A DNA stretch of 64,000 nucleotides from Roseospirillum parvum. Its GTDB lineage: Bacteria > Pseudomonadota > Alphaproteobacteria > Rhodospirillales > Rhodospirillaceae. Location: contig NZ_FNCV01000008.1 of the NCBI RefSeq assembly GCF_900100455.1, forward strand, positions 62,001 through 126,000, in the 5' to 3' direction. Position 1 is the first letter of the stretch, and every line of letters begins with the position of its first letter. Below the pieces are notes generated by a model that worked only from the letters and a program-made list of their open reading frames with translations, made no database searches and was not told the DNA's origin. This document shows, in pieces, positions 1-64,000 of this stretch. The translations under genes were made by a program, and so were the position numbers.

Positions 1-252
1 GTCGGTCAGCACCACGCTGACCTCCAGGGCGCCGGTGATCGGCTCGCCGGCACCATCCTCCAGGGCACCATCCTCCAGATGCTGGGCGCGATCCGCCAGA
101 CCGACCCTGAGCGCCGCCAGGGTGGCCGCCTGGACCAGCGCCTCGGCCTCGGGCAGGGCGCCCAGCCATTCTGGCTCGTCAATGCTGACGGCCATCGCCA
201 CGTCGAGATCAAGACGGGGTTCGGTCGCCGCCACGGCCGGGTCGGCTGTCAT
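1..252 (-). CDS. ybeY: Endoribonuclease YbeY, N-terminal part (cut by window edge)
   Basis: The first 84 codons of a gene that runs off the left edge. The readable product starts [16 protein letters not shown] and ends, at the window edge, in EVSVVLTD, the conserved LTD segment of the YbeY/UPF0054 family. YbeY is a metal-dependent RNase needed for 16S rRNA 3-prime maturation and ribosome quality control. The ATG overlaps the TGA of the upstream phoH gene by 4 bases (ATGA), the usual phoH-ybeY pairing. The catalytic HGxLHLxGYDH motif would lie outside the window, so the assignment rests on the visible N-terminus and the neighbour. Confidence 0.85.
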   Translation of the reverse strand, partial: MTADPAVAATEPRLDLDVAMAVSIDEPEWLGALPEAEALVQAATLAALRVGLADRAQHLEDGALEDGAGEPITGALEVSVVLTD

Positions 253-1277
253 GGCTCGGCGTCTCCTTGCTGCGGGCCCGGGGTCACCGCCAGGGCCCCT
301 TCATGCTGATCGTAGGCACGCACGATGCGGGTCACCAGATCGTGGCGCACCACGTCGCGCGCCGTGAAGCGCACCGCCGCCATGCCGTCCAACCCCTCGA
401 GCACGCCCAGGGCGTCCTTCAAGCCCGAACGGGCGCCCAGCGGCAGGTCGACCTGCGACAGGTCGCCGGTCACCACCATGCGCGAGTTCTCGCCGAGGCG
501 GGTCAGGAACATCTTCATCTGGGTCGGCGTGGTGTTCTGCGCCTCGTCCAGGATGACGAAGGCGTTGGACAGGGTGCGGCCGCGCATGAAGGCCAGCGGC
601 GCCACCTCGATGTCGCCCGACTCCAGGGCCCGGGCCACCTTGTCGCCGGGCAGGCAGACGTGCAGGGCGTCGTACAGCGGGCGCAGGTAGGGATCGACCT
701 TGTCGCGCATGTCGCCGGGCAGAAAGCCGATCTTCTCGCCCGCCTCGACCGCCGGGCGCGACAGGATCAGCCGCTCGACCCGGCCCTGGCGCAGCATCCC
801 CACCGCCATCGCCACGGCCAGGAAGGTCTTGCCGGTGCCGGCCGGGCCCAGGCCGAAGACCAGCTCGTGGTCCTGCATGGCCTTGACGTAGGTCCCCTGG
901 GTCGGCGAGCGCGGGGCGATCGGGCGCTTGTAGGTGTGGATGGTCAGCGCCTCCAGCGCCGCCGGGTCGAGCCGCTGGGCGGGATCGGCCACGGCGCTGT
1001 GGCGCACCGCCGCGTCGACCTCGGCGGCGGCCACCTCGCGGCCCCGGACGGCCTCGCCATAGAGCCGCTCCAGGGCCTCGCCGGCCGCCTCGGCGCCGGG
1101 CCGCGGGCCGCTGATGGCAACCCCGTTGCCGCGGCTGACCACCGCCACCCCGAGCCGCGATTCAAGGCGCGTCAGGTTGGCGTTGTCCGGCCCGAACAGC
1201 ACCTGGACGGCGCGGTTGTCCTCGAAGGACAGGGCCAGGGTGATCGGGTCATCCGGCGGGGCGGGCTGGGGGCTCAC
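249..1277 (-). CDS. phoH: PhoH-like ATPase
   Basis: A 342-residue cytoplasmic P-loop ATPase of the PhoH family. Walker A is GPAGTGKT at residues 144-151 and Walker B VILDEAQN at 241-248; the N-terminal ~115 residues form the KH-like part seen in PhoH proteins. The family is linked to RNA metabolism and usually sits between miaB and ybeY, as here. The start is GTG at 1277, overlapping the miaB stop as GTGA; the stop overlaps the ybeY ATG. The three genes are therefore translationally coupled in a miaB-phoH-ybeY operon. The exact biochemical role of PhoH is not established for this organism. Confidence 0.95.
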
Positions 1278-2674
1278 GCGCAGGCTCGTTCAGGGTCTTG
1301 GCGGGGCGGAGCCTCGAGGATCACGCCGGCCAGACTGTGCGGATGGGCGGCCTCGATCTCGACCTCGACCAGCTCGCCGAGGCGGGCCGTTTCGGTCATC
1401 ACGTGCACCGGCTGCATGTACGGCGAGCGCCCCACGAGCTGACCCGGACGGCGCCCCGGGCGGTCCAGCAGAACCGGGAAGCGGCGCCCCACCGAGGCCT
1501 GGTTGAAGGCCATCTGGCGGGCATCGAGGCGGGCCATCAGGCGGGCCAGACGCTCTTCCTTGACCGCTTCCGGCACCTGATCGGGCAGGCTGGCGGCCGG
1601 CGTGCCGGGGCGCGGCGAGTACTTGAAGGCGAAGGCCTGGATGACGTCGGCCCGCTCGACCACCTCCAGCGTCGCCGCGAAATCGGCCTCGCTCTCGCCG
1701 GGGAAGCCGACGATGAAATCGCTCGACACCATCAGCCCCGGCCGGGCGGCCTTCAGGCGGGCCACCAGATCCAGGTAGTGGGCCGCCGTGTGGCCCCGGT
1801 TCATGGCCTTGAGGATGCGGTCCGAGCCCGACTGCACCGGCAGATGCAGGAAGGGCACCAGCACCTGAAGCTCGCCATGGGCGGCGATCAGGGCGTCATC
1901 GACCTCGCGCGGGTGCGAGGTGGTGTAGCGCAGCGCCTTGAGGCCGGGCAGCCCGGCCAGCCGGCGCAGCAGGTCGCCGAAGCGGGTGCCGTCGGCGTCC
2001 CGCCAGCCGTTGACGTTCTGGCCCAACAGGGTGATCTCGACCGCCCCGCCGGCGATCAGCGCTTCGGCCTCGGCAATGATGTCGGCCGCCGGGCGGCAGT
2101 ACTCGGCGCCCCGGGTGTAGGGCACCACGCAGAAGGTGCAGAAGCGGTCGCAGCCCTCCTGGATCGACAGGAAGGCGCTCGGGCCCTGCACCCCGGGGGC
2201 CGGCAGATGGTCGAACTTGGGCTCGGCCGGGAAGTCGGTGTCGATCAGCCCCAGGCCCTTGCGGCCGCCGTCGGCAGCCACCGGGCAGGCCCCGGCGGCC
2301 AGGGCACGGTGGGCCTGGGCGACGAACTCGGGCAGGCGGAACAGGGTCAGCGGCCCCAGCACCAGATCGACGAAGGGGGCGCGGGCCAGAAGCTCCGGCC
2401 CCTCGGCCTGGGCCACGCAGCCGGCCACGGCGAGCAGGGTCTCGCCCCCGGCGCGGCGCCGCGCCTCGATGCGGCGGCGCAGGCGGCCCAGTTCGGAATA
2501 GACCTTCTCGGCCGCCTTCTCGCGGATGTGGCAGGTGTTGAGCAGCACGATGTCGGCGGCGCCGGCATCCTCCGTCAGGGCATAGCCCAGGGGCGCCATG
2601 ACATCGGCCATGCGGGCCGAATCATGGACGTTCATCTGACATCCGAAGGTCTTGATGAAAAGCTGTTTGGCCAC
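1274..2674 (-). CDS. miaB: tRNA-2-methylthio-N6-dimethylallyladenosine synthase MiaB
   Basis: Methylthiotransferase that adds the ms2 group at A37 of tRNAs reading UNN codons. Counting from the GTG at 2674, the N-terminal MTTase domain carries Cys12, Cys48 and Cys86 (auxiliary 4Fe-4S cluster) and the radical-SAM motif CDRFCTFC supplies Cys175, Cys179 and Cys182; a TRAM domain follows at the C-terminus. The GTG start gives [15 protein letters not shown], the usual family N-terminus, and a 466-residue protein. An in-frame ATG at 2749 would add 25 residues that look non-homologous; neither start has a strong ribosome-binding site. Overlaps phoH by 4 bases. Confidence 0.95.
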
Positions 2675-2785
2675 GTCTCTTGCCAGGAGCCGATTGTCGC
2701 GAGGGAGGGCGGACCGCCACGGCCTCTCCCCCAAAGGGACGATGTACATCAGGCGGCGTTCAATTGCCAGTCCTGCCGGGGACCC

Positions 2786-3739
2786 TCAGCCGCGTGGCCG
2801 GTGGTGGAAGACCACCGGCGGCAGGCCACCCTGGGTTGCCCCCACCTCGGCCCCGGCACTTTCGGCCACCGGGTCGAGGCGCCCGGCCAGGGCGGCCGAC
2901 ACGCCGCTCGCCACGCGGGCCCGGCAGGCCTCGGCCAGGGCCTTGCGGTTGGCGAAGTCACTCACCTCGACCGGCGGATGGAAGACCACCTCGGCCCGCT
3001 TGCGGCCCAGCCCGAGCAGGGCCCACAGATGGGGCGCCAGATCCATGTCGCCATACCACGCCACGAACGGCCGCCAGGCCAGCCCCAGGGGCAGGCCATC
3101 GAGCCGGGTATAGGCCAGACTGACCGGCTGCACGCTGACCGGCTGGCCGTCGTGCGGCGCCTCGGCCACGGCGAACAGGGCGCTCTTGAAGGGCAGCACC
3201 CGGTTGCCATCGCTCGAGGTGCCCTCCGGGAACAGGATCAGCGGCTCGCCATCGGCGAAGCGGCGCCGGATTTCCGCCATCTGATCGCCGGTCCGGGTGC
3301 GCTTGCGCTCGACGAACACGGTGCGGCCCAGCTTGGCGATCAGCCCGAAGCCGGGCCAGCCGGCCACCTCGGCCTTGCTGACGAAGGCCCCCGGGATCAG
3401 CGAGCCAAGAACCACGATGTCGGCATAGCTGGTGTGGTTGGCGACGCACAGCAAGGGCCGCTTGCCGCACACCTCGCCGTGCACCTTGATCTCAAGCTGG
3501 ATGATCCGCCCCACCGCCTGCCAGTAGAAGCGGGCCAGGGAACGGTAGGGCCCGCCCAGGCGCATCACCGCCCAGTAGGGGGGAATGAACAGCACGGTGA
3601 AGGCGGCAAAGGCCAACAGCCGCGCCGCCGCGCCCAGGGTGGAGCCCAGGCGGGGCGCGAACAGGCGCCTCTGGCCGGTTGCCTCCCACCCGGAGTCGGC
3701 CGTTTCGGAAACCGCGGAGCGCGCGCGCGCGTCGTCCAT
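2786..3739 (-). CDS. Lysophospholipid acyltransferase, PlsC/OlsA type
   Basis: A 317-residue membrane-associated acyltransferase. An N-terminal hydrophobic segment (about residues 36-60) precedes the acyltransferase motif NHTSYAD (101-107) and FPEGTSSDG (170-178), the blocks I and III of the PlsC superfamily that bind the acyl donor and glycerol/ornithine acceptor. It directly follows an OlsB-like N-acyltransferase on the same strand (gap about 120 bases), which suggests OlsA function, that is O-acylation of lyso-ornithine lipid; a general 1-acyl-glycerol-3-phosphate acyltransferase role is the alternative. ATG at 3739 is taken as start; two GTG codons lie just upstream in frame. Confidence 0.85.
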   Translation of the reverse strand: MDDARARSAVSETADSGWEATGQRRLFAPRLGSTLGAAARLLAFAAFTVLFIPPYWAVMRLGGPYRSLARFYWQAVGRIIQLEIKVHGEVCGKRPLLCVANHTSYADIVVLGSLIPGAFVSKAEVAGWPGFGLIAKLGRTVFVERKRTRTGDQMAEIRRRFADGEPLILFPEGTSSDGNRVLPFKSALFAVAEAPHDGQPVSVQPVSLAYTRLDGLPLGLAWRPFVAWYGDMDLAPHLWALLGLGRKRAEVVFHPPVEVSDFANRKALAEACRARVASGVSAALAGRLDPVAESAGAEVGATQGGLPPVVFHHRPRG

Positions 3740-3858
3740 CACCACAACCCTGACCCGGGGAACGTGAAGGGATCGAAACCCCGGCTACTGTAACAGCACA
3801 TGGTCCAACCCTGAAACATCCGATGCGACGTTTCGGGCCGGGCGGAGGGGCGAAACGT

Positions 3859-4695
3859 TCAGCCGGTGGTGTCGCGGGCGGTGCGGTCATAGTGGCGGAG
3901 GTACTTTTCCGTCACCTGATCGGTTTTCACCACGATGCACACGTCGGTGGTGTTGAACTGATAATCAATCACCGCGCCGTCACCGACCCAGCCCCCCAGC
4001 CTCAGGTACCCCTTGACCAGCGGGGCGAGGCTGGCCAGGGCGCGCTTGGGGTCATAGTCCTCGCGGGCCAGCCGGCGCATCTCGGTGCAGCGCTCGGCCA
4101 GGGCCACCGGGCGCAGCGCCTCCGGGGCCAGATGGTTGTGGACCAGGTAGCTGAGCTGGGGCGCCAACTGGTCCGGGTCGGTGCCGTGCAGGCTGGCGCA
4201 GCCGAACATGATGTCGATGTCGTGGCGGAACACGTAGGCCGCGATGCCGCGCCACAGAAGCTGCATGATGGCCCGGTCGCGGTAGCGGTTGTCGACGCAC
4301 GAGCGGCCCAGCTCGAGGATCTCGCCGGAAAAGGCTTCCAGGCGGCTGATGTCGTACTCGTCGGCGGTATAGAAGCGGCCGGCCCGGGCGGCGTGGGCGC
4401 GCCGCGCCAGCCGGTAGCAGGCAACAATGGCCTCGGCCCCCCGGCCCAGGTTGTGGTCGAGCACCAGCAGATGGTCGCAGGTTTCGTCGAAGGCGTCGAA
4501 ATCGCGCTCGGCGGCGGCCATCTCGGGCGTCGGGTGGGCGCCCATCTCCTGATAGAAGACGCGGTAGCGCAGGTTCTGGGCGGCGCGCACCTCGCTTTCG
4601 TCCCGGGCCAGCCGGACTTCCAGGTTGCCGGCGGTCACGCGGTCGTCGGCCCCGGGCGGGGCGGCGGGCTGATCGGAACGGGAAGCTTGACTCAT
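3859..4695 (-). CDS. olsB: GNAT-fold ornithine-acyl-ACP N-acyltransferase-like protein (OlsB type)
   Basis: A 278-residue member of the OlsB/hemolysin-like GNAT family. Characteristic segments are LRYRVFYQEMG near residue 43, FDAFDETCDHLLV near 66, the ELGRSCVDNRYRD block in the middle and MFGCASLHGTDP after it. OlsB transfers a 3-hydroxyacyl chain from ACP to the alpha-amino group of ornithine, the first step of phosphorus-free ornithine lipid synthesis. The downstream PlsC-type gene would provide the second step. Family membership is visible in the sequence; the substrate is inferred from the pairing. ATG start at 4695. Confidence 0.8.
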   Translation of the reverse strand: MSQASRSDQPAAPPGADDRVTAGNLEVRLARDESEVRAAQNLRYRVFYQEMGAHPTPEMAAAERDFDAFDETCDHLLVLDHNLGRGAEAIVACYRLARRAHAARAGRFYTADEYDISRLEAFSGEILELGRSCVDNRYRDRAIMQLLWRGIAAYVFRHDIDIMFGCASLHGTDPDQLAPQLSYLVHNHLAPEALRPVALAERCTEMRRLAREDYDPKRALASLAPLVKGYLRLGGWVGDGAVIDYQFNTTDVCIVVKTDQVTEKYLRHYDRTARDTTG

Positions 4696-4798
4696 GAGCG
4701 GGGTCGCGTCTCGCTGGCTCGGGGAGTGGGAGGTAAGCCGAAGGACCGGCGCCGGTCAACAGCCGATTGGCCGACTGGCATCCCGGTTGGGCCCCAGT

Positions 4799-4858
4799 TT
4801 GGACTCCGGCTTGGACTCCGGTTTGGACTCCGGCTTGGACTCCGGCTTGGACTCCGGT
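4799..4858. repeat. 12-bp tandem repeat, five units
   Basis: Five head-to-tail copies of ttggactccggc/t occupy 4799-4858 with only C/T variation in the last base. They sit in the gap between the fur stop codon (4866) and the olsB start (4695). Such an array can change length by slippage; it could alter spacing or termination between fur and olsB, but nothing more can be read from the sequence. Confidence 0.95.
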
Positions 4859-4865
4859 TGGATTT

Positions 4866-5342
4866 TCAAGGCGTCCCAGATTCGGTCGGCGCGTCGGTTG
4901 GCGCGTCGGCCGCCTCATCGTCGAGCGGCACCCCGAACAGCTCCAGCCGATGGCCGACCAGCCGGAAGCCGTGCTGGCGGGCGATGCGGTGCTGCAGCTC
5001 CTCGATCTCGGTGCTGTGGAACTCGACCACCTTGCCGCAGGTCACATCGATCAGGTGATCGTGATGTTCCTCCGGCACCTCCTCATAGCGGGCCCGGCCG
5101 TCGCCGAAATCGTGGCGGGTCAGGATGCCGGCATCCTCGAACAGGCGCACCGTGCGGTAGACGGTGGCGATGCTGATCCGGGGATCCTCGGCGGTGGCCC
5201 GGTGGTGCAACGCCTCGACATCCGGATGGTCGGCGGCCTCCGACAACACGCGGGCAATGATCCGCCGCTGACCGGTCATTTTCATGCCCCGGTCGATGCA
5301 CATCTGCTCGATACGCGAAACCGTCATACTGGCCCGCTTCAT
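4866..5342 (-). CDS. fur: Fur-family metal-responsive repressor (Mur/Fur-like)
   Basis: A 158-residue Fur-family regulator with an N-terminal winged helix (MTGQRRIIARVLSEAADHP, then ISIATVYRTVRLFEDAGI) and a C-terminal dimerisation/metal domain containing HHDHLIDVTCGKVVEFHS. The first cysteine of the usual structural CxxC pair is replaced by Asp (IDVTC in place of ICLDC), as in alphaproteobacterial Mur/Fur proteins, so the metal sensed may be Mn rather than Fe. A Ser/Thr/Pro-rich tail follows. ATG at 5342; MTVSR at residue 6 is a possible alternative. A single gene between mucR and olsB on the same strand. Confidence 0.92.
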   Translation of the reverse strand: MKRASMTVSRIEQMCIDRGMKMTGQRRIIARVLSEAADHPDVEALHHRATAEDPRISIATVYRTVRLFEDAGILTRHDFGDGRARYEEVPEEHHDHLIDVTCGKVVEFHSTEIEELQHRIARQHGFRLVGHRLELFGVPLDDEAADAPTDAPTESGTP

Positions 5343-5485
5343 GCTGCAAGCGATTGCGTTGACGGCGCGACCCCCGGGATCACCCGTCGGGCCAACCGTG
5401 GGTGGCCCATCACCCTAACTTTTCCCCGTTCCGGCGGCGAGGTCAAGCCGCGCCGCCGGTGGCGCCGGTTTCGCGGGGAACTCAG

Positions 5486-5602
5486 CCCCGGCCGCGCCCG
5501 CTGCGCGGCCTGTTCAACCCCGGCCGCGCCCGCTGCGCGACCTGTTCAACCCCGGCCGCGCCCGCTGCGCGACCTGTTCAACCCCGGCCGCGCCCGCCGC
5601 GC
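5486..5602. repeat. 32-bp tandem repeat across the mucR 3-prime end
   Basis: Three head-to-tail 32-base units (5486-5517, 5518-5549, 5550-5581) and a partial fourth (from 5582) share the core cggccgcgcccgctgcgcg followed by cctgttcaa. The mucR stop codon (5578-5580) lies in the third unit and the partial fourth encodes the Arg/Gly-rich C-terminus. The array therefore looks like expansion of the terminal part of mucR into its own 3-prime flank. Confidence 0.93.
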
Positions 5603-5997
5603 GGCTTGGTGCCCAGGCCGATCTGCTTGGCCAGGTTGGAGCGGTGCAGGGCATAGTTGGGGGCGACCATGGGATAGTCGGCCGGCAGGCCCCAGCGCTC
5701 CCGATACTCCTCAGGGGTCATGTTGTAGGCGGTTTTCAGATGCCGCTTCAGCATCTTCAGCTTCTTGCCGTCTTCCAGGCAAATGATGTAGTCCGGCGTG
5801 ACCGACTTCTTGATCGGGACGGCGGGCTGCGGACGCTCCGGCTCGGCCTCGGCCCGGCCCAGGCCGGCCAGGGTGCCATGAACCTCCTTGATCAGGCCGG
5901 GGAGATCACCCACCTGGACGGTGTTATTGGAAACATGGGCGGCAACGATTTCCGTTGTCAGCTCCATAAGCTCTTTTTCGTTGATGGTGTCGGTCAT
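5578..5997 (-). CDS. mucR: MucR/Ros-family transcriptional regulator
   Basis: A 139-residue DNA-binding protein of the MucR/Ros family, global regulators of exopolysaccharide, motility and cell-cycle genes in Alphaproteobacteria. The signature region is IICLEDGKKLKMLKRHL (residues 71-87) followed by NMTPEEYRERWGLPADYPMV. Only Cys73 and His86 of the canonical Cys2His2 zinc site remain: Asp76 replaces the second Cys and the second His is absent. Zinc-free Ros homologues with a CLEDG motif are known from rhizobia, so the fold can persist without metal. Start ATG at 5997 has a good GGAG site; an in-frame ATG at 6045 is less likely. The C-terminus is a short RGGRGRG tail. Confidence 0.93.
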   Translation of the reverse strand: MTDTINEKELMELTTEIVAAHVSNNTVQVGDLPGLIKEVHGTLAGLGRAEAEPERPQPAVPIKKSVTPDYIICLEDGKKLKMLKRHLKTAYNMTPEEYRERWGLPADYPMVAPNYALHRSNLAKQIGLGTKPRGGRGRG

Positions 5998-6033
5998 TTT
6001 TCTCCGGCATCCTTTGGCAGTGAACCATGGGTT

Positions 6034-6062
6034 GCTATATGCCAAATCCTGGTTTCTTGCAA
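6034..6062 (-). promoter_or_regulatory. Candidate sigma-70-type promoter of mucR
   Basis: Reading the minus strand, TTGCAA (6062-6057) is separated by exactly 17 bases from TATAGC (6039-6034), followed about 40 bases later by the mucR ATG. The match is by eye. The same 94-base interval must also hold the promoter of the divergent tusA-like gene. Confidence 0.5.
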
Positions 6063-6091
6063 GCGCAGTCGTCGCGTTGGAGCCAAGAAAT

Positions 6092-6367
6092 ATGAACCAT
6101 GATAAGCCTGACCAAAGCCAGGCCGACTATTTCCTGGACATCACCAGTGACGTGTGCCCGATGACCTATGTCCGGACACGCCTGCTTCTTGAGCAAATGA
6201 TTCCCGGCCAGATCGCCGAAATTCGCCTTATGGGCGCCGAACCGCTGGCAAACGTACCTATTGCGGTACATGACGCCGGCCACGAGGTGCTCGACCTCGC
6301 GCCCGAACCCGACAGCGGCGCCGACGGTCCGCACCGGCTGACCGTGCGCCGGGGCAACAGCGCCTGA
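6092..6367 (+). CDS. TusA-family sulfurtransferase-like protein
   Basis: A 91-residue TusA/SirA-like protein. After a short N-terminal extension it shows YFLDITSDVCPMTYVRTRLLLEQM, with the family Cys-Pro pair at residues 22-23 where the persulfide-carrying Cys sits, then the beta-strand/helix pattern ending in LTVRRG. TusA-like proteins shuttle sulfur for tRNA thiolation, molybdenum cofactor or sulfur oxidation; which of these applies cannot be told. ATG at 6092 gives a normal-length family member. Divergent from mucR, convergent with rimI. Confidence 0.85.
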   Translation: MNHDKPDQSQADYFLDITSDVCPMTYVRTRLLLEQMIPGQIAEIRLMGAEPLANVPIAVHDAGHEVLDLAPEPDSGADGPHRLTVRRGNSA

Positions 6368-6393
6368 TCGACACCGCCAGAGTAACCGGCGCC

Positions 6394-6864
6394 TCAGACC
6401 AGCCGCAGGGCCAGCACCAGGGCATCGACCGCGCCAGCCGGCCGCTGGTAATAGCGCCGGCGGCGGCCCAGCGGGGCAAAACCCAGGGCGTGGTACAGGT
6501 AAAGCGCCGGCTGGTTGTCCTCGGCCACCTCCAGGACCATCTCCCCGGCCCCCAGGCGCGCCGCCTCGGCCAGCCCCGCCGCGACCAGACGCCGCCCCAG
6601 CCCCCGGCCCTGGTGCGCCGGATCGACGGCCAGGGTCAAAAGCTCGGCCTGATCGCCGGCCACGCGGCACAGGATGAAGCCCAGCGGCTGCCCCGTCGCG
6701 TCCACCGCCAGATGACCGAAGCTGCCCGGCAGAACGATCAGATCGCCCAGCTCGCCGGGCGTCCAGGGTCGTTCCTGACGCGGAACGAATGCCGCCGCGT
6801 GCAGGGCGGCGGCCACCTCGGCATGAACGAAGGCCAGGACAGGCAGGTCGATGGGCGGCCTCAC
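6394..6864 (-). CDS. rimI: Ribosomal-protein-alanine N-acetyltransferase RimI
   Basis: A 156-residue GNAT acetyltransferase. The acetyl-CoA loop is HQGRGLGRRL (residues 84-93), preceded by LLTLAVDP and followed by LEVAEDNQPALYLYHALGF, all typical of RimI, which acetylates the N-terminus of ribosomal protein S18. The start is GTG at 6864, overlapping the tsaB stop (GTGA), the conserved tsaB-rimI arrangement. An upstream in-frame start would add a low-complexity extension and was not chosen. Confidence 0.92.
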   Translation of the reverse strand: MRPPIDLPVLAFVHAEVAAALHAAAFVPRQERPWTPGELGDLIVLPGSFGHLAVDATGQPLGFILCRVAGDQAELLTLAVDPAHQGRGLGRRLVAAGLAEAARLGAGEMVLEVAEDNQPALYLYHALGFAPLGRRRRYYQRPAGAVDALVLALRLV

Positions 6865-7550
6865 GGGCGCAGGCGTCCCCCGTGGGCCGGCAGAACGGCA
6901 TCCGGCGGCCTGAGGTAAAGCGCTCCCGGCGGCGACTGGGCCGATGCCTGGGACGGCGGCGCGGCGGCGGCCAGCCGGGCCAGCGCCGCGATCGGCGGCC
7001 ACGGCAGATCAGCCGCCACCACGCCCGGCGGCACCTCGCCCAACCGGGCCAGCCCATCGCCGGCGGCCAGACACGGCGCCTCGGCCAGCACCGCCCGGGC
7101 GGCGGCCGGGTTCAGCGCCCGGGGACCATCGCCACCCGCCCCGGAATGGAATACTTCCAAGTAAAAATCGCCGCGCCGGGCGTCCAACACCACCACCCGA
7201 GGAAGCCCCTCCGCTGCCGCCGGATGATCCTCAAGCGCGGCGGCCAGGGCGGCGGTCACCGTCACCCCGACCAGCGGCACGCCGGTCGACGCGGCCAGCC
7301 CCCGGGCCATCGCCAGCCCCACCCGAAGCCCGGTGAACGAGCCCGGGCCGACACTCACCCCCAGGCGCTCCAGGTCCTTCAGGGCCACCCCGGCGGTGCC
7401 GGCAACGCGCTCGATCAGAGGCGCCAGGGCCTCGGCATGGCCCCGGGACAGGGTCAGGCTTTCCGCCGCCATCACCGCGCCCCGGTGAACCACGGCGGCG
7501 GCACACCTCGGGCCGGCGGTGTCCAGGGCCAGGGTCAGGGGGTCACTCAA
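6861..7550 (-). CDS. tsaB: tRNA threonylcarbamoyladenosine biosynthesis protein TsaB
   Basis: ASKHA-fold subunit of the TsaBDE complex that installs t6A37 in ANN-decoding tRNAs. The N-terminus reads LTLALDTAG and the family loop [21 protein letters not shown] follows after about 65 residues. The C-terminal half is Ala-rich and poorly conserved, normal for TsaB. The start is probably TTG at 7550 (giving [13 protein letters not shown], 229 residues); GTG at 7586 would add 12 residues lying inside the preceding gene. Overlaps the nitroreductase 3-prime end and rimI, so the three form one transcription unit. Confidence 0.92.
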
Positions 7551-8133
7551 TCCGCGAGGTCTCCGAAAAGGTGAAGCGGGGCGCACGGGCCTGAAGTCCC
7601 TCGGGGTCGCCGTAGCCCAGATTGCACAGGAAATTGCTCTTCACCCGGCCATCGGGGAAGAACTCGGCATCCACCGCCGCCTTATCAAAGCCGCTCATCG
7701 GCCCGCAGTCCAGCCCCAGGGCACGCGCCGCCAGGATCAGATAGGCCCCCTGCAAGGTGCCGTTGCGAAACGCCGTCTCGGCGATCAGCTCATCATTGCC
7801 GGCAAACCACGACCGCGCGTCGGTGTGCGGAAACAGCTTGGGCAGATGCTCGTGAAAGGCCATGTCATGCCCGATGATCACGGTCACCGGCGCGGCCATG
7901 GTCTTGTCCACGTTGCCGGCCATCAGACACGGCTTCAGACGCGCCTTGGCCCGCGGGGAAACCACAAACACAAACCGCGCCGGCGAACAATTGGCACTGG
8001 TCGGACCCATGCGCAGCAAATCATGCAAACGAACCAGATCCTCCTCGGAAACCGGATGATTCCGCCACGTGTTGAACGTCCGCGCCTCGGTGAACAACCG
8101 CGCCATCACTTCCGACGACAATGCCTCAACCAT
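7543..8133 (-). CDS. Nitroreductase-family protein, RutE/malonic-semialdehyde-reductase type
   Basis: A 196-residue FMN-dependent nitroreductase-family oxidoreductase. The sequence follows the RutE/HadB subgroup: [24 protein letters not shown] at the N-terminus, [15 protein letters not shown] for FMN binding, [20 protein letters not shown] and DCGPMSGFD, then FLCNLGYGD. RutE reduces malonic semialdehyde in pyrimidine catabolism, but no other rut gene is nearby, so the substrate is unassigned. The ATG at 8133 is preceded by a strong ribosome site GGAGGTGGAGTG. First gene of the tsaB-rimI unit. Confidence 0.88.
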
Positions 8134-8184
8134 CACTCCACCTCCGTCATCATTCCGATTGGTACCGGCCGATGCCGACCCAGA

Positions 8185-8335
8185 CCAAGGGGGCGCCGCC
8201 CCCTTGGAACCCCCGCCGTGACTTAAAACCCCACCCAGGGGGGCAAGCCCCCCTGGGTGGGGTTTTGATTCATGGTGGGGTCTGGGGAGGCCTCCCGGCC
8301 TCCCCAGCGGGGTTAAAAGGGGCAGCGCCCCTTTG
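8185..8335. repeat. Modular palindromic intergenic element, copy A
   Basis: Four consecutive hairpins fill the gap between the nitroreductase and the deacetylase-like gene: 8185-8207 (ccaaggggg arms), 8225-8266 (aaaaccccacccagggggg arms), 8282-8307 (ctggggagg arms) and about 8316-8335 (aaaggggc arms). Nearly the same series occurs at 32844-33028 and 61777-61958. Copy A lacks a ~30-base segment present in the other two, apparently lost between flanking cccccgcc direct repeats. Open frames crossing it are by-products of the low-complexity sequence. Confidence 0.93.
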
Positions 8336-8454
8336 CTTTGGCTCGGTATCGGCGGGCGTCATTTGGCATGATGTCGGGGGTGGATCGGTCGGTGACAAGG
8401 GGGGTGGGATGGGTTCAGAATTGGTTTTCCGTTTTGGGGGCGAGGTTTCTGGTG

Positions 8455-9483
8455 ATGCGTTGGTTTTTTGTATCAATTCTGTTTTGGCTTGTGGGTGTGG
8501 GCTCGGCGGGGGCGGTTGCGACGCCGGAGGCGGTGATTCTGATGTATCACCGCTTTGGCGAGGGGGCTTATCCCTCGACCAACATCCGGCTGGAGCAGTT
8601 CGAGGCGCATCTGGCCGAGTTGCAGTCGGGGCCGTACACGGTTCTGCCGCTGCCGGAGATCGTGTCGGCCCTGGTCGAGGGGCGTCCGCTGCCGCCGCGC
8701 ACGGTGGGCATCACCATCGACGATGCGCATGCCTCGTTGCTGCGCGAGGGTTGGCCGCGTTTGAAGGCGGCCGGTCTGCCGTTCACCCTGTTCGTGGCCA
8801 GCGAGCCGGTTGAGAAGGGCCTGCCCGATTACATGAGCTGGGCCGAGATCGCCGCCCTGGCCGATGAGCCCGGAGTGGACATCGGCAGCCAGAGCCACAG
8901 CCATCCGCACATGGCCGATCTGTCGGCGGCCCAGGTGGCGGACGAGATCGCGCGCTCCCAGGCCCTGTTCACGGAACATCTGGGGCGGGCGCCGAGCCTG
9001 TTCGCCTACCCTTACGGCGAGGCTTCCTCGGCGACCATGGCGGCCATCGAGGCGGCCGGTTTCGAGGTGGCGTTCGGTCAGCATTCGGGGGTGGTCGGGG
9101 TGACCGAGCCACGGTTCTACCTGCCCCGGTTCGCGCTGAACGAGTCCTATGGTGATCCGGAGCGGGTCCGTCTGGCGCTCAGTGCCCGGGCCCTGGCGGT
9201 CGGCGAGCTGACCCCGGAGGACCCCTACCTGGGTCCGGGGGCCGACAATCCGCCGCTGTTCGGCTTCACGGTGCTGGAGCAGGCCGGCCCGGCGCTGGCG
9301 CGGCTGGAGCACATGGCCTGTTATGCCTCGCACCTGGGGCAGGTCGAGCGCCAGTTGATCGGGCCCCGGGTCGAGGTGCGGCTGGCCACGCCGTTTCCCT
9401 CGGGTCGGGGGCGGATCAACTGCACCCTGCCTGATGGTCGGGGCGGCTGGTACTGGCTGGGGCGCCAGTTCGTAATTCCCTAG
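8455..9483 (+). CDS. Secreted polysaccharide-deacetylase (NodB-homology) family protein
   Basis: A 342-residue exported carbohydrate esterase 4-like protein. Residues 1-20 (MRWFFVSILFWLVGVGSAGA) form a signal peptide. The NodB domain shows ITIDDAH with Asp89-Asp90, the HSHPH metal site at 148-152 and FAYPYGE. The usual TFDDG is ITIDDA, a tolerated variant. About 110 C-terminal residues lie beyond the deacetylase domain and are unassigned. De-N-acetylation or de-O-acetylation of a cell-envelope glycan is the family role; the substrate is unknown. ATG at 8455 is chosen because it begins the signal peptide; in-frame starts from 8338 run into repeat copy A. Confidence 0.88.
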   Translation: MRWFFVSILFWLVGVGSAGAVATPEAVILMYHRFGEGAYPSTNIRLEQFEAHLAELQSGPYTVLPLPEIVSALVEGRPLPPRTVGITIDDAHASLLREGWPRLKAAGLPFTLFVASEPVEKGLPDYMSWAEIAALADEPGVDIGSQSHSHPHMADLSAAQVADEIARSQALFTEHLGRAPSLFAYPYGEASSATMAAIEAAGFEVAFGQHSGVVGVTEPRFYLPRFALNESYGDPERVRLALSARALAVGELTPEDPYLGPGADNPPLFGFTVLEQAGPALARLEHMACYASHLGQVERQLIGPRVEVRLATPFPSGRGRINCTLPDGRGGWYWLGRQFVIP

Positions 9484-9632
9484 AGTTCGTGATTCCCTGA
9501 GGTGGTGATCCCTGATTCGGGAGTCCTCGAAGGGCGCCCGGCCCGGTTGACGGCACCCGGACGGCAACGGATACTCGGGGCCTGACGTGAAACTGCCACC
9601 GGTCGAAGCGCCGGGCGATGGGGAGCGGGTCC

Positions 9633-10106
9633 ATGGGGGGGTTCCTGTCGTCGCTGCTGGAAGGGTGGCAGCGACACCTTGAGCAACAGCACAACCGGCC
9701 CTTTCTGGAGGGCTGCATGGCGGCCTGTGCGATGGTCGCCAGCACCGATGGCATGGTCGACTTCGCCGAACGGGTGCGGGTCGATCAGGTGCTGGAAACC
9801 CTGGACCGCCTGAAGGTGTTCGATCCGCATGTCGGGGTCGATCTGTTCAACGACTACATCGAGGCCATCCTGGCCAACCCGGAAGAGGGCCACAACCGCG
9901 CCCTGAACGACATGCGGGCCGCCGCCGACACCCCGGAAGCGGCCGAGCTGCTGGTTCGGGTGTGCTGCGCGGTCAGCGAGGCGGGGGCCGGCGAGGACGG
10001 CGTGATGCCGCTGGTCGATCAGATCGAGATCGTCACCCTGTGCGCCTATCTGGGTCTGGACCCCCGGCGTTTCGGGCTGTATCGGGAAGGAACCCTGCCC
10101 ACTTGA
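9633..10106 (+). CDS. TerB-like (tellurite resistance B family) protein
   Basis: A 157-residue all-helical, acidic cytoplasmic protein with the TerB signature: ACAMVASTDGMVDFAERVRVDQVLETLDRL, with acidic residues that bind metal in TerB, and a second half ending VDQIEIVTLCAYLGLDP. It stands alone; no other ter gene is present, so tellurite resistance should not be assumed. The ATG at 9633 has GGGGAGCGGGT upstream; an earlier in-frame ATG at 9618 lacks such a site. About 150 bases separate it from the deacetylase gene. Confidence 0.82.
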   Translation: MGGFLSSLLEGWQRHLEQQHNRPFLEGCMAACAMVASTDGMVDFAERVRVDQVLETLDRLKVFDPHVGVDLFNDYIEAILANPEEGHNRALNDMRAAADTPEAAELLVRVCCAVSEAGAGEDGVMPLVDQIEIVTLCAYLGLDPRRFGLYREGTLPT

Positions 10107-10301
10107 GGTTGCGCTTTCAACCCGGGTTATAAGAAACCTCTTCAAGAGCTTGATTATAAAGCCTTCAAAAACACCGTTCTGGATTGCGTGGCCGGGGGCT
10201 GGCGGCACTGTGTATAGGCTTTTCAAGGTCTTGTGATCGTTTCCTCGCCCAGATATCCAGGCTTCCCTGCCCACCGTTTCACGCCTCGAGCCCACGCCCC
10301 C

Positions 10302-10940
10302 ATGACCGTTTCCCCGCCGCTTGCCCGCCTGCGCGACGCCACCCGCCCGGCCCATCACCGCCTGGACAGCCATCCGCTGCTCGCCGCGCTGTCGGACGGC
10401 CCGCCGACGCCCGAGGCCTATCGCCGCGCCCTGGCCCACCTGCATCTGGCCCTGGCGCCGCTCGAGGCCCGCCTGCTGGCGCCCGGCGCCACCCGCCCGG
10501 CCGGCTTCATGCTGCTGCCCCGGGCCGGCGATCTGGCGGCCGACGTGATCGCCAGCGGCGGCGGCCTGCTGGCCGCGCCGACGACTCCCGACGCTGCCCT
10601 GGCGACGGCGCTGGACCATCTGGACGCCCATCTCGAGGGCGGCGGGCTGGCGGCCTGGCTGGGCGCCGCCTACGTGGTCGAGGGGGCACGCCTGGGCGGG
10701 CGCACCATCGCCCGCGCGCTGGCCGCCCGCGACCCCGCGCTGGCCGTCGCGGCAAGCCGCTTCTTTGCCTCGCCGGGCCTGGACGTGGGGCGGCGGTGGA
10801 CCCATTTCGGGCAGGTCGTGGGCCAGCATCTGGCCGACGACGTGGCCTTTGCGACGGCCCGCGACGCCGCGCTGGCCACCTTCGAGGTCTTCCTCGCCGG
10901 CCTGGCCACGGGCACCGCCCTCCCGGACGGGGGTGCGTGA
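10302..10940 (+). CDS. Bacterial heme oxygenase (BphO type)
   Basis: A 212-residue heme oxygenase-like protein producing biliverdin, the chromophore of the phytochrome encoded next. The N-terminus has LRDATRPAHHRLD, where His18 aligns with the proximal heme ligand, and the distal-helix region GAAYVVEGARLGGRTIAR. It lies 142 bases upstream of the bacteriophytochrome gene on the same strand, the classic bphO-bphP arrangement. The upstream 195 bases (10107-10301) are comparatively AT-rich and presumably hold the promoter. ATG at 10302 gives family-length protein. Confidence 0.88.
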   Translation: MTVSPPLARLRDATRPAHHRLDSHPLLAALSDGPPTPEAYRRALAHLHLALAPLEARLLAPGATRPAGFMLLPRAGDLAADVIASGGGLLAAPTTPDAALATALDHLDAHLEGGGLAAWLGAAYVVEGARLGGRTIARALAARDPALAVAASRFFASPGLDVGRRWTHFGQVVGQHLADDVAFATARDAALATFEVFLAGLATGTALPDGGA

Positions 10941-11082
10941 AAGCGAGTTATGCTCAAACGCCGTTGGTGGTATCGTGGCCGGGGCGCGGCCGACCCGGCG
11001 GAGGTTCCCCGGCGCACAAGGCACGTGGATCGTGCCCCGGCGCGCAAGGCGCGCGGATCATAATTGTGGAGGCCAGCCCGAG

Positions 11083-13911
11083 GTGAGCGACAGCGGCGCA
11101 GACCCTATTGAAGAATGGAGCACCCCGCAGGCCGCGGCGCCGGCGGAGCTTGATCTCTCCGAATGCGAACGCGAGCCCATCCAGTTCCTGGGCAGTGTAC
11201 AGCCGCATGGTTGTCTGCTCGTGGTCGCCGGGCCCGAGCACCGGATCACCCACGCCAGCGCCAACACCGACCGCCTGTTGGCCGAACCGGCGGCCGATCT
11301 GCTCGGCCAGCCGCTGCTCGGCCACTTCGACAAGGCCACCGGCCAGCGCCTGACACCGCTGCTGACCCGCCAAGCGGACGAAGACGAGGCAGAGACCGTG
11401 CTCGGCCACCTCTGCGGTCCCGGACATCCGGAAACCCTGGCCATCAGCGTGCATCGCACGGGGGGCCGCTCGGTGGTCGAGATCGAGCCGCTGGCCGCCA
11501 ACCCGGCCCAGCCGACCCGATCCCCCGGGCATCTGGTCGAGCAGGGCACGCCGTTGATCGGCGAGTTGGAGAACACCTTTCGGCTGGCCGACCGGGCGGC
11601 GCGCCAGGTGGCCGAGCGCACCGGCTATGATCGGGTGATGGTCTACATGTTCCACCCGGACTGGAGCGGCGAGGTGATCGCCGAGGTTCGGCGCCCGGAC
11701 ATGGTGCCCTATGTCGGCCTGCGCTATCCGGCCAGCGACATTCCCAGCCAGGCGCGGGCCCTTTACACCATCAACCTGGTGCGGGCCATCGTCGACGTGA
11801 ACGCCGTGCCGGTGCCCATCCTGGCCGACGAGGCGGCGCTGGGCCGCGATCCGCCGCCGCTCGACCTGACCCGCTCGCAGTTGCGCGCCGTCTCGCCCTA
11901 TCACATCGAGTACATGCGCAACATGGAGGTGGCGGCCAGCCTGACCGGCTCGGTGATGGTCAATGGCGAGCTGTGGGGCATGATCGCCTGTCACCACCGC
12001 CATCCCCGCCCCGCGCCGCCGGAGGACCGGGCGCTGATCTGCCAGCAGGCCAGCGAGCTGGCCCAGGGGATCGAGGCCCAACTGCGTCTGGAGCGTTTCC
12101 GCCGCGATCAGATCTGCGAGTTGTTCATCGGCCAGCTGCAACGCCGGCTGGCCAACGACGACGACCCGGTGAGCGCCCTTCTGATGGGCAACACCCGGCT
12201 GCTCGACAGCCTGGAGGCGCAGGGCGGGGCGGTCGCCGTCGACCGCTCGCTGGCCCTGGTCGGCCGCTGCCCGCCGGTGCCGGTGGTGCAACGGGCCCTG
12301 GATGCGGCGGCCTCGCTGGCCAAGGGCAGCCTGTTCGTCACCGATGATCTGGGCGGGTTGGTCAGGTGGGCCGGCGGCGACAGCGGCGAGCAGGACGCCG
12401 CCACCCCTTACGCCGGCTTTGCCGTGCTGCTGTTCTCGCGCAACCCGGTGACCGCCATCGCGGTTTTCCGGCCGCCGGAAACGCGCGATGTGTTCTGGGC
12501 CGGCGATCCCTCCAAACCAGCCACCCAGACCGCCGGGCAGACCCGCATCAGTCCGCGCCAGTCGTTCGCCGCCTGGAAGGAATCGGTGCGCGGCCGAGCC
12601 CGCCCCTGGGAGCCCTGGGCCGGTCACCTGATGCTCCGCCTGGGCGAAACCCTGCGCGGTTTTTTCGGCAACCGGGGTCTGGCCGCGGCGCTGGGCCGGT
12701 CGGTGCGCGGGCTGGGGTTGCGCTTCAGCGACCTGCACGCCCTGCCCAGCGGCTACATGGATGCCTCGGGCGAGGGCGTGATGCTGACCATTCGCCAGGA
12801 GTCAGGCGGCCTTTCGGGCGATATCCGGCTGGCCGGGGTGAACCAAGCCTTTCTGCGCATGTTCGATGCCGCCGCCTCGGCGATCAACGCCCACGACTTC
12901 GAAACCCTGCGCGAACGCATCGGCCTGCCGGCCAATCTGCACGAACGGGCCAAGGGCGGCCCGGTGGCCTGCGAATGCTGGTCGCGTCTGCTCGGACGGC
13001 GGGCCCTGGAGATCAGCGCCTGGAACCTGCTGACCGTCCACGACAACAACGAGACGCGGTGTTGGGACGTGCTGTCGTTCCGCGACGTCACCGCCTTCCA
13101 GCGCACCGCCGAGGCACTGACCGCGGCGCGCGACCAGGCGCTGATGGCCTCGCGCGCCAAAAGCGAGTTCCTGGCCAACGTCAGCCACGAACTGAGAACC
13201 CCGCTGAATGCCATCATCGGGTTTTCCGACATGATCCAGGGGGGCATGGCCGGCGAGGTCAACGACAAGGTCCGCGAATACAGCCAGACCATCGGCGAAG
13301 CGGGCCGGCATCTGTTGTCGATGATCAACGATCTGCTCGACCTCTCACAAATCGAGGCGGGCCGGCGCACCCTCAACGAGGAAATGTTCGATCTGGCCGC
13401 CCTGGCGCGGGACTGCCGTGACTGGATGCAGGCCCAGCCACGCAGCAACACCCTGTCCTGGGACTGGAACCTGCCGGCCGAGCCGCTGCCCATGTTTGGC
13501 GACCGTCGGGCGCTGCGACAGGTCATCGTCAACCTGTTGTCCAACGCCCTGAAGTTCACCGCCGACCAGGGCGAGGTGGGGTTGAGCCTGAGCCAGCGGG
13601 ACGATGGCACGATCATCCTGACCGTGCGCGACACCGGCATCGGCATCGCCGAGGATCAACTGCTCGACATTTTCCTGCCCTTCCAGCGCGGCAACGCCGC
13701 CCAGGTGAGCATGCGCGAAGGTTCAGGGCTGGGTCTGGCCATGGTCAAGGCGCTGGTCGAGCTGCACGGCGGGCGGGTTGACGTGGCCAGCATCGTTGGC
13801 GTGGGGTCGAGCTTCCAGGTCAGCCTGCCGGGCAGCCGCGCCGCGCGCCCCGAAAAAGCCGCCGGCGTGATCGCCCTGCCGGTGGGCCATTCTACAGGCA
13901 GCGAAAGCTGA
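11083..13911 (+). CDS. bphP: Bacteriophytochrome sensor histidine kinase
   Basis: A 942-residue red/far-red photoreceptor kinase. Order: N-terminal PAS with Cys28 in the biliverdin-attachment context CEREPIQFLGSVQPHG; GAF domain with LRYPASDIPSQARALY and SPYHIEYMRNMEVAASL; PHY domain with tongue motif ISPRQSFAAWKESV; a PAS-like linker around 560-680; then HisKA with His702 in NVSHELRTPLNAIIGFSD, the N-box NLLSNALKFTA and G-boxes DTGIGIAED and GSGLGLAMVKALVELHGG. All catalytic and chromophore residues are present. The GTG start at 11083 has weak support (GGAGG about 12 bases upstream). No response regulator is encoded nearby. Its last 20 bases overlap the convergent PAS_5-like gene. Confidence 0.96.
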   Translation: MSDSGADPIEEWSTPQAAAPAELDLSECEREPIQFLGSVQPHGCLLVVAGPEHRITHASANTDRLLAEPAADLLGQPLLGHFDKATGQRLTPLLTRQADEDEAETVLGHLCGPGHPETLAISVHRTGGRSVVEIEPLAANPAQPTRSPGHLVEQGTPLIGELENTFRLADRAARQVAERTGYDRVMVYMFHPDWSGEVIAEVRRPDMVPYVGLRYPASDIPSQARALYTINLVRAIVDVNAVPVPILADEAALGRDPPPLDLTRSQLRAVSPYHIEYMRNMEVAASLTGSVMVNGELWGMIACHHRHPRPAPPEDRALICQQASELAQGIEAQLRLERFRRDQICELFIGQLQRRLANDDDPVSALLMGNTRLLDSLEAQGGAVAVDRSLALVGRCPPVPVVQRALDAAASLAKGSLFVTDDLGGLVRWAGGDSGEQDAATPYAGFAVLLFSRNPVTAIAVFRPPETRDVFWAGDPSKPATQTAGQTRISPRQSFAAWKESVRGRARPWEPWAGHLMLRLGETLRGFFGNRGLAAALGRSVRGLGLRFSDLHALPSGYMDASGEGVMLTIRQESGGLSGDIRLAGVNQAFLRMFDAAASAINAHDFETLRERIGLPANLHERAKGGPVACECWSRLLGRRALEISAWNLLTVHDNNETRCWDVLSFRDVTAFQRTAEALTAARDQALMASRAKSEFLANVSHELRTPLNAIIGFSDMIQGGMAGEVNDKVREYSQTIGEAGRHLLSMINDLLDLSQIEAGRRTLNEEMFDLAALARDCRDWMQAQPRSNTLSWDWNLPAEPLPMFGDRRALRQVIVNLLSNALKFTADQGEVGLSLSQRDDGTIILTVRDTGIGIAEDQLLDIFLPFQRGNAAQVSMREGSGLGLAMVKALVELHGGRVDVASIVGVGSSFQVSLPGSRAARPEKAAGVIALPVGHSTGSES

Positions 13912-14503
13912 ACACCCCGACCAGATGCGAAGGCAGCGACGGCATGCCCGGGCCTGATCGCCCGTCCGCGCCGTGGGCCGGGGGTGGGCCCTCGGGATCG
14001 GTGCGGAAGGGCAGCAGCAGGTTGCGGTAGTAGACCAGACGGCCCTCGTCGAGATCGGTGAACACCGCACAATCGGCCACCGGGCGGCCGTACTGGCGCG
14101 CCGCGTCCATGAAACCGCTGAGCTGGCGGGCAAACTCCCCGGGCAGAACCTCGGGCAGCGGCCGGCCGACCACCGCTTCCCCGAACGCCGCCTCCAGCGA
14201 CGCGCCGCCGTGTTCGATGACATGATCCATGCCGCCGTCGGCCAGCCGGACCACATAACAGTCGTGGGACAGGGCGGCGTCCCGATCGTACAGGGCCTGA
14301 AGATCGCCGAGGCTGGGCAGGGCCGCCTGGAAGGCCTCGCGGGGCCGGATGCTGTGGGAAGGGTTGTTGCGGGAAATCGCCGTGGCGTCCACAGTGACCG
14401 TCGGCAGATGGGCGGTTTTCTGCCACCAGCTCAAGGCACGGCCGGCTGTCCGCCGGTCAGGCGTGTCGTCCCTGCCGATGGGCTGTTGAGCGCTGCCATC
14501 CAT
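13892..14503 (-). CDS. PAS_5-like hypothetical protein
   Basis: A 203-residue protein of the PAS_5-like type common in Rhodospirillales. The core runs LQALYDRDAALSHDCYVVRL, HVIEHGGASLEAAFGEAVVGR and RLVYYRNLLLPFRTD, the pattern of these small one-domain sensory or regulatory proteins, ending near where PAS_5 domains end. A 45-residue polar N-terminus and a Gly/Pro-rich C-terminus flank it. It is convergent with, and overlaps by 20 bases, the bacteriophytochrome gene; a functional link is possible but only positional. ATG at 14503. Confidence 0.65.
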   Translation of the reverse strand: MDGSAQQPIGRDDTPDRRTAGRALSWWQKTAHLPTVTVDATAISRNNPSHSIRPREAFQAALPSLGDLQALYDRDAALSHDCYVVRLADGGMDHVIEHGGASLEAAFGEAVVGRPLPEVLPGEFARQLSGFMDAARQYGRPVADCAVFTDLDEGRLVYYRNLLLPFRTDPEGPPPAHGADGRSGPGMPSLPSHLVGVFSFRCL

Positions 14504-14653
14504 GCCAACGGGCTCCCCCTTGTCGCGCCGGCGAGGATGTAACTATAGGTCGAAATACCGCCCCAGGCCAAGGAAGAATCATCAACCCATGGTCACGTTT
14601 TCGTTCCCATCCACCCTGGCTGGCGACAGCCCCGCCCGGGCCGGCATCCGGCG

Positions 14654-15040
14654 ATGAGCGACGCCGACCGACAGCGCCTGGACAAATGGCTGTGGATGGC
14701 GCGTTTCGCCAAGACGCGCGGCCGGGCCCAGGAGTTGTGCGCCGGTGGCCATGTGAAGCTGAACGGCCAGTCGGTCGACAAGCCGGCCACGGCCATCCGC
14801 CCGGGCGACACCTTGACCCTGACCCTCGGTCCGTGGCGCCGCCATCTGCGCGTCGAGGCGTTGCCGCACCGTCGCGGCCCGGCCAGCGAGGCGCGGACCC
14901 TGTACGGCGAAACGGCGCCGGCGGAACGTCTGGTCGGCCCGCCCAGCCTGAACGCCGACTCGCCCGGGGGCCGGCCGAACAAGAAAGAGCGCCGCCAACT
15001 GGCCCGTCTGAAGGACCCCCTGGCCGACCAGGGCGAATAG
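14654..15040 (+). CDS. S4-domain RNA-binding protein (Hsp15-like)
   Basis: A 128-residue protein with an S4 RNA-binding domain at residues 8-70 (RLDKWLWMARFAKTRGRAQELCAGGHVKLNGQ), followed by a basic tail RPNKKERRQLARLK. This matches the Hsp15/HslR-like proteins that rescue stalled 50S-nascent chain complexes. A single gene convergent with hemJ, with 16 bases between stops. ATG at 14654. Confidence 0.88.
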   Translation: MSDADRQRLDKWLWMARFAKTRGRAQELCAGGHVKLNGQSVDKPATAIRPGDTLTLTLGPWRRHLRVEALPHRRGPASEARTLYGETAPAERLVGPPSLNADSPGGRPNKKERRQLARLKDPLADQGE

Positions 15041-15056
15041 GGCGGGGTGGCCTGGA

Positions 15057-15512
15057 TCAGAAGAACAGGTAGCCCTTGGCGCCAAAGATCACCAACGGAA
15101 CGATCCCCAGCAGAAGCAGCGTCGGAACCTCGTTCATGACGCGGTAGAACTTGTGGGGATGAACATTGCGATCATTGGCAAAGGCGATCTGCCATTTCGT
15201 GTTGTAGACATGGCAGACCACCAGACCGGCCACCAGCAGCAGCTTCAGGTGCATCCAGCCGCTGGTCATCCACACCGGGAACATCCAGAAGCCGGTGGTC
15301 GCCACCACCACCAGCGACGGATGCATGATCGCCTTCAGCAGGCGGCGTTCCATCACCTTGAAGTTTTCGCTCATCTCCGAGCCCGGAGCGACCTGGGCGT
15401 GATAAACAAACAGGCGCGGCAGATAGAACAGACCGGCCATCCAGGTAATGACCGCGATGATATGAAGGGTCTTGATCCACAAGAACCCGGTGGAATCATA
15501 ATCGGGGATCAT
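15057..15512 (-). CDS. hemJ: Protoporphyrinogen oxidase HemJ
   Basis: A 151-residue inner-membrane protein with about four transmembrane helices, converting protoporphyrinogen IX to protoporphyrin IX. The first helix contains LWIKTLHIIAVITWMAGLFY with conserved His17 and Trp24, followed by LPRLFVYH; the C-terminus is VIFGAKGYLFF. ATG at 15512 is preceded by GGAGAG. It is the third gene of a hemE-hemH-hemJ operon, which would supply three late steps of heme synthesis in one transcript. Confidence 0.93.
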   Translation of the reverse strand: MIPDYDSTGFLWIKTLHIIAVITWMAGLFYLPRLFVYHAQVAPGSEMSENFKVMERRLLKAIMHPSLVVVATTGFWMFPVWMTSGWMHLKLLLVAGLVVCHVYNTKWQIAFANDRNVHPHKFYRVMNEVPTLLLLGIVPLVIFGAKGYLFF

Positions 15513-15537
15513 GAAGCTCTCCGGCGCGGGAAATCGG

Positions 15538-16617
15538 TCAGGAAGCGGCGCGGGTCGGGGCCGACCGGCCCGGCGGGGTATTGGGGCAACGCTTGTTCTC
15601 GATCGGACAGTTGCGCGGGCCCCGGGTGCGGCAGGTGTGGCCGGCCCGGCGCACAATACGCCGGACCAGCCGTCCCAGGCCATCGATAAAGCGCTGGTCG
15701 ATGCCCACCGCCGGCACCCGGTAGTAGGCCGGCACACCGGAGGCCTCGGCCAGCTCGCCGTATTCGATGTCCAGCTCGACCAGGGTTTCGGAATGTTCCG
15801 AAACAAAGGCGATGGGCACCACGATCAGGGCCACCTTATCGACCCCGGCACGGGCGATTTCCTCTTCCGTCGACGGGCCGATCCATTCCAGCGGCCCGAC
15901 CCGGCTCTGATAGCACACCGTCCAGTCGAGGTCGGGGATGTCGAGCGCCCCCACCACGGCGCGGGCCGTCTCCTCGACCTGCCACTGATAGGGGTCGCCG
16001 CGTTCGATCACCTTCTTGGGCAGCCCATGGGCCGAGAACAGCACCCGGAAAGGCTTGTCGGTGCCATCGCGGCGCCGCATGTCCTCGATGGTGGTGGTGA
16101 TCAGGCTGGCTTGCGCCTCCAGCCAGCCGTCATTGATCGGATAGCAGCAGATTTCCTGGGTCGGCGGCGCCAGCCCGGCGCGGCGGGCGTATTTGTGCCA
16201 TGCCGCGAACGAGGATTCGGTGGTCGAGGTGGAATACTGCGGGTAGAGCGGCAGCAGCACCACGTGGTCGGGGTCGAATGCCTGCACCGCCCGCACCGCC
16301 TCCGGCACCAGCGGGTGCCAATAGCGCATGGCGACGAACACCCGCACCTCGTCGGCCAGATCGGCCAGGCTTTCCTCGAGGGCCTCGGCCTGGGCCTGGG
16401 TCTGGTCCACCAGCGGCGAGCGCCCACCGATCTTGCTGTAGATCTCGCGGGCGATGGGGGCGCGCTTGCGGGCGATGTACCAGGCCAGCGGCTTGCGGAT
16501 GATCAGCGGCAGATTGATGATCGCCGGATCGCTGAACAGGTTGAACAGGAAAGGCTCGATGGCATCGAGCCCATCCGGTCCCCCCAGGTTGAACACCACC
16601 ACCGCAAGGCGCTTCAT
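15538..16617 (-). CDS. hemH: Ferrochelatase
   Basis: A 359-residue enzyme inserting Fe2+ into protoporphyrin IX. Recognisable elements: LAVVVFNLGGPDG at the N-terminus, VLLPLYPQYSTSTTESSF, LFSAHGLPKKVIERGDPY with the metal-site His, and VPIAFVSEHSETLVELDIEY. The C-terminus has three Cys in CRTRGPRNCPIENKRC; a 2Fe-2S cluster is known in some alphaproteobacterial ferrochelatases, so cluster binding is possible here but not shown. Lies 18 bases after hemE and 25 before hemJ. Confidence 0.96.
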   Translation of the reverse strand: MKRLAVVVFNLGGPDGLDAIEPFLFNLFSDPAIINLPLIIRKPLAWYIARKRAPIAREIYSKIGGRSPLVDQTQAQAEALEESLADLADEVRVFVAMRYWHPLVPEAVRAVQAFDPDHVVLLPLYPQYSTSTTESSFAAWHKYARRAGLAPPTQEICCYPINDGWLEAQASLITTTIEDMRRRDGTDKPFRVLFSAHGLPKKVIERGDPYQWQVEETARAVVGALDIPDLDWTVCYQSRVGPLEWIGPSTEEEIARAGVDKVALIVVPIAFVSEHSETLVELDIEYGELAEASGVPAYYRVPAVGIDQRFIDGLGRLVRRIVRRAGHTCRTRGPRNCPIENKRCPNTPPGRSAPTRAAS

Positions 16618-16635
16618 GACCCGTACCGTCGTCCC

Positions 16636-17694
16636 TTACTGGGCCGCCTGACCCCGAGTCTGACCCCGAACCTGGGCGATCAGCGCGGCGACGTTTTCCG
16701 GCGGCGTCTGCGGCACGATGCCATGCCCCAGGTTGAACACAAACGGACCCTTGCCGAGGGTCTCCAGGATGTGGGCGACCGATTTTTCCATCGCCGCCCC
16801 GCCCTGAACCACCAGCAACGGGTCAAGATTGCCCTGCACGGTGCACAGGGGCTGCAACCGCTCGGCCGCCCAGGCCACCGGCACCGTGGTGTCGAGGCTG
16901 ACCGCGTCGACGCCGGTTTCCTTCACGAAGGCCTCGTACATCGGCCCGGCCATGCGCGGGAAGCCGATCACCGGCAGGTCGGGATGGACCGCCTTCAGGC
17001 CTTCCACGATACGCCGGTTGGGCTCGATCACCCACTGGCGGAAGGCGTCCTCGGGCAGCACGCCGGCCCAGCTGTCGAAAATCTGCACCGCCTCGGCGCC
17101 GGCCTCCACCTGAGCCAGCAGATAGGCCGTGCTGGCCTCGACCACAAGGTCGATCAGGCGCCCGAAACCGTCCGGGTCACCATAGGCCCAGGCCTTGGTC
17201 TCGGCATAGTCCTTCGAGCTGCCGCCCTCGACCATGTAGGTGGCGATGGTCCACGGGGCGCCGCAGAAGCCGATCAGCGCCGTGGTTTCGGGGATCGAGC
17301 GGGCCAGCCCGCGCACCGTCTCGAAGACCGGCGCCAGATGGTCGATCACCTGCCCGGGGTTGAGCTTGTCCAGCCCGGCGGTGTCGCGGATCGGCGCCAG
17401 CACCGGCCCTTCGCCGGCCCGGAACTCCACCGTCTGGCCCAGGGCGTGGGGGATGACCAGGATGTCGGAAAACAGGATCGCCGCATCGAAGTCATAGCGC
17501 CGCAGCGGCTGCAAGGTGACCTCGACCGCCTTTTCCGGGGTGTAGCACAGATCCAGGAAGCCCTTGGTGTCGGCCCGCACCTCCCGGTACTCGGGCAGAT
17601 AACGCCCGGCCTGCCGCATCAGCCAGACCGGCGGCGGGGTCAGGGTCTCGCCTTTCAGGGCACGGATGAAACGCTTGTTGGCTGGGTCGGTCAT
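16636..17694 (-). CDS. hemE: Uroporphyrinogen decarboxylase
   Basis: A 352-residue cytoplasmic enzyme converting uroporphyrinogen III to coproporphyrinogen III. The N-terminal signature [18 protein letters not shown] lies at residues 23-40, and [22 protein letters not shown] and [17 protein letters not shown] follow. First gene of the hemE-hemH-hemJ unit; its start faces the presumed replication origin, as in Caulobacter and Rickettsia. Confidence 0.97.
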
Positions 17695-17794
17695 GAATGG
17701 GGCGATCCGCTCTGGAGGGAAGGGAGATGGGCGGCGGCCAACCTATTACAAAACCATTCTGGAAGAAAAAGGGTTTTGTGGTTGTAGGAGGGCT

Positions 17795-17803
17795 TGTGGA
17801 TAA
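17795..17803 (-). promoter_or_regulatory. DnaA box, perfect consensus
   Basis: TGTGGATAA on the plus strand, equal to TTATCCACA on the minus strand, next to the AT-rich stretch of the hemE-ppsR gap. Confidence 0.8.
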
Positions 17804-17872
17804 CGGGGATTCCGGGAATTCTCAAGGTTTTCCAGAGGCCGCGCCAACCCCACATGGGCCTGGGGAAAAGCC

Positions 17873-17881
17873 TGTGGATCA
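17873..17881 (-). promoter_or_regulatory. DnaA box, one mismatch
   Basis: TGTGGATCA on the plus strand differs from the consensus TGTGGATAA at one base and lies 78 bases from the perfect box in the same orientation. Confidence 0.6.
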
Positions 17882-18115
17882 TGGGGATGAAAGGCCCGGC
17901 CGGGCAACGAGTCGCCGGGTTTCGGGCAAAGCCGGGACAACCCCCGGGCCGACCCCGAGTCCTCCCCAGGCTCGGCGGGGGCTCTTTCGGTTATCCCCGG
18001 CTTGAAAACCCGGCGGGCCGATCCTCGGCTTGGCGGGATGAAAAACGGGCCCTTCGGCCAGACCGGGAGTTGTCCACCGGTTCGCCGGAGTCGTCCACAG
18101 GGAGCTGTTGATGCC

Positions 18116-18937
18116 ATGAAAACGCTGCACCTTCATCTGGTCTCCGACGCCAGCGGGGAAACCGTCAGCAGCCTGGCCCGGGCCTGTCTGGTGCAGTTCG
18201 AGGGCATCAACGTGATCCATCACCTGTGGTGGCTGGTGCGCACCAAGGGGCAGATCGAGCGGGTTGCCGAGGGGGTGCGCTCCAATCCCGGGGTGGTGCT
18301 CTATACGCTGGTCGATCCCGAGCTGCGCCGGCCCCTGGAGGTGGCCTGCGCCGAAACGCCCGGGGTGACCGGCATTCCGGTGCTCGACCCGATCATGCGT
18401 GCCCTGGGCGGTCATCTCGAGGTGCGGGCCAGCGAGAAGCCGGGCCGTCAGCACACCCTGGACGACAACTACTATGACCGCATCGACGCCATGCATTTCG
18501 CGATCGACCACGATGACGGCCAGTCGCTGGGCACCATCCATCAGGCCGATGTGATCCTGACCGGCGTTTCGCGGACCTCCAAGACGCCAACCTGCATGTA
18601 TCTGGCCAACCGGGGCATCCGGGCCGCCAACGTGCCGCTGGTGCCCGGCGTGCCGGCCCCGGAGGAGCTGAAAAAGGCCACCAAAAGTCTAATCGTCGGG
18701 CTGACCCGGGATTCGCGCAGCCTGGCCGACATCCGGCGCAATCGGCTGCGGGTGATGAACGAGCACCGCGACACCAGCTATGCCGACCCCGACCATGTGC
18801 GCGAGGAAATCCTCGCCGCCCGCCGGCTGTGCCAACAGAACGGCTGGAAGGTGATCGACGTCACCCGGCGCAGCATCGAGGAAGTGGCCGCCACCATCCT
18901 GCAGATGCTGCCGGCCCGCGACGGGGGCGGCGAATGA
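18116..18937 (+). CDS. ppsR: Putative pyruvate,phosphate dikinase regulatory protein (DUF299/PpsR kinase-pyrophosphorylase)
   Basis: A 273-residue bifunctional ADP-dependent kinase/Pi-dependent pyrophosphorylase of the DUF299 family. The N-terminus LHLHLVSDASGETVSSLARA and the P-loop GVSRTSKTPTCMYLANRG (from residue 150) are diagnostic. Family members switch PEP synthase or pyruvate phosphate dikinase on and off by threonine phosphorylation. ATG at 18116; its stop overlaps the maf ATG (ATGA). It is the homologue of RP001, the classic right-hand neighbour of the alphaproteobacterial origin. Confidence 0.95.
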   Translation: MKTLHLHLVSDASGETVSSLARACLVQFEGINVIHHLWWLVRTKGQIERVAEGVRSNPGVVLYTLVDPELRRPLEVACAETPGVTGIPVLDPIMRALGGHLEVRASEKPGRQHTLDDNYYDRIDAMHFAIDHDDGQSLGTIHQADVILTGVSRTSKTPTCMYLANRGIRAANVPLVPGVPAPEELKKATKSLIVGLTRDSRSLADIRRNRLRVMNEHRDTSYADPDHVREEILAARRLCQQNGWKVIDVTRRSIEEVAATILQMLPARDGGGE

Positions 18938-19527
18938 CCCGACCGCTGATCCTGGCCTCGGGCAGCGCCACCCGGCGCGCCATGCTGGCGGGGGTTGGGC
19001 TGGCGGTGGAGGTGGTTGCGCCGGGGGTCGACGAAGCGCCGATCAAGACGGCCGCGCGCCGCGACGGCTGCACCACCGCCGAGGCCGCCGCCCGACTGGC
19101 CGCCGCCAAGGCCGCCGCCGTCGCCGCCCGGCGCCCGGATGCCCTGGTCATCGCGGCCGATCAGATCCTCGACCTTGACGGCGAATGGCTCGACAAGCCG
19201 GCCGACCGGGCGGCGGCGCGGGCCCAGTTGCGGCGTCTGCGCGGCCGGACCCACAGGCTGGTCACGGCGGTCAGCCTGCACCAGGGGGCGGAGATCGTGT
19301 GGCGGCACACCGCCACCGCCGAGCTGGCCATGTGGGCCTTCGACGACGGGTTTCTGGAAGACTATCTCGATGCGGCGGGCGATCAGGTCAGCCAAAGTGT
19401 TGGCGGCTATCAGGTGGAAGGTCCCGGGGCCCGCCTCTTCGAGCGCATCAATGGCGACTGGTTCGCCATCCTCGGCCTGCCCCTGCTGCCGCTGCTCGGC
19501 GCCCTGCGGGCTCTTCAGATGCGCTGA
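18934..19527 (+). CDS. Maf-family nucleoside triphosphate pyrophosphatase
   Basis: A 197-residue Maf protein. The phosphate-binding loop ASGSATRRAML starts at residue 8, DEAPIK follows, ALVIAADQIL carries the catalytic Asp, and the C-terminal block is SVGGYQVEGPGARLFERINGDWFAILGLPL. Maf proteins hydrolyse modified or non-canonical NTPs; this sequence resembles the second paralogue often placed after ppsR near the origin. Translationally coupled to ppsR. Confidence 0.93.
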   Translation: MTRPLILASGSATRRAMLAGVGLAVEVVAPGVDEAPIKTAARRDGCTTAEAAARLAAAKAAAVAARRPDALVIAADQILDLDGEWLDKPADRAAARAQLRRLRGRTHRLVTAVSLHQGAEIVWRHTATAELAMWAFDDGFLEDYLDAAGDQVSQSVGGYQVEGPGARLFERINGDWFAILGLPLLPLLGALRALQMR

Positions 19528-20078
19528 CGTTTCAACAGCACGTAGAAGGCGCCGCTGCCGCCATCCTGGGGTTTGGCCTGGGAGAAGGACAGCACCAACC
19601 CGCGCAATCCCGGTTGGTTCAGCCAGCGCGGCAACTCGCCGCGCAGCACCCCCGGGGCATGGTTCGACCACGGCTGGTGCCGCACTTCGGGGTCGCGGCT
19701 GCCGCGCCCGGTGATGACCAGCACGCAGCGCTGGCCGGCGGCGTGCGCCGTGTGCAGATGGCGGACCAGGGCGCGATGGGCCCGCTCGCGGGTCATGCCG
19801 TGCAGGTCCAGCCGGCTGTCGATCTCCATCCGCCCCTTGGTGAAGCGCTCGGCGGTGCGCTTGTCGATCCCCGCCGTGTGCCCGGCGGCCAGCGGCACCG
19901 CGCCCCGGCCGCGCGGCGCCGTCGAGGGGTCGAGGCTGCGCGGCCGGCCGAGCGTGGGATGGTCGGGCGTGGCGTGGCGCCGCCGGTGCGGCTGGCCGAG
20001 CGGAATGACCTCGGCGGTCACCCGCTGCCACAGTTCAAGGTCCTCGGGGTCGGGCTCGGGGCGGCGGCGGCGCGACAT
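19515..20078 (-). CDS. Smr-domain protein
   Basis: A 187-residue protein whose C-terminal ~95 residues are an Smr domain: RLDLHGMTRERAHRALVRHL, VLVITGRGSRDP and GVLRGELPRWL. The small MutS-related domain is a nuclease fold linked to ribosome-collision or mRNA cleavage. The N-terminal half is Arg/Pro-rich and unstructured. Tail-to-tail overlap of 13 bases with maf. ATG at 20078; the lut gene upstream ends 9 bases before it. Confidence 0.9.
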   Translation of the reverse strand: MSRRRRPEPDPEDLELWQRVTAEVIPLGQPHRRRHATPDHPTLGRPRSLDPSTAPRGRGAVPLAAGHTAGIDKRTAERFTKGRMEIDSRLDLHGMTRERAHRALVRHLHTAHAAGQRCVLVITGRGSRDPEVRHQPWSNHAPGVLRGELPRWLNQPGLRGLVLSFSQAKPQDGGSGAFYVLLKRQRI

Positions 20079-20086
20079 GACGGGCC

Positions 20087-20746
20087 CTACCGGCTTTCGA
20101 CCAGCAGAATGTGCAGATGGCGCGGTCCGTGGGCACCCAACTGGATGGTCTGCTCAATGTCGCCGGTGCGCGACGGCCCGGCGACCAGATTGACGGTGCG
20201 CGGCCAACCGCCCGCATGATCCTGGCGCAGGCGCGCCCAGGCGTCCTCCAGGGTGGCGACCACGGCACTGGCGTCCAGCGCCACCAGATGGAAGTCGGGC
20301 AGGAAGTTGAGGCCGGTCGGCGTTTCCGGGCTCGAGGTCAACAACAGCGAGCCGGTCTCGGCGATGCCCAGGCGGGCCCGGGTCAGGGCGATCAGGTCGC
20401 CCGGCCCGGCGGTTCCCCGGCGCACCGTCAAAAGGCCATGGGCGGCCGCCGGATCAAGCGCCGGGTCGGGGGCCACGGCCAGCTCGCCGGGCAGGTTGCG
20501 GGCGGTCAGCCAGGCCGCCACCGCCGGCCCCAGAGCGTCCGGGCCGGCCACCCGCTCGACGCTGGCGGCGGCCGCCTCGGCGGCGGCGGTGAAGCGGGCG
20601 ATCAGATCGCCATCGCCCCGGGCGGCGGCCGGGATCAGCGGCGGCTCGACCGGCCAGACGGGGGCCGCCGCCGGGCCGGTGCGCGCCAGGCCGCGCCGCA
20701 CGGCGGCCAGCACGTTCTGGCGCTGGGGATCAGGCTTCGCGGTCAC
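20087..20746 (-). CDS. lutC: LUD-domain protein LutC
   Basis: A 219-residue LutC/YkgG-family protein, one of three components of the lactate-oxidising Lut complex. After KPDPQRQNVLAAVRRGLAR the LUD core is visible as ARLGIAETGSLLLTSSPETPTGLNFLPDFHLVAL, with GPSRTGDIEQTIQLGAHGPRHLHILLV at the end. The start is GTG at 20746, 17 bases inside the 3-prime end of the upstream membrane-protein gene. The upstream frame also reads open but contains only Arg/Pro-rich shadow sequence. Confidence 0.92.
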   Translation of the reverse strand: MTAKPDPQRQNVLAAVRRGLARTGPAAAPVWPVEPPLIPAAARGDGDLIARFTAAAEAAAASVERVAGPDALGPAVAAWLTARNLPGELAVAPDPALDPAAAHGLLTVRRGTAGPGDLIALTRARLGIAETGSLLLTSSPETPTGLNFLPDFHLVALDASAVVATLEDAWARLRQDHAGGWPRTVNLVAGPSRTGDIEQTIQLGAHGPRHLHILLVESR

Positions 20747-21338
20747 GGATGGTCTCGGTCTTGGGGGCAGAGGGCGGGCGCGGCGGGGCGTCGCTGGCCC
20801 GGGTGCGCGGCGGCGGGGTCGGCTTGGGCTCCTCGTAGGGCGCGCTGTCGCGCGGCGGGGTGCCGACAAAGCGCGGCATGGTCCGCTGCGGCACGCCGAA
20901 CTTGGCGAAGCGCGCCCAGTCGCCGGTCGGCGCGGCGACCCCGGCATTGGGCCGGCCCTTCAGGTTCATGGCGATGCCGCCCACCGCCCACAGCCGCTTC
21001 AGGCCTTCCGGCGAGTTCATCGCCTGGGCGATGGCCCGCTGGCGCAGCCGATGGGCCAGCCACGGGCGGATCAGGAAGACAAAGACCAGGCTGTTGAAGA
21101 TCAGCACCATGGTTCCGGCGGCCAGCCCCACGGCGAACAGCACCAGCAGCGCGATGGCCAGCAGAAGGACCAGCGGCGCGGCATTCTCCTGCACGCTGTA
21201 GACCGGCGAGCCGGCCCGGTTGAGGTGGTTGTAGTCGGCGTGGACCTCCAGGTGACCGTCGGTCCACGCCTCGGACAGGCGCAGATGAAGCTTGCGCTCC
21301 TCCGGCGTGACGTGGGGATAGGGTGGGGAGGTGGCCAT
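20730..21338 (-). CDS. Membrane protein of unknown function between lutB and lutC
   Basis: A 202-residue protein not assigned to a family with confidence. It has a polar N-terminus (residues 1-50, including TPEERKLHLRLSEAWTDGHLE), two adjacent transmembrane helices at about 55-75 and 77-94, and a cytoplasmic tail that is Pro/Arg-rich over the last 40 residues. It overlaps lutC by 17 bases, so it is co-expressed with it. A scaffold or anchoring role for the Lut complex is conceivable from position alone. ATG at 21338 has GGGGAGG upstream. Confidence 0.75.
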   Translation of the reverse strand: MATSPPYPHVTPEERKLHLRLSEAWTDGHLEVHADYNHLNRAGSPVYSVQENAAPLVLLLAIALLVLFAVGLAAGTMVLIFNSLVFVFLIRPWLAHRLRQRAIAQAMNSPEGLKRLWAVGGIAMNLKGRPNAGVAAPTGDWARFAKFGVPQRTMPRFVGTPPRDSAPYEEPKPTPPPRTRASDAPPRPPSAPKTETIRDREA

Positions 21339-21352
21339 GGTGGATTTGATCC

Positions 21353-21411
21353 TTAGAGCAAATCCCGAGCGATCCGGGACGGATCGCGACGACGATTTGC
21401 GGTAATATCAA
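21353..21411. repeat. Nested palindromic repeat, copy 1
   Basis: The 59-base sequence beginning ttagagcaaatccc and ending aatatcaa contains two nested inverted repeats (gcaaatc/gatttgc and gcgatccg/cggatcgc). An almost identical copy lies at 52724-52782. It occupies the start region upstream of the small membrane-protein gene. Confidence 0.92.
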
Positions 21412-21415
21412 CAGA

Positions 21416-21459
21416 TTAGCGCATGTTGCGTGATTCATAAAGCACGCAACATGCGCTAA
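21416..21459 (-). terminator. Large perfect hairpin after lutB
   Basis: A perfect 17-base inverted repeat (ttagcgcatgttgcgtg, 21416-21432, and its complement at 21443-21459) around a 10-base loop begins 2 bases after the lutB stop codon. It probably ends or attenuates the lutAB transcript before the membrane-protein/lutC pair. There is no T-run, so an intrinsic terminator is not certain; an mRNA-stabilising hairpin is possible. Confidence 0.55.
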
Positions 21460-21461
21460 GC

Positions 21462-22883
21462 TCAGGGCCGGCGGGCGCCGCGCCGGTAGCGGGCCTGGAA
21501 GGTGTCGCCCTCCGGGGCGGGCAGGTCGCGGCTTTTCGTCCAGCCGCCGGCCAGGGGCAGCCGGGCGAAGCCGCCCCGGCGCCGGCCGAGCCGCCCCAGG
21601 GCAACGGCGGCCAACCGGTTCAGCGGGTGATATAGGCGCGGCCGGGCGGCCAGCCAGCCCCAGGCGGCCAGACCGCGGCGCATCGCCGGCGGGCTCAGCC
21701 GTTGGTCGTGCGCCCGGGCCCGCCACTGGCGCAAGAGGCCGGGCAGCGGGATGCGCATCGGGCAGACCGCCTCGCAGCGGCCGCACAGGGTCGAGGCCTC
21801 GGGCAGCGGGGCGGCCTTGTCGATGCCGATCAGGGCCGGGGTCAGCACGCTGCCCATGGGTCCGGGATAGACCCAGCCATAGGCATGGCCGCCCACCGCG
21901 CCATAGACCGGACAATGGTTCATGCAGGCGGCGCAGCGGATACAGCGCAACATCTCGCGAAAGCCGTTGCCCAGCATCTCCGAACGCCCGTTGTCGAGCA
22001 GGATGACATGGAACGCCTGTGGCCCGTCGGCATCCTCCGGGCGGCGCGGACCAAGGGAAAAACTGGTGTAGCTGGAGGCCGTCTGCCCGGTCGCCGAGCG
22101 GGCCAGAAGGCGCAGGATCAGGCTGGCGTCGTCCAGCGTCGGCACCACCTTTTCCAGGCTGGCCAGCACGATGTGGACGCGCGGCAGAAGCTGGGTCAGA
22201 TCGCCGTTGCCCTCGTTGGTGACGATCACCGTGGCCCCGGTCTCGGCGATCAGAAGGTTGGCCCCGGTGATGCCCACGTCGGCGGCGGTGAAGTCGTGGC
22301 GCAACACGGCCCGGGCCTCGTCGAGCAGGGCGCGCGGGGTGTCCAGCTCCCGTGCCGGGTCGAGGTCGCCGTGGGCGGCGCGGAAGGCGTCGGCCACCTG
22401 GGCCTTGGAGACATGGATGGCCGGGGCGATGATGTGGCTCGGCGGCTCGCGGCGAAGCTGGATGATGTACTCGCCAAGGTCGGTCTCCACCGGGCGCATG
22501 CCGGCGTCCTCCAGGGCCTCGTTCAGGCCCACTTCCTCGGCGATCATCGACTTGCCCTTGGTCACCGTGTGCGCCCCGTGGGCCCGGCAAATCTCCAGCA
22601 CCTGTTGGCGGGCGGCCTCGGCATCGGTCGCCCAGTGGACGGTGCCGCCAGCCGCTTCCACCTTGTCGGCGAAGCTCTCCAGGTAGTGGTCCAGATGATC
22701 CAGGGTGTGGTTCTTCATGGCCACCGCGCGGTCGCGCAGGGCGTCGAACTCGGGCAGGGCGTCGACGGCGGCGGCCCGCTTCTGGCGGAAGCCGGTCTTC
22801 ATGGTGCCGAGCGCCCGGACCAGCTCGGGATTGTCCAGGGCGGCCCGGCTGTTGGCCCGGAAGGTGGCGCTGCGCGGGATCAT
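21462..22883 (-). CDS. lutB: Lactate utilisation iron-sulfur protein LutB
   Basis: A 473-residue protein with an N-terminal LUD domain (AAAVDALPEFDALRDRAVAMKNHTL, TKGKSMIAEEVGLNEALE, GANLLIAETGATVIVTNEGNGD) and two C-terminal 4Fe-4S ferredoxin motifs, CIRCAACMNHCPVYG and CGRCEAVCPM. LutB works with LutA and LutC to oxidise L-lactate to pyruvate. ATG at 22883 overlaps the lutA stop (ATGA) and gives MIPRSATFRANSRAALDN, the family N-terminus. Confidence 0.95.
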   Translation of the reverse strand: MIPRSATFRANSRAALDNPELVRALGTMKTGFRQKRAAAVDALPEFDALRDRAVAMKNHTLDHLDHYLESFADKVEAAGGTVHWATDAEAARQQVLEICRAHGAHTVTKGKSMIAEEVGLNEALEDAGMRPVETDLGEYIIQLRREPPSHIIAPAIHVSKAQVADAFRAAHGDLDPARELDTPRALLDEARAVLRHDFTAADVGITGANLLIAETGATVIVTNEGNGDLTQLLPRVHIVLASLEKVVPTLDDASLILRLLARSATGQTASSYTSFSLGPRRPEDADGPQAFHVILLDNGRSEMLGNGFREMLRCIRCAACMNHCPVYGAVGGHAYGWVYPGPMGSVLTPALIGIDKAAPLPEASTLCGRCEAVCPMRIPLPGLLRQWRARAHDQRLSPPAMRRGLAAWGWLAARPRLYHPLNRLAAVALGRLGRRRGGFARLPLAGGWTKSRDLPAPEGDTFQARYRRGARRP

Positions 22884-23662
22884 CGGCCGGCTCCTTCTCC
22901 TGGCGCGCCGATCGGCGGCACATGACGCGCCCCGGCCAGCACCTCGGCCACGTGGCGCACCTCCATCGGCCGACCGCCCCGGCGCCTGAGCCGCCCGGCG
23001 ATGTTCAGAAGGCAACCCAGATCGCCGCCCAGCACCAGATCGGCCCCGGTGGCCTCAAGATCACTCGCCTTGGCCTCGACCATGCGCGTCGACACCTCCG
23101 GATACTTCACGGCAAAGGTGCCGCCGAAGCCGCAACACTCCTCGGGCTCGGCGGCATCGAGCACCGTCAACCCCTCGACCGCGGCCAGCAGGCGGCGCGG
23201 CTGCGCCTTGATGCCCAACTCGCGCAGGCCGGCACAGGAATCGTGATAGACCGCCACCCCGGGCCACGCCATCCCCGCCGGCACATGGTCCAGCACATCG
23301 GCCAGAAAACAGGTCAGCTCGTGGGTTTTGCCAGCCAGCGCCCGGGCCGGTTCGGCCAGCGCCGGATCGTCGGCCAGCAGCACCGGATACCGATGGCGCA
23401 GCGTCGAGGCACAGGACCCGGACGGCGCCACCACATAATCACAGTCCTCGAAAGCCCGGATCAGACCCCGCGCCACCGCCCGCGCCGTCGCCACATCGCC
23501 GCTGTTGTCGGCCGGCTGACCGCAACAGGTCTGCCCCTCAGGCACCACCACGGAACACCCCGCCGCCTCCAACACCTGAAGCGCCGACAAGCCAACGGAT
23601 GGACGAAAGGTGTCCACCAGACAGGTCACGAACAATCCCACCCGAGGCACACTTTCAGCCAC
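22880..23662 (-). CDS. lutA: Lactate utilisation protein LutA (CCG-domain)
   Basis: A 260-residue protein with two cysteine-rich CCG domains, GQTCCGQPADNSGD near residue 43 and EECCGFGGTFAVKYPE near 172, the sites for iron-sulfur or disulfide chemistry in the LutA/GlpC-like family. The N-terminus is VGLFVTCLVDTFRPSVG. Start GTG at 23662. First gene of the lut unit; a repeat array of over 800 bases lies upstream. Confidence 0.95.
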   Translation of the reverse strand: MAESVPRVGLFVTCLVDTFRPSVGLSALQVLEAAGCSVVVPEGQTCCGQPADNSGDVATARAVARGLIRAFEDCDYVVAPSGSCASTLRHRYPVLLADDPALAEPARALAGKTHELTCFLADVLDHVPAGMAWPGVAVYHDSCAGLRELGIKAQPRRLLAAVEGLTVLDAAEPEECCGFGGTFAVKYPEVSTRMVEAKASDLEATGADLVLGGDLGCLLNIAGRLRRRGGRPMEVRHVAEVLAGARHVPPIGAPGEGAGR

Positions 23663-23735
23663 GTATTGAAGACCCTTATGCGAGGAAGCAGAAACCGCAC
23701 CTTAATGTGACAGCCCACCGGAAGAGCGACAAGCG

Positions 23736-24531
23736 CAAAGGGGCGCTGCCCCTTTGAACCCCGCCGGGGGACACGGGGTGTCCCCCGGACCCCCGCCATG
23801 TCGTTGGTGCTCTGAAGTGGCGGCGGTGTGCATTGTTCTGGTTGTTTAAGCAGGCCAGCTTGCTGGCCTGCAACCAAACACCAATCGTGTTCGGCGCTGT
23901 CCCTTGGTTCTGCTCCCACGAACTGGCGGGGTCCGGGGAGGCCCGGCCTCCCCGGTGGGGGTTTGGGGTGGTTTGGTTTTGCGCAAACCGTCGTCGGGAA
24001 CCTTCGGTCCCCTCGGGGCTTGCGCGGCCCCCAACATGCCGGCATCGGTGGAGGCTCTGAGGTGGCAGCGGTGTAAGTCATTCTGGTTGTTTAAGCAGGC
24101 CAGCTTTGCTGGCCTGCAACCAAACACCGATTGTGTTCAGCGCTGTCCCTTGGTCCTGCCCCCATGAAATGGCGGGGTCCGGGGAGGCCCAGCCTCCCCG
24201 GTGGGGGTTTGGGGTGGTTTGGTTTTGCGCAAACCGTCGTCGGGAACCTTCGGTCCCCTCGGGGCTTGCGCGGCCCCCAACATGCCGGCATCGGTGGAGG
24301 CTCTGAGGTGGCAGCGGTGTAAGTCATTCTGGTTGTTTAAGCAGGCCAGCTTTGCTGGCCTGCAACCAAACACCGATTGTGTTCAGCGCTGTCCCTTGGT
24401 CCTGCCCCCATGAAATGGCGGGGTCCGGGGAGGCCCAGCCTCCCCGGTGGGGGTTTGGGGTGGTTTGGTTTTGCGCAAACCGTCGTCGGGAACCTTCGGT
24501 CCTCTCGGGGTTTGCGCGGCCCCCAACGGGG
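23736..24531. repeat. Modular palindromic element D with tandem array of 246-bp units
   Basis: Two hairpins (23736-23756, caaaggggc arms; 23764-23788, ccgggggaca arms) lead into three head-to-tail copies of a ~246-base unit: 23836-24080, 24081-24326 and a truncated 24327-24531. The 39 bases before the first unit resemble the end of a unit. Units 2 and 3 are almost identical; unit 1 differs by scattered changes. Each unit has a caggccagc/gctggcctg hairpin, a ccggggaggc/gcctccccgg hairpin and gcgcaaaccg. Short open frames recur in each unit but lack ribosome sites and family resemblance. No gene is seen in 23663-24531. Confidence 0.95.
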
Positions 24532-25662
24532 TCATCTCAGCAGTCGCGGCAGCACGTGGTCGAGCAGCAGGCGGCCTTGGTCGGTGGTTTGCAGGTGGTT
24601 TGGGGTGTCGGCCAGCAATCCTTCGGCCACCAAGGATTGTTTCGCCTGTGGATCAATAATCGCGGGGTCGGGCAGGGCGGCCAGGGGCAGGCCCTGGGCG
24701 AGGCGCAGGCCCATCATCAGGCGTTCTTCTGAGTCTTCCTGGCGGCTGAGGATGGTGTGATCGGTGGTGGCGCCTTCTTCAAGGGCGGTGGCCAGCCAGG
24801 TGGCGGGGTCGCGATGCTGGCCGAGGGCGTGGCGCTGGTCCTCCAGGGTCAGGCGGCCGTGGGCGCCGGGGCCGAGGCCGAGCCAGTCGCCGCCCTGCCA
24901 GTAGAGCAGGTTGTGGCGGCTGGCGGCGCCGGGGCGGGCGAAGTTGGAGATTTCGTAGAGCGGCAGGCCGGCGTCGCGGCAGCGGGCGACGGTCTGGATG
25001 TAGAGCTGGTCGGCGTCGTCGGGCAGGGCGGGATTGGCGGCGTGGAGGGCCGTGCCCGGTTCCAGGGTGAGTTGGTAGAGGCTGATGTGCTCGGCCCCGG
25101 TGTCGGCGATCAGGGCGAACAGGCGGTCCAGTTCGTCGGCCAGGGTGGCGGCGGTCTGGCCGGGTCGGGCGATCATCAGGTCGAGCGACAGGCGCGGGAA
25201 GAGGTGGGCGGCCTGGCGGGCGGCGGCGATCCCCTGGGCGCTGTCGTGGATGCGGCCCAGCGCCTTCAGTGCCGCATCATCCAGTGCCTGAAGGCCGAGC
25301 GACAAGCGGTTGATCCCGCTGGCGGCAAAGCCCTTGAGGTTGGCGGTATCGACGGTGCCGGGATTGGCTTCCAGGGTGATTTCGCAGTCATCGGCCAGGG
25401 GCCACAGGCGGGCCGCGTGGTCGAGCAGGCGGCCGACCAGGGCGGGCGGCATCAGCGACGGGGTGCCGCCGCCGAGGAAAATGCTGCCCAGGGTCCGCCC
25501 GCCGGTCAGGGCGGCGGCGCGGTTCATCTCGGCCACGTAGGCCCGGGCCCACTGGTCGGGGTCGGGGGCGGCGGGGCCGAGGGGGTGGCTGTTGAAGTCA
25601 CAGTAGGGGCACTTGGCCCGGCAGAAGGGCCAGTGCAGATAGAGCCCGAAACCGCCGGGCAT
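24532..25662 (-). CDS. hemW: Radical SAM heme chaperone HemW
   Basis: A 376-residue HemN-like radical-SAM protein. Cluster ligands are Cys14, Cys18 and Cys21 in FCRAKCPYCDFNSH; FLGGGTPSLM, EANPGTVD and RLSLGLQALDD follow, then the C-terminal HemN region with LGLGPGAHGRL. HemW delivers heme to respiratory enzymes and lacks coproporphyrinogen oxidase activity; the short N-terminus before the cluster fits HemW rather than HemN. It ends at the border of the repeat array. ATG at 25662, 5 bases after the rdgB stop. Confidence 0.94.
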   Translation of the reverse strand: MPGGFGLYLHWPFCRAKCPYCDFNSHPLGPAAPDPDQWARAYVAEMNRAAALTGGRTLGSIFLGGGTPSLMPPALVGRLLDHAARLWPLADDCEITLEANPGTVDTANLKGFAASGINRLSLGLQALDDAALKALGRIHDSAQGIAAARQAAHLFPRLSLDLMIARPGQTAATLADELDRLFALIADTGAEHISLYQLTLEPGTALHAANPALPDDADQLYIQTVARCRDAGLPLYEISNFARPGAASRHNLLYWQGGDWLGLGPGAHGRLTLEDQRHALGQHRDPATWLATALEEGATTDHTILSRQEDSEERLMMGLRLAQGLPLAALPDPAIIDPQAKQSLVAEGLLADTPNHLQTTDQGRLLLDHVLPRLLR

Positions 25663-25667
25663 GGGGC

Positions 25668-26285
25668 TCAGCCCGCGAAACAGGCGGCGGTGAGGCGGCG
25701 GAAGGCCTGGGCCCGGTGGCTCATGGCGTGCTTGGCGGCGGGGTCCATCTCGCCGAAGGTGATGGCGTGGCCGGTGGGTTGGAAGATGGGATCGTAGCCG
25801 AAGCCCTGGTCGCCGCGCGGCGGGAAGACCAGGGTGCCTTCCACGGTGCCCTCGAACGCTTCCACGTGGCCGTCGGGCCAGGCCAGGGCCAGGGCGCAGA
25901 CGAAGCGGGCGGTGAAGGGGGCCTCGGCGGCGCGGGCTTCCAGCTCCTGGCGCACCTTGTCCATGGCCAGGGCGAAGTCCTTGTCCGGCCCGGCCCAGCG
26001 GGCGGAATAGAGGCCGGGGGCGCCCTCCAGGGCATCGACGGCGAGGCCGGAATCATCGGCCAGGGCGGGATGGCCGGCGGCGGTGGCGGCCCGCGCCTTG
26101 AGCACGGCGTTGGCGATGAAGGTGTCGCCGGTTTCCTCGGGCTCGGGCAGGTTCAATTCGCCAGCGGAACGAACCGTCTCGACGCGGCCTTTCAGCAGCT
26201 CGGCGATCTCGCGCACCTTGCCGGGGTTGTGGCTGGCGACGACCAGGGTGGTCTCGCGGAAGGGGCGGTGCGCAGGAGTCTGCAT
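25668..26285 (-). CDS. rdgB: XTP/dITP diphosphatase (RdgB/HAM1)
   Basis: A 205-residue house-cleaning nucleotide pyrophosphatase removing dITP and XTP. Motifs: [18 protein letters not shown] at the N-terminus, [25 protein letters not shown], and [10 protein letters not shown] before SHRAQAF. ATG at 26285 gives the family N-terminus; the reading frame stays open upstream but runs antisense-like through hslU. Lies between hslU and hemW on the same strand. Confidence 0.95.
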
Positions 26286-26314
26286 GGTGGACGTCGCCCT
26301 GGTGCGGCGTTGCC

Positions 26315-27634
26315 TTAAAGAATGAAGCGCGACAGATCGGCATCCTTGCCGGTCAGCCCGCCGACCCGTTCGGTGACCAGATCGGCGTCGATGCTCACCG
26401 TCTCCCCGCCCCGGTCGGAGGCGGTGAAGCTGATCTCGTCGAGCAGCCGTTCCATCACCGTGTGCAGGCGCCGGGCCCCGATGTTCTCCACCGTGCGGTT
26501 GATCTCGGCGGCCAGATCGGCCAGTGCGTCGATGGCCTCGGCGGTGAACTCGAGGGTCAGCCCCTCGGTGTCCATCAACGCCTTGTACTGGGTGATCAGG
26601 CTGGCCTCGGGCTCGGTCAGGATGCGCACGAAGTCGCCCTTGGACAGCGGCTGCAGCTCCACCCGGATGGGCAGGCGGCCCTGCAATTCGGGCAGCAGGT
26701 CGCTCGGCTTGGCCAGATGGAAGGCGCCGGAGGCGATGAACAGGATGTGGTCGGTCTTCACCGGGCCGTGCTTGGTGGTCACCGTGGTGCCTTCCATCAG
26801 CGGCAGCAGGTCGCGTTGCACGCCCTCGCGGCTGACGTCGCCGCTGCGGCCCTGTTCGTCGCTGCGCGCGGTGATCTTGTCGATCTCGTCGACGAAGACG
26901 ATGCCGTGGTTTTCCACCGCGTCGATGGCCTCGCGGCGCACCGTGTCCTCGTCCAGCAGGTTGTCGCTTTCGTCGCGCACCAGCACCTCGTAGGACTCGG
27001 CCACGGTCAGGCGGCGCGGCGCGGTGCGCTTGCCCAGGGCGCCGCCGAAGATGTCGCCCAGGTTCAGCATGCCCATCTGGCCGCCCGGCATGCCGGGGAT
27101 GTCGAAGGTGGGCAGGCCGGCGTTGCCGCGATCCGCCACCTCGACCTCGATCTCGCGCTCGGCCAGCTCGCCCTCGCGCAGCTTCTTGCGGAATTTCTGG
27201 CGCGTCTCGGCGGAGGCGTTCTTGCCGACCAGGGCGTCGAGCACCCGTTCCTCGGCATTCACCTCGGCCTTGGCCTTGACCTGCTTGCGCAGCCGCTCGC
27301 GGGTCTGGGTGAGGGAAGCCTCCACCAGGTCGCGCACGATGCTTTCCACGTCGCGGCCGACATAGCCGACCTCGGTGAACTTGGTCGCCTCCACCTTGAG
27401 GAAGGGGGCCTGGGCCAGCTTGGCCAGGCGGCGGGCGATCTCGGTCTTGCCGACGCCGGTCGGGCCGACCATCAGGATGTTCTTGGGCAGCACTTCCTCG
27501 CGCAGGGCCTCGGGCAACTGCTGGCGCCGCCAGCGGTTGCGCAGGGCGATGGCGACGGCGCGCTTGGCCTCGCCCTGGCCGATGATGAAGCGGTCCAGTT
27601 CGGAGACGATTTCGCGGGGGGAGAAGGCTCTCAT
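26315..27634 (-). CDS. hslU: ATP-dependent protease ATPase subunit HslU
   Basis: A 439-residue AAA+ unfoldase of the HslUV protease. Walker A GPTGVGKT is at residues 57-64; the inserted I-domain (about 105-240) and the sensor regions are present, and the C-terminus [10 protein letters not shown] is the tail that docks into HslV. ATG at 27634 overlaps the hslV stop (ATGA), so the two subunits are translationally coupled. Confidence 0.97.
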
Positions 27635-28203
27635 GAGACCGCCAGACTTTCCACGGTGAGGGAATGGTTGGTGAAAACGCAGATCTCGCCGGCAATGGCC
27701 ATGGCGCGCCGGGCGATGGCCTCGGCGTCCATGTCGTCGCGGTCGATCAGGGCGCGCGCCGCGGCCAGGGCATAGGTGCCGCCGGAGCCGATGCCGATCA
27801 GCCCGTCCTCGGGCTCCAGCACGTCGCCGGTGCCGGTCAGGATCAGGGAAACCTCGGGATCGACCACCGCCATCATGGCTTCCAGGCGGCGCAGGTAGCG
27901 GTCGGTGCGCCAGTCCTTGGCCAGCTCGACACAGGCCCGGGTGAGCTGGCCGGGGTGTTTCTCCAGCTTGCCTTCCAGGCGTTCGAACAGGGTGAAGGCG
28001 TCGGCGGTGGCCCCGGCGAAACCGGCGATGACGCTGCCTTCGCCGGCGCCGCGCCCGGTCAGGCGGCGCACCTTGCGGGCGTTGGACTTCATCACCGTGT
28101 TGCCCAGGCTGACCTGGCCGTCGCCGGCGATGACCACCCGATCGCCCTTGCGGACCGACAGGATGGTGGTGCCGTGCCAGACGGCGGCAGCGGAATCGGA
28201 CAT
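27631..28203 (-). CDS. hslV: ATP-dependent protease peptidase subunit HslV
   Basis: A 190-residue proteasome-beta-like peptidase. The catalytic threonine is Thr12 in [11 protein letters not shown], exposed after removal of the first 11 residues. [22 protein letters not shown] and [16 protein letters not shown] are conserved. ATG at 28203. A sigma-70-like promoter lies 40-70 bases upstream. Confidence 0.97.
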
Positions 28204-28242
28204 GGGGGGGGAGCCTTTTGGGGTGGGTCGGGATCGCGCCCT

Positions 28243-28271
28243 AGATAAAGGGCGCTTTCAGTCCCGGTCAA
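28243..28271 (-). promoter_or_regulatory. Candidate promoter of hslVU
   Basis: On the minus strand TTGACC (28271-28266) is followed after exactly 17 bases by TTATCT (28248-28243), about 40 bases before the hslV ATG. It resembles a housekeeping promoter; a heat-shock sigma-32 consensus is not obvious. Confidence 0.55.
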
Positions 28272-28312
28272 CCGGGCCCCCAAAGGAAAAACCGGGAGAG
28301 CCCGGAACCAAA

Positions 28313-28365
28313 GCAGATCGAGCGAAATGTGAATCGCGGAGCGCGTCACATTTCGCACGATCTGC
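28313..28365. repeat. 20-bp inverted repeat in the hslV upstream gap
   Basis: Arms 28313-28332 (gcagatcgagcgaaatgtga) and 28346-28365 pair except for one position, around a 13-base loop. It lies between the hslV promoter and the 3-prime end of the XRE regulator gene, and could terminate that gene or be a dispersed palindromic repeat. No second copy was noticed in this window. Confidence 0.85.
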
Positions 28366-28455
28366 TCTTGATTTCAGATGTAGGGCTCCCCCGGCCAGTT
28401 GGAGCCGAGAGTCGCGGTTGGGCCGGGGCCGTGTGGCCCGGCCCAACATGCTGGA

Positions 28456-28968
28456 TCAGTCGCGGCGCGACATGGTCTTCAACAGGTCGAGGATCTGGGT
28501 GCGCATTTCCTGGCTGGGCAGGCGCCAGAAGGCGCGCACCAGCTCCAGGGTTTCCGAGCGCGACATCTCGTCCTGTTCGAAGGCGGGGACCAGGGGCTCG
28601 CCGAGGCCGGCCTGCTCGGGCAGGTTCTGGGTCGGCCGGCCCTTGGTGGTCTCCTCGGTGATGTCCTCGAAGAAGAAGGCGATGGGAACGCCGAGAACCC
28701 GGGCGATGTCGAACAGCCGCGAGGCCGAGATGCGGTTCGAGCCGCGCTCGTACTTCTGCACCTGCTGGAAGGTCACGCCGATGGCGGCGGCCAGTTGCTC
28801 CTGGCTCATGCCAAGCAAGGTACGACGCAACCGAAGCCGCCGGCCGACGTGAACATCCACCGGGTCGGGCCCGTATTCCTTGGCGGTGAAGGGCTGGCGA
28901 CGGCCCGATGCGCTGGTTGGTCTCTTTACCACATTCCCACCTTCGTTGAGCATTTGTTGGTTTCTCAT
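28456..28968 (-). CDS. XRE-family HTH transcriptional regulator
   Basis: A 170-residue regulator with one helix-turn-helix domain at about residues 38-95 (VGRRLRLRRTLLGMSQEQLAAAIGVTFQQVQKYERGSNRI), the form widespread in Alphaproteobacteria, and a C-terminal part of unknown function. ATG at 28968 has AGGTGG 6 bases upstream; a GTG at 28977 is less likely. It is divergent from hisB. The 175-base gap holds a small palindrome agccga-cgc-tcggct (28997-29011) that could be an operator, but the target is not known. Confidence 0.85.
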   Translation of the reverse strand: MRNQQMLNEGGNVVKRPTSASGRRQPFTAKEYGPDPVDVHVGRRLRLRRTLLGMSQEQLAAAIGVTFQQVQKYERGSNRISASRLFDIARVLGVPIAFFFEDITEETTKGRPTQNLPEQAGLGEPLVPAFEQDEMSRSETLELVRAFWRLPSQEMRTQILDLLKTMSRRD

Positions 28969-29143
28969 AGTGTCCACCTTGGTCTAGATTAGCTCCAGCC
29001 GACGCTCGGCTCCAGTCAAAACAATACGTAAACGCAGAAAGTTAGCGTCGTGCTGCGGCCAAAGATTGCAGCTTGCCAAAAGACACACGCCGCGTTTTCT
29101 TGCCTTTATCACCGTGCGGTTGCGCCAACCAGGAGACCACAAC

Positions 29144-29731
29144 ATGCGGCAAGCCAACCTTGAAAGGGTGACCACCGAAACCAGGGTGAGCGTGTCTGTC
29201 GACCTGGAGGGCTCCGGTGCCTACGATGTCCGGACCGGCGTCGGCTTCCTCGACCACATGATCGAGCAACTTTCGCGCCACAGCCTGATCGACCTGACCG
29301 TATTATGCGAAGGCGACACCCACATCGACTTCCACCATACTACGGAAGACACCGCCCTGGCCATCGGCGCGGCCATCTCACAGGCTTTGGGCGACCGCAA
29401 GGGAATTCAACGCTTTGGAAGTGCCCTGGTGGCCATGGACGAGGCCCTGAGCCGGGCCGTGGTCGACCTCTCCAACCGGCCCTATCTGGTCTGGAAAGTG
29501 GACTTTTCGCGCGACAAGATCGGAGAGTTCGACACCGAGCTGTTCCGGGAGTTCTTCCAGGCCCTGTCGCAGACTGGGGGGATGACGTTGCATATTGAAA
29601 ACCACTATGGCACGAACGCCCACCACATCGCCGAGTCCTGCTTCAAGGCCACCGCCCGAGCCCTGCGCCAGGCCTGCGAGATCGACGCACGCAAGGCCGA
29701 TGCCGTGCCCTCGACCAAGGGGCGGCTGTAA
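29144..29731 (+). CDS. hisB: Imidazoleglycerol-phosphate dehydratase
   Basis: A 195-residue enzyme of histidine synthesis converting IGP to imidazole-acetol phosphate. The repeated metal-binding motifs are visible as [16 protein letters not shown] with [10 protein letters not shown], and [16 protein letters not shown]. Monofunctional; no HisB phosphatase domain. ATG at 29144 has AGGAGA 9 bases upstream. First of the his genes, followed by its own intrinsic terminator. Confidence 0.96.
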
Positions 29732-29786
29732 GGGGCATCTTCCCCACACCGGCTTGAGCCGGCCCCCGGGTATGCTCTAGAAGGAA

Positions 29787-29826
29787 GGCGCGCCGGGCTC
29801 GCTCCGGCGCGCCGTGTTTTTCTTTA
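29787..29826 (+). terminator. Intrinsic terminator after hisB
   Basis: A 10-base perfect stem (ggcgcgccgg, 29787-29796, with 29804-29813) and 7-base loop is followed by gtgtttttcttt. It separates hisB from hisH, so hisHAFE may have another promoter or depend on read-through. Confidence 0.8.
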
Positions 29827-29853
29827 AAGGGCTGAGGGGTCCGGCGGGTCATC

Positions 29854-30501
29854 ATGGGCGATGTCGTCATCATCGATTACGGGTCGGGCAACCTGCGCTC
29901 GGCCGCCAAGGCCCTGGAGCGGGCCGCCGCCGGAGTCGGCCAGGGTCAGAAGGTGCGCCTGACCGACCGCCCGGACGAGGTGCTGGCCGCCGAGCGGGTG
30001 GTGCTGCCGGGCGTCGGTGCCTTCGCCGATTGCCGGGCCGGACTGGCGGCGCTGGCGGGCATGGAACAGGCCCTGGCCGAGGCGGTGCTGGACCGGGGTC
30101 GCCCGTTCCTGGGCATCTGCGTCGGCATGCAGCTGCTGGCCACCCGCGGCCTGGAACACCGCACCACCGACGGCCTGGGCTGGATCGACGGCGAGGTGGT
30201 GGCGCTCGAGCCGGGCGACGCGGCGCTGAAGGTGCCGCACATGGGCTGGAACGACCTTCAGTTCACCCCCGGCTGCCACCCGTTGCTCGACGGCGTCGAG
30301 CCCGGGGCGCACGTCTACTTCGTGCACAGCTATCACTTCGCGGTGGCCGATCCGGCCCGGGTGCTGGCCCGGGTCGACTACGGCCAGCCGGTGGCCGCCC
30401 TGATCGGCCGCGACAATCTGGCCGGCACCCAGTTCCACCCGGAAAAAAGCCAGGCGGTGGGTCAGCGCATCCTGGCCAACTTCCTGACCTGGAAGCCCTG
30501 A
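29854..30501 (+). CDS. hisH: Imidazole glycerol phosphate synthase, glutaminase subunit HisH
   Basis: A 215-residue class-I glutamine amidotransferase supplying ammonia to His[23 protein letters not shown] at the N-terminus, nucleophile in [12 protein letters not shown] (Cys at about residue 90), and the His/Glu pair near [10 protein letters not shown] complete the triad. First of the hisH-hisA-hisF-hisE cluster. Confidence 0.96.
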
Positions 30502-30552
30502 CCTGGAAGCCGTGACTCTTTTTCCCTTCCCGAACCCCCGGAACCCCGCGCG

Positions 30553-31293
30553 ATGATTCTCTTCCCGGCCATCGACCTCAAGGACGGCCAGTGCGTGCGC
30601 CTCTACCAGGGCGACATGGACCAGGCGACCGTGTTCAACGACTCCCCGGCCGATCAGGCGGCGGCCTTCCGCGCCGCCGGCTGCGACTGGCTGCATGTGG
30701 TCGACCTCAATGGCGCCTTTGCCGGCCAGCCGGTGAACGGCGCGGCGGTGGACGGCATCCTGGGCGCCATGGACGGGCACCCGGTGCAGCTGGGCGGTGG
30801 CATCCGCGACCGGGCGACCATCGAGGCATGGCTTGAAAAGGGCATCCGCCGGGTCATCCTGGGCACCGTGGCGCTGCGCGACCCGGAGCTGGTGAAGGAA
30901 GCCTGCCGGGCCCATCCGGGGCACATCGCGGTGGGCATCGACGCCCGCGACGGCATGGTGGCGGTGGAAGGCTGGGCCGAGACCAGCCAGATCAGCGCCC
31001 GCGACCTGGGCCTGCGCTTCGAGGACGCCGGGGTGGCCGCCATCATCCACACCGACATCAGCCGCGACGGCGCCATGCGGGGCCCCAACACCGAGGCCAC
31101 GGTGGAACTGGCCGAGGCCCTGACCACGCCGCTGATCGTCTCCGGCGGGGTTTCCGGGCTGGACGATCTGAAGGCCGTCAAGGCGGCTGCCCAGGGCCTG
31201 CCTCCGGGGCGCATCGAGGGCGTCATCTCGGGCCGCGCGCTGTACGACGGGCGGCTCGACCTGGCCGCCGCCCTGGCCGTGCTGAAAGGCTGA
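30553..31293 (+). CDS. hisA: Phosphoribosylformimino-5-aminoimidazole carboxamide ribotide isomerase
   Basis: A 246-residue TIM-barrel isomerase converting ProFAR to PRFAR. Catalytic Asp8 is in [15 protein letters not shown], and the second Asp in [14 protein letters not shown]; phosphate loops are [14 protein letters not shown] and [11 protein letters not shown]. Lies 51 bases after hisH and 6 before hisF. Confidence 0.96.
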
Positions 31294-31299
31294 AGACCC

Positions 31300-32088
31300 A
31301 TGCTGAAGATGCGCCTCATCCCCTGTCTCGACGTGAAGGACGGCCGGGTGGTCAAGGGGGTCAACTTCGTCGACCTGCGCGATGCCGGCGATCCGGTGGA
31401 GCAGGCCCGGGTCTATGACGCCGCCGGGGCCGACGAGCTGTGCTTCCTCGACATCACCGCCAGCCACGAGAACCGCGACACCCTCTATGACGTGGTCAAG
31501 GGTACCGCCGAGCAGTGCTTCATGCCGCTCACCGTGGGCGGCGGGGTGCGCACCATCGAGGACATCCGCAAGCTGCTGCTGGCCGGGGCCGACAAGGTGT
31601 CCATCAACACCGCCGCCGTGCACCGCCCGGAGTTCGTCGGCGAGGCGGCGGAGAAGTTCGGCAGCCAGTGCATCGTGGTGGCCATCGACGCCAAGGCCAC
31701 CGGGCCGGACCGCTTCGAGATCTTCACCCACGGCGGCCGCAAGCCGACCGGCATCGACGCCGTCGAATGGGCCAAACGCATGGTCGAGTTGGGCGCCGGG
31801 GAGATCCTGCTCACCTCCATGGACCGCGACGGCACCAAGGTCGGCTTCGATCTGCCGCTGACCCGCGCCGTGGCCGATGCGGTGGGGGTGCCGGTGATCG
31901 CCTCCGGCGGCGCCGGGACCCTCGACCATCTGGTCGACGGCATCCGCGAGGGCCATGCCACGGCGGTGCTGGCCGCCTCCATCTTCCACTTCGGCACCTA
32001 CACCATCGCCGAGGCCAAGGCCCACATGCGGGCCGCCGGCCTGCCCATGCGCGATGCCAGCGAAACCGGCGGGGAGGTCAGCCCATGA
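31300..32088 (+). CDS. hisF: Imidazole glycerol phosphate synthase, cyclase subunit HisF
   Basis: A 262-residue TIM-barrel cyclase paired with His[23 protein letters not shown] carries the first catalytic Asp; [27 protein letters not shown] and [19 protein letters not shown] follow. The stop overlaps the hisE start (ATGA). Confidence 0.97.
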
Positions 32089-32429
32089 ATGATGAACCGC
32101 TCGGCGCCGGGCGGATCAACCTGGACGCCCTCTATCAGGTCATCCAAAGCCGCCGCGAGGCCGACCCGGAAGAGTCCTACACCGCCCGCCTGCTGGCCAA
32201 GGGAACCAAGAAGCTGGCCCAGAAGGTGGGCGAGGAAGGTGTCGAGACGGCGCTGGCCGCCGTGGCCGAGGACCGCGCCGCGGTGATCGCCGAAAGCGCC
32301 GACCTGCTCTATCATCTGGCCGTGCTGTGGAGTGCGCGCGAGATTGCTCCGGACGATGTCTGGGCCGAACTGGGCCGGCGCTTCGGAACCTCTGGCCTGA
32401 CCGAAAAAGCCAGCCGCAAGAAGCCCTGA
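32085..32429 (+). CDS. hisE: Phosphoribosyl-ATP pyrophosphatase
   Basis: A 114-residue MazG-like pyrophosphohydrolase for the second step of histidine synthesis. The core reads [34 protein letters not shown], with the EExxE metal site, then [13 protein letters not shown]. Monofunctional; hisI is elsewhere. Coupled to hisF by a 4-base overlap. Confidence 0.96.
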
Positions 32430-32462
32430 CCGCTTAACCGCCCTTGGGGGAGACCCGTCGCC

Positions 32463-32840
32463 ATGAGCTACGACGACAGCAACATCTTTGCCCGCATCCT
32501 GCGCGGCGAAATTCCGGCCAAGAAGGTCTACGAGGACGACCACGTCCTGGCCTTCGAGGACATCAGCCCGAAAGCCCCGGTCCACACCCTGGTCATCCCC
32601 AAGGGGCCCTACAAGGACCTCGCCGCGCTGGCCGCCCAGGGCACCGACGCCGAGCTGGCCGCCCTGGTCCGCGCCCTGGCCAAGGTGGCCGAGGAGAAGC
32701 AGACCGCCGACAGCGGCTATCGCGTCATCTGCAACACCGGCGAGGACGGCGGCCAGGAGGTGGACCACGTTCACTTCCACGTGCTGGGCGGCAAACCGGT
32801 GGGCCGCATGATCAGCCGCGCCGTGATGGCCGAGGGGTAA
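32463..32840 (+). CDS. HIT-family protein (HinT-like)
   Basis: A 125-residue histidine-triad nucleotide-binding protein, hydrolysing AMP-lysine or adenosine phosphoramidates. The N-terminal NIFARILRGEIPAKKVYEDD and the triad HVHFHVLGG are intact. Conserved position after hisE in Alphaproteobacteria. ATG at 32463. Confidence 0.95.
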   Translation: MSYDDSNIFARILRGEIPAKKVYEDDHVLAFEDISPKAPVHTLVIPKGPYKDLAALAAQGTDAELAALVRALAKVAEEKQTADSGYRVICNTGEDGGQEVDHVHFHVLGGKPVGRMISRAVMAEG

Positions 32841-32843
32841 CCG

Positions 32844-33028
32844 CCAAGGGGGCGCCGCCCCCTTGGAACCCCCGCCGGGGGGACCAGGGGCCCCCCCGGA
32901 CCCCCGCCGTGACTTAAAACCCCACAGAGGGGGGCAAGCCCCCCTCTGTGGGGTTTTGATTCATGGTGGGGTCTGGGGAGGCCCCTCGGCCTCCCCAGCG
33001 GGGATTTCAAAGGGGCGGCGCCCCTTTG
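32844..33028. repeat. Modular palindromic intergenic element, copy B
   Basis: Starts 3 bases after the HIT-protein stop and ends 20 bases before the stop of the convergent gene. Hairpins in order: ccaaggggg arms (from 32844), ccggggggacc/ggcccccccgg-like arms, aaaaccccacagaggggg arms (about 32917-32956), ctggggagg arms (about 32972-32998), aaaggggc arms (33010-33028). Copy C has the same order with different loop and arm substitutions. Confidence 0.93.
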
Positions 33029-33047
33029 ACAGTTACTCCCCCGACCG

Positions 33048-33635
33048 TCACGGGCACGGATGGCGCGGCTCGCCGGGCAGGCAGACGCTCATGCTTTGCA
33101 AAAGGTGGACGGCGCTTGTCCGCTCGGCCTGAGGGATCGGCGGGCCCTGGATGTCGTAGGGCGCGGTGCGCCAGGCCCGCTGCACCAGATACAGCGCCTG
33201 ATAGCCCTGGATCAGCCGGAAGAAGGTGGTCTCGCCATGCCCTTCCTGGCGGTGGCGGTGGCAGCCCAGGACGAAAAAGGCGGAAGGATAGCCGTTGCTG
33301 CGCGCCACCTGCAGGTTGCCGGCGGTGACCTTCTCGCAGGCCCGCTCGAAACCGGCCTTGGCGTTGGCCTGGAACTGGGCGGCGGCGACGTTGGTGGCGC
33401 CCTCGAAAACCTGCACGGTCAGCCGGTCGCGCCACGCCGTGGGCTCCTGGCCCTGGGGCACGAACTCGACCATCTCCATGTCGCCGCGCCGCTCGGTGGT
33501 CACCTGCACCCAGCCCTCGGGCACCGAAAGCAGGAACCGCTCGCGCGCCTCGCCCACGCTGCCGGTCTGGGCCACCGCCGCAAGCGGGGCGAGCAGGCAG
33601 GCAAGCAGGCAGGGCAGGATCAGGCGAAACGGCAC
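33048..33635 (-). CDS. Secreted hypothetical protein
   Basis: A 195-residue protein of unknown function. Residues 1-23 form a signal peptide (hydrophobic ILPCLLACLLAPLAAVA), so it is periplasmic. The mature part contains LLSVPEGWVQVTTERRGDMEMVEFVPQGQ and FFVLGCHRHRQEGHGETTFFRLIQG; two Cys in it could pair. Start GTG at 33635 with GAAGGA upstream; starts further upstream lie in the antisense of comM. Convergent with the HIT gene across repeat copy B. Confidence 0.72.
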   Translation of the reverse strand: MPFRLILPCLLACLLAPLAAVAQTGSVGEARERFLLSVPEGWVQVTTERRGDMEMVEFVPQGQEPTAWRDRLTVQVFEGATNVAAAQFQANAKAGFERACEKVTAGNLQVARSNGYPSAFFVLGCHRHRQEGHGETTFFRLIQGYQALYLVQRAWRTAPYDIQGPPIPQAERTSAVHLLQSMSVCLPGEPRHPCP

Positions 33636-33738
33636 GGCAAGGGTCCTTCGGTCGCGGAAAGGCGATTGTAGCAGCGCCGGCGCGGCAACGACACCGGGCC
33701 AAGGACGACACCGGGCCAAGGAGGCACGAGGGGCCGCC

Positions 33739-35259
<1,521 letters not shown>

Positions 35260-35353
35260 CGCGACCCCGCCCCCGGAAACACTACCCGCGCCAGGATCAT
35301 AACCGGCACCGCACGGTTTGGACAGAACACGCCCGCGCGACGGCGGCGTGCGC

Positions 35354-35888
35354 CTCGGACAGTCGGGGGCGCCGCCCCCGAACCCCCGCCGGGGGACCGA
35401 AGGCGGTCCCCCGGACCCCCGCCAGGACGGTGTCAGGCAAGGGTCGGCCGTGGAGCGCGGGGGGAGAGGGGGTTTTCAGCACGCCAGCTTCGCTGGCGCG
35501 CACCAAGACCCTTTGCGACTCGCGATCCCGCCGGCGAGCGTCTCGGACAGTCGGGGGCGCCGCCCCCGAGCCCCCGCCGGGGGACCGAAGGCGGTCCCCC
35601 GGACCCCCGCCAGGACGGTGTCGGGCAAGGGTCGGCCATGGAGTGCGGGGGGAGAGGGGGTTTTCAGCACGCCAGCTTCGCTGGCGTGCAAACAACAAGG
35701 GGTCCGCGTTTGTCGAGGCTGATCAGGGTAAGGCCCTGGTTGTTTTCGCAGGCCGGCCTTGGCCGGTCTGCACCAAGACCGTGTGCGACTCGCGATCCCG
35801 CCGGCGTATTACGCCAACGAATTGGCGGGGGTCCGGGGGGCCGCCTTCGGCCCCCCGGCGGGGTTCAAGGGGCGGAGCCCCTTTCTTT
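35354..35888. repeat. Modular palindromic element E with 188-bp tandem duplication
   Basis: Unit 1 (35354-35541) and unit 2 (35542 to about 35730) are near-identical head-to-tail copies; each has hairpins cgggggcgccgcccccg, ccgggggacc/ggtcccccgg, and cgccagctt/cgctggcg. A third, diverged partial unit ends near 35810 in the shared sequence cgactcgcgatcccgccggc. It is followed by a ggggggcc/ggcccccc hairpin and aaggggc/gcccctt. No gene is seen in 35260-35892. Confidence 0.93.
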
Positions 35889-35892
35889 TCCT

Positions 35893-37146
35893 TTACCGAG
35901 TCCCCACCCAAGCAATGCGCCACACCGTCTGTCCGGCGTCGTCGCTGACCAGCAGGCTGCCGTCGGGGTGGACGGCGAGGCCCACCGGGCGGCCCCAGAC
36001 GCGGGCCCGGTTGCGGTCGGCGCGGGTGGTTTCGGGCAGCCGGAAGCCGGTGGCGAACACTTCGTAGGCGTTTTCCGCCGGGCCGGTGGTAGTGAAGCGC
36101 ACCCGGGCGACCAGGTAGCCGCGCGGCTGTTCGGCGTTCCAGGAGCCATGCAGGGCGACGAAGGCGTCGCCGTGGTAGTCGGCGGGGAACTGGTCGCCGT
36201 CATAGAAGGCCAGTCCCAGGGGCGCCGAGTGGCTGCGGAACAGCACCTGGGGCATGCGGGTGGCCTCGACCAGATCGGGCCGGCGCTCGGCGAAGCCGGG
36301 CTGCGGGCGGCCATCCAGGTAGGCGTAGGGCCAGCCGAAGAAGGCGTTCGGTTCGAGGCGGGTCAGGTAGTCGGGGACCAGCGGGTCGCCCAGGCCGTCG
36401 CGCTCGTTGACCACGGTGTAGAGGTGGTCGGTGCCGGGTTGGAAGGCGAGGCCGACCGGGTTGCGCAGGCCGCTGGCCAAGGTGGTCTGTTCGCTGCCGT
36501 CGATGGCGAAGCGCTGGACCGAGGCGCGGACCTCGGGTTCCTCGGCGATGTTGCCCAGCGAGCCGATGCCGACGAAGAACGAGCCTCCGTCCGGGTGGAT
36601 GGCCAGGGTGCGGGTCCAGTGGCCGCCCGGGCGGCCCAGGGCGCCGGGCGGGGTGAGGCGCATGAAGGGGCCGTCCGGGTGATCGGCGCCGGTGGTGTAG
36701 GGGGCGGTCCACACGCCGGCCAGATCGGCCACCCAGAAGCGGCCGTCGTGGAGGGCCATGCCGGTCGGCGAGTGGAAGCCGTCGGCGAAGGGGGCGATGG
36801 TGTCGGCCCGGCCGTCGCCGGTGGTGTCGCGCAGCAGGGTGATCTCGCCGAGCCGCGACTGGGCCAGGAAGACGTCGCCGTTGTCGGCGGCGAGCAGCCA
36901 GCGGGCGTGGTCCAGGCCCTCGGCGAACAGCTCGGCGGTGAAGCCCTGCGGCACCCGGGGCCGGCGGCTGCCCCGCTCGACCCGGCGCGGCCCGGCGGCG
37001 GTGCTCGGCTCGGCGTAGGGGGCTGGCAGGGCGGCGGGGTCGACGCGGACGGTGGTGCCCGGCTCGAACTCGTCCGGAAAGGCCAGGGCCGGCGCCGAGG
37101 CAACGGCGCCGGGCAGCAGGAGCAGGGCGAACAACAGGCGGCGCAT
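35893..37146 (-). CDS. Periplasmic PQQ-dependent sugar dehydrogenase (sorbosone dehydrogenase-like)
   Basis: A 417-residue exported beta-propeller. Residues 1-22 (MRRLLFALLLLPGAVASAPALA) form a signal peptide. The soluble glucose/sorbosone dehydrogenase family features are FTAELFAEGLDHARWLLAADNGDVFLAQS, DGFHSPTGMALHDGRFWVADLAGVW, FVGIGSLGNI, GLRNPVGLAFQPGTDHLYTVVNERDGLGD and RGRPVGLAVHPDGSLLVSDDAG-like C-terminal blades. Substrate and need for PQQ are inferred from the family. Monocistronic; ATG at 37146. No PQQ synthesis gene is in the window. Confidence 0.88.
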   Translation of the reverse strand: MRRLLFALLLLPGAVASAPALAFPDEFEPGTTVRVDPAALPAPYAEPSTAAGPRRVERGSRRPRVPQGFTAELFAEGLDHARWLLAADNGDVFLAQSRLGEITLLRDTTGDGRADTIAPFADGFHSPTGMALHDGRFWVADLAGVWTAPYTTGADHPDGPFMRLTPPGALGRPGGHWTRTLAIHPDGGSFFVGIGSLGNIAEEPEVRASVQRFAIDGSEQTTLASGLRNPVGLAFQPGTDHLYTVVNERDGLGDPLVPDYLTRLEPNAFFGWPYAYLDGRPQPGFAERRPDLVEATRMPQVLFRSHSAPLGLAFYDGDQFPADYHGDAFVALHGSWNAEQPRGYLVARVRFTTTGPAENAYEVFATGFRLPETTRADRNRARVWGRPVGLAVHPDGSLLVSDDAGQTVWRIAWVGTR

Positions 37147-37205
37147 GGGTGTTCTCCTCCCGGGGCGGCTGGAGGCGTGTGGTCCCGGGGAGATGCGCCC
37201 CCGGG

Positions 37206-37919
37206 CTACACCTGGCGGTCGACGCCCTCCGCGGCCTCGGCCTCGGTGTTGGCCTCGCGCTTCGGTCCACCGCGCGAGACCACCACCATGGCCGGGCGCA
37301 GCAGGCGGTCGTTCAGCAGGTAGCCTTCCTGCATCACCTGGACCACGGTGCCGTGCGGCTTTTCGGGCTGCTCGATCTCCTGGATCGCCTGATGCAGGTT
37401 GGGATCGAACGGCTGCTCCAGGCTTTCCAGGCGGCTGACGCCGTGGCGCGACAGGACCTGTTGCAGCTCGCTGGCGGTCATCTCGACACCGACCGCCAGA
37501 TTCTTGACGTCCTGGTTGGCCTCGCGCACCGCCGGCGGGGCGGCGAGCAGGGCGCGCTCCAGATTGTCGGCCACCCCGAGCAGCGCCTTGGCGAAGTTGG
37601 AGATGGCGTACTTGGCGTTGTCCTCGATGCGCTTGTCGGCCCGGCGCTGGACGTTCTGGGCTTCGGCCAGGGCGGCCAGACGCTCGGCCTTGGCCTGATC
37701 GAGGGCGGCCTCGACGGCGGCCAGACGCTCGCTCAGGGCGCCGAGGCGGCTTTCCGGGTCTTCGGGCGCGGTGGCCTCGGCGGGCGCTTCGGCGGAAGCG
37801 GCCGCGCCCGGCGTCTGCGGAGCGGTTTCGGGGGCCGTCTCGGCGGCGGGGGCCTCGGCGTCCTCGGGAGCCTTGTGGCTGGCGGGGTCGGGGGTCGGCG
37901 TGTCGCTGGGATGGGCCAT
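37206..37919 (-). CDS. grpE: Nucleotide exchange factor GrpE
   Basis: A 237-residue DnaK co-chaperone. A ~75-residue Ala/Pro/Glu-rich N-terminal extension is followed by a long coiled coil (about 60-105), AISNFAKALLGVADNLERAL and the C-terminal beta domain PFDPNLHQAIQEIEQPEKPHGTVVQVMQEGYLLNDRLLRPAMVVVS. Start ATG at 37919; the frame is open much further upstream but there it overlaps hrcA antisense of its conserved sequence. Follows hrcA by 41 bases. Confidence 0.96.
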   Translation of the reverse strand: MAHPSDTPTPDPASHKAPEDAEAPAAETAPETAPQTPGAAASAEAPAEATAPEDPESRLGALSERLAAVEAALDQAKAERLAALAEAQNVQRRADKRIEDNAKYAISNFAKALLGVADNLERALLAAPPAVREANQDVKNLAVGVEMTASELQQVLSRHGVSRLESLEQPFDPNLHQAIQEIEQPEKPHGTVVQVMQEGYLLNDRLLRPAMVVVSRGGPKREANTEAEAAEGVDRQV

Positions 37920-37960
37920 GGTTGGACTGGGGTCTCTCTTGGGTTCGGGGGGTGGCGGGG

Positions 37961-39022
37961 TCAGCCGATCAGGCGGCCGATGACCTTGGCGGTGTAGTCG
38001 ACCAGGGGAATGATGCGGGCGTAGTTGAGGCGGGTCGGGCCGATCACGCCGATGGCGCCGATCACCTCGTGGTTGGTGTTCTGATAGGGAGCCACGATCA
38101 TGCTGCATCCGGCCGAGGCGAACAACTGGTTCTCCGAGCCGATGAAGATCTGCACGCCTTCGCCCTGGTGGGCCAGATCGAGCAGCTTCAGCATGTGCTC
38201 GCGGGTTTCCAGGGCCTCGAACAGGCCGCGGATGCGCTCCAGGTCCTCGCCGGCCTGGATGTCGTTCAGAAGGTGGGCCTGGCCGCGCACGATCAGGGCG
38301 CCGTCGTTGCCTTCGCTGCTCCAGGTGGCGAGGCCGGCCTCGACCACCCGGCGGGTCAGGGCGTCGAGCTGGGCCTGGCGGCTTTCCAGCTCGTCCAGCA
38401 CCTGTTGGCGGGCCTCGGCCAGGGTCCGGTTGCCGAGTCTGGCGGCCAGGTAGTTGCTGGCCTCGCGCAGGGCCGAGGGGGGCAGGTCGGGGGGCAGCTC
38501 GATCAGCCGGTTTTCCACCACCCCGGTGTCGGAGACCAGCACGACCAGGGCGCGGCCCGGGCCGAGGTGGACGAACTCGATGTGTTTCAGGCCGGATTCG
38601 CGCTTCGGCGCCACCACCAGACCGGCGCAGCGGGCCAGCCCGGACAGGGTGGCGATGGCCTGGGTCAGGGCGTCCTCGACGCTTTTGCCGGCGGTGCGGC
38701 ACATCTCGTCCAGGCGCTGGCGCTCCGGCTCGTCCAGCTTGCCGCCGATCTCGAGCAGGCCGGAGACGAACATCTTCAGGCCCTTCTCGGTGGGCAGGCG
38801 GCCGGCCGAGGTGTGCGGCGAAAAGAGCAGGCCGGCATCCTCCAGGTCGGCCATCACGTTGCGGATGGTGGCCGGCGACAGATGGGTTTCCAGCCGCCGC
38901 GACACGGTGCGCGAGCCGACCGGTTCGCCGGACTCCACGTAGGCGTCGACGATCAGTTGGAAGATCTCGGCCGATCGGCTGTTCAGCTCGACCAGCGGGG
39001 GCGGCGGCGTGGGGATGGTCAT
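37961..39022 (-). CDS. hrcA: Heat-inducible transcriptional repressor HrcA
   Basis: A 353-residue repressor of groE/dnaK-type operons. N-terminal winged helix ([52 protein letters not shown]), then the GAF-like domain and C-terminal [31 protein letters not shown]. Operon hrcA-grpE, divergent from rph. No CIRCE element was found in the 154-base gap to rph, so the operon may not be self-repressed. ATG at 39022. Confidence 0.96.
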
Positions 39023-39176
39023 GGCGGCGTGGCTGGGATGGAAAACGGCGTCCCGAGAGTTAGGGCGCGGCGGCCGTTCCGTCAATCTGTCGGCCTGGGC
39101 GGTTACCCTGGACGCCAGCGCCCGGACGCGCTATACGCCGCCCGCACCCCCCACCTTCCTGCCAGCGAGCCCCGCC

Positions 39177-39902
39177 ATGAGACCGTCCGGCCGTGCCGTC
39201 GACCAACTGCGCCCCGTCAGCCTGGAAACCGGCGTCAACCGCCATGCCGAGGGATCGTGCCTGATCGGCTTCGGGGAGACCCGGGTGCTCTGCCTGGCCA
39301 GCGTGGAAGAGCGCGTGCCCCCGTGGCTGCGGGGCCAGGGGCGCGGCTGGGTGACCGCCGAATACGGCATGTTGCCGCGCTCCACCGGCAGCCGCACCCC
39401 GCGCGAGGCGGCGCGCGGCAAGCAGAGCGGTCGGACCCAGGAAATCCAGCGTCTGATCGGGCGCAGCCTGCGCGCCGTGGTCGACCTCCAGGCGCTGGGC
39501 GAGGTGCAGATCACCGTCGATTGCGACGTGCTGCAGGCCGATGGCGGCACCCGCACCGCCTCGGTGACCGGGGGGTATGTGGCTTTGGCCCTGGCCATAG
39601 ACCACCTGCGCGCCGCCGGCACCCTGAGCGTCGATCCGCTGCGCGATCATGTGGCCGCCGTGTCCTGCGGGCTGTATCAGGGGCAGGCGGTGCTCGACCT
39701 GGATTACGCCGAGGATTCCAACGCCGAGGCCGATGCCAATTTCGTGCTCGCCGGGCAGGGCGGGATTGTCGAGATCCAGGGCACGGCCGAGGACAGCCCG
39801 TTCGCGCCCGACGCCTTCGACGCCATGTTTGCCCTGGCCCGCAAAGGCATCACCGAGCTGGTGGCGGCCCAGGCCGAGGCGCTGGCCAAGGCGCGGGCCT
39901 GA
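39177..39902 (+). CDS. rph: Ribonuclease PH
   Basis: A 241-residue phosphorolytic 3-prime exoribonuclease that trims tRNA precursors. [39 protein letters not shown] and [17 protein letters not shown] are diagnostic; the phosphate-binding [20 protein letters not shown] is intact. ATG at 39177, divergent from hrcA. Confidence 0.97.
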
Positions 39903-40274
39903 GCCGGAAACGGCGCGCCATGCTGTCCGGGGGTTGACGGACCCCGGGGGCTTGGGTAACTGTTGAGCCGTGGCGCCCCGCGTGAACGGGCGCGCCGGCC
40001 TGTCTTCCCTGATCAGCGACACTCCGCGACCACCCCCCCTCCGATCCCGGTCCACCAGGGCGACCGGCCGTGGCGCCATTCCAAGGCGCGGCGGAGATTC
40101 CAGGTCCGGATCCGCTTCTCCCCCCTTTCGGGGCGCTCCGCCCCACCTCCCGGTTGTTTTTCCACGCCGAGTTGGCCGTTCGACAAGGCCTGTTCCGGAT
40201 CGGCGCCGGGATTCCTTCCCGCCACCCTCTCCCGGGCCTTTTGGGGCCCATTTCGTTCACGGACTCCCTCTCCC
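39903..40274 (+). promoter_or_regulatory. Long leader region upstream of rho
   Basis: 372 bases without a credible gene. It contains hairpins at 39973-39993 (gcgccc arms) and 40130-40144 (ggggcg arms), and C/T-rich plus-strand stretches such as those around 40110-40130. Long leaders that allow Rho to attenuate its own transcript are known in other bacteria; that role here is inference. The frame upstream of rho is open but has no conserved sequence. Confidence 0.4.
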
Positions 40275-41531
40275 ATGCAGTTGCAGCAGTTGAAGCAGAA
40301 GTCGCCGGCGGACCTGTTGGCCTTCGCCGAGGAACTCGAGGTCGAAAACGCCAGCAGCCTGCGCAAGCAGGACATGATGTTCGCCATCCTGAAAGCCCTG
40401 GCGGAACGCGACACCGCGATCTATGGCGGCGGGGTGCTGGAGATCCTTCAGGATGGCTTCGGCTTCCTGCGCTCGCCCGAGGCCAACTACCTGCCCGGGC
40501 CAGACGACATCTACGTGTCGCCAAGCCAGGTGCGACGCTTCGGCCTGCGCACCGGTGACACCGTGGAAGGGGAAATCCGCGCTCCCAAGGACGGCGAGCG
40601 CTACTTCGCCCTGCTCAAGCTGAACACGGTGAACTTCGAGGCGCCGGAGGCGGTGCGCCACCGCATCAACTTCGACAACCTGACCCCGCTGTATCCCGAT
40701 CAGCGGCTGCGTCTGGAGCTGGACGACCCGACGACCAGGGATCGCACCGGCCGGGTGATCGACCTCATCACCCCCATCGGCAAGGGGCAGCGCGCTCTGA
40801 TCACCGCCCCGCCGCGTACCGGCAAGACGATGATTCTCCAGAACATCGCCCACTCCATCGCGACCAACCACCCGGAGTGCTACCTGATCGTCCTGCTCAT
40901 CGACGAGCGGCCGGAAGAGGTGACCGACATGGCCCGCTCGGTGCGCGGCGAGGTGGTTTCCTCGACCTTCGACGAGCCGGCGGCGCGCCACGTGCAGGTG
41001 GCCGAAATGGTGATCGAAAAGGCCAAGCGGCTGGTCGAGCACAAGCGGGACGTGGTGATCCTGCTCGACTCCATCACCCGTCTGGCCCGGGCCTACAACA
41101 CCGTGGTCCCGAGCTCGGGCAAGGTGCTGACCGGTGGCGTGGATGCCAACGCCCTGCAGCGGCCGAAGCGCTTCTTCGGCGCGGCGCGGAACATCGAGGA
41201 AGGCGGCTCGCTGACCATCTGTGCCACCGCCCTGGTCGATACCGGGTCGCGCATGGACGAGGTGATCTTCGAGGAGTTCAAGGGCACCGGCAACTCGGAG
41301 CTGATCCTGGATCGCAAGCTGTCGGACAAGCGGACCTTCCCGGCCATCGACATCACCCGTTCTGGCACCCGCAAGGAAGAACTGCTGGTCCGCAAGGATG
41401 TGCTCTCTAAGATGTGGGTTCTGCGGCGGATTCTCATGCCCATGGGCGTGCAGGATGCCATGGAGTTCTTGCTCGATAAGATGAAGCACACGAAGAATAA
41501 CGAAGATTTCTTCGAAAGCATGAATACATAA
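40275..41531 (+). CDS. rho: Transcription termination factor Rho
   Basis: A 418-residue hexameric RNA helicase, the normal Rho length. N-terminal helical [27 protein letters not shown], cold-shock RNA-binding region with [28 protein letters not shown], Walker [22 protein letters not shown] and the Q/R-loop region with [18 protein letters not shown] at 40275. Followed by an intrinsic terminator. Confidence 0.98.
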
Positions 41532-41534
41532 GAG

Positions 41535-41562
41535 AAAAGGCCGCCCGGAGAGGCGGCCTTTT
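41535..41562 (+). terminator. Intrinsic terminator after rho
   Basis: aaaaggccgcc and aggcggcctttt pair around cgg, giving an 11-base stem ending in a T-run directly after the rho stop codon. Confidence 0.92.
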
Positions 41563-41599
41563 ACTTTCAGGGAGTGAGGGTGCCGAGGGAGCACGCCGA

Positions 41600-41615
41600 T
41601 GTTTCACGTGGAACA
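41600..41615. promoter_or_regulatory. parS centromere-like site 1
   Basis: TGTTTCACGTGGAACA fits the 16-base parS consensus TGTTTCACGTGNAACA bound by chromosomal ParB. It lies between the rho terminator and the convergent quinone oxidoreductase gene, 9 kb from parAB. Confidence 0.9.
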
Positions 41616-41672
41616 CTCGGGCGCGATCCATCCCCGTGGGAGGCGTGGTTCACCACAGCAGGGGCGGCGGTG

Positions 41673-42650
41673 TCAGGGTAGCAGAATCGTGGAGCCGGTT
41701 GTCCGGCGGCCCTCCAGGTCGGCATGGGCGCGCGCCGCCTCGGCCAGCGGGTAGGTCTGACCCACCTCGATCCGCACGGCGCCCGATTCGACCACCTGGA
41801 ACAGGGCCTGCGCCAGGCCTTCCAGTTCGGCCCGGGTGGCGGTGTAGTCCATCAGCTTGGGACGGGTGAGGAACAGCGAGCCCTTGTTGGTCAGGGTCAG
41901 CGGGTCAAGCGGAGGAACGGCGCCAGACGCGTTGCCGAAGGTGACCATGGTGCCAAGGCGGGCCAGGCAGTCCAGGGAATCCTCGAACAAGGCCTTGCCG
42001 ACGCCGTCGTAGACCACCGGGACACCGGCGCCGTCGGTGATCTCATGGACGCGGGCCTTGAGGTCTTCCTGGCTGAGGTCGATGACATGGGCATAGCCGT
42101 GGGCGGCGGCCAGCGGCACCTTGGCGGCGCTGCCCACGGTGCCGATGGGTGTGGCGCCAAGGTGGCGCAGCCATTGCCCGGCGATCAGCCCGACACCCCC
42201 GGCGGCGGCATGGACGAGAACCGGCATCCCGGCTTCGACCCGGAAGGTGCGGGTGAGCAGATAGGCCACGGTCATGCCGCGCAGCATCATGCCGGCGGCC
42301 TGGGTGTGGTTGATGCGCGGCGGCAGTTTGACCAGCTTGGCGGCGGGTACCACCACCTCGTCGGCATAGGCGCCAAGCGGGCCGGTGCCGTAGGCCACCC
42401 GGTCGCCGGGGGCAAGGTCGCTCACCGCGGCGCCGACCGCGACCACCTCGCCGGCTCCCTCCAGCCCCAGGCCGCTGGGCAGACCGGGGAGTGGGTAGAG
42501 GCCGCTGCGATGATAGGTGTCGATGTAATTGACGCCGATGGCCCGGTGACGCAGGTGGACATCCTCGGGCCCGATGGGCGGCAGCGGGGTGTCTTCCAGC
42601 GCAAGAACCTCGGGGCCACCGGTCTGGTGGAAGCGAATGGCACGGGGCAT
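41673..42650 (-). CDS. qorA: NADPH:quinone oxidoreductase (QorA-like, zinc-independent MDR family)
   Basis: A 325-residue medium-chain reductase. N-terminal GroES-like fold MPRAIRFHQTGGPEVLALEDTPLPP, then INYIDTYHRSGLY-type QOR motif (VNYIDTYHRSGLYPL), Rossmann AAAGGVGLIAGQWLRHLGA and the C-terminus PLAEAARAHADLEGRRTTGSTILLP. Zinc ligands of alcohol dehydrogenases are absent. Precedes ogt on the minus strand with a 30-base gap from it. ATG at 42650. Confidence 0.92.
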   Translation of the reverse strand: MPRAIRFHQTGGPEVLALEDTPLPPIGPEDVHLRHRAIGVNYIDTYHRSGLYPLPGLPSGLGLEGAGEVVAVGAAVSDLAPGDRVAYGTGPLGAYADEVVVPAAKLVKLPPRINHTQAAGMMLRGMTVAYLLTRTFRVEAGMPVLVHAAAGGVGLIAGQWLRHLGATPIGTVGSAAKVPLAAAHGYAHVIDLSQEDLKARVHEITDGAGVPVVYDGVGKALFEDSLDCLARLGTMVTFGNASGAVPPLDPLTLTNKGSLFLTRPKLMDYTATRAELEGLAQALFQVVESGAVRIEVGQTYPLAEAARAHADLEGRRTTGSTILLP

Positions 42651-42680
42651 GGGTGCAATCCTTACTGAAAACGGCGGGCC

Positions 42681-43151
42681 TTACTGAAAACGGCTGGGGT
42701 CGAGGCCGGGGACTCCTTCCCGGCGCAGCAGTTCGTATTTGGTGGCCAGACCCCAACCGCCGGAGTAGCCCCCTGCCTGGCCGTCTCGGGCCAGGACGCG
42801 GTGGCAGGGGATCAGGATCGGCAAGGGGTTGCGTCCGCAGGCGCCCCCGACCGCGCGGGGCGAGCTTTGCAGGGTGGCGGCCAGATCGCCATAGGTTTGG
42901 GTCTGGCCCCAGGGGATCTCGCTCATGGCCGCCCAGACGCGCCGCTGAAAGGCTGTGCCGCCTGGATCCAGGGGCAGGTCGAAGGCCGTGAGGCGACCGT
43001 CGAAGTAGGCCTCCAATTGGGCGCGGGCTTCTGTCAGCAGGGGTGTTTCGGTGCCGTCGGGAACCCAGCCCCAGTCAAGCGAGACAAGGCGGCCGCCTTC
43101 TTCATGCAGGGTCAGATGATCGACGGGAGAGAACACACTGAGGTGGGGCAT
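42681..43151 (-). CDS. ogt: Methylated-DNA--protein-cysteine methyltransferase
   Basis: A 156-residue suicide DNA-repair protein removing O6-methyl from guanine. Acceptor Cys116 is in ILIPCHRVL; the helix before it reads FQRRVWAAMSEIPWGQTQTYGDLA. AVGGACGRNPLP replaces the more common AVGxAxxxNP, still preserving the Arg/Asn positions. ATG at 43151. Gap of 30 bases to the DUF255 gene upstream. Confidence 0.95.
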   Translation of the reverse strand: MPHLSVFSPVDHLTLHEEGGRLVSLDWGWVPDGTETPLLTEARAQLEAYFDGRLTAFDLPLDPGGTAFQRRVWAAMSEIPWGQTQTYGDLAATLQSSPRAVGGACGRNPLPILIPCHRVLARDGQAGGYSGGWGLATKYELLRREGVPGLDPSRFQ

Positions 43152-43181
43152 GTCCTTGCTGGCTCCGAGGAGGCGGGGGGG

Positions 43182-45212
43182 TCAGGCGCCGGCGAGGGCG
43201 GCGTCCAGAGCTTCCACGGAGTGTAGCGGTGGTTGGCAGGTGCCGCCACGGCACAGGTGAACGGTCACGCCGTGGCCGTTGCCGGTGCGACCGGCGGCGG
43301 GGTGGCTCGGGGGGACGGGGGCCTGGTCGGTGCCGCTCAGAATCAGGGCTTCCGGCACCCGGGTGAGCACGCGGCGGTGCAGGTGTGCCCGATCTTCCGG
43401 GGTGCCGCCGATGAGAATGGCCTCGACCGGGGCGTTCAGCGCCAACACCCCTGTGAGGAAGGTAACCGAGAAGGGGAACTGCTTCAGGGCCGCCGTGCCC
43501 ATGGCATCGACCAGTCGGCGGGCACGGTCCTCGTGGACCGCGTTGCCGGTCAGATGCGCCAGGGCGGCAAGGACGTGAAGCAGGGTTCCGTTGCCGCATG
43601 GCACGGGGTTGTCGGCAATGGTCTTGGTCCGGGCGATCAGGTCGTCGGCGCCGGCGGCGGTGAAGAAGTATCCACCGTCCAGCGGGTCCCAGAACTCCGC
43701 GTTGGCAACCTCGACCCATGCCTCGGCGGCATTCAGATAGCGGGCCTCGCCAGTGGCCTGATGGAGCATCAGCGCGGCGCGCGCCATGTTGGCGTAGTCA
43801 TCGAGCGTGGCCGTGGCGGAGGCCCGCCCGGCCCGGTAGCTGTGGGCCAGGCGGTTGTCCGGGCGGCCACAAAGCTGAACGACGCCGTCGAAGGCCCGTG
43901 TCGCCAGGGCGATCCACTCGGGCCGCTCGAAGATCAGACCGGCCCGGGTGAGGGCGGCGATCATCAGGCCGTTCCAGTCGGCCAGGACCTTGTCGTCGCG
44001 GGCCGGCGGTGTCCGCCCGTTCCGGATTTCCAGCAGGCGTGCCCGGTCGGCGGCGTAGGGGTCGACTCCCCCCGGGCGAAGTCCTTCCGAAAGGGGCCCG
44101 TGGTTGCGCCGCAGGATGTTGCGGCCCTCCCAGTTGCCGCGGCTGGAGACATCATAGGCCGTCTTGAAGGCGCCGGCCCGGGGACCGAGCGCCCGGTCGA
44201 TCTCGGCGGCGTTCCAGACGTAGAAACGTCCCTCCTCGCCCTCGCTGTCGGCGTCGAGGGCGGCGGCGAAGGTGCCGGAGTCGGTGAGCATCTCGCGGGT
44301 CAGCCAGTCGACGGTTTCGGCAACCCGGGCGGCATACAGGGGGCTGCCGGTGGTTGCCCAGACGGTTCCCAGCACCTCGATCATCAGGGCGTTGTCGTAG
44401 AGCATTTTCTCGAAATGGGGGACGAGCCAGATCTCGTCGGTGGCGTAGCGCGCGAACCCGCCGCCGAGGTGATCGTAGATGCCGCCCTGGCAGATGTTGT
44501 CCAGGGTGGTCAGCACGGCACGGGCCAGGTCAGCATTGCCCTGGCGCAGATACATCCGCCACAGGAAGCCGAAGACATGGGGCATGGGGAACTTGGGGGC
44601 GCCGGCCAGGCCGCCGTGGATCGGGTCGATATGGGGCAGCAGGCCGTCCGCGGCCTGGCGCAACAGGTCGGGGCAGAGGTTCAATTCCTCGGCCGAGTTG
44701 CCGACTTCGTGGGCCCGCCTGGTCAGGGCGTCGGTCAGCGCCGCGGCATTGTGCGCCACCTTGTCTGGCGAGTCCCGATAGATGCGGGCGATCTCCCGCA
44801 GCACCGAGGCGAAGCCCGGGCGCCCGAAGCGGGCCTGCCGGGGAAAGTAGGTGCCACCCCAGAAGGGCCGCCCATCCGGCGTCAGGAACATGGTCAGGGG
44901 CCAGCCTCCGGGTTGCTCCATCATGGCCAGGGCGCGTTGGTAGATGGCGTCGAGATCGGGTCGTTCCTCCCGATCAACCTTGATGTTGACGAACAGATCA
45001 TTCATCAGCCCGGCGATCTGGGAATCCTCGAAGCTCTCATGGGCCATTACGTGGCACCAGTGGCAGGCGGCATAGCCGACCGACAGCAGGATTGGCCGGT
45101 TTAGGCGCCGGGCTTCGGCCAGGGCGGTGGCATCCCAGGGGTGCCAGTGGACCGGGTTGTCCCGATGCTGAAGCAGGTAAGGGCTGGTCTCTGCGGCCAG
45201 ACGATTGGACAT
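43182..45212 (-). CDS. DUF255/thioredoxin-domain protein (YyaL family)
   Basis: A 676-residue two-part protein. The N-terminal ~160 residues are a thioredoxin-like DUF255 domain beginning [26 protein letters not shown] with a CxxC pair (Cys50, Cys53) in [11 protein letters not shown]. The remainder is a six-hairpin glycosidase-like toroid ([45 protein letters not shown]). The family is widespread but without a settled reaction. ATG at 45212. The 160-base gap to the divergent DUF6489 gene presumably holds both promoters. Confidence 0.92.
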
Positions 45213-45372
45213 GGGGTGCCGGGTCCTCGGGAGCGGGCGGATTGGCTTGGCAGCGCCGCGCCGGATGGCGGACCAGGCCCGGGCGAACGTTGCCTCGGCG
45301 GCGAACCTGACTTACTTTGGAGCCCCGCTCGGCCCCCGCAAGGGGCGGCGATGGCTTGGAAAATGGGCCGCC

Positions 45373-45633
45373 ATGAAGTTCACCATCGACATCGACTGCA
45401 CGCCGGAAGAGGCGCGCACCTTCCTGGGTCTGCCGGACGTGCAACCCATGCAGACAGCGCTCATGGACGAGGTTCAGGCGCGGCTGATGCATAGCCTGTC
45501 AGCGATGGATCCCGAAACCTTGTTCAAGACCTGGCTGCCGACCCAGGTTCATAGCCTGGACCAGTTTCAGAAGCTGTTCTGGTCGCAGATGTCGGCCCAA
45601 TTCGGTGGGCAGACTCGGCGCGACGAGGAGTGA
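45373..45633 (+). CDS. DUF6489-family small protein
   Basis: An 86-residue protein restricted to Alphaproteobacteria. MKFTIDIDCTPEEARTFLGLPDVQPMQ at the N-terminus is the family signature; no catalytic motif is visible. ATG at 45373. It is followed by the 2Fe-2S protein gene after 7 bases and mnmE, so it probably starts the mnmE-mnmG-rsmG-parAB transcription unit. Confidence 0.82.
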   Translation: MKFTIDIDCTPEEARTFLGLPDVQPMQTALMDEVQARLMHSLSAMDPETLFKTWLPTQVHSLDQFQKLFWSQMSAQFGGQTRRDEE

Positions 45634-45640
45634 GAGCGCA

Positions 45641-45994
45641 GTGTCCCGGCACCCGGACGATCCGCCCCTTTACTACGATCTGCATATCTTCTGCTGCACC
45701 AATGTCCGGCCGGAAGGTCACAGCCGGCCCTCTTGCGGGGCGGCGGGCTCGGCTGCCCTGCGGGACCACATGAAGGCAAGAGTGAAAGAACTCGGCCTGA
45801 CCGGAGTGCGGGTCAACTCCTCGGCCTGTCTGGATCGTTGCGAATCCGGTCCGGTTCTGGTGGTGTATCCGGAGGGGATCTGGTACCGCTGCACGTCGCC
45901 GGCCGAGATGGATGCGATTATCGAGCAGCACCTGGTTGCCAAGGGCCGGGCACGGTCGCTGATGCTCGATCAGGGCGATCCGGGGACGGAGTGA
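45641..45994 (+). CDS. Thioredoxin-like 2Fe-2S ferredoxin
   Basis: A 117-residue protein of the thioredoxin-like ferredoxin family. Four cysteines in the right spacing for a 2Fe-2S cluster are Cys19, Cys32, Cys63 and Cys67 (CTNVRPEGHSRPSC, then CLDRC), with VLVVYPEGIWY following as usual. Electron partner unknown. GTG start at 45641 is preceded by GAGGAG. Its stop overlaps the mnmE start (GTGA). Confidence 0.88.
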   Translation: MSRHPDDPPLYYDLHIFCCTNVRPEGHSRPSCGAAGSAALRDHMKARVKELGLTGVRVNSSACLDRCESGPVLVVYPEGIWYRCTSPAEMDAIIEQHLVAKGRARSLMLDQGDPGTE

Positions 45995-47331
45995 CCCGGG
46001 CGGCCACCATATTTGCCGAGGCCACGCCATCCGGGGCCGGGGCCCTGGCGGTGATCCGCATCTCCGGCCCACAGGCGCGGCAGACGCTGGGTCGTCTGGG
46101 CGCTTCGGTACCAGAACCGCGAAAAGCGGCCCTGCGCCATCTGAAGGGCGAGGATGGGCAGACGCTGGATCATGCTCTGGTGCTGTTTTTTCCCGGTCCG
46201 AACAGCTACACCGGCGAGGATGTCGTGGAGTTGCACGTCCATGGTGGGCGGGCGGTTCGGCGGGCGGTCCTTGGTGCCTTGGCCAGCATGCCCGGCGTTA
46301 CCCCGGCCGAGCCGGGCGCCTTTACGCGACGCGCCTTCGAGGCCGGGCGGTTGGACCTCACCCAGGCCGAGGCGGTGGCCGATCTGGTCGCCGCCGAGAC
46401 CGAGGCCCAGCGACGACAAGCCTTGCGTCAATTGGACGGCGGCCTGTCGGCGCGCAGCGAAGCGTGGCGGGAGGTCGTCCTCGGTGTGTTGGCCGACATG
46501 GAGGCTCACCTCGACTTTTCGGACGAGGCCGAGGTTGAGGCGTCGTCGCCGGCGGTTGCTGATCCGCTGACCAGGCTGCTCGGCGAAATCACGGAAGAGT
46601 TGGCTGCCGGGCACCGTGGCGAGCGGATTCGGGAGGGGATCGAGGTGGCGGTGGTTGGTCCGCCGAACGCCGGCAAGTCGTCCCTGGTCAACGCCTTGGC
46701 TCGCCGCGAGGTGGCCATCGTTGCCGACTCGCCGGGCACGACGCGGGATGTAATCGAGGTCAGCCTGGATCTGGGCGGGTTCGCCATCACCCTGTGCGAC
46801 ACGGCGGGTCTGCGCGAGACGACGGACACGGTCGAGAAAGAGGGCGTGCGCCGAGCGTTGGACCGTGCGGCGGCGGCGGACCTGTCGGTCATGGTGCTCT
46901 CCGGCCCGGAGATTGGCGAACTGTCGGCAGACCTTGAACGACATGCGGCGGCGGCTGATCTGGTGCTTGTGAACAAAGTGGACCTTCTGGAAAGGGTGCC
47001 GGCGGTCGTTGCCGGGCAACCGGCCATCCCGGTGTCGGTGCGAAGCGGGAAGGGCCTCGACCGTTTCGAGGAGGTGCTGGCGCAAACGGTCGCCGCGCGT
47101 TATGCCGACACCGTTGTCGCGGCCCCGGTGACACGCCTGCGACACCGGGATGCCCTGGAGCAAGCCGCGTCGGCTCTGGCGCGGGCATTGGGCGGAGACA
47201 TGGCGACAGCTCCGGAACTGGTGACCGAGGATGTTCGCTTGGCGGCCCGCCATCTTGGGCGGATCGCAGGCCGGGTTGATGTGGAAGATGTTCTGGACCG
47301 CATCTTCAGCGGGTTTTGTATTGGGAAGTAG
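45991..47331 (+). CDS. mnmE: tRNA modification GTPase MnmE (TrmE)
   Basis: A 446-residue GTPase that with MnmG makes cmnm5U34 in tRNA. N-terminal TrmE domain with SYTGEDVVELHVHGG, a helical domain, and a G-domain with G1 GPPNAGKS (223-230), DTAGLRETTD and NKVD; the C-terminal FCIGK (442-446) has the conserved Cys. GTG at 45991. Conserved neighbour of mnmG. Confidence 0.97.
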   Translation: MTRAATIFAEATPSGAGALAVIRISGPQARQTLGRLGASVPEPRKAALRHLKGEDGQTLDHALVLFFPGPNSYTGEDVVELHVHGGRAVRRAVLGALASMPGVTPAEPGAFTRRAFEAGRLDLTQAEAVADLVAAETEAQRRQALRQLDGGLSARSEAWREVVLGVLADMEAHLDFSDEAEVEASSPAVADPLTRLLGEITEELAAGHRGERIREGIEVAVVGPPNAGKSSLVNALARREVAIVADSPGTTRDVIEVSLDLGGFAITLCDTAGLRETTDTVEKEGVRRALDRAAAADLSVMVLSGPEIGELSADLERHAAAADLVLVNKVDLLERVPAVVAGQPAIPVSVRSGKGLDRFEEVLAQTVAARYADTVVAAPVTRLRHRDALEQAASALARALGGDMATAPELVTEDVRLAARHLGRIAGRVDVEDVLDRIFSGFCIGK

Positions 47332-47345
47332 GGCAAGGCAGTCCG

Positions 47346-49208
47346 ATGGCTGTTCTGTGGGATGTGATCGTGATCGGCGGCGGGCATGCGGGCTGCGAAG
47401 CCGGCGCGGCGGCGGCGCGCCATGGTGCCCGGACACTTCTGATCACCCATTCCTGGAACGACGTGGGGGCGCTGTCCTGCAACCCGGCCATTGGAGGGCT
47501 GGGGAAAGGCCACCTGGTGCGGGAAGTGGATGCCCTGGATGGTTTGATGGGGCGCGCCATCGACCAGGCGGGCATCCAGTTCCGGGTGCTCAATCGCTCG
47601 AAGGGGCCCGCGGTACAGGGGCCACGGGCCCAGGCCGACCGGGGGCTCTACCGCTCGGCGATGCGGCGCCTGTTGGCCGAACAGTCAAATCTCACGGTGA
47701 TGGAGGAAGCGGTTGTTGGGCTTCGACGCTCGGGCGAGGGGGCGATCACAGGGGTCTGTCTGAGCGATGGCCGGGAACTGAAAGCCGGTGCGGTGGTCCT
47801 GACGGCCGGCACCTTTCTGCGCGGAGTCATGCATGTTGGTGACAAGGCGGAGCCGGGTGGCCGATTGGGCGACCCGGCGGCCGATCATCTGGGGCGGTCA
47901 CTGGCGGCACTGAAGCTTCCCATGGGGCGGCTGAAGACCGGTACGCCCGCGCGGCTGGATGGGCGAACCATCGACTATCGGGGCCTCGCCGCGCAGTCTG
48001 GTGACGAACCATCGGAGCCCTTTTCCTACCTTCCGGGAACGCTGGGCGGGCAGGCTCAAGTGGCCTGCCACATCACCCATACCACACCGTCAACCCACGC
48101 CTTGATCCGCGCCAATCTGGTGCGCAGCGCACTGTATGGCGGCGCAATCTCCGGCATCGGCCCGCGGTACTGCCCGAGCATCGAGGACAAGGTGGTGAAA
48201 TTCCCGGACCGGGAGCGCCATCAGGTCTTTCTTGAGCCGGAGGGTCTGGATGACCCCACGGTCTATCCGAATGGGGTCTCCACATCGCTGCCGGCGGATG
48301 TCCAGACGGCGTTCCTGCGAACCCTGCCGGGTTTGGAGAAGGTTGAGGTGCTTCGCCCCGGGTACGCGATTGAATACGATATGGTCGATCCGCGCGCCCT
48401 AAGGCCGTCCCTGGAGGTTCGTCAAGTGCCGGGTCTGTTCCTGGCCGGGCAGGTGATCGGCACGACGGGGTACGAGGAGGCTGCGGGGCTCGGGCTGGTG
48501 GCTGGGCTCAATGCGGCGCGGCGGGTTGGTGACTCGCCGCCTTGGGTTCCCCGTCGCACCGAGTCTTACCTCGGGGTGATGATTGACGACCTCGTCACCC
48601 GGGGGGTCGATGAGCCCTATCGAATGTTCACCTCCCGCGCCGAATATCGGCTGCATCTGCGGGCGGACAACGCGGATCGCAGGCTGACGGCTCTTGGGGT
48701 CGAACTGGGTGTGGTCGGCAGTGAGCGTGCCCGCGTGACCGCGGATAAGGTGGCCGCAGTGGAGGCCTTGACGCGGCTGCTGTCGAACCGAAACCTCACA
48801 CCCAGCGAAGCGCGACAGGCCGGATTTGTGGTGAACGATGACGGACAACGACGAGATGGGCTGACCCTCCTCGGGCTGCCGGAGGCGCGGTGGGAGGAGG
48901 TTGTGCGGGCATGGCCGGACCTGGCGCCCACGCCTCGGGTGTTGACGGAGGTTGTTCGCACCGATGCGCGCTATCGGGGCTATCTGGCTCGCCAGGAAAG
49001 CGACATTCGGGCCTATGAGCGGGACGAGGCGCTGGCACTGCCTGACAGCCTCGATTACAGCCAGGTTGGCAGCCTATCGACAGAGTTGCGAACCAAGCTC
49101 TCGGCGGCGCGACCGGCGACCCTGGGCGCGGCAGCCCGATTGCCCGGAATGACACCGGCGGCACTCACCGCATTGCTGCGATACGTCAAGAAAGGCCGTG
49201 CGGCCTGA
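47346..49208 (+). CDS. mnmG: tRNA uridine-5-carboxymethylaminomethyl modification enzyme MnmG (GidA)
   Basis: A 620-residue FAD-dependent partner of MnmE. FAD-binding IVIGGGHAGCEAGAAAARHGA at the N-terminus, CNPAIGGLGKGHLVREVDALDG, and FTSRAEYRLHLRADNADRRLT are diagnostic. ATG at 47346; an in-frame start at 47316 would overlap mnmE. A parS site follows the stop after 5 bases. Confidence 0.98.
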   Translation: MAVLWDVIVIGGGHAGCEAGAAAARHGARTLLITHSWNDVGALSCNPAIGGLGKGHLVREVDALDGLMGRAIDQAGIQFRVLNRSKGPAVQGPRAQADRGLYRSAMRRLLAEQSNLTVMEEAVVGLRRSGEGAITGVCLSDGRELKAGAVVLTAGTFLRGVMHVGDKAEPGGRLGDPAADHLGRSLAALKLPMGRLKTGTPARLDGRTIDYRGLAAQSGDEPSEPFSYLPGTLGGQAQVACHITHTTPSTHALIRANLVRSALYGGAISGIGPRYCPSIEDKVVKFPDRERHQVFLEPEGLDDPTVYPNGVSTSLPADVQTAFLRTLPGLEKVEVLRPGYAIEYDMVDPRALRPSLEVRQVPGLFLAGQVIGTTGYEEAAGLGLVAGLNAARRVGDSPPWVPRRTESYLGVMIDDLVTRGVDEPYRMFTSRAEYRLHLRADNADRRLTALGVELGVVGSERARVTADKVAAVEALTRLLSNRNLTPSEARQAGFVVNDDGQRRDGLTLLGLPEARWEEVVRAWPDLAPTPRVLTEVVRTDARYRGYLARQESDIRAYERDEALALPDSLDYSQVGSLSTELRTKLSAARPATLGAAARLPGMTPAALTALLRYVKKGRAA

Positions 49209-49213
49209 CGGAA

Positions 49214-49229
49214 TGTTCCACGTGAAACA
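49214..49229. promoter_or_regulatory. parS centromere-like site 2
   Basis: TGTTCCACGTGAAACA matches TGTTNCACGTGAAACA exactly. Lies in the 35-base gap between mnmG and rsmG, 640 bases upstream of parA. Confidence 0.93.
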
Positions 49230-49243
49230 TGAGGACTCCCCCA

Positions 49244-49891
49244 ATGACTGACTGGGGCCCCGACCAGTTCGCCGAGGCCACCGGTGTTTCACGTGAAACA
49301 CTCGATCGCCTCAGGCTCTACGTGGAGACACTCGGCCAGTGGCAACGGCGCATCAATCTTGTCGGTCCGCGGACGTTACGCGAAATCTGGCACCGTCACA
49401 TCCTGGACTGCTGGCAACTCGTCCCCCTGATCGGCAGCCGCCCGGGACCCTTGATCGATATGGGGGCCGGGGCGGGGCTTCCGGGGCTCATTCTGGCCAT
49501 TGCCGGCGTGGACGACGTCCACCTTGTCGAATCCGATTCGCGCAAGGCCGCTTTCTTGAGGGAATCGGCGCGAATCCTTGATGTTTCGGCCACCATCCAC
49601 ACCCGGCGGGTGGAGGGCATGAGCGAACCGAAAGCGCAGACAGTGGTCGCGCGGGCCTTGGCCCCCCTGGATCGACTGCTCGCCCTAAGCGCGGGAATCC
49701 GCCATTCCGGCACCTTGTGCGTCTTTCCAAAGGGGCGAGATGTAGAGCGCGAATTGACCGAAGCCCACAAAATGTGGATCATGCGCTTTGACAGGGTGCC
49801 CAGCCGGACCGATTCGCAAGGCACCATCCTGCTCCTGCACGAGGTCGCGCCCCATGGAGATGTCTCCTCCCCGTTCCAACCGCCCGGCTGA
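49244..49891 (+). CDS. rsmG: 16S rRNA (guanine-527-N7)-methyltransferase RsmG (GidB)
   Basis: A 215-residue SAM-dependent methyltransferase. LGQWQRRINLVGPRTLREIWHRHILD and the SAM loop LIDMGAGAGLPGLILAI are conserved. ATG at 49244 has GAGGA about 9 bases upstream; an ATG at 49229 would sit on parS site 2. The codons for VSRET (from about residue 14) form parS site 3. Overlaps parA by 38 bases. Confidence 0.96.
   Translation: MTDWGPDQFAEATGVSRETLDRLRLYVETLGQWQRRINLVGPRTLREIWHRHILDCWQLVPLIGSRPGPLIDMGAGAGLPGLILAIAGVDDVHLVESDSRKAAFLRESARILDVSATIHTRRVEGMSEPKAQTVVARALAPLDRLLALSAGIRHSGTLCVFPKGRDVERELTEAHKMWIMRFDRVPSRTDSQGTILLLHEVAPHGDVSSPFQPPG
49285..49300. promoter_or_regulatory. parS centromere-like site 3, inside rsmG
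   Basis: TGTTTCACGTGAAACA is the perfect palindromic parS consensus. It lies in the rsmG coding region and encodes Val-Ser-Arg-Glu-Thr, only 55 bases from site 2. Confidence 0.95.
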
Positions 49892-50669
49892 GGGCCCACG
49901 GATTATCGCCATCGCCAACCAGAAGGGGGGCGTCGGCAAGACCACCACGGCCATCAATCTGGCCACGGCCCTGGCGGCGGTGAACAAGAAGGTGCTGGTG
50001 ATCGACCTGGATCCCCAGGGCAATGCCTCCACCGGCATGGGGTTGGACCGCAACCAGCGGCGAACCAACAGCTACCATGTCCTGCTCGGCGAGTCCGAGC
50101 TGGACGAGGCGATCATCCCCAGCGGCATTCCCGGGTTGGCGATGGTTCCCTCCGGCGTTGATCTGGCCGGCGCCGAACTGGAGCTGGTGCAGATCCGCGA
50201 GCGTGAGTTCCGCCTCAAGGAAGCCTTGAAGGGCCACGGCCAGGGCTTCGACTATGTCCTGATTGATTGTCCGCCGGCGTTGGGCCTTCTCACCCTCAAT
50301 GCGCTGGTCGCGGCGCAGGCGGTGATGGTGCCGCTCCAGTGCGAGTTCTTCGCCCTCGAGGGCATCAGCCATCTGGTGCGGACCATCGAGCGGGTGAAGA
50401 AGGTCTTCAACCCCGGCCTCGACATCCAGGGCATCGTCCTGACCATGTTCGACACCCGCAACAACCTCTCCGACATGGTGGCCAGCGATGTTCGGGCCTA
50501 CTTCGGGGCCAAGGTCTACGACACGGTGATCCCCCGCAATGTGCGGGTGTCGGAGGCGCCATCCCACGGCAAGCCGGTCCTGCTGTACGACTTCAACAGC
50601 CGCGGGGCCCAGGCCTACGTCATGCTTGCCGGCGAGGTCTTGAAGCGCGAGCGGGAGGCGGCGGCATGA
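49854..50669 (+). CDS. parA: Chromosome partitioning ATPase ParA
   Basis: A 271-residue Walker-type ATPase driving segregation of the origin region. The deviant Walker A KGGVGKTT is at residues 24-31, followed by VLVIDLDPQGNASTGMG; LIDCPPALGLLTLNALVAA and PRNVRVSEAPSHGKPVLLYD are typical. ATG at 49854, inside rsmG, with GAGGTC upstream; MSPPR two codons later is an alternative. Confidence 0.98.
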   Translation: MEMSPPRSNRPAEGPRIIAIANQKGGVGKTTTAINLATALAAVNKKVLVIDLDPQGNASTGMGLDRNQRRTNSYHVLLGESELDEAIIPSGIPGLAMVPSGVDLAGAELELVQIREREFRLKEALKGHGQGFDYVLIDCPPALGLLTLNALVAAQAVMVPLQCEFFALEGISHLVRTIERVKKVFNPGLDIQGIVLTMFDTRNNLSDMVASDVRAYFGAKVYDTVIPRNVRVSEAPSHGKPVLLYDFNSRGAQAYVMLAGEVLKREREAAA

Positions 50670-51649
50670 GCCGGGAGACAGCAATGAGCAGCGAGAGCGC
50701 GAACACCCGGCGGCGCAACCTGGGCCGAGGATTGTCCGCCCTGTTTGGCGAGGATGACGAGGCCCTGGAGGCGGCGGCGGCGCCGGGGTTGGCCGAAGAC
50801 TCGGCGACTCCACCCACTGATGCCAACCGTCCCAACCGGATGGTTGCGCTCAGCCAGCTCAAGCCCTCCCCGTTCCAGCCGCGCCGTCGCTTCGACGATG
50901 CCGCAATGGCCGAGTTGGTTGAGTCCGTGCGGGCCCGGGGCGTGTTGCAGCCGATCCTGGTGCGCCCCGACCCCAACGACGATGGCTTCGAGATCATTGC
51001 CGGCGAGCGTCGCTGGCGGGCCGCCCAGGAAGCCCAGCTGCACGACGTCCCCGTGGTGGTCCGGACCTTCTCCGACCGCGAGGTGCTGGAGGTGGCGCTG
51101 GTCGAGAACCTGCAGCGCCAGGACCTGTCGCCACTGGAGGAGGCGGAAGGCTACGCCCGCCTGATGGCGGAGTTCGCCCACACCCAGGAGCAACTGGCCG
51201 AGGCGGTCGGCAAAAGCCGCAGTCATGTGGCCAACATGTTGCGGCTTCTCGGCCTGCCCGACGACGTCAAGGAAATGGTCAGCGACGGTCGGCTCAGCAT
51301 GGGCCATGCCCGGGCGCTGTTGGGGGCGGAAAGCCCCTCGGTGCTGGCTCGCCAGGTGGTGGGCAAACAGATGAGTGTCCGCCAGACCGAGGCGGCGGCG
51401 CGCAAACCCGATCAGCCGGTGCAAAGCCGGGCCCGCTCCGGCAAGGGCGAGGCCGCGGCCCGCTCCGACAAGGATCCGGACACGGTGGCGCTCGAGCGGG
51501 ATCTGGCCAACCTCCTGGGACTGAAGGTGGAAATCACCTTCGGTGGCCGAGGCGGCTCGCTGACCCTGCACTACGAAACCCTGGAGCAGCTCGACGACAT
51601 CCTGCATCGCCTCAACCCCCCCGACGGCAGCGGCTATATAGCGGGTTGA
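50666..51649 (+). CDS. parB: Chromosome partitioning protein ParB
   Basis: A 327-residue parS-binding CTPase. N-terminal RRRNLGRGLSALFGED, then SQLKPSPFQPRRRFD, the CTP-binding GERRWRAAQEA and ENLQRQDLSPLEEAEGYARL, the HTH TQEQLAEAVGKSRSHVANMLRLL, and a C-terminal dimer domain. ATG overlaps the parA stop (ATGA) with GGAGG upstream. Last gene of the unit. Confidence 0.98.
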   Translation: MSRETAMSSESANTRRRNLGRGLSALFGEDDEALEAAAAPGLAEDSATPPTDANRPNRMVALSQLKPSPFQPRRRFDDAAMAELVESVRARGVLQPILVRPDPNDDGFEIIAGERRWRAAQEAQLHDVPVVVRTFSDREVLEVALVENLQRQDLSPLEEAEGYARLMAEFAHTQEQLAEAVGKSRSHVANMLRLLGLPDDVKEMVSDGRLSMGHARALLGAESPSVLARQVVGKQMSVRQTEAAARKPDQPVQSRARSGKGEAAARSDKDPDTVALERDLANLLGLKVEITFGGRGGSLTLHYETLEQLDDILHRLNPPDGSGYIAG

Positions 51650-51653
51650 TCGC

Positions 51654-52685
51654 TCAGCCCCGCCGCCCGACCGAAGCAGCAAGCTGAAGCACCAGCCGGG
51701 CCGTCAACGTTTGGGCCGGATTGCCGGTGGTTTTGCAGGCGGCTTCGGTTTCGGTCAGCAGGGCCAGGGCGCGGGCGGCGCGGCGCTCATCCCAGGCGCG
51801 CAGTTGGTTGCGGAAGGCGGCCTGATGCTTGAAGAACACCGGCGGCTTCAGGCTGGCCATCGCCTTGTCGGGTGGTGTGCCGCGGCCGATCCGCCCGGCA
51901 CACAGATGCAGCCGCTGGAAGTGGCGGGCCACCCCCCGCAGGACGGTGATCGGCGCCTGACCCTGCTGGAACAGCCGTTGCAGGGCCTGTTGGCTGTCGT
52001 CCAATCGGCCATCGGCGATGGCGAAGGCCAGGCGCTCCACATCGAGGGCCGAACTGTCGCCCACCGAGGCCAGCACATCGGCCGTGGTCACCTTGCCGCC
52101 CGGCGAATCGGCGGCCAGCAGGGCCAGCTTTTCCAACTCGGCGCGGGTCAGCGCGCGATCTCCCCCCAAAAGGCCGTGCAGTAACTCCAGAGCCTCCGGA
52201 GCGATGCCCAAGCCGTGCTCGGCCAGGGTATCGCGGATGACGGTTTCCAGGGTGCGCCCTTCATCGGCGTAGCAGGGCAGGGCGGCGGCCAGGGGGTGTT
52301 TCTCGGCCAGAACCCGCAGCGAGGAGCGGGGCGACAGGTCGCCACCCTCAATCAGGATCAATGCATCGCCTGGTGGGTCGTCGAGAAAGGCGTCCAGGCG
52401 CTTGCCCAGCGAATCGCCGGCCTCGACCACCCGCACCACCCGCCGACCACCGGTCAGGGCTTGCGCGGCCGCTTCGTCGAACAGCCGGGCCGGTTCGGCG
52501 GTGATCTCCGATGCCGCCAGTTCAGCCACCCGAAAAGGGTCATGACGGTCGCCGGCCACCCGCCGGGTCAAGGCATCCAGCCGCTCGACCACCAGGCCAC
52601 GATCCGGGCCATAGACCAGCACCAGACGGATCTTGGGGTCGGGGTTGGCCAGAAAGCCGTTGATGGCGGGGGCGGCGAGTTTCAT
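51654..52685 (-). CDS. holA: DNA polymerase III subunit delta
   Basis: A 343-residue clamp-loader subunit that opens the beta clamp. MKLAAPAINGFLANPDPKIRLVLVYGPDRGLVVERLDAL at the N-terminus, DEAAAQALTGGRRVVRVVEAGD, and the helical C-terminus LKPPVFFKHQAAFRNQLRAWDERRAARALALL match HolA. Convergent with parB, 4 bases between stop codons. Confidence 0.94.
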   Translation of the reverse strand: MKLAAPAINGFLANPDPKIRLVLVYGPDRGLVVERLDALTRRVAGDRHDPFRVAELAASEITAEPARLFDEAAAQALTGGRRVVRVVEAGDSLGKRLDAFLDDPPGDALILIEGGDLSPRSSLRVLAEKHPLAAALPCYADEGRTLETVIRDTLAEHGLGIAPEALELLHGLLGGDRALTRAELEKLALLAADSPGGKVTTADVLASVGDSSALDVERLAFAIADGRLDDSQQALQRLFQQGQAPITVLRGVARHFQRLHLCAGRIGRGTPPDKAMASLKPPVFFKHQAAFRNQLRAWDERRAARALALLTETEAACKTTGNPAQTLTARLVLQLAASVGRRG

Positions 52686-52723
52686 GGCATCGCCTTTGGG
52701 CGGGAGACCGTGGGAAGCCGGCT

Positions 52724-52782
52724 TTAGAGCAAATCCCCAGCGATCCGGAACGGATCGCGACGACGATTTGCCGCAATATCAA
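52724..52782. repeat. Nested palindromic repeat, copy 2
   Basis: Same nested inverted repeats (gcaaatc/gatttgc outside, gcgatccg/cggatcgc inside) and same end sequences as 21353-21411, with a few substitutions. It fills most of the gap between holA and lptE. Confidence 0.92.
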
Positions 52783-52821
52783 GCTTCTGGAGGGTATGTT
52801 GCCTCAACCACACATCACGCT

Positions 52822-53349
52822 CTAGCTTGAGCTGAGATGGCGTGACAAGGCGCTTGCGGTGCGCACGGCGATCAGGTTCGCCAATTCATTCAGGGCACGT
52901 TCCAGGGCGTTTTCCCGACTTGTTACGACAGCGTATTGATCGTCCACGACGCTGTAGTTGACGCGCACCTCAACCCGGTCCGAAAAGAGCGTGGCACCCT
53001 GATCGTTCAGGTTCATGCTCGCTCCCACGGTCATTTCGTTCAGGGAATAAGTGCCGTCGGGGTCGGTCACGGTGCGGGTGATGGTGTCGGTCAGCTGGGT
53101 GATTTCCAGGCGGAAGCGTCCCACCGACTGGCGCGCCGAGGGGGGGGGCAAAAGCAGGCGTTCCAGATGGCCGTGCAGAAGCTGACCCTCGCGCTCCTCA
53201 ATGGGCGCGATGCTCAGCTGCGCCAAGCCGCCGGGCACCGGGGCGTGGGCGCCGCGGTTGGCGAGCAGCGGCTGGTAGCCGCAGGCCCCGGGCAACAGCA
53301 GGGCCAATCCCAGGCAGGCGATCTTCAGGGCCGTGCGCGGATGCAGCAA
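52822..53349 (-). CDS. lptE: LPS-assembly lipoprotein LptE
   Basis: A 175-residue outer-membrane lipoprotein that plugs LptD during LPS export. Hydrophobic LKIACLGLALLLPGAC ends in a lipobox-like LLPGAC with the lipidated Cys; GYQPLLANRG follows, and ITQLTDTITRTVTDPDGTYSLNEMTV is the LptE core. The start is TTG at 53349, supported by AGGAGG 8 bases upstream. Order leuS-lptE-holA is conserved in Alphaproteobacteria. Confidence 0.9.
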   Translation of the reverse strand: MLHPRTALKIACLGLALLLPGACGYQPLLANRGAHAPVPGGLAQLSIAPIEEREGQLLHGHLERLLLPPPSARQSVGRFRLEITQLTDTITRTVTDPDGTYSLNEMTVGASMNLNDQGATLFSDRVEVRVNYSVVDDQYAVVTSRENALERALNELANLIAVRTASALSRHLSSS

Positions 53350-53372
53350 AGCCGCCCCTCCTGTTCGTCGCG

Positions 53373-56021
53373 CTAGTTGGCGACCACGTTGACGATCCGC
53401 CCCGGCACCACGATCACCTTGCGCACCGTCTTGCCGGCGGTCTGGGCGGTTACGTTGGGCAGGGCCAGGGCGGCCGCCTCGATGGTCTGGCGGTCGGCAT
53501 CGCGGGCCACGTCGAGCTGGCCGCGCAGCTTGCCGTTCACCTGCACCGCCAGGGTCACGGTGTCGTCCACCAGCAGGGCCGGATCGTGGGTCGGCCAGTC
53601 GGTGTGGATCAGCAGCCTCTCGTGACCCAGCAGCGACCACAACTCCTCGGCCAGATGGGGGATCATCGGCTCCCACAGGCGGGCCAGGGTTTCCAGGGCG
53701 TGGCGGCGCACCCAGTCGGGCCCGTCGCCGGCCGCGTCGAAGGCTTCGTAGGCGTTGGTGAATTCGCGCAGGCGGGCCACCGCGGTGTTGAAGCGCAGGC
53801 GGTCCAGGTCGTCGCTCACCCCGGCGATGGTCTTGTGCAGGGCGCGCATCAGCGGCAGACCATCCCCCAGGTCGTCCGGGCGCGGGGCGTTCGGCGCGGG
53901 CAGGGGAGTGGCCGGCTCGGCGGCCAGCCGCCACAGGCGATTGAGGTAACGCCAAGCCCCCTCGATGCCCGAATCGGTCCAGTCCAGGTCGCGCTCGGGT
54001 GGGCTGTCGGAGAGCATGAACAGGCGCGCCGCGTCGGCCCCGTAGGCCTCGATGATGGCCGCCGGATCGATCGTGTTGCGCTTGGACTTGCTCATTTTTT
54101 CCGAGCGGCCGGCGCTGACCGGGGTGCCCTCGGTGCGGTGGACCAGGGCCCCGTCCTCGCCGCGCGTCACCTGGTCGGGGCTCAGCCAGCGGCCGTCGGC
54201 GTCCTTGTAGGTTTCGTGGCAGATCATGCCCTGGGTGAACAGGCCCTTGAACGGCTCCTCGAGACCCAGATAGCCGCAATCCTTCAGCGCCCGGGTGAAG
54301 AACCGCGAATAGAGAAGGTGCAGCACGGCGTGTTCGATGCCGCCGATGTACTGATCGACCGGCAGCCAGTAGTCCACGGCGGCCCGGTTGAAGGCCTGCC
54401 CCTCGACCTTTGGCGAGCAGAACCGGGCGAAATACCAGCTTGATTCGAAGAAGGTGTCCAGCGTGTCGGTCTCGCGCCGCGCCGCCCCGCCGCACTTGGG
54501 GCAACTCACCTTGGCCCAGGTCGGGTGGCGGTCCAGCGGATTGCCCGGGCGGTCGAACTCCACGTCCTCGGGCAGGGTCACCGGCAGCTGATCGCGCGGC
54601 ACCGGCACGGCGCCGCAGGTCGGGCAGTGGATGACCGGGATCGGGCAGCCCCAGTAGCGCTGCCGCGACACTCCCCAGTCGCGCAGCCGGAACTGCACGG
54701 TGCCTTCGCCCAGGGCGCTTTCGGCCAGACGATCGATGACGGCCCGCTTGGCCTCGGCGACGCCCAGGCCGTCGAGGAAGCCCGAATTGATCGCCACGCC
54801 GTCGCCGGTGAAGGCTTCCGAGCCGGCTTCCAGCTCGGCCGCGAAGGCCACCGGGTCGGCGTCCCGGGGCGCCACCACGGCGCGAATCGGCAGGCCGAGG
54901 CGGCGGGCGAAATCGAAGTCGCGCTGGTCGTGGGCCGGACAGCCGAAGATTGCTCCGGTGCCGTATTCCATCAGCACGAAGTTGGCGATGTAGACCGGCA
55001 GGCGCCATTCGGGGTCCAGCGGGTGGACCGCCTCGAGGCCGGTGAAGAAGCCCTTCTTCTCGGCCTTTTCGATGGCTTCCTCGCTGGTCCCCAGGCGGGC
55101 GCAGTCGGCGATGAAGGCGGCTGCCTCGGGATTGGTCTCGGCGATCTCGGCGGCCAGCGGGTGCTGGGCCGAGATGGCGCAGAAGCTGGCCCCATAAAGG
55201 GTGTCGGGGCGGGTGGTGAAGACCTCCAGCCGGTCGTCGCGCCCGGCCAGCGGGAAGAACACCCGGGCCCCTTCCGAGCGGCCGATCCAGTTGTGCTGCA
55301 TCAGCCGCACCTTGTCCGGCCAGCGATCCAGGGTTTCCAGGGCGCTCAGCAGTTCCTCGGCGTAGTGGGTGATCTTCAGGAACCACTGGGCCAGCTTGCG
55401 GCGTTCCACCGGCGCCCCGGTGCGCCAGCCCTTGCCGTCGATGACCTGCTCGTTGGCCAGCACGGTGTGATCCACCGGGTCCCAGTTGACGGTCGATTCC
55501 TTGCGGTAGACCAGGCCCTTGTCCATGAAGTCGAGGAACATCGCCTGTTCGTGGCGATAGTACTCGGGCTCGCAGGTGGACAGTTCGCGGTCCCAGTCGA
55601 TGGACAGGCCGAGCGGGCGGAACTGCTGGCGCATGTCGGCGATGTTGCGTCGGGTCCACTGGCCGGGGTGGACGCCGCGTTCGATGGCGGCGTTCTCGGC
55701 CGGCAGGCCGAAGGCGTCCCAGCCCATCGGGTGCAGCACGTTATAGCCCTGGGCGCGACGGAAGCGGGCGACCACGTCGCCCATGGTGTAGTTGCGCACG
55801 TGGCCCATGTGGATGCGCCCGGAGGGGTAGGGGAACATCTCCAGCACGTAGTACTTGGGCCGGCTGTCCGCCTTGGCCGGCAGGCCGTCGCCGTTGGGGT
55901 CGGACTGGAAGCACTTCTCGGCCTCCCAGCGCTCCTGCCAGTGGGGCTCGCTGTGGCGGAAGTTGTAGCGGCCGGCCGTTTTGCCGGGGCCGGTGGGGGC
56001 GGAAGCAGCGGGAGCGGACAT
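53373..56021 (-). CDS. leuS: Leucyl-tRNA synthetase
   Basis: An 882-residue class-I synthetase. Signature [18 protein letters not shown] (HIGH region) near residue 70, the CP1 editing insert with a [12 protein letters not shown] motif, Zn-ribbon cysteines in CPTCGAVP and CPKCGG, and KMSKSKRNT near the C-terminal third. Ends [24 protein letters not shown] at 56021; lptE starts 24 bases downstream. Confidence 0.98.
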
Positions 56022-56112
56022 CGTTTGAACGGGGTCTCCGGAAGGGGGCCGGGGTAAGGCGGGGTCGGGGAATCCAAGGCCCGCGCGGGCGAGGCGTCGA
56101 GGGCGGGCCGGG

Positions 56113-56682
56113 TCAGCCCTGCTGGCGGGCGATGCGCAGCTGGCGGGCCCGGGTCAGGATCTGGTTTTCCAGCTCGGTGGTCACCGTGCCGGCCACCGGG
56201 GTGTCGGTCCAGTTGCCGCCGGCGTCGCGGATCTGGCGGAACACCGAGGCCTTCACGCCATCGGCCCGCAAGGCCCGGCCGAGAATGTAGACGTTCACCT
56301 TGAAGCGCTCGTTGGGGGCGTCGGGCGGGGCGTACCAGTCGGTGATGATGACGCCGCCGAACGGGTCGGCCGAGCTGAGCGGCATGAAGGCGATGGTGTC
56401 CAGCGCCCCGCGCCACAGGAAGGCGTTGACGTTGATGCCCCCGCCGCCGCCGGTGGGGTCGCGCTCCTCCTCGCCGCCGAGCAGCGAAAAGCCGCCCGGG
56501 CCGAAAATGGAGTCCTGCTGGCCCTCGCCGCCATAGGTCGGGCGTCCCGGTCCCCGGCTGTCCTGGGCCGGGTCGTCGGGATAGCGGGCCTCGGTTTCGA
56601 TGCCGCCGCATCCGGCAAGCAGGCCCATGCCCAGGAGAGTCAGGGCAAGGACGGGGAGGCGAAGGCTGAAGCGCTGTGTCAT
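56113..56682 (-). CDS. DUF3576 lipoprotein
   Basis: A 189-residue predicted outer-membrane or periplasmic lipoprotein. The signal ends [11 protein letters not shown] with lipobox LLAGC. DUF3576 features are [38 protein letters not shown] and [23 protein letters not shown]. Function unknown; regularly next to leuS-lptE, so an envelope-assembly role is plausible. ATG at 56682; an upstream TTG is less likely. Confidence 0.9.
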
Positions 56683-57029
56683 GGCGTCGGTCAATCGTCA
56701 TTGGGGCGTGCCGGCGGGGGGCCGGGGCGCGACGGGATCGGAGGGTCCCCTTATAATGGAAAGAGTCTGTGGGCTAAAGCCCGATGCAGCGGGCACCCTG
56801 GCGGCCGCGCGATGGTCGCGCGATGGCGGGGCGCCGGGCGGGCCGGGCAAAACACCGACTGCCCGTGCGGTTTTGTTGCTTCCTTGCCACACCGCCGGCC
56901 ATTCGGCGGAAGACCGGGCGTTCTCCGTTGACCGCAAAGCCCTCGATGGCGCAAATCTAGACCCACGCCGTGCCCGCACGGTCTCACCCCTAAGATCAAG
57001 ATCCGGTCTTTCGGAAAAGGAAGATAGAC

Positions 57030-58208
57030 ATGAAGAAGGTTCTCATTGGCACCACCGCGCTGGTTGCCGCCACCGCGATGACCACCGACGTCCGTGCGGC
57101 CGACCCCATCAGCATCACCCTGGGCGGCTATGGCAACTGGTACGTCGGCTGGGCCGGTAACGACGACTCCTACGGCGATGTCGCCCGTGGCAACCAGGGC
57201 GACGAGATCGAGGGTCACGTCTGGAGCGACGCCGAAATCCACTTCAACGGCTCGACCACCCTGGACAACGGCCTGACCATCGGCGTGCACGCCGAGTGGG
57301 AAATCGGCTCCTACGGCACCACCGACGCCGACCCGATGGACGAAGCCTACGTCACCATCGGCAGCGCCTACGGCCAGCTGCTGGTCGGCGAGGAAAACAA
57401 CCGCGCCTACCAGATGCACGTCTACGGTGCCCCGGGCCTGATGCTGGGCATGTCCGAGTCCGACATCTACGCTCTGATCGAGCGTCCGGGTGCCGTCGCC
57501 GGCCAGACCACCACCGCGCTGAACACCGACAGCGACCGTCAGGGCATCAACTACACCTCGCCCAGCTTCTACGGCTTCCAGTTCGGTGCCACCTACAAGC
57601 CGGAAGGTGCCGAGACCACCGGTAGCGTCCTGAACAAGGCCCCGAACTCGATCGCCACCGATGCCACCTCCGAGAACATCTGGGCCGCCAGCCTGACCTA
57701 CGACGGTGAGTTCTCGGGCGTCGGCGTCGCCGCTTCGGCCGGCTACTTCTCCCAGGAGTCGGGCAACGCCAGCGTCAACGAGCACGACGAGTGGTCCGCC
57801 GGTCTGCAGCTGACCTACGCCGGCTTCAGCGTTGGCGGTTCGTACCGTCAGCTCGACATCACCGAGGATGGCACCATCACCCCGGGCGCCAACGGCGGTG
57901 CTGACTTCGAGAACGCCGAGGATGGCTACGTCTGGGTTGCCGGCGTCGGCTACGCCACCGGCCCCTACGCCGTCGGCTTCACCTACCAGGCCACCAGCGC
58001 CGAGGGTGCCTTCTCCAACGTTCCGGGCAACGTGAACGGTGGTGACGACGAGACCGCCGCCTGGATCGTCGAGGGTACCTACGACATGGGTGCCGGCGTC
58101 GCGGTTGGTGCCAGCGTCTTCCACGTCGAGTACGACGACGAGACCACCAACTTCGCCAACAACAACGAGGGCTGGGGCTTCGCCACCGGCATCATGCTCA
58201 GCTTCTAA
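57030..58208 (+). CDS. Rhodospirillales-type porin
   Basis: A 392-residue outer-membrane beta-barrel. Signal peptide about residues 1-23 (MKKVLIGTTALVAATAMTTDVRA); the mature protein has alternating polar/aromatic strands (ITLGGYGNWYVGWA, IHFNGSTTLDNGLTIGVHAEWE) and ends in the terminal Phe (GIMLSF) read by the BAM machinery. Codon use is biased to preferred C-ending codons, as expected of an abundant protein. Good site AAGGAAG before the ATG. The 347-base upstream gap contains TTGACC (56928-56933), possibly a -35 box, with no clear -10. Confidence 0.92.
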   Translation: MKKVLIGTTALVAATAMTTDVRAADPISITLGGYGNWYVGWAGNDDSYGDVARGNQGDEIEGHVWSDAEIHFNGSTTLDNGLTIGVHAEWEIGSYGTTDADPMDEAYVTIGSAYGQLLVGEENNRAYQMHVYGAPGLMLGMSESDIYALIERPGAVAGQTTTALNTDSDRQGINYTSPSFYGFQFGATYKPEGAETTGSVLNKAPNSIATDATSENIWAASLTYDGEFSGVGVAASAGYFSQESGNASVNEHDEWSAGLQLTYAGFSVGGSYRQLDITEDGTITPGANGGADFENAEDGYVWVAGVGYATGPYAVGFTYQATSAEGAFSNVPGNVNGGDDETAAWIVEGTYDMGAGVAVGASVFHVEYDDETTNFANNNEGWGFATGIMLSF

Positions 58209-58267
58209 GGCTGCGCACCTCGCTTGAGGATCGGGTCGGGCTCGCCAAGAGCCCGCCCCGGACAGGA

Positions 58268-58296
58268 AAGGGGAGCCGAAAGGCTCCCCTTTTTTG
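58268..58296 (+). terminator. Intrinsic terminator after the porin gene
   Basis: aaggggagcc and ggctcccctt pair around gaaa, followed by six T residues, 60 bases after the porin stop. Confidence 0.93.
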
Positions 58297-58407
58297 TGCG
58301 CCGAGGTCACGTCTGTGCCCACCCCGCGAGGGCGAGCCGGCGGCAGGCGGATCAAGTCGCCGAAAAAGGCGCGGTCGGAGAAGGCGTGGTTGGGAAAAGG
58401 GGTGGCG

Positions 58408-60411
58408 TCAGCCTTCCCCTTCCAGGACCCGCCGCAACGGCTCGAGCTGTGCCTCGAAGCGCCGCCAGCGCCCCTGGCGGCCGGCGTGGATGGGCTCGCG
58501 GACCTGACCGGAACTGGGCGTTTGCACCATGCGGCGACTGCGGTGGTGACTGAGGCAGGCGTCATCCCACGGCAGGCCAAGGCGGCCGATCAGGTCGCGA
58601 ATGGTCGGCTCCGGCGCATCGACCAGATCGGCATAGGCCAGATCGATGAACACCTCGCCCGGCAACACCTGGCGCCAACGATCGACCAGCCGCTGATAGG
58701 CCCGCATGTAGCGCCCGAGCTCTTCCAGGTCATAGCTGTAATGCTGAGCCTGCTCGGCGAAATGCTGGATGAAGCAGGACAACCCCACGTCCATGGGGTC
58801 GCGGTGGATGTGGACGATCCGCGCCCCCGGCAGCAGGCGGGCCAGCACGCCGGCAAACAGGAAGTTGTTGGGGGCCTTGTCGGTGACATGGGTCTCCGCC
58901 CCCGGAACCAGGGCCCGCAGGCGGCCCAGACAGTCGTTGGCAAAGGCCGCCGCCTGGGTCGCGCTCAGACCGCGGGCCCACGCCCAGGGGGTGTGGAAGC
59001 CGGCGGCCGCGCCGTGCAGGCGCACCCGGTCGGGGATCATGCCCAACTCGCCGGCGCCGTGGACCGCCGGATGGCTGGCGATGATCTGCTCGATCAGGGA
59101 GGTTCCCGAGCGCGGCATCCCGACAATGTAGATGGGCCGCACGGCGTCGGCGACGGCGATGGCGTCGGCCGGCACCGCCTGGGGCAATGCCTCGGCCAGT
59201 TCGACCATCAGGCGCTCGTCGTCGGCCACGTCGTAGGTCAGGGTGGCGCGCTTGATCGCGGCGGCCCGGGCGTAGGCCTCGAACGCCGCCGCGTGGCTGC
59301 CCTGCCCCGCGTCGGCCAGGTCATGCCGGGCCTTGCCCAGGGCGTAGCCCACCCGGGCCTGCTCGGTGGCCGGCAGATCGGGGCCGGCGAGCAGGGATTC
59401 CAGAAAGGCGATGTCGGGGTCGGCGGGGTCGCGGAAGGTCTTTGCCTGGGCCAGATGGCTGGCGTAAAGCGACACACGGGACACATGGGGGCCCGCCTCG
59501 ATGGCCTGGCGGAACAGCGCCTCGGCTTCCGGGTTGCGGCCCAGGTCGCGCATCAGGTTGCCCAGCCCGTTGAGCGTTTCGCCACTGGCCGGGCGCAGCG
59601 CCAACGCCTTGCGATAGGCGGCTTCGGCCGCCTCGGCCCGGCCCAGGCCCGACAGGGCATTGCCCATGCTGGTCAGCGTATCGGGGTCGTCGGGGGCCAG
59701 GGCCAGGGCGTCCTCATAGGCCGCCAGCGCCGCCAGATGATCGCCCCGGCGGCGCAGACAGTTGCCCAGATTGGTGAAGGCGTGCGGAAAGCGCGGGTCA
59801 ACCCGGGTTGCCATCAGGAAGCTGCCGATCGCTTCCTCGATGCGGTCGAGCCCCTTCAGGGCCAGGCCTTTCAGGTTGTGGGCCACGGCCAGTCGCGGGG
59901 CCTGGGCAATCAGGGCCTCGCTTTCCTTCAGGGCGACTCCGTACCGGCCCTGGTCGAGCAACCGGCCGATCTTTTGCAGCCGGGGCCGCGGGTCGCCGGC
60001 GGCGCGCGCGCTTCCGGCGCCGTTTTTCGGGCGGCTTTTGGGGGTTTTTCCCTGCGCCCCCTTGCCGGCCTCGGAGGCCGCCTGGGGCAGGGCCAGCCGC
60101 ACCCCGTGCCGCGCCGCCTCGGTCGCCACGGCCTTCAATTCGCCCCCTCGGCCGGCGGCGGCCATCGCCTGGGCCAGGGCCTGCCAGTGGCGCGGGTTGG
60201 CCGGCGCCACCGTGCACAGCCGGCGCAGATGCCCGACGGCGCCCGCCGCGTCGCGCCCCTGCAGGCACAGCACACCCAGGTTGTGCAGCGCCACCGGATG
60301 GTCCGGCTGGGTGGCCAGGATTGACAGATAGAGCCGCTTGGCCGCCTCCAGGTTGCCCTGGCGATGCTGTTGGGCCGCTTCGGTCAGGCGCGGATCGGGA
60401 GCGGTGGTCAT
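58408..60411 (-). CDS. TPR-repeat sulfotransferase
   Basis: A 667-residue fusion of tetratricopeptide repeats (about 1-300, e.g. HPVALHNLGVLCLQ and FTNLGNCLRRRGDHLAALAAYEDAL) and a Sulfotransferase_3 domain (about 400-660). PAPS-binding sites are IVGMPRSGTSLIEQIIASHP and IVHIHRDPMDVGLSCFIQHF. Acceptor unknown; such bacterial enzymes sulfate polysaccharides or peptides. A low-complexity linker (about 115-140) separates the first TPRs. The stop overlaps the start of... it is downstream of the thiE-like gene, whose stop overlaps this ATG. Confidence 0.9.
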   Translation of the reverse strand: MTTAPDPRLTEAAQQHRQGNLEAAKRLYLSILATQPDHPVALHNLGVLCLQGRDAAGAVGHLRRLCTVAPANPRHWQALAQAMAAAGRGGELKAVATEAARHGVRLALPQAASEAGKGAQGKTPKSRPKNGAGSARAAGDPRPRLQKIGRLLDQGRYGVALKESEALIAQAPRLAVAHNLKGLALKGLDRIEEAIGSFLMATRVDPRFPHAFTNLGNCLRRRGDHLAALAAYEDALALAPDDPDTLTSMGNALSGLGRAEAAEAAYRKALALRPASGETLNGLGNLMRDLGRNPEAEALFRQAIEAGPHVSRVSLYASHLAQAKTFRDPADPDIAFLESLLAGPDLPATEQARVGYALGKARHDLADAGQGSHAAAFEAYARAAAIKRATLTYDVADDERLMVELAEALPQAVPADAIAVADAVRPIYIVGMPRSGTSLIEQIIASHPAVHGAGELGMIPDRVRLHGAAAGFHTPWAWARGLSATQAAAFANDCLGRLRALVPGAETHVTDKAPNNFLFAGVLARLLPGARIVHIHRDPMDVGLSCFIQHFAEQAQHYSYDLEELGRYMRAYQRLVDRWRQVLPGEVFIDLAYADLVDAPEPTIRDLIGRLGLPWDDACLSHHRSRRMVQTPSSGQVREPIHAGRQGRWRRFEAQLEPLRRVLEGEG

Positions 60412-61016
60412 GGAACTCTCCGGTGGGGCAGGCGATGGCGAGGCGCGCGGGCAAGGTCGCGGGCGGCGCCCACGGCGGCCAGACCGATCAGGGGCGCCGC
60501 ATCCAGGCGGCGGGCGGTGCGGGCATCAATGCCGCCCAGGGCGAGCACCGGCATCCGGCTGTGGCGGACCAGCCGGGCCAGCCGCAGCGGGCCAAGGGCG
60601 GGCTGTCCGGGATGGCTGGCGGTGGGCAGGGCCGGCCCGAGCAGGGCGGCATCGGCCCCCAGCGCCTGGGCCCGGGCCAGGGCGCGGCGGCCATGGGCGG
60701 CGACGGTTAAAAGCCAGCCGTGGCGCCGCCGGGCCAGCCGCAGGGGAGCGAGGCGGCCGTGGCGGGCCAGCCCTTCCGGCAGGTGCACCCCCTGGGCCCC
60801 GACCCGCGCCGCCAGCCGCCAGTCGGCGGCAATCAACAGGACCAGCCGCCGGCGCCGCGCCACCCGGGCCAGCGCCCGCGCCAAATCGGCCCGCCCGGGG
60901 CTGTCGTAGTGGCGCAGCAGCAGCCCGGTCCCGGCCGGCAGGCGGGCGGCCAGGGGCAGCGGATCGGCGCTCCGGGCGCTGTCGGTCACGGCGAGCAGGA
61001 AGGATGGGGCGGGCAA
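60408..61016 (-). CDS. Thiamine-phosphate-synthase-like protein (ThiE/TenI family)
   Basis: A 202-residue TIM-barrel protein of the ThiE/TenI family. AARVGAQGVHLPEGLARHG and ALLGPALPTASHPGQPALGPLRL with PVLALGGIDARTARRL match, but the ThiE pyrophosphate and pyrimidine-binding residues are only partly recognisable, so a TenI-like or diverged role is possible. Start probably TTG at 61016 with GGAG 8 bases upstream. The stop overlaps the ATG of the TPR-sulfotransferase gene (ATGA); divergent from yggS. Confidence 0.72.
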   Translation of the reverse strand: MPAPSFLLAVTDSARSADPLPLAARLPAGTGLLLRHYDSPGRADLARALARVARRRRLVLLIAADWRLAARVGAQGVHLPEGLARHGRLAPLRLARRRHGWLLTVAAHGRRALARAQALGADAALLGPALPTASHPGQPALGPLRLARLVRHSRMPVLALGGIDARTARRLDAAPLIGLAAVGAARDLARAPRHRLPHRRVP

Positions 61017-61085
61017 ATTGACGACTCCGGCGGTTGCCCATACTCTCCCGGGCAAAGAACCCCCGAAAAAGAGCGCGAAACAGCC

Positions 61086-61763
61086 ATGAACGCAAGCGTT
61101 GCCGACAATCTGTCCACCGTCCGGGCCAGCATCGCCGAAGCCGCCCGCGCCGCCGGCCGGTCGCCCGAGTCGGTCACCCTGGTGGCGGTCAGCAAGGTCC
61201 ACGGGGCCGAGCGGGCCGCCCAGGCCCTGGAAGCCGGCCAGCGGGTGTTCGGCGAAAACCGGGTCCAGGAAGCGCAGACCAAGTGGCCCGACCTGAAACG
61301 CCGCTTCCCCGAAGCCCGCCTGCACCTGATCGGCCCCTTGCAGACCAACAAGGTGCGCCCGGCGCTGGAGCTGTTCGACGTCATCGAAACCGTCGACCGG
61401 CCGCGCCTCGCCAAGGTGCTCGGCGAGGCGCTGGCCGACCGCCCCACCCGACCCGACCTGCTGGTCCAGGTCAACACCGGCCAGGAGCCGCAAAAAGCCG
61501 GCATCGACCCGGCCGAGGCCGACGACTTCCTGGCCTACTGCCGCAACGACTGCGGCCTGACCATCCAGGGCCTGATGTGCATCCCGCCCATCGACGAGGA
61601 ACCGGCCCTGCACTTCGCCCTGCTGCGCGAAATCGCCCGCCGCCACGATCTGCCCTGGCTCAGCATGGGCATGAGCGACGACTACCCCACCGCCATCGCC
61701 ATGGGCGCCACCCACGTCCGCATCGGCACCGCCATCTTCGGCCATCGCCCCCCGAAGACGTAG
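61086..61763 (+). CDS. PLP homeostasis protein YggS (PROSC family)
   Basis: A 225-residue TIM-barrel pyridoxal-phosphate-binding protein without catalysis, controlling PLP levels. LVAVSKVHG carries the PLP lysine (about residue 36), with FGENRVQEAQTKW, LHLIGPLQTNKVRPAL, LSMGMSDDYPTAIAMGATHVRIGTAIFG at the end. ATG at 61086. Repeat copy C begins 13 bases after its stop. Confidence 0.95.
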   Translation: MNASVADNLSTVRASIAEAARAAGRSPESVTLVAVSKVHGAERAAQALEAGQRVFGENRVQEAQTKWPDLKRRFPEARLHLIGPLQTNKVRPALELFDVIETVDRPRLAKVLGEALADRPTRPDLLVQVNTGQEPQKAGIDPAEADDFLAYCRNDCGLTIQGLMCIPPIDEEPALHFALLREIARRHDLPWLSMGMSDDYPTAIAMGATHVRIGTAIFGHRPPKT

Positions 61764-61776
61764 GTAGCGGCAGACG

Positions 61777-61958
61777 CCAAGGGGGCGCTGCCCCCTTGAA
61801 CCCCCGCCGGGGGGACCAGGGGCCCCCCCGGACCCCCGCCGTGACTTAAAACCCCACCCAGGGGGGCAAGCCCCCCTGGGTGGGGTTTTGATTCATGGTG
61901 GGGTCTGGGGAGGCCTCTCGGCCTCCCCAGCGGGGTTCAAAGGGGCGGCGCCCCTTTG
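61777..61958. repeat. Modular palindromic intergenic element, copy C
   Basis: Same hairpin order as copy B, filling nearly all of the 216-base gap between the convergent yggS and L,D-transpeptidase genes. Differences from copy B include cccaggggggcaag in place of cagagggggg in the central stem; both arms change together, so pairing is retained. Confidence 0.93.
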
Positions 61959-61979
61959 CGTCTGGCGCCGCCTGCGCCG

Positions 61980-62480
61980 TCAGGGGGTGATGGTGAGGTT
62001 GGTGGTGGGGGGGATGAGTTTCAGCAGCAGGGTCATGTGGGGTGGGGCGAGGGCGATGCAGCCTTCGGTCGGCGGGTAATTGACGCCGGCCAGGTGCAGG
62101 AAGATGGCGCTGCCCAGGCCGGGTTGGGGTGGGTCGTCGTTGTGGCCGAGGACGATGACGAGGTCGTACAGGTGGTCTTGCCGCCACAGGTTTTCGGCGC
62201 TGGCCGGGTGGGGCAGGGTGACCGGGCGGTTGTAGTCCTGGTGGGTCGGGTCGTCGCACCAGCCGTCGTTTGGTCGGATGGCCTGGGTGGGCAGGGTGGT
62301 GGCTGGCGGGGTGGGCCAGCGGTCGGGTCGGTAGAGCAGGTGGCGCAAGGGGTAGCGGCCGGTCGGGGTGGCGCCATCGCCTTCCCGTTTGTCGGTCCGC
62401 ACGCCGCCCCGGCCCAGGGCGCAGGGCCAGCGGTGCGGTCCGATGGTCAGTCGGCCGCTGGCGGAAACCTGGATCTCCAT
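61980..62480 (-). CDS. L,D-transpeptidase family (YkuD) protein
   Basis: A 166-residue protein made up almost wholly of a YkuD domain. His129 in IFLHLAGVNYPPTEGCIAL and Cys141 form the catalytic motif, here with TEGC in place of the common SHGC. The family cross-links peptidoglycan or modifies lipoproteins. There is no signal peptide in the chosen frame (ATG at 62480), so it may be cytoplasmic or exported otherwise. Confidence 0.87.
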   Translation of the reverse strand: MEIQVSASGRLTIGPHRWPCALGRGGVRTDKREGDGATPTGRYPLRHLLYRPDRWPTPPATTLPTQAIRPNDGWCDDPTHQDYNRPVTLPHPASAENLWRQDHLYDLVIVLGHNDDPPQPGLGSAIFLHLAGVNYPPTEGCIALAPPHMTLLLKLIPPTTNLTITP

Positions 62481-62492
62481 GGCGGCGGTGGC

Positions 62493-63635
62493 TTACCGGG
62501 CCATGCCGGCGGCCTGGTACTTGTCCAGGGCCTGACGCATGGCGGCCTGGTAGAAGGCCGGGGTGATCTGGCCCTTGCCGTCGCCCAGCATGGGATGGCC
62601 GGTGGCGTCGACTTCGGCTGGCAGGCGGCTCGACAGGTCGATGCCCGATGGTTGGCGGGTCGTTTCGGCGGCGGTCGTGGCCGTCCCGGCGGCCGGCGCC
62701 AGATAGTCGATGCCGCTGCCCAGCGAGGCTCCGGGCGCCGCCGGGGGGGCGGTGTCGGCGGCGAGGTTCGCCTTGGGGCTGGGCGGGCGCGGCGGCACGG
62801 TCAGGGTATCGCCGCTGGTGGTGCCGCTGGCCCGCCAACTGCTGGACGTGCCGCCGCCGGGCCGTTGCGGCACCGGGAACCAGCGCCGGCCCTTGGCATC
62901 GGTCACCGGACCCTGGTCGGGTTGCGGGGTGGGGATGGGGATGGCCGGGGCGGCCTGGGCCGTCTGGGCGTTCTGGGAGGCGGTCGGGATCAGACTCTGT
63001 TCGCCGGCGGTCAGGGCGGCCAGTTCGGTCTGGGGAGTGACCTCGGGGAGGGGGTGGGGGGTGGCCGTTCCGGCCATTGCCTGGGCGGCGATCTGGCTGC
63101 CCAGCGAGCCACCCAGCGAGCCACCGGGCTGGGCCGTGGCGCCGAGATCGGCCGACCGGTCAGCGGCGGCCTCGGCGAGGCGGGTGGCCGGGGCGGCGTC
63201 GGGGGTGGCCGGGGTGTCGGGGCCGAACAGGGCGGTCATCACGTGGCCGCCCAGGTCGTCGCCGGTTTCCCCCTCGATCACCGTGTTGACCACCGAGGCG
63301 GCGACGCCCAGCGGGCCACCGAAGATGCCGCCGCCGACGATGCGCGGCAGGGCGTCGATCTGATCGCCGGTCCATTCGCGGTAGAAGGTGGAGATCACCG
63401 GCAGGTGTTGCAGCGGGTTGATGATGTCGAGCACGTCCCAGAAGGTCAGCCCGTCGTCGCCGAACGGCTTGACCTTGGCCTGACCGCCGCCGGCTTCCTC
63501 GAAGGTGCCGGGGAGGGCCGCCGTCTCGGCCTCGCGGTTGCGGTTGAGGCGGGCCATGGTGTCGCGGTTGGACTGCGTCGCCGGGCTGCCGGGACGGGGC
63601 GCGGTGGGATCGTGGATCAGGGCGACGCTGGACAC
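62493..63635 (-). CDS. Conserved hypothetical protein
   Basis: A 380-residue protein without a known domain. An N-terminal block around residues 57-120 (FGDDGLTFWDVLDIINPLQHLPVIS, REWTGDQIDALPRIVGGGIFGGP) is of a type seen in other Rhodospirillales hypotheticals and has two Gly/Ala-rich segments. The middle and C-terminal parts are Ala/Pro/Thr-rich and likely unstructured, ending in KGQITPAFYQAAMRQALDKYQAAGMAR. Start GTG at 63635. Lies 12 bases before the L,D-transpeptidase gene on the same strand. Confidence 0.72.
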   Translation of the reverse strand: MSSVALIHDPTAPRPGSPATQSNRDTMARLNRNREAETAALPGTFEEAGGGQAKVKPFGDDGLTFWDVLDIINPLQHLPVISTFYREWTGDQIDALPRIVGGGIFGGPLGVAASVVNTVIEGETGDDLGGHVMTALFGPDTPATPDAAPATRLAEAAADRSADLGATAQPGGSLGGSLGSQIAAQAMAGTATPHPLPEVTPQTELAALTAGEQSLIPTASQNAQTAQAAPAIPIPTPQPDQGPVTDAKGRRWFPVPQRPGGGTSSSWRASGTTSGDTLTVPPRPPSPKANLAADTAPPAAPGASLGSGIDYLAPAAGTATTAAETTRQPSGIDLSSRLPAEVDATGHPMLGDGKGQITPAFYQAAMRQALDKYQAAGMAR

Positions 63636-63844
63636 GGGGCCGATACCTTACGCCTTCTGGGGGAAGTCTCCACGGGTCCCTTCGCAAGCCCGGTGCCAAC
63701 CCAGAATACGTATGTAAATCAAGCAATTGAATGCGGGCGATCCGGCCTCGTCCCGGCCTCGGCGGGTAATTCCTGCCGCCCGCCGGCGTCCCCTTTGCCC
63801 AGTTCGGGTGTTCCGTTCGGGTGTCCCGTTCGGGGCGGCGCGGC

Positions 63845-64000
63845 TCAGGTCACGGCGGCGAGCAGTTGGGCGTTGCCGCCGGAGGCGGTGGTGTCGATGC
63901 ACAGGTGGCGCTCCAGACGGCAGCGGGCGGTGATCTGGCGTTCGCTGAGCAAGGGCAGGATCGCCCCCGGCCGGGCGGCCAGGGCCTGGCGCAGGGCGCG
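63845..64000 (-). CDS. C-terminal end of a PutA-like protein (cut by window edge)
   Basis: The last 51 codons of a gene entering from the right. The product tail reads RLERHLCIDTTASGGNAQLLAAVT. The dTTAxGGNA-type ending is characteristic of the C-terminus of trifunctional or bifunctional PutA, proline dehydrogenase/P5C dehydrogenase, where the aldehyde dehydrogenase-like domain ends. Only this tail is visible, so the assignment is tentative. About 210 bases without a gene separate it from the hypothetical gene; nothing notable was seen there. Confidence 0.6.
   Translation of the reverse strand, partial: RALRQALAARPGAILPLLSERQITARCRLERHLCIDTTASGGNAQLLAAVT

Follow-up and report, generated by a model that had tools for sequence, protein, structure and literature searches.

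Does replication of the chromosome of Roseospirillum parvum begin between hemE and ppsR, as an earlier note on this DNA had claimed? The window, meaning the whole stretch of 64,000 nucleotides that was analysed, covers positions 62001–126000 of contig C20 (G000:C20:62001–126000), which is 132.7 kb long and belongs to a genome of 3.497 Mb in 37 contigs. The origins of Caulobacter and Rickettsia prowazekii are located between hemE and COG1806 (PMC1914354), and in Hyphomonas neptunium the marker frequency peaks near hemE after skew and DnaA-box searches had been unclear (PMC6650430). Comparisons of the sequence with shuffled versions of itself, with 60 other hemE–ppsR gaps and with the region around dnaA point in the same direction: the gap is very probably the chromosomal oriC, an origin of the hemE/COG1806 type, as in Caulobacter and Rickettsia. 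Such an origin is expected biology, and with it the draft genome gains a defined starting point for its chromosome. Searches of the open-access literature found no paper combining oriC, hemE and Rhodospirillum.

Gene context of the hemE–ppsR gap

The proposed oriC is the whole intergenic gap of 421 bp at positions 17695–18115 (79.7–80.1 kb of C20), with eight DnaA-like boxes. The flanking genes are divergent, and their identity as hemE and a DUF299 family member, which had been read from the sequence alone, is confirmed by matches to NCBIfam. The left boundary gene is hemE, encoding uroporphyrinogen decarboxylase (16636–17694, minus strand; TIGR01464, 416 bits), and the right boundary gene is ppsR, also known as DUF299 or COG1806 (18116–18937, plus strand; NF003742, 319 bits). 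Farther out on the hemE side are hemH (15538–16617) and hemJ (15057–15806). On the other side ppsR is followed by maf and, farther to the right, by mnmE, mnmG, rsmG, a parA-like gene, parB and holA. Small open reading frames overlap the gap on both strands (17697–18005 and 17794–18111 on the plus strand, 17746–18117 and the end of 17879–18541 on the minus strand).

The parA-like gene (49788–50669) is named by its context, its score being under the curated cut-off of the ParA model, and parB lies within an open reading frame at 50267–51649. A motif scan gave a perfect parS site at 49285–49300 and two sites with one mismatch at 41600–41615 and 49214–49229. The measured distance of the parAB/parS cluster from the gap is 23–34 kb, in agreement with the earlier note.

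A perfect parS core, GTTTCACGTGAAAC, is found inside the hemE–ppsR gap itself in 2 of the 61 gaps compared, at position 146 in L004 and at position 148 in L006 (presumably Caenispirillum salinarum and C. bisanense), whereas the parS sites of the window lie 23–31 kb from the gap. A centromere within the origin could couple ParB loading to initiation in these two.

DnaA boxes in the gap

The gap contains one perfect DnaA box, one box with one mismatch and six with two mismatches. Dinucleotide shuffling of the gap (1000 shuffles) gave means of 0.0 perfect boxes, 0.027 at up to one mismatch and 0.489 at up to two mismatches, and the real counts at these three levels (1, 2 and 8) were reached in 0/1000 shuffles each. 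The top-ranked 421-bp windows for box density on the whole of C20 all overlap the gap.

The perfect box, TTATCCACA (box 1; 17795–17803, minus strand), is R1-like and stands next to the proposed unwinding side. It is the core of a longer block, CCTGTGGATAACGGGGAT, that is common to relatives and whose right half is a weak, abutting and co-oriented box. The copy of this block in the window is found at 17793–17810 with one mismatch, and the weak box-like sequence, with an ATCCCCG core, occupies 17804–17812 on the minus strand and forms a co-oriented tandem pair with box 1. The near-consensus box TGATCCACA (17873–17881, minus strand; one mismatch) lies 78 bp from box 1, and several relatives have a minus-strand box 76–78 bp from box 1. 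Its T-to-G change is like that of the Caulobacter G-boxes in the form that we assume for them. It is abutted by the weak box TCATCCCCA (17882–17890, minus strand; two-mismatch scan), and together they read TGTGGATCATGGGGAT, a two-mismatch copy of the extended box 1, with a two-mismatch copy of the 16-mer core of the block at 17873.

The other weak boxes, all from the two-mismatch scan, are TTTTCCAGA (17828–17836, plus strand), at a place where several relatives have a plus-strand box about 33 bp past box 1, TTTTCCCCA (17861–17869, minus strand), TTATCCCCG (17991–17999, plus strand) and TTGTCCACC (18070–18078, plus strand). The last of these is the first of a pair proximal to ppsR, the second being TCGTCCACA (18091–18099, plus strand), 21 bp from the first; aligned relatives carry this pair as TTATCCCC(G/A)…TTATCCACAGG. 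The earlier note had described one perfect and one near-perfect box in the same orientation, which are those at 17795–17803 and 17873–17881. It had also counted three weaker boxes, which are probably those at 17991, 18070 and 18091 on the plus strand; at two mismatches there are six.

Comparison with the gaps of relatives

Relatives were fetched with ppsR, which gave 110 loci (L003–L112, the window's own L003 included). In seventy of these hemE was present and separated from ppsR by a gap of 200–900 bp, which left 61 gaps after removal of duplicates, namely that of the window and 60 others; no usable gap was obtained from the remaining 40 of the 110. Box counts over these rows are not independent because the rows are related throughout, and four pairs share more than 30% of their 12-mers.

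Perfect DnaA boxes number 49 in the 27,935 bp of the 61 gaps and 3 in 737,962 bp of flanking sequence. At up to one mismatch there are 166 in the gaps, against 110 in the flanks and a mean total of 4.0 in shuffled gaps (20 shuffles), and such a box occurs at least once in 57 of the 61 gaps and is absent from four. The variant TGATCCACA taken alone is less enriched, with 3 in the gaps and 27 in the flanks of the 61 loci. The boxes also share a layout in many rows: a minus-strand box about 300–345 bp from ppsR, a second minus-strand box 76–78 bp on, and a pair of plus-strand boxes close to ppsR. Within the block beside box 1, CGGGGAT is conserved at 80–97% per column in 59 rows, a figure that is inflated because the rows were positioned by fitting that same block (at up to six mismatches, with some anchors visibly wrong).

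For 22 loci, such as L039, L040 and L049, the sequence reaches 5 kb or more upstream of ppsR, and no hemE was found in those 5–10 kb. Fifteen of the 22 nevertheless have a box at up to one mismatch within 600 bp of ppsR, and the density is 20 boxes in 13.2 kb there versus 41 in 409.6 kb. The boxes thus tend to stay with ppsR, though more weakly.

The CtrA motif TTAA-N7-TTAA is absent from the gap of the window and from all 61 gaps (0/61), so that the gap is not classed with the CtrA-controlled Cori origins. A strain of Wolbachia has likewise been reported to be without CtrA sites (PMC1914354).

The AT-rich stretch and the GANTC sites

The least stable 40 bp of the gap adjoin box 1, the perfect box, on the side that faces hemE. 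The stretch at 17739–17779, a candidate duplex-unwinding element, is 66% AT in a window that is 69% GC, it holds the nearest-neighbour stability minimum of the gap, and lower values occur in only 0.08% of the 40-bp windows of C20. The description of an AT-rich stretch beside the perfect box in GC-rich surroundings was thus accurate. The stretch includes an inverted repeat, ACAAAACC (17748–17755) and GGTTTTGT (17772–17779), with a 16-bp loop; by eye, the repeat is not evident among 20 aligned relatives.

The gap contains four GANTC sites, the number that had been counted, but the enrichment is only mild: four or more are found in 1.0% of the 421-bp windows of C20, with a maximum of seven. Control through GANTC is possible because the genome encodes a CcrM-like methyltransferase and a GcrA homologue. 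Elsewhere in the window, at 4802–4854, five GACTC sites have an exact spacing of 12 bp, which suggests a 12-bp tandem repeat.

A putative period-three tract beside box 1

On the hemE side of box 1 there are four consecutive T-N-G triplets, TTG TGG TTG TAG (17776–17787, plus strand), 7 nt from box 1. Read from the box they are 3'-GAT GTT GGT GTT-5', and we propose them as variant DnaA-trios. The published DnaA-trio is 3'-GAT-5', and a survey of such elements used the rule of a box followed, within 16 nt, by three or more triplets with a central A (PMC8287927). For the comparison of this tract, 40 of the 61 gaps were anchored on the extended box at up to three mismatches, and in 36 of these 40 the anchor is more than 250 bp from ppsR. 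The published rule picks out 1 of the 40 anchored gaps (background 196 of 1938 positions), and the longest run with a central A in the window is two triplets. Runs of at least two 3'-GNT-5' triplets beside the strong box, on the other hand, are found in 36/40 anchored gaps against 123/1938 background positions, and runs of at least three in 13/40 against 0/1938; the run of the window is four, with a spacer of 7. The central base over the four triplets in 36 rows is G 72 times, T 44 times and A 28 times.

One reading of the tract, to which we give fairly low odds, is a variant DnaA-trio, 3'-GNT-5', used by the origins of this order, with DnaA reading the G at the first position but not the central base. 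We give nearly even chances to another explanation, in which the period-three tract is a promoter or leader element of hemE, or a product of shared ancestry, and not a DnaA-trio. The tract is indeed upstream of hemE on the transcribed side and the rows are related, but strand and spacing match those of published DnaA-trios (PMC8287927). With the gaps anchored, the identity to the left of box 1 in 36 rows is 0.495 at lag 3 and 0.427 at lag 6, and the remaining lags up to 7 give 0.23–0.34. For the fixed register a score of 275 was obtained, compared with a mean of 167 and a maximum of 202 in 2000 permutations; the register had been found on the same related rows on which it was tested. There is no period-three signal beside another minus-strand box of the same gaps.

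We count 17 rows to the family of the window, 13 from the search for ppsR relatives and four taken by genus name (L068 is one of the four). Eight rows chosen by the analyst (L003, L005, L006, L008, L018, L024, L030 and L068) have a lag-3 identity of 0.60, a level reached in 0 of 5000 shuffles; the family rows left out of this test had an unclear box-1 block or were omitted. A fixed triplet register in the family is not supported, as five members score 5.8 at offsets 0 and +1 and 6.2 at −3, and this speaks for the promoter or ancestry explanation.

The same applies to the analysis without anchors. The mean best lag-3 identity is 0.635 in the 13 family rows and 0.610 in all 61, above the shuffle maxima of 0.606 and 0.577 (30 shuffles each), but lags 5–7 are mostly as high or higher, and the best lag-3 19-mer of a gap lies within 30 nt to the left of box 1 in 17 of 40 gaps. 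In the window, the 19-mer with the highest lag-3 identity of the whole gap is the tract at 17776–17787 itself. This anchor-free result lowered our estimate for the variant trio a little further.

The variant-trio reading also involves the initiator. The DnaA protein of this genome was aligned to chain 8btg, which we take to be the Bacillus subtilis protein because residues 187, 190, 193, 202 and 228 fit the published description; by hand-counted positions it has Tyr at Asn187, Lys at Arg202 and Glu at Glu228. At the Asn187 position G060 and G052 also have Tyr, while G026 and G030 have His, in a small set of five DnaA proteins in all. In B. subtilis DnaA, Asn187 contacts the central adenine and Arg202 and Glu228 contact the guanine, and at the centre of the trio G or T lowers the rate of strand separation and C does not (PMC10721633). 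The central base of the variant trio would accordingly go unread because the initiator-specific motif of DnaA has lost the adenine-reading Asn in favour of Tyr or His. It is conceivable, if rather doubtful, that unwinding code and initiator changed together in this way, with the G-contacting equivalent of Glu228 kept and Lys replacing Arg202.

Candidates for the basal unwinding system (BUS) known from B. subtilis are reported from across the bacterial tree in the survey, with the classes of Proteobacteria marked (PMC8287927), and alphaproteobacterial trios may be among them. No paper on DnaA-trios of alphaproteobacteria was found by title or abstract in the open-access literature. If true, the variant trio would bear on a question raised in the paper on the BUS structure, whether DnaA homologues read different single-strand sequences, and would make that question testable with one purified protein and short DNA.

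Skew and polarised motifs

The cumulative GC skew of C20 declines until about 55 kb, stays level as far as about 80 kb and climbs from there. A change-point fit, in which the skew changes from −0.034 to +0.029, places the break best at 43 kb (approximate interval 41–86 kb), and 10 of 2000 block permutations were as good. The skew check suggested in the earlier note, here run on C20, therefore agrees with the gap in part: the interval includes it, but the best break is 37 kb away and the gap is not singled out. The octamer GGGNAGGG, presumably KOPS, is distributed 11:14 to the left of the gap and 18:3 to the right.

In the relative G026 (4,352,825 bp), which we take to be R. rubrum ATCC 11170, the same octamer is distributed 119:43 and 39:153 on the two arms. 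The skew of this genome, from 60 sampled stretches of 20 kb each, peaks near 2.0 Mb and bottoms out in a plateau at 3.87–4.29 Mb; the lowest sampled point, at about 3.87 Mb, is some 280 kb from ppsR (4.153 Mb). The one-contig relative G030 (3,876,289 bp), presumably Pararhodospirillum photometricum, has no clean skew and no usable minimum in 60 stretches of 20 kb. The combination of a hemE–ppsR gap and a CCTGTGGATAACGGGGAT-like block may serve as a rule to locate origins where skew fails, as in G030. The same rule could be tried on Rhodospirillum centenum, for which the genome paper reports no skew inflection (PMC2890560).

Box clusters elsewhere and the dnaA region

The search for perfect DnaA boxes was genome-wide, and the scan for weak boxes covered the whole of C20, 157 kb of C14, 20 kb of C18, 10 kb of C21 and 20 kb of C26. 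The 3.497-Mb genome has four copies of the perfect 9-mer TTATCCACA, of which two lie at contig ends (C18 and C21) that share sequence. No copy of the extended box 1 within two mismatches was found in the other scanned stretches of the genome. A clearer cluster of boxes elsewhere, for example beside dnaA, had been named as evidence that would speak against the gap, and none was detected beside dnaA or in the other scanned stretches; the best other cluster is upstream of uvrC on C26.

This cluster consists of five boxes at up to two mismatches in 421 bp, near a repeated GTGACGGCCCG motif, and includes the other perfect box away from contig ends (G000:C26:672805, L188:10001). With this number of boxes and no extended box 1 within two mismatches it was rejected as an origin, and it is a possible DnaA-regulated or titration site.

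The origin might instead lie beside dnaA, where it is annotated in many bacteria, the gap being merely a DnaA-bound regulatory region of hemE and ppsR. The dnaA gene is on another contig than the gap (C14:263083–264441), and in G026 dnaA (309–1748, at the start of the contig) and ppsR are only about 200 kb apart, so that the broad skew minimum cannot separate them. In addition, the genome paper of R. centenum, which found no skew inflection, suggests dnaA/dnaN as the general location (PMC2890560). These points notwithstanding, an origin at dnaA is highly improbable: the 4.4-kb dnaA locus contains no box at up to one mismatch, the 157 kb of C14 around it have no cluster and no more than three boxes at up to two mismatches in the best 421-bp window, and the skew of C14 has no change from minus to plus, its best break being from plus to minus with 387 of 2000 permutations as good. 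The multi-box layout that the gap shares with relatives is also more than promoters need.

There is similarly very little probability that the gap is only a site of DnaA titration or regulation, with boxes tying the transcription of hemE and ppsR to the cell cycle, for although single boxes do occur elsewhere (the perfect one upstream of uvrC) and the triplet tract and AT stretch, 45–93 bp from the hemE start, could hold the hemE promoter, this is opposed by the number of boxes, their two-sided layout, the unstable duplex next to the strong one and the fact that proven origins have the same syntenic position.

Two further observations concern dnaA-like sequences. A second, short DnaA-like match is found in a 287-aa open frame on a 9.2-kb contig (G000:C35:2370-2651, L002) and corresponds to profile positions 343–436, the C-terminal part. 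The dnaA gene of G030 (G030:C1:1041110-1042559) matches in two pieces, profile 1–81 and 99–437, perhaps owing to a frameshift or a variable linker.

Proposed opening and comparison with known origins

From the hemE side, the parts of the putative origin follow each other as AT-rich stretch, triplet tract, box 1 with its abutting partner, second tandem pair and ppsR-proximal pair. We infer DnaA binding, opening and helicase loading from this arrangement, and the mode of opening is proposed because of the analogy with unwinding guided by DnaA boxes (PMC8287927, PMC10721633). DnaA would bind box 1 and the abutting weak partner (17795–17812), which are both oriented toward hemE, with assistance from the second tandem pair, 78 bp away, and from the oppositely oriented pair near ppsR. 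A filament of DnaA-ATP could then extend from box 1 leftward, toward hemE, onto the plus strand, grip the triplet tract at 17776–17787 and open the AT-rich DNA at 17739–17779, where the helicase would be loaded. Methylation of GANTC sites by the CcrM homologue may time re-initiation, and the parAB/parS cluster would then segregate the new origins.

By position, boxes and AT-rich stretch this is very probably a Cori-type origin, but one that lacks the CtrA motif and carries a consensus box. It shares with Cori of Caulobacter crescentus both boundary genes, stronger and weaker boxes including the TGATCCACA type, the AT-rich stretch, parABS nearby, and GANTC sites in a genome that encodes a CcrM-like methyltransferase. 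The box here is the consensus TTATCCACA, whereas the classes described for Cori are moderate G-boxes and very weak W-boxes (PMC4468827); the CtrA site is lacking and dnaA is not on the same contig. The origins of R. prowazekii and Wolbachia are similar in the hemE boundary, a length of about 400 bp and the DnaA boxes, but they are AT-rich and have sites for CtrA and IHF, of which the scan here was for CtrA only and found none (PMC1914354).

The likeness to the BUS of B. subtilis lies in the order of co-oriented tandem boxes, a 7-nt spacer, a putative trinucleotide array and then AT-rich DNA. The difference is that the central adenine is not kept here, the triplets being 3'-G(G/T/A)T-5', and that Tyr or His takes the place of Asn187. 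The left half of E. coli oriC (DUE–R1), in the layout that we assume for it, has AT-rich DNA and then an R1-type box in the same orientation, as here, but the flanking genes are others and no 13-mers were seen in the gap. Both origins have TTGT on the corresponding strand near the box, and TTGT is described as a single-strand motif (PMC10797057).
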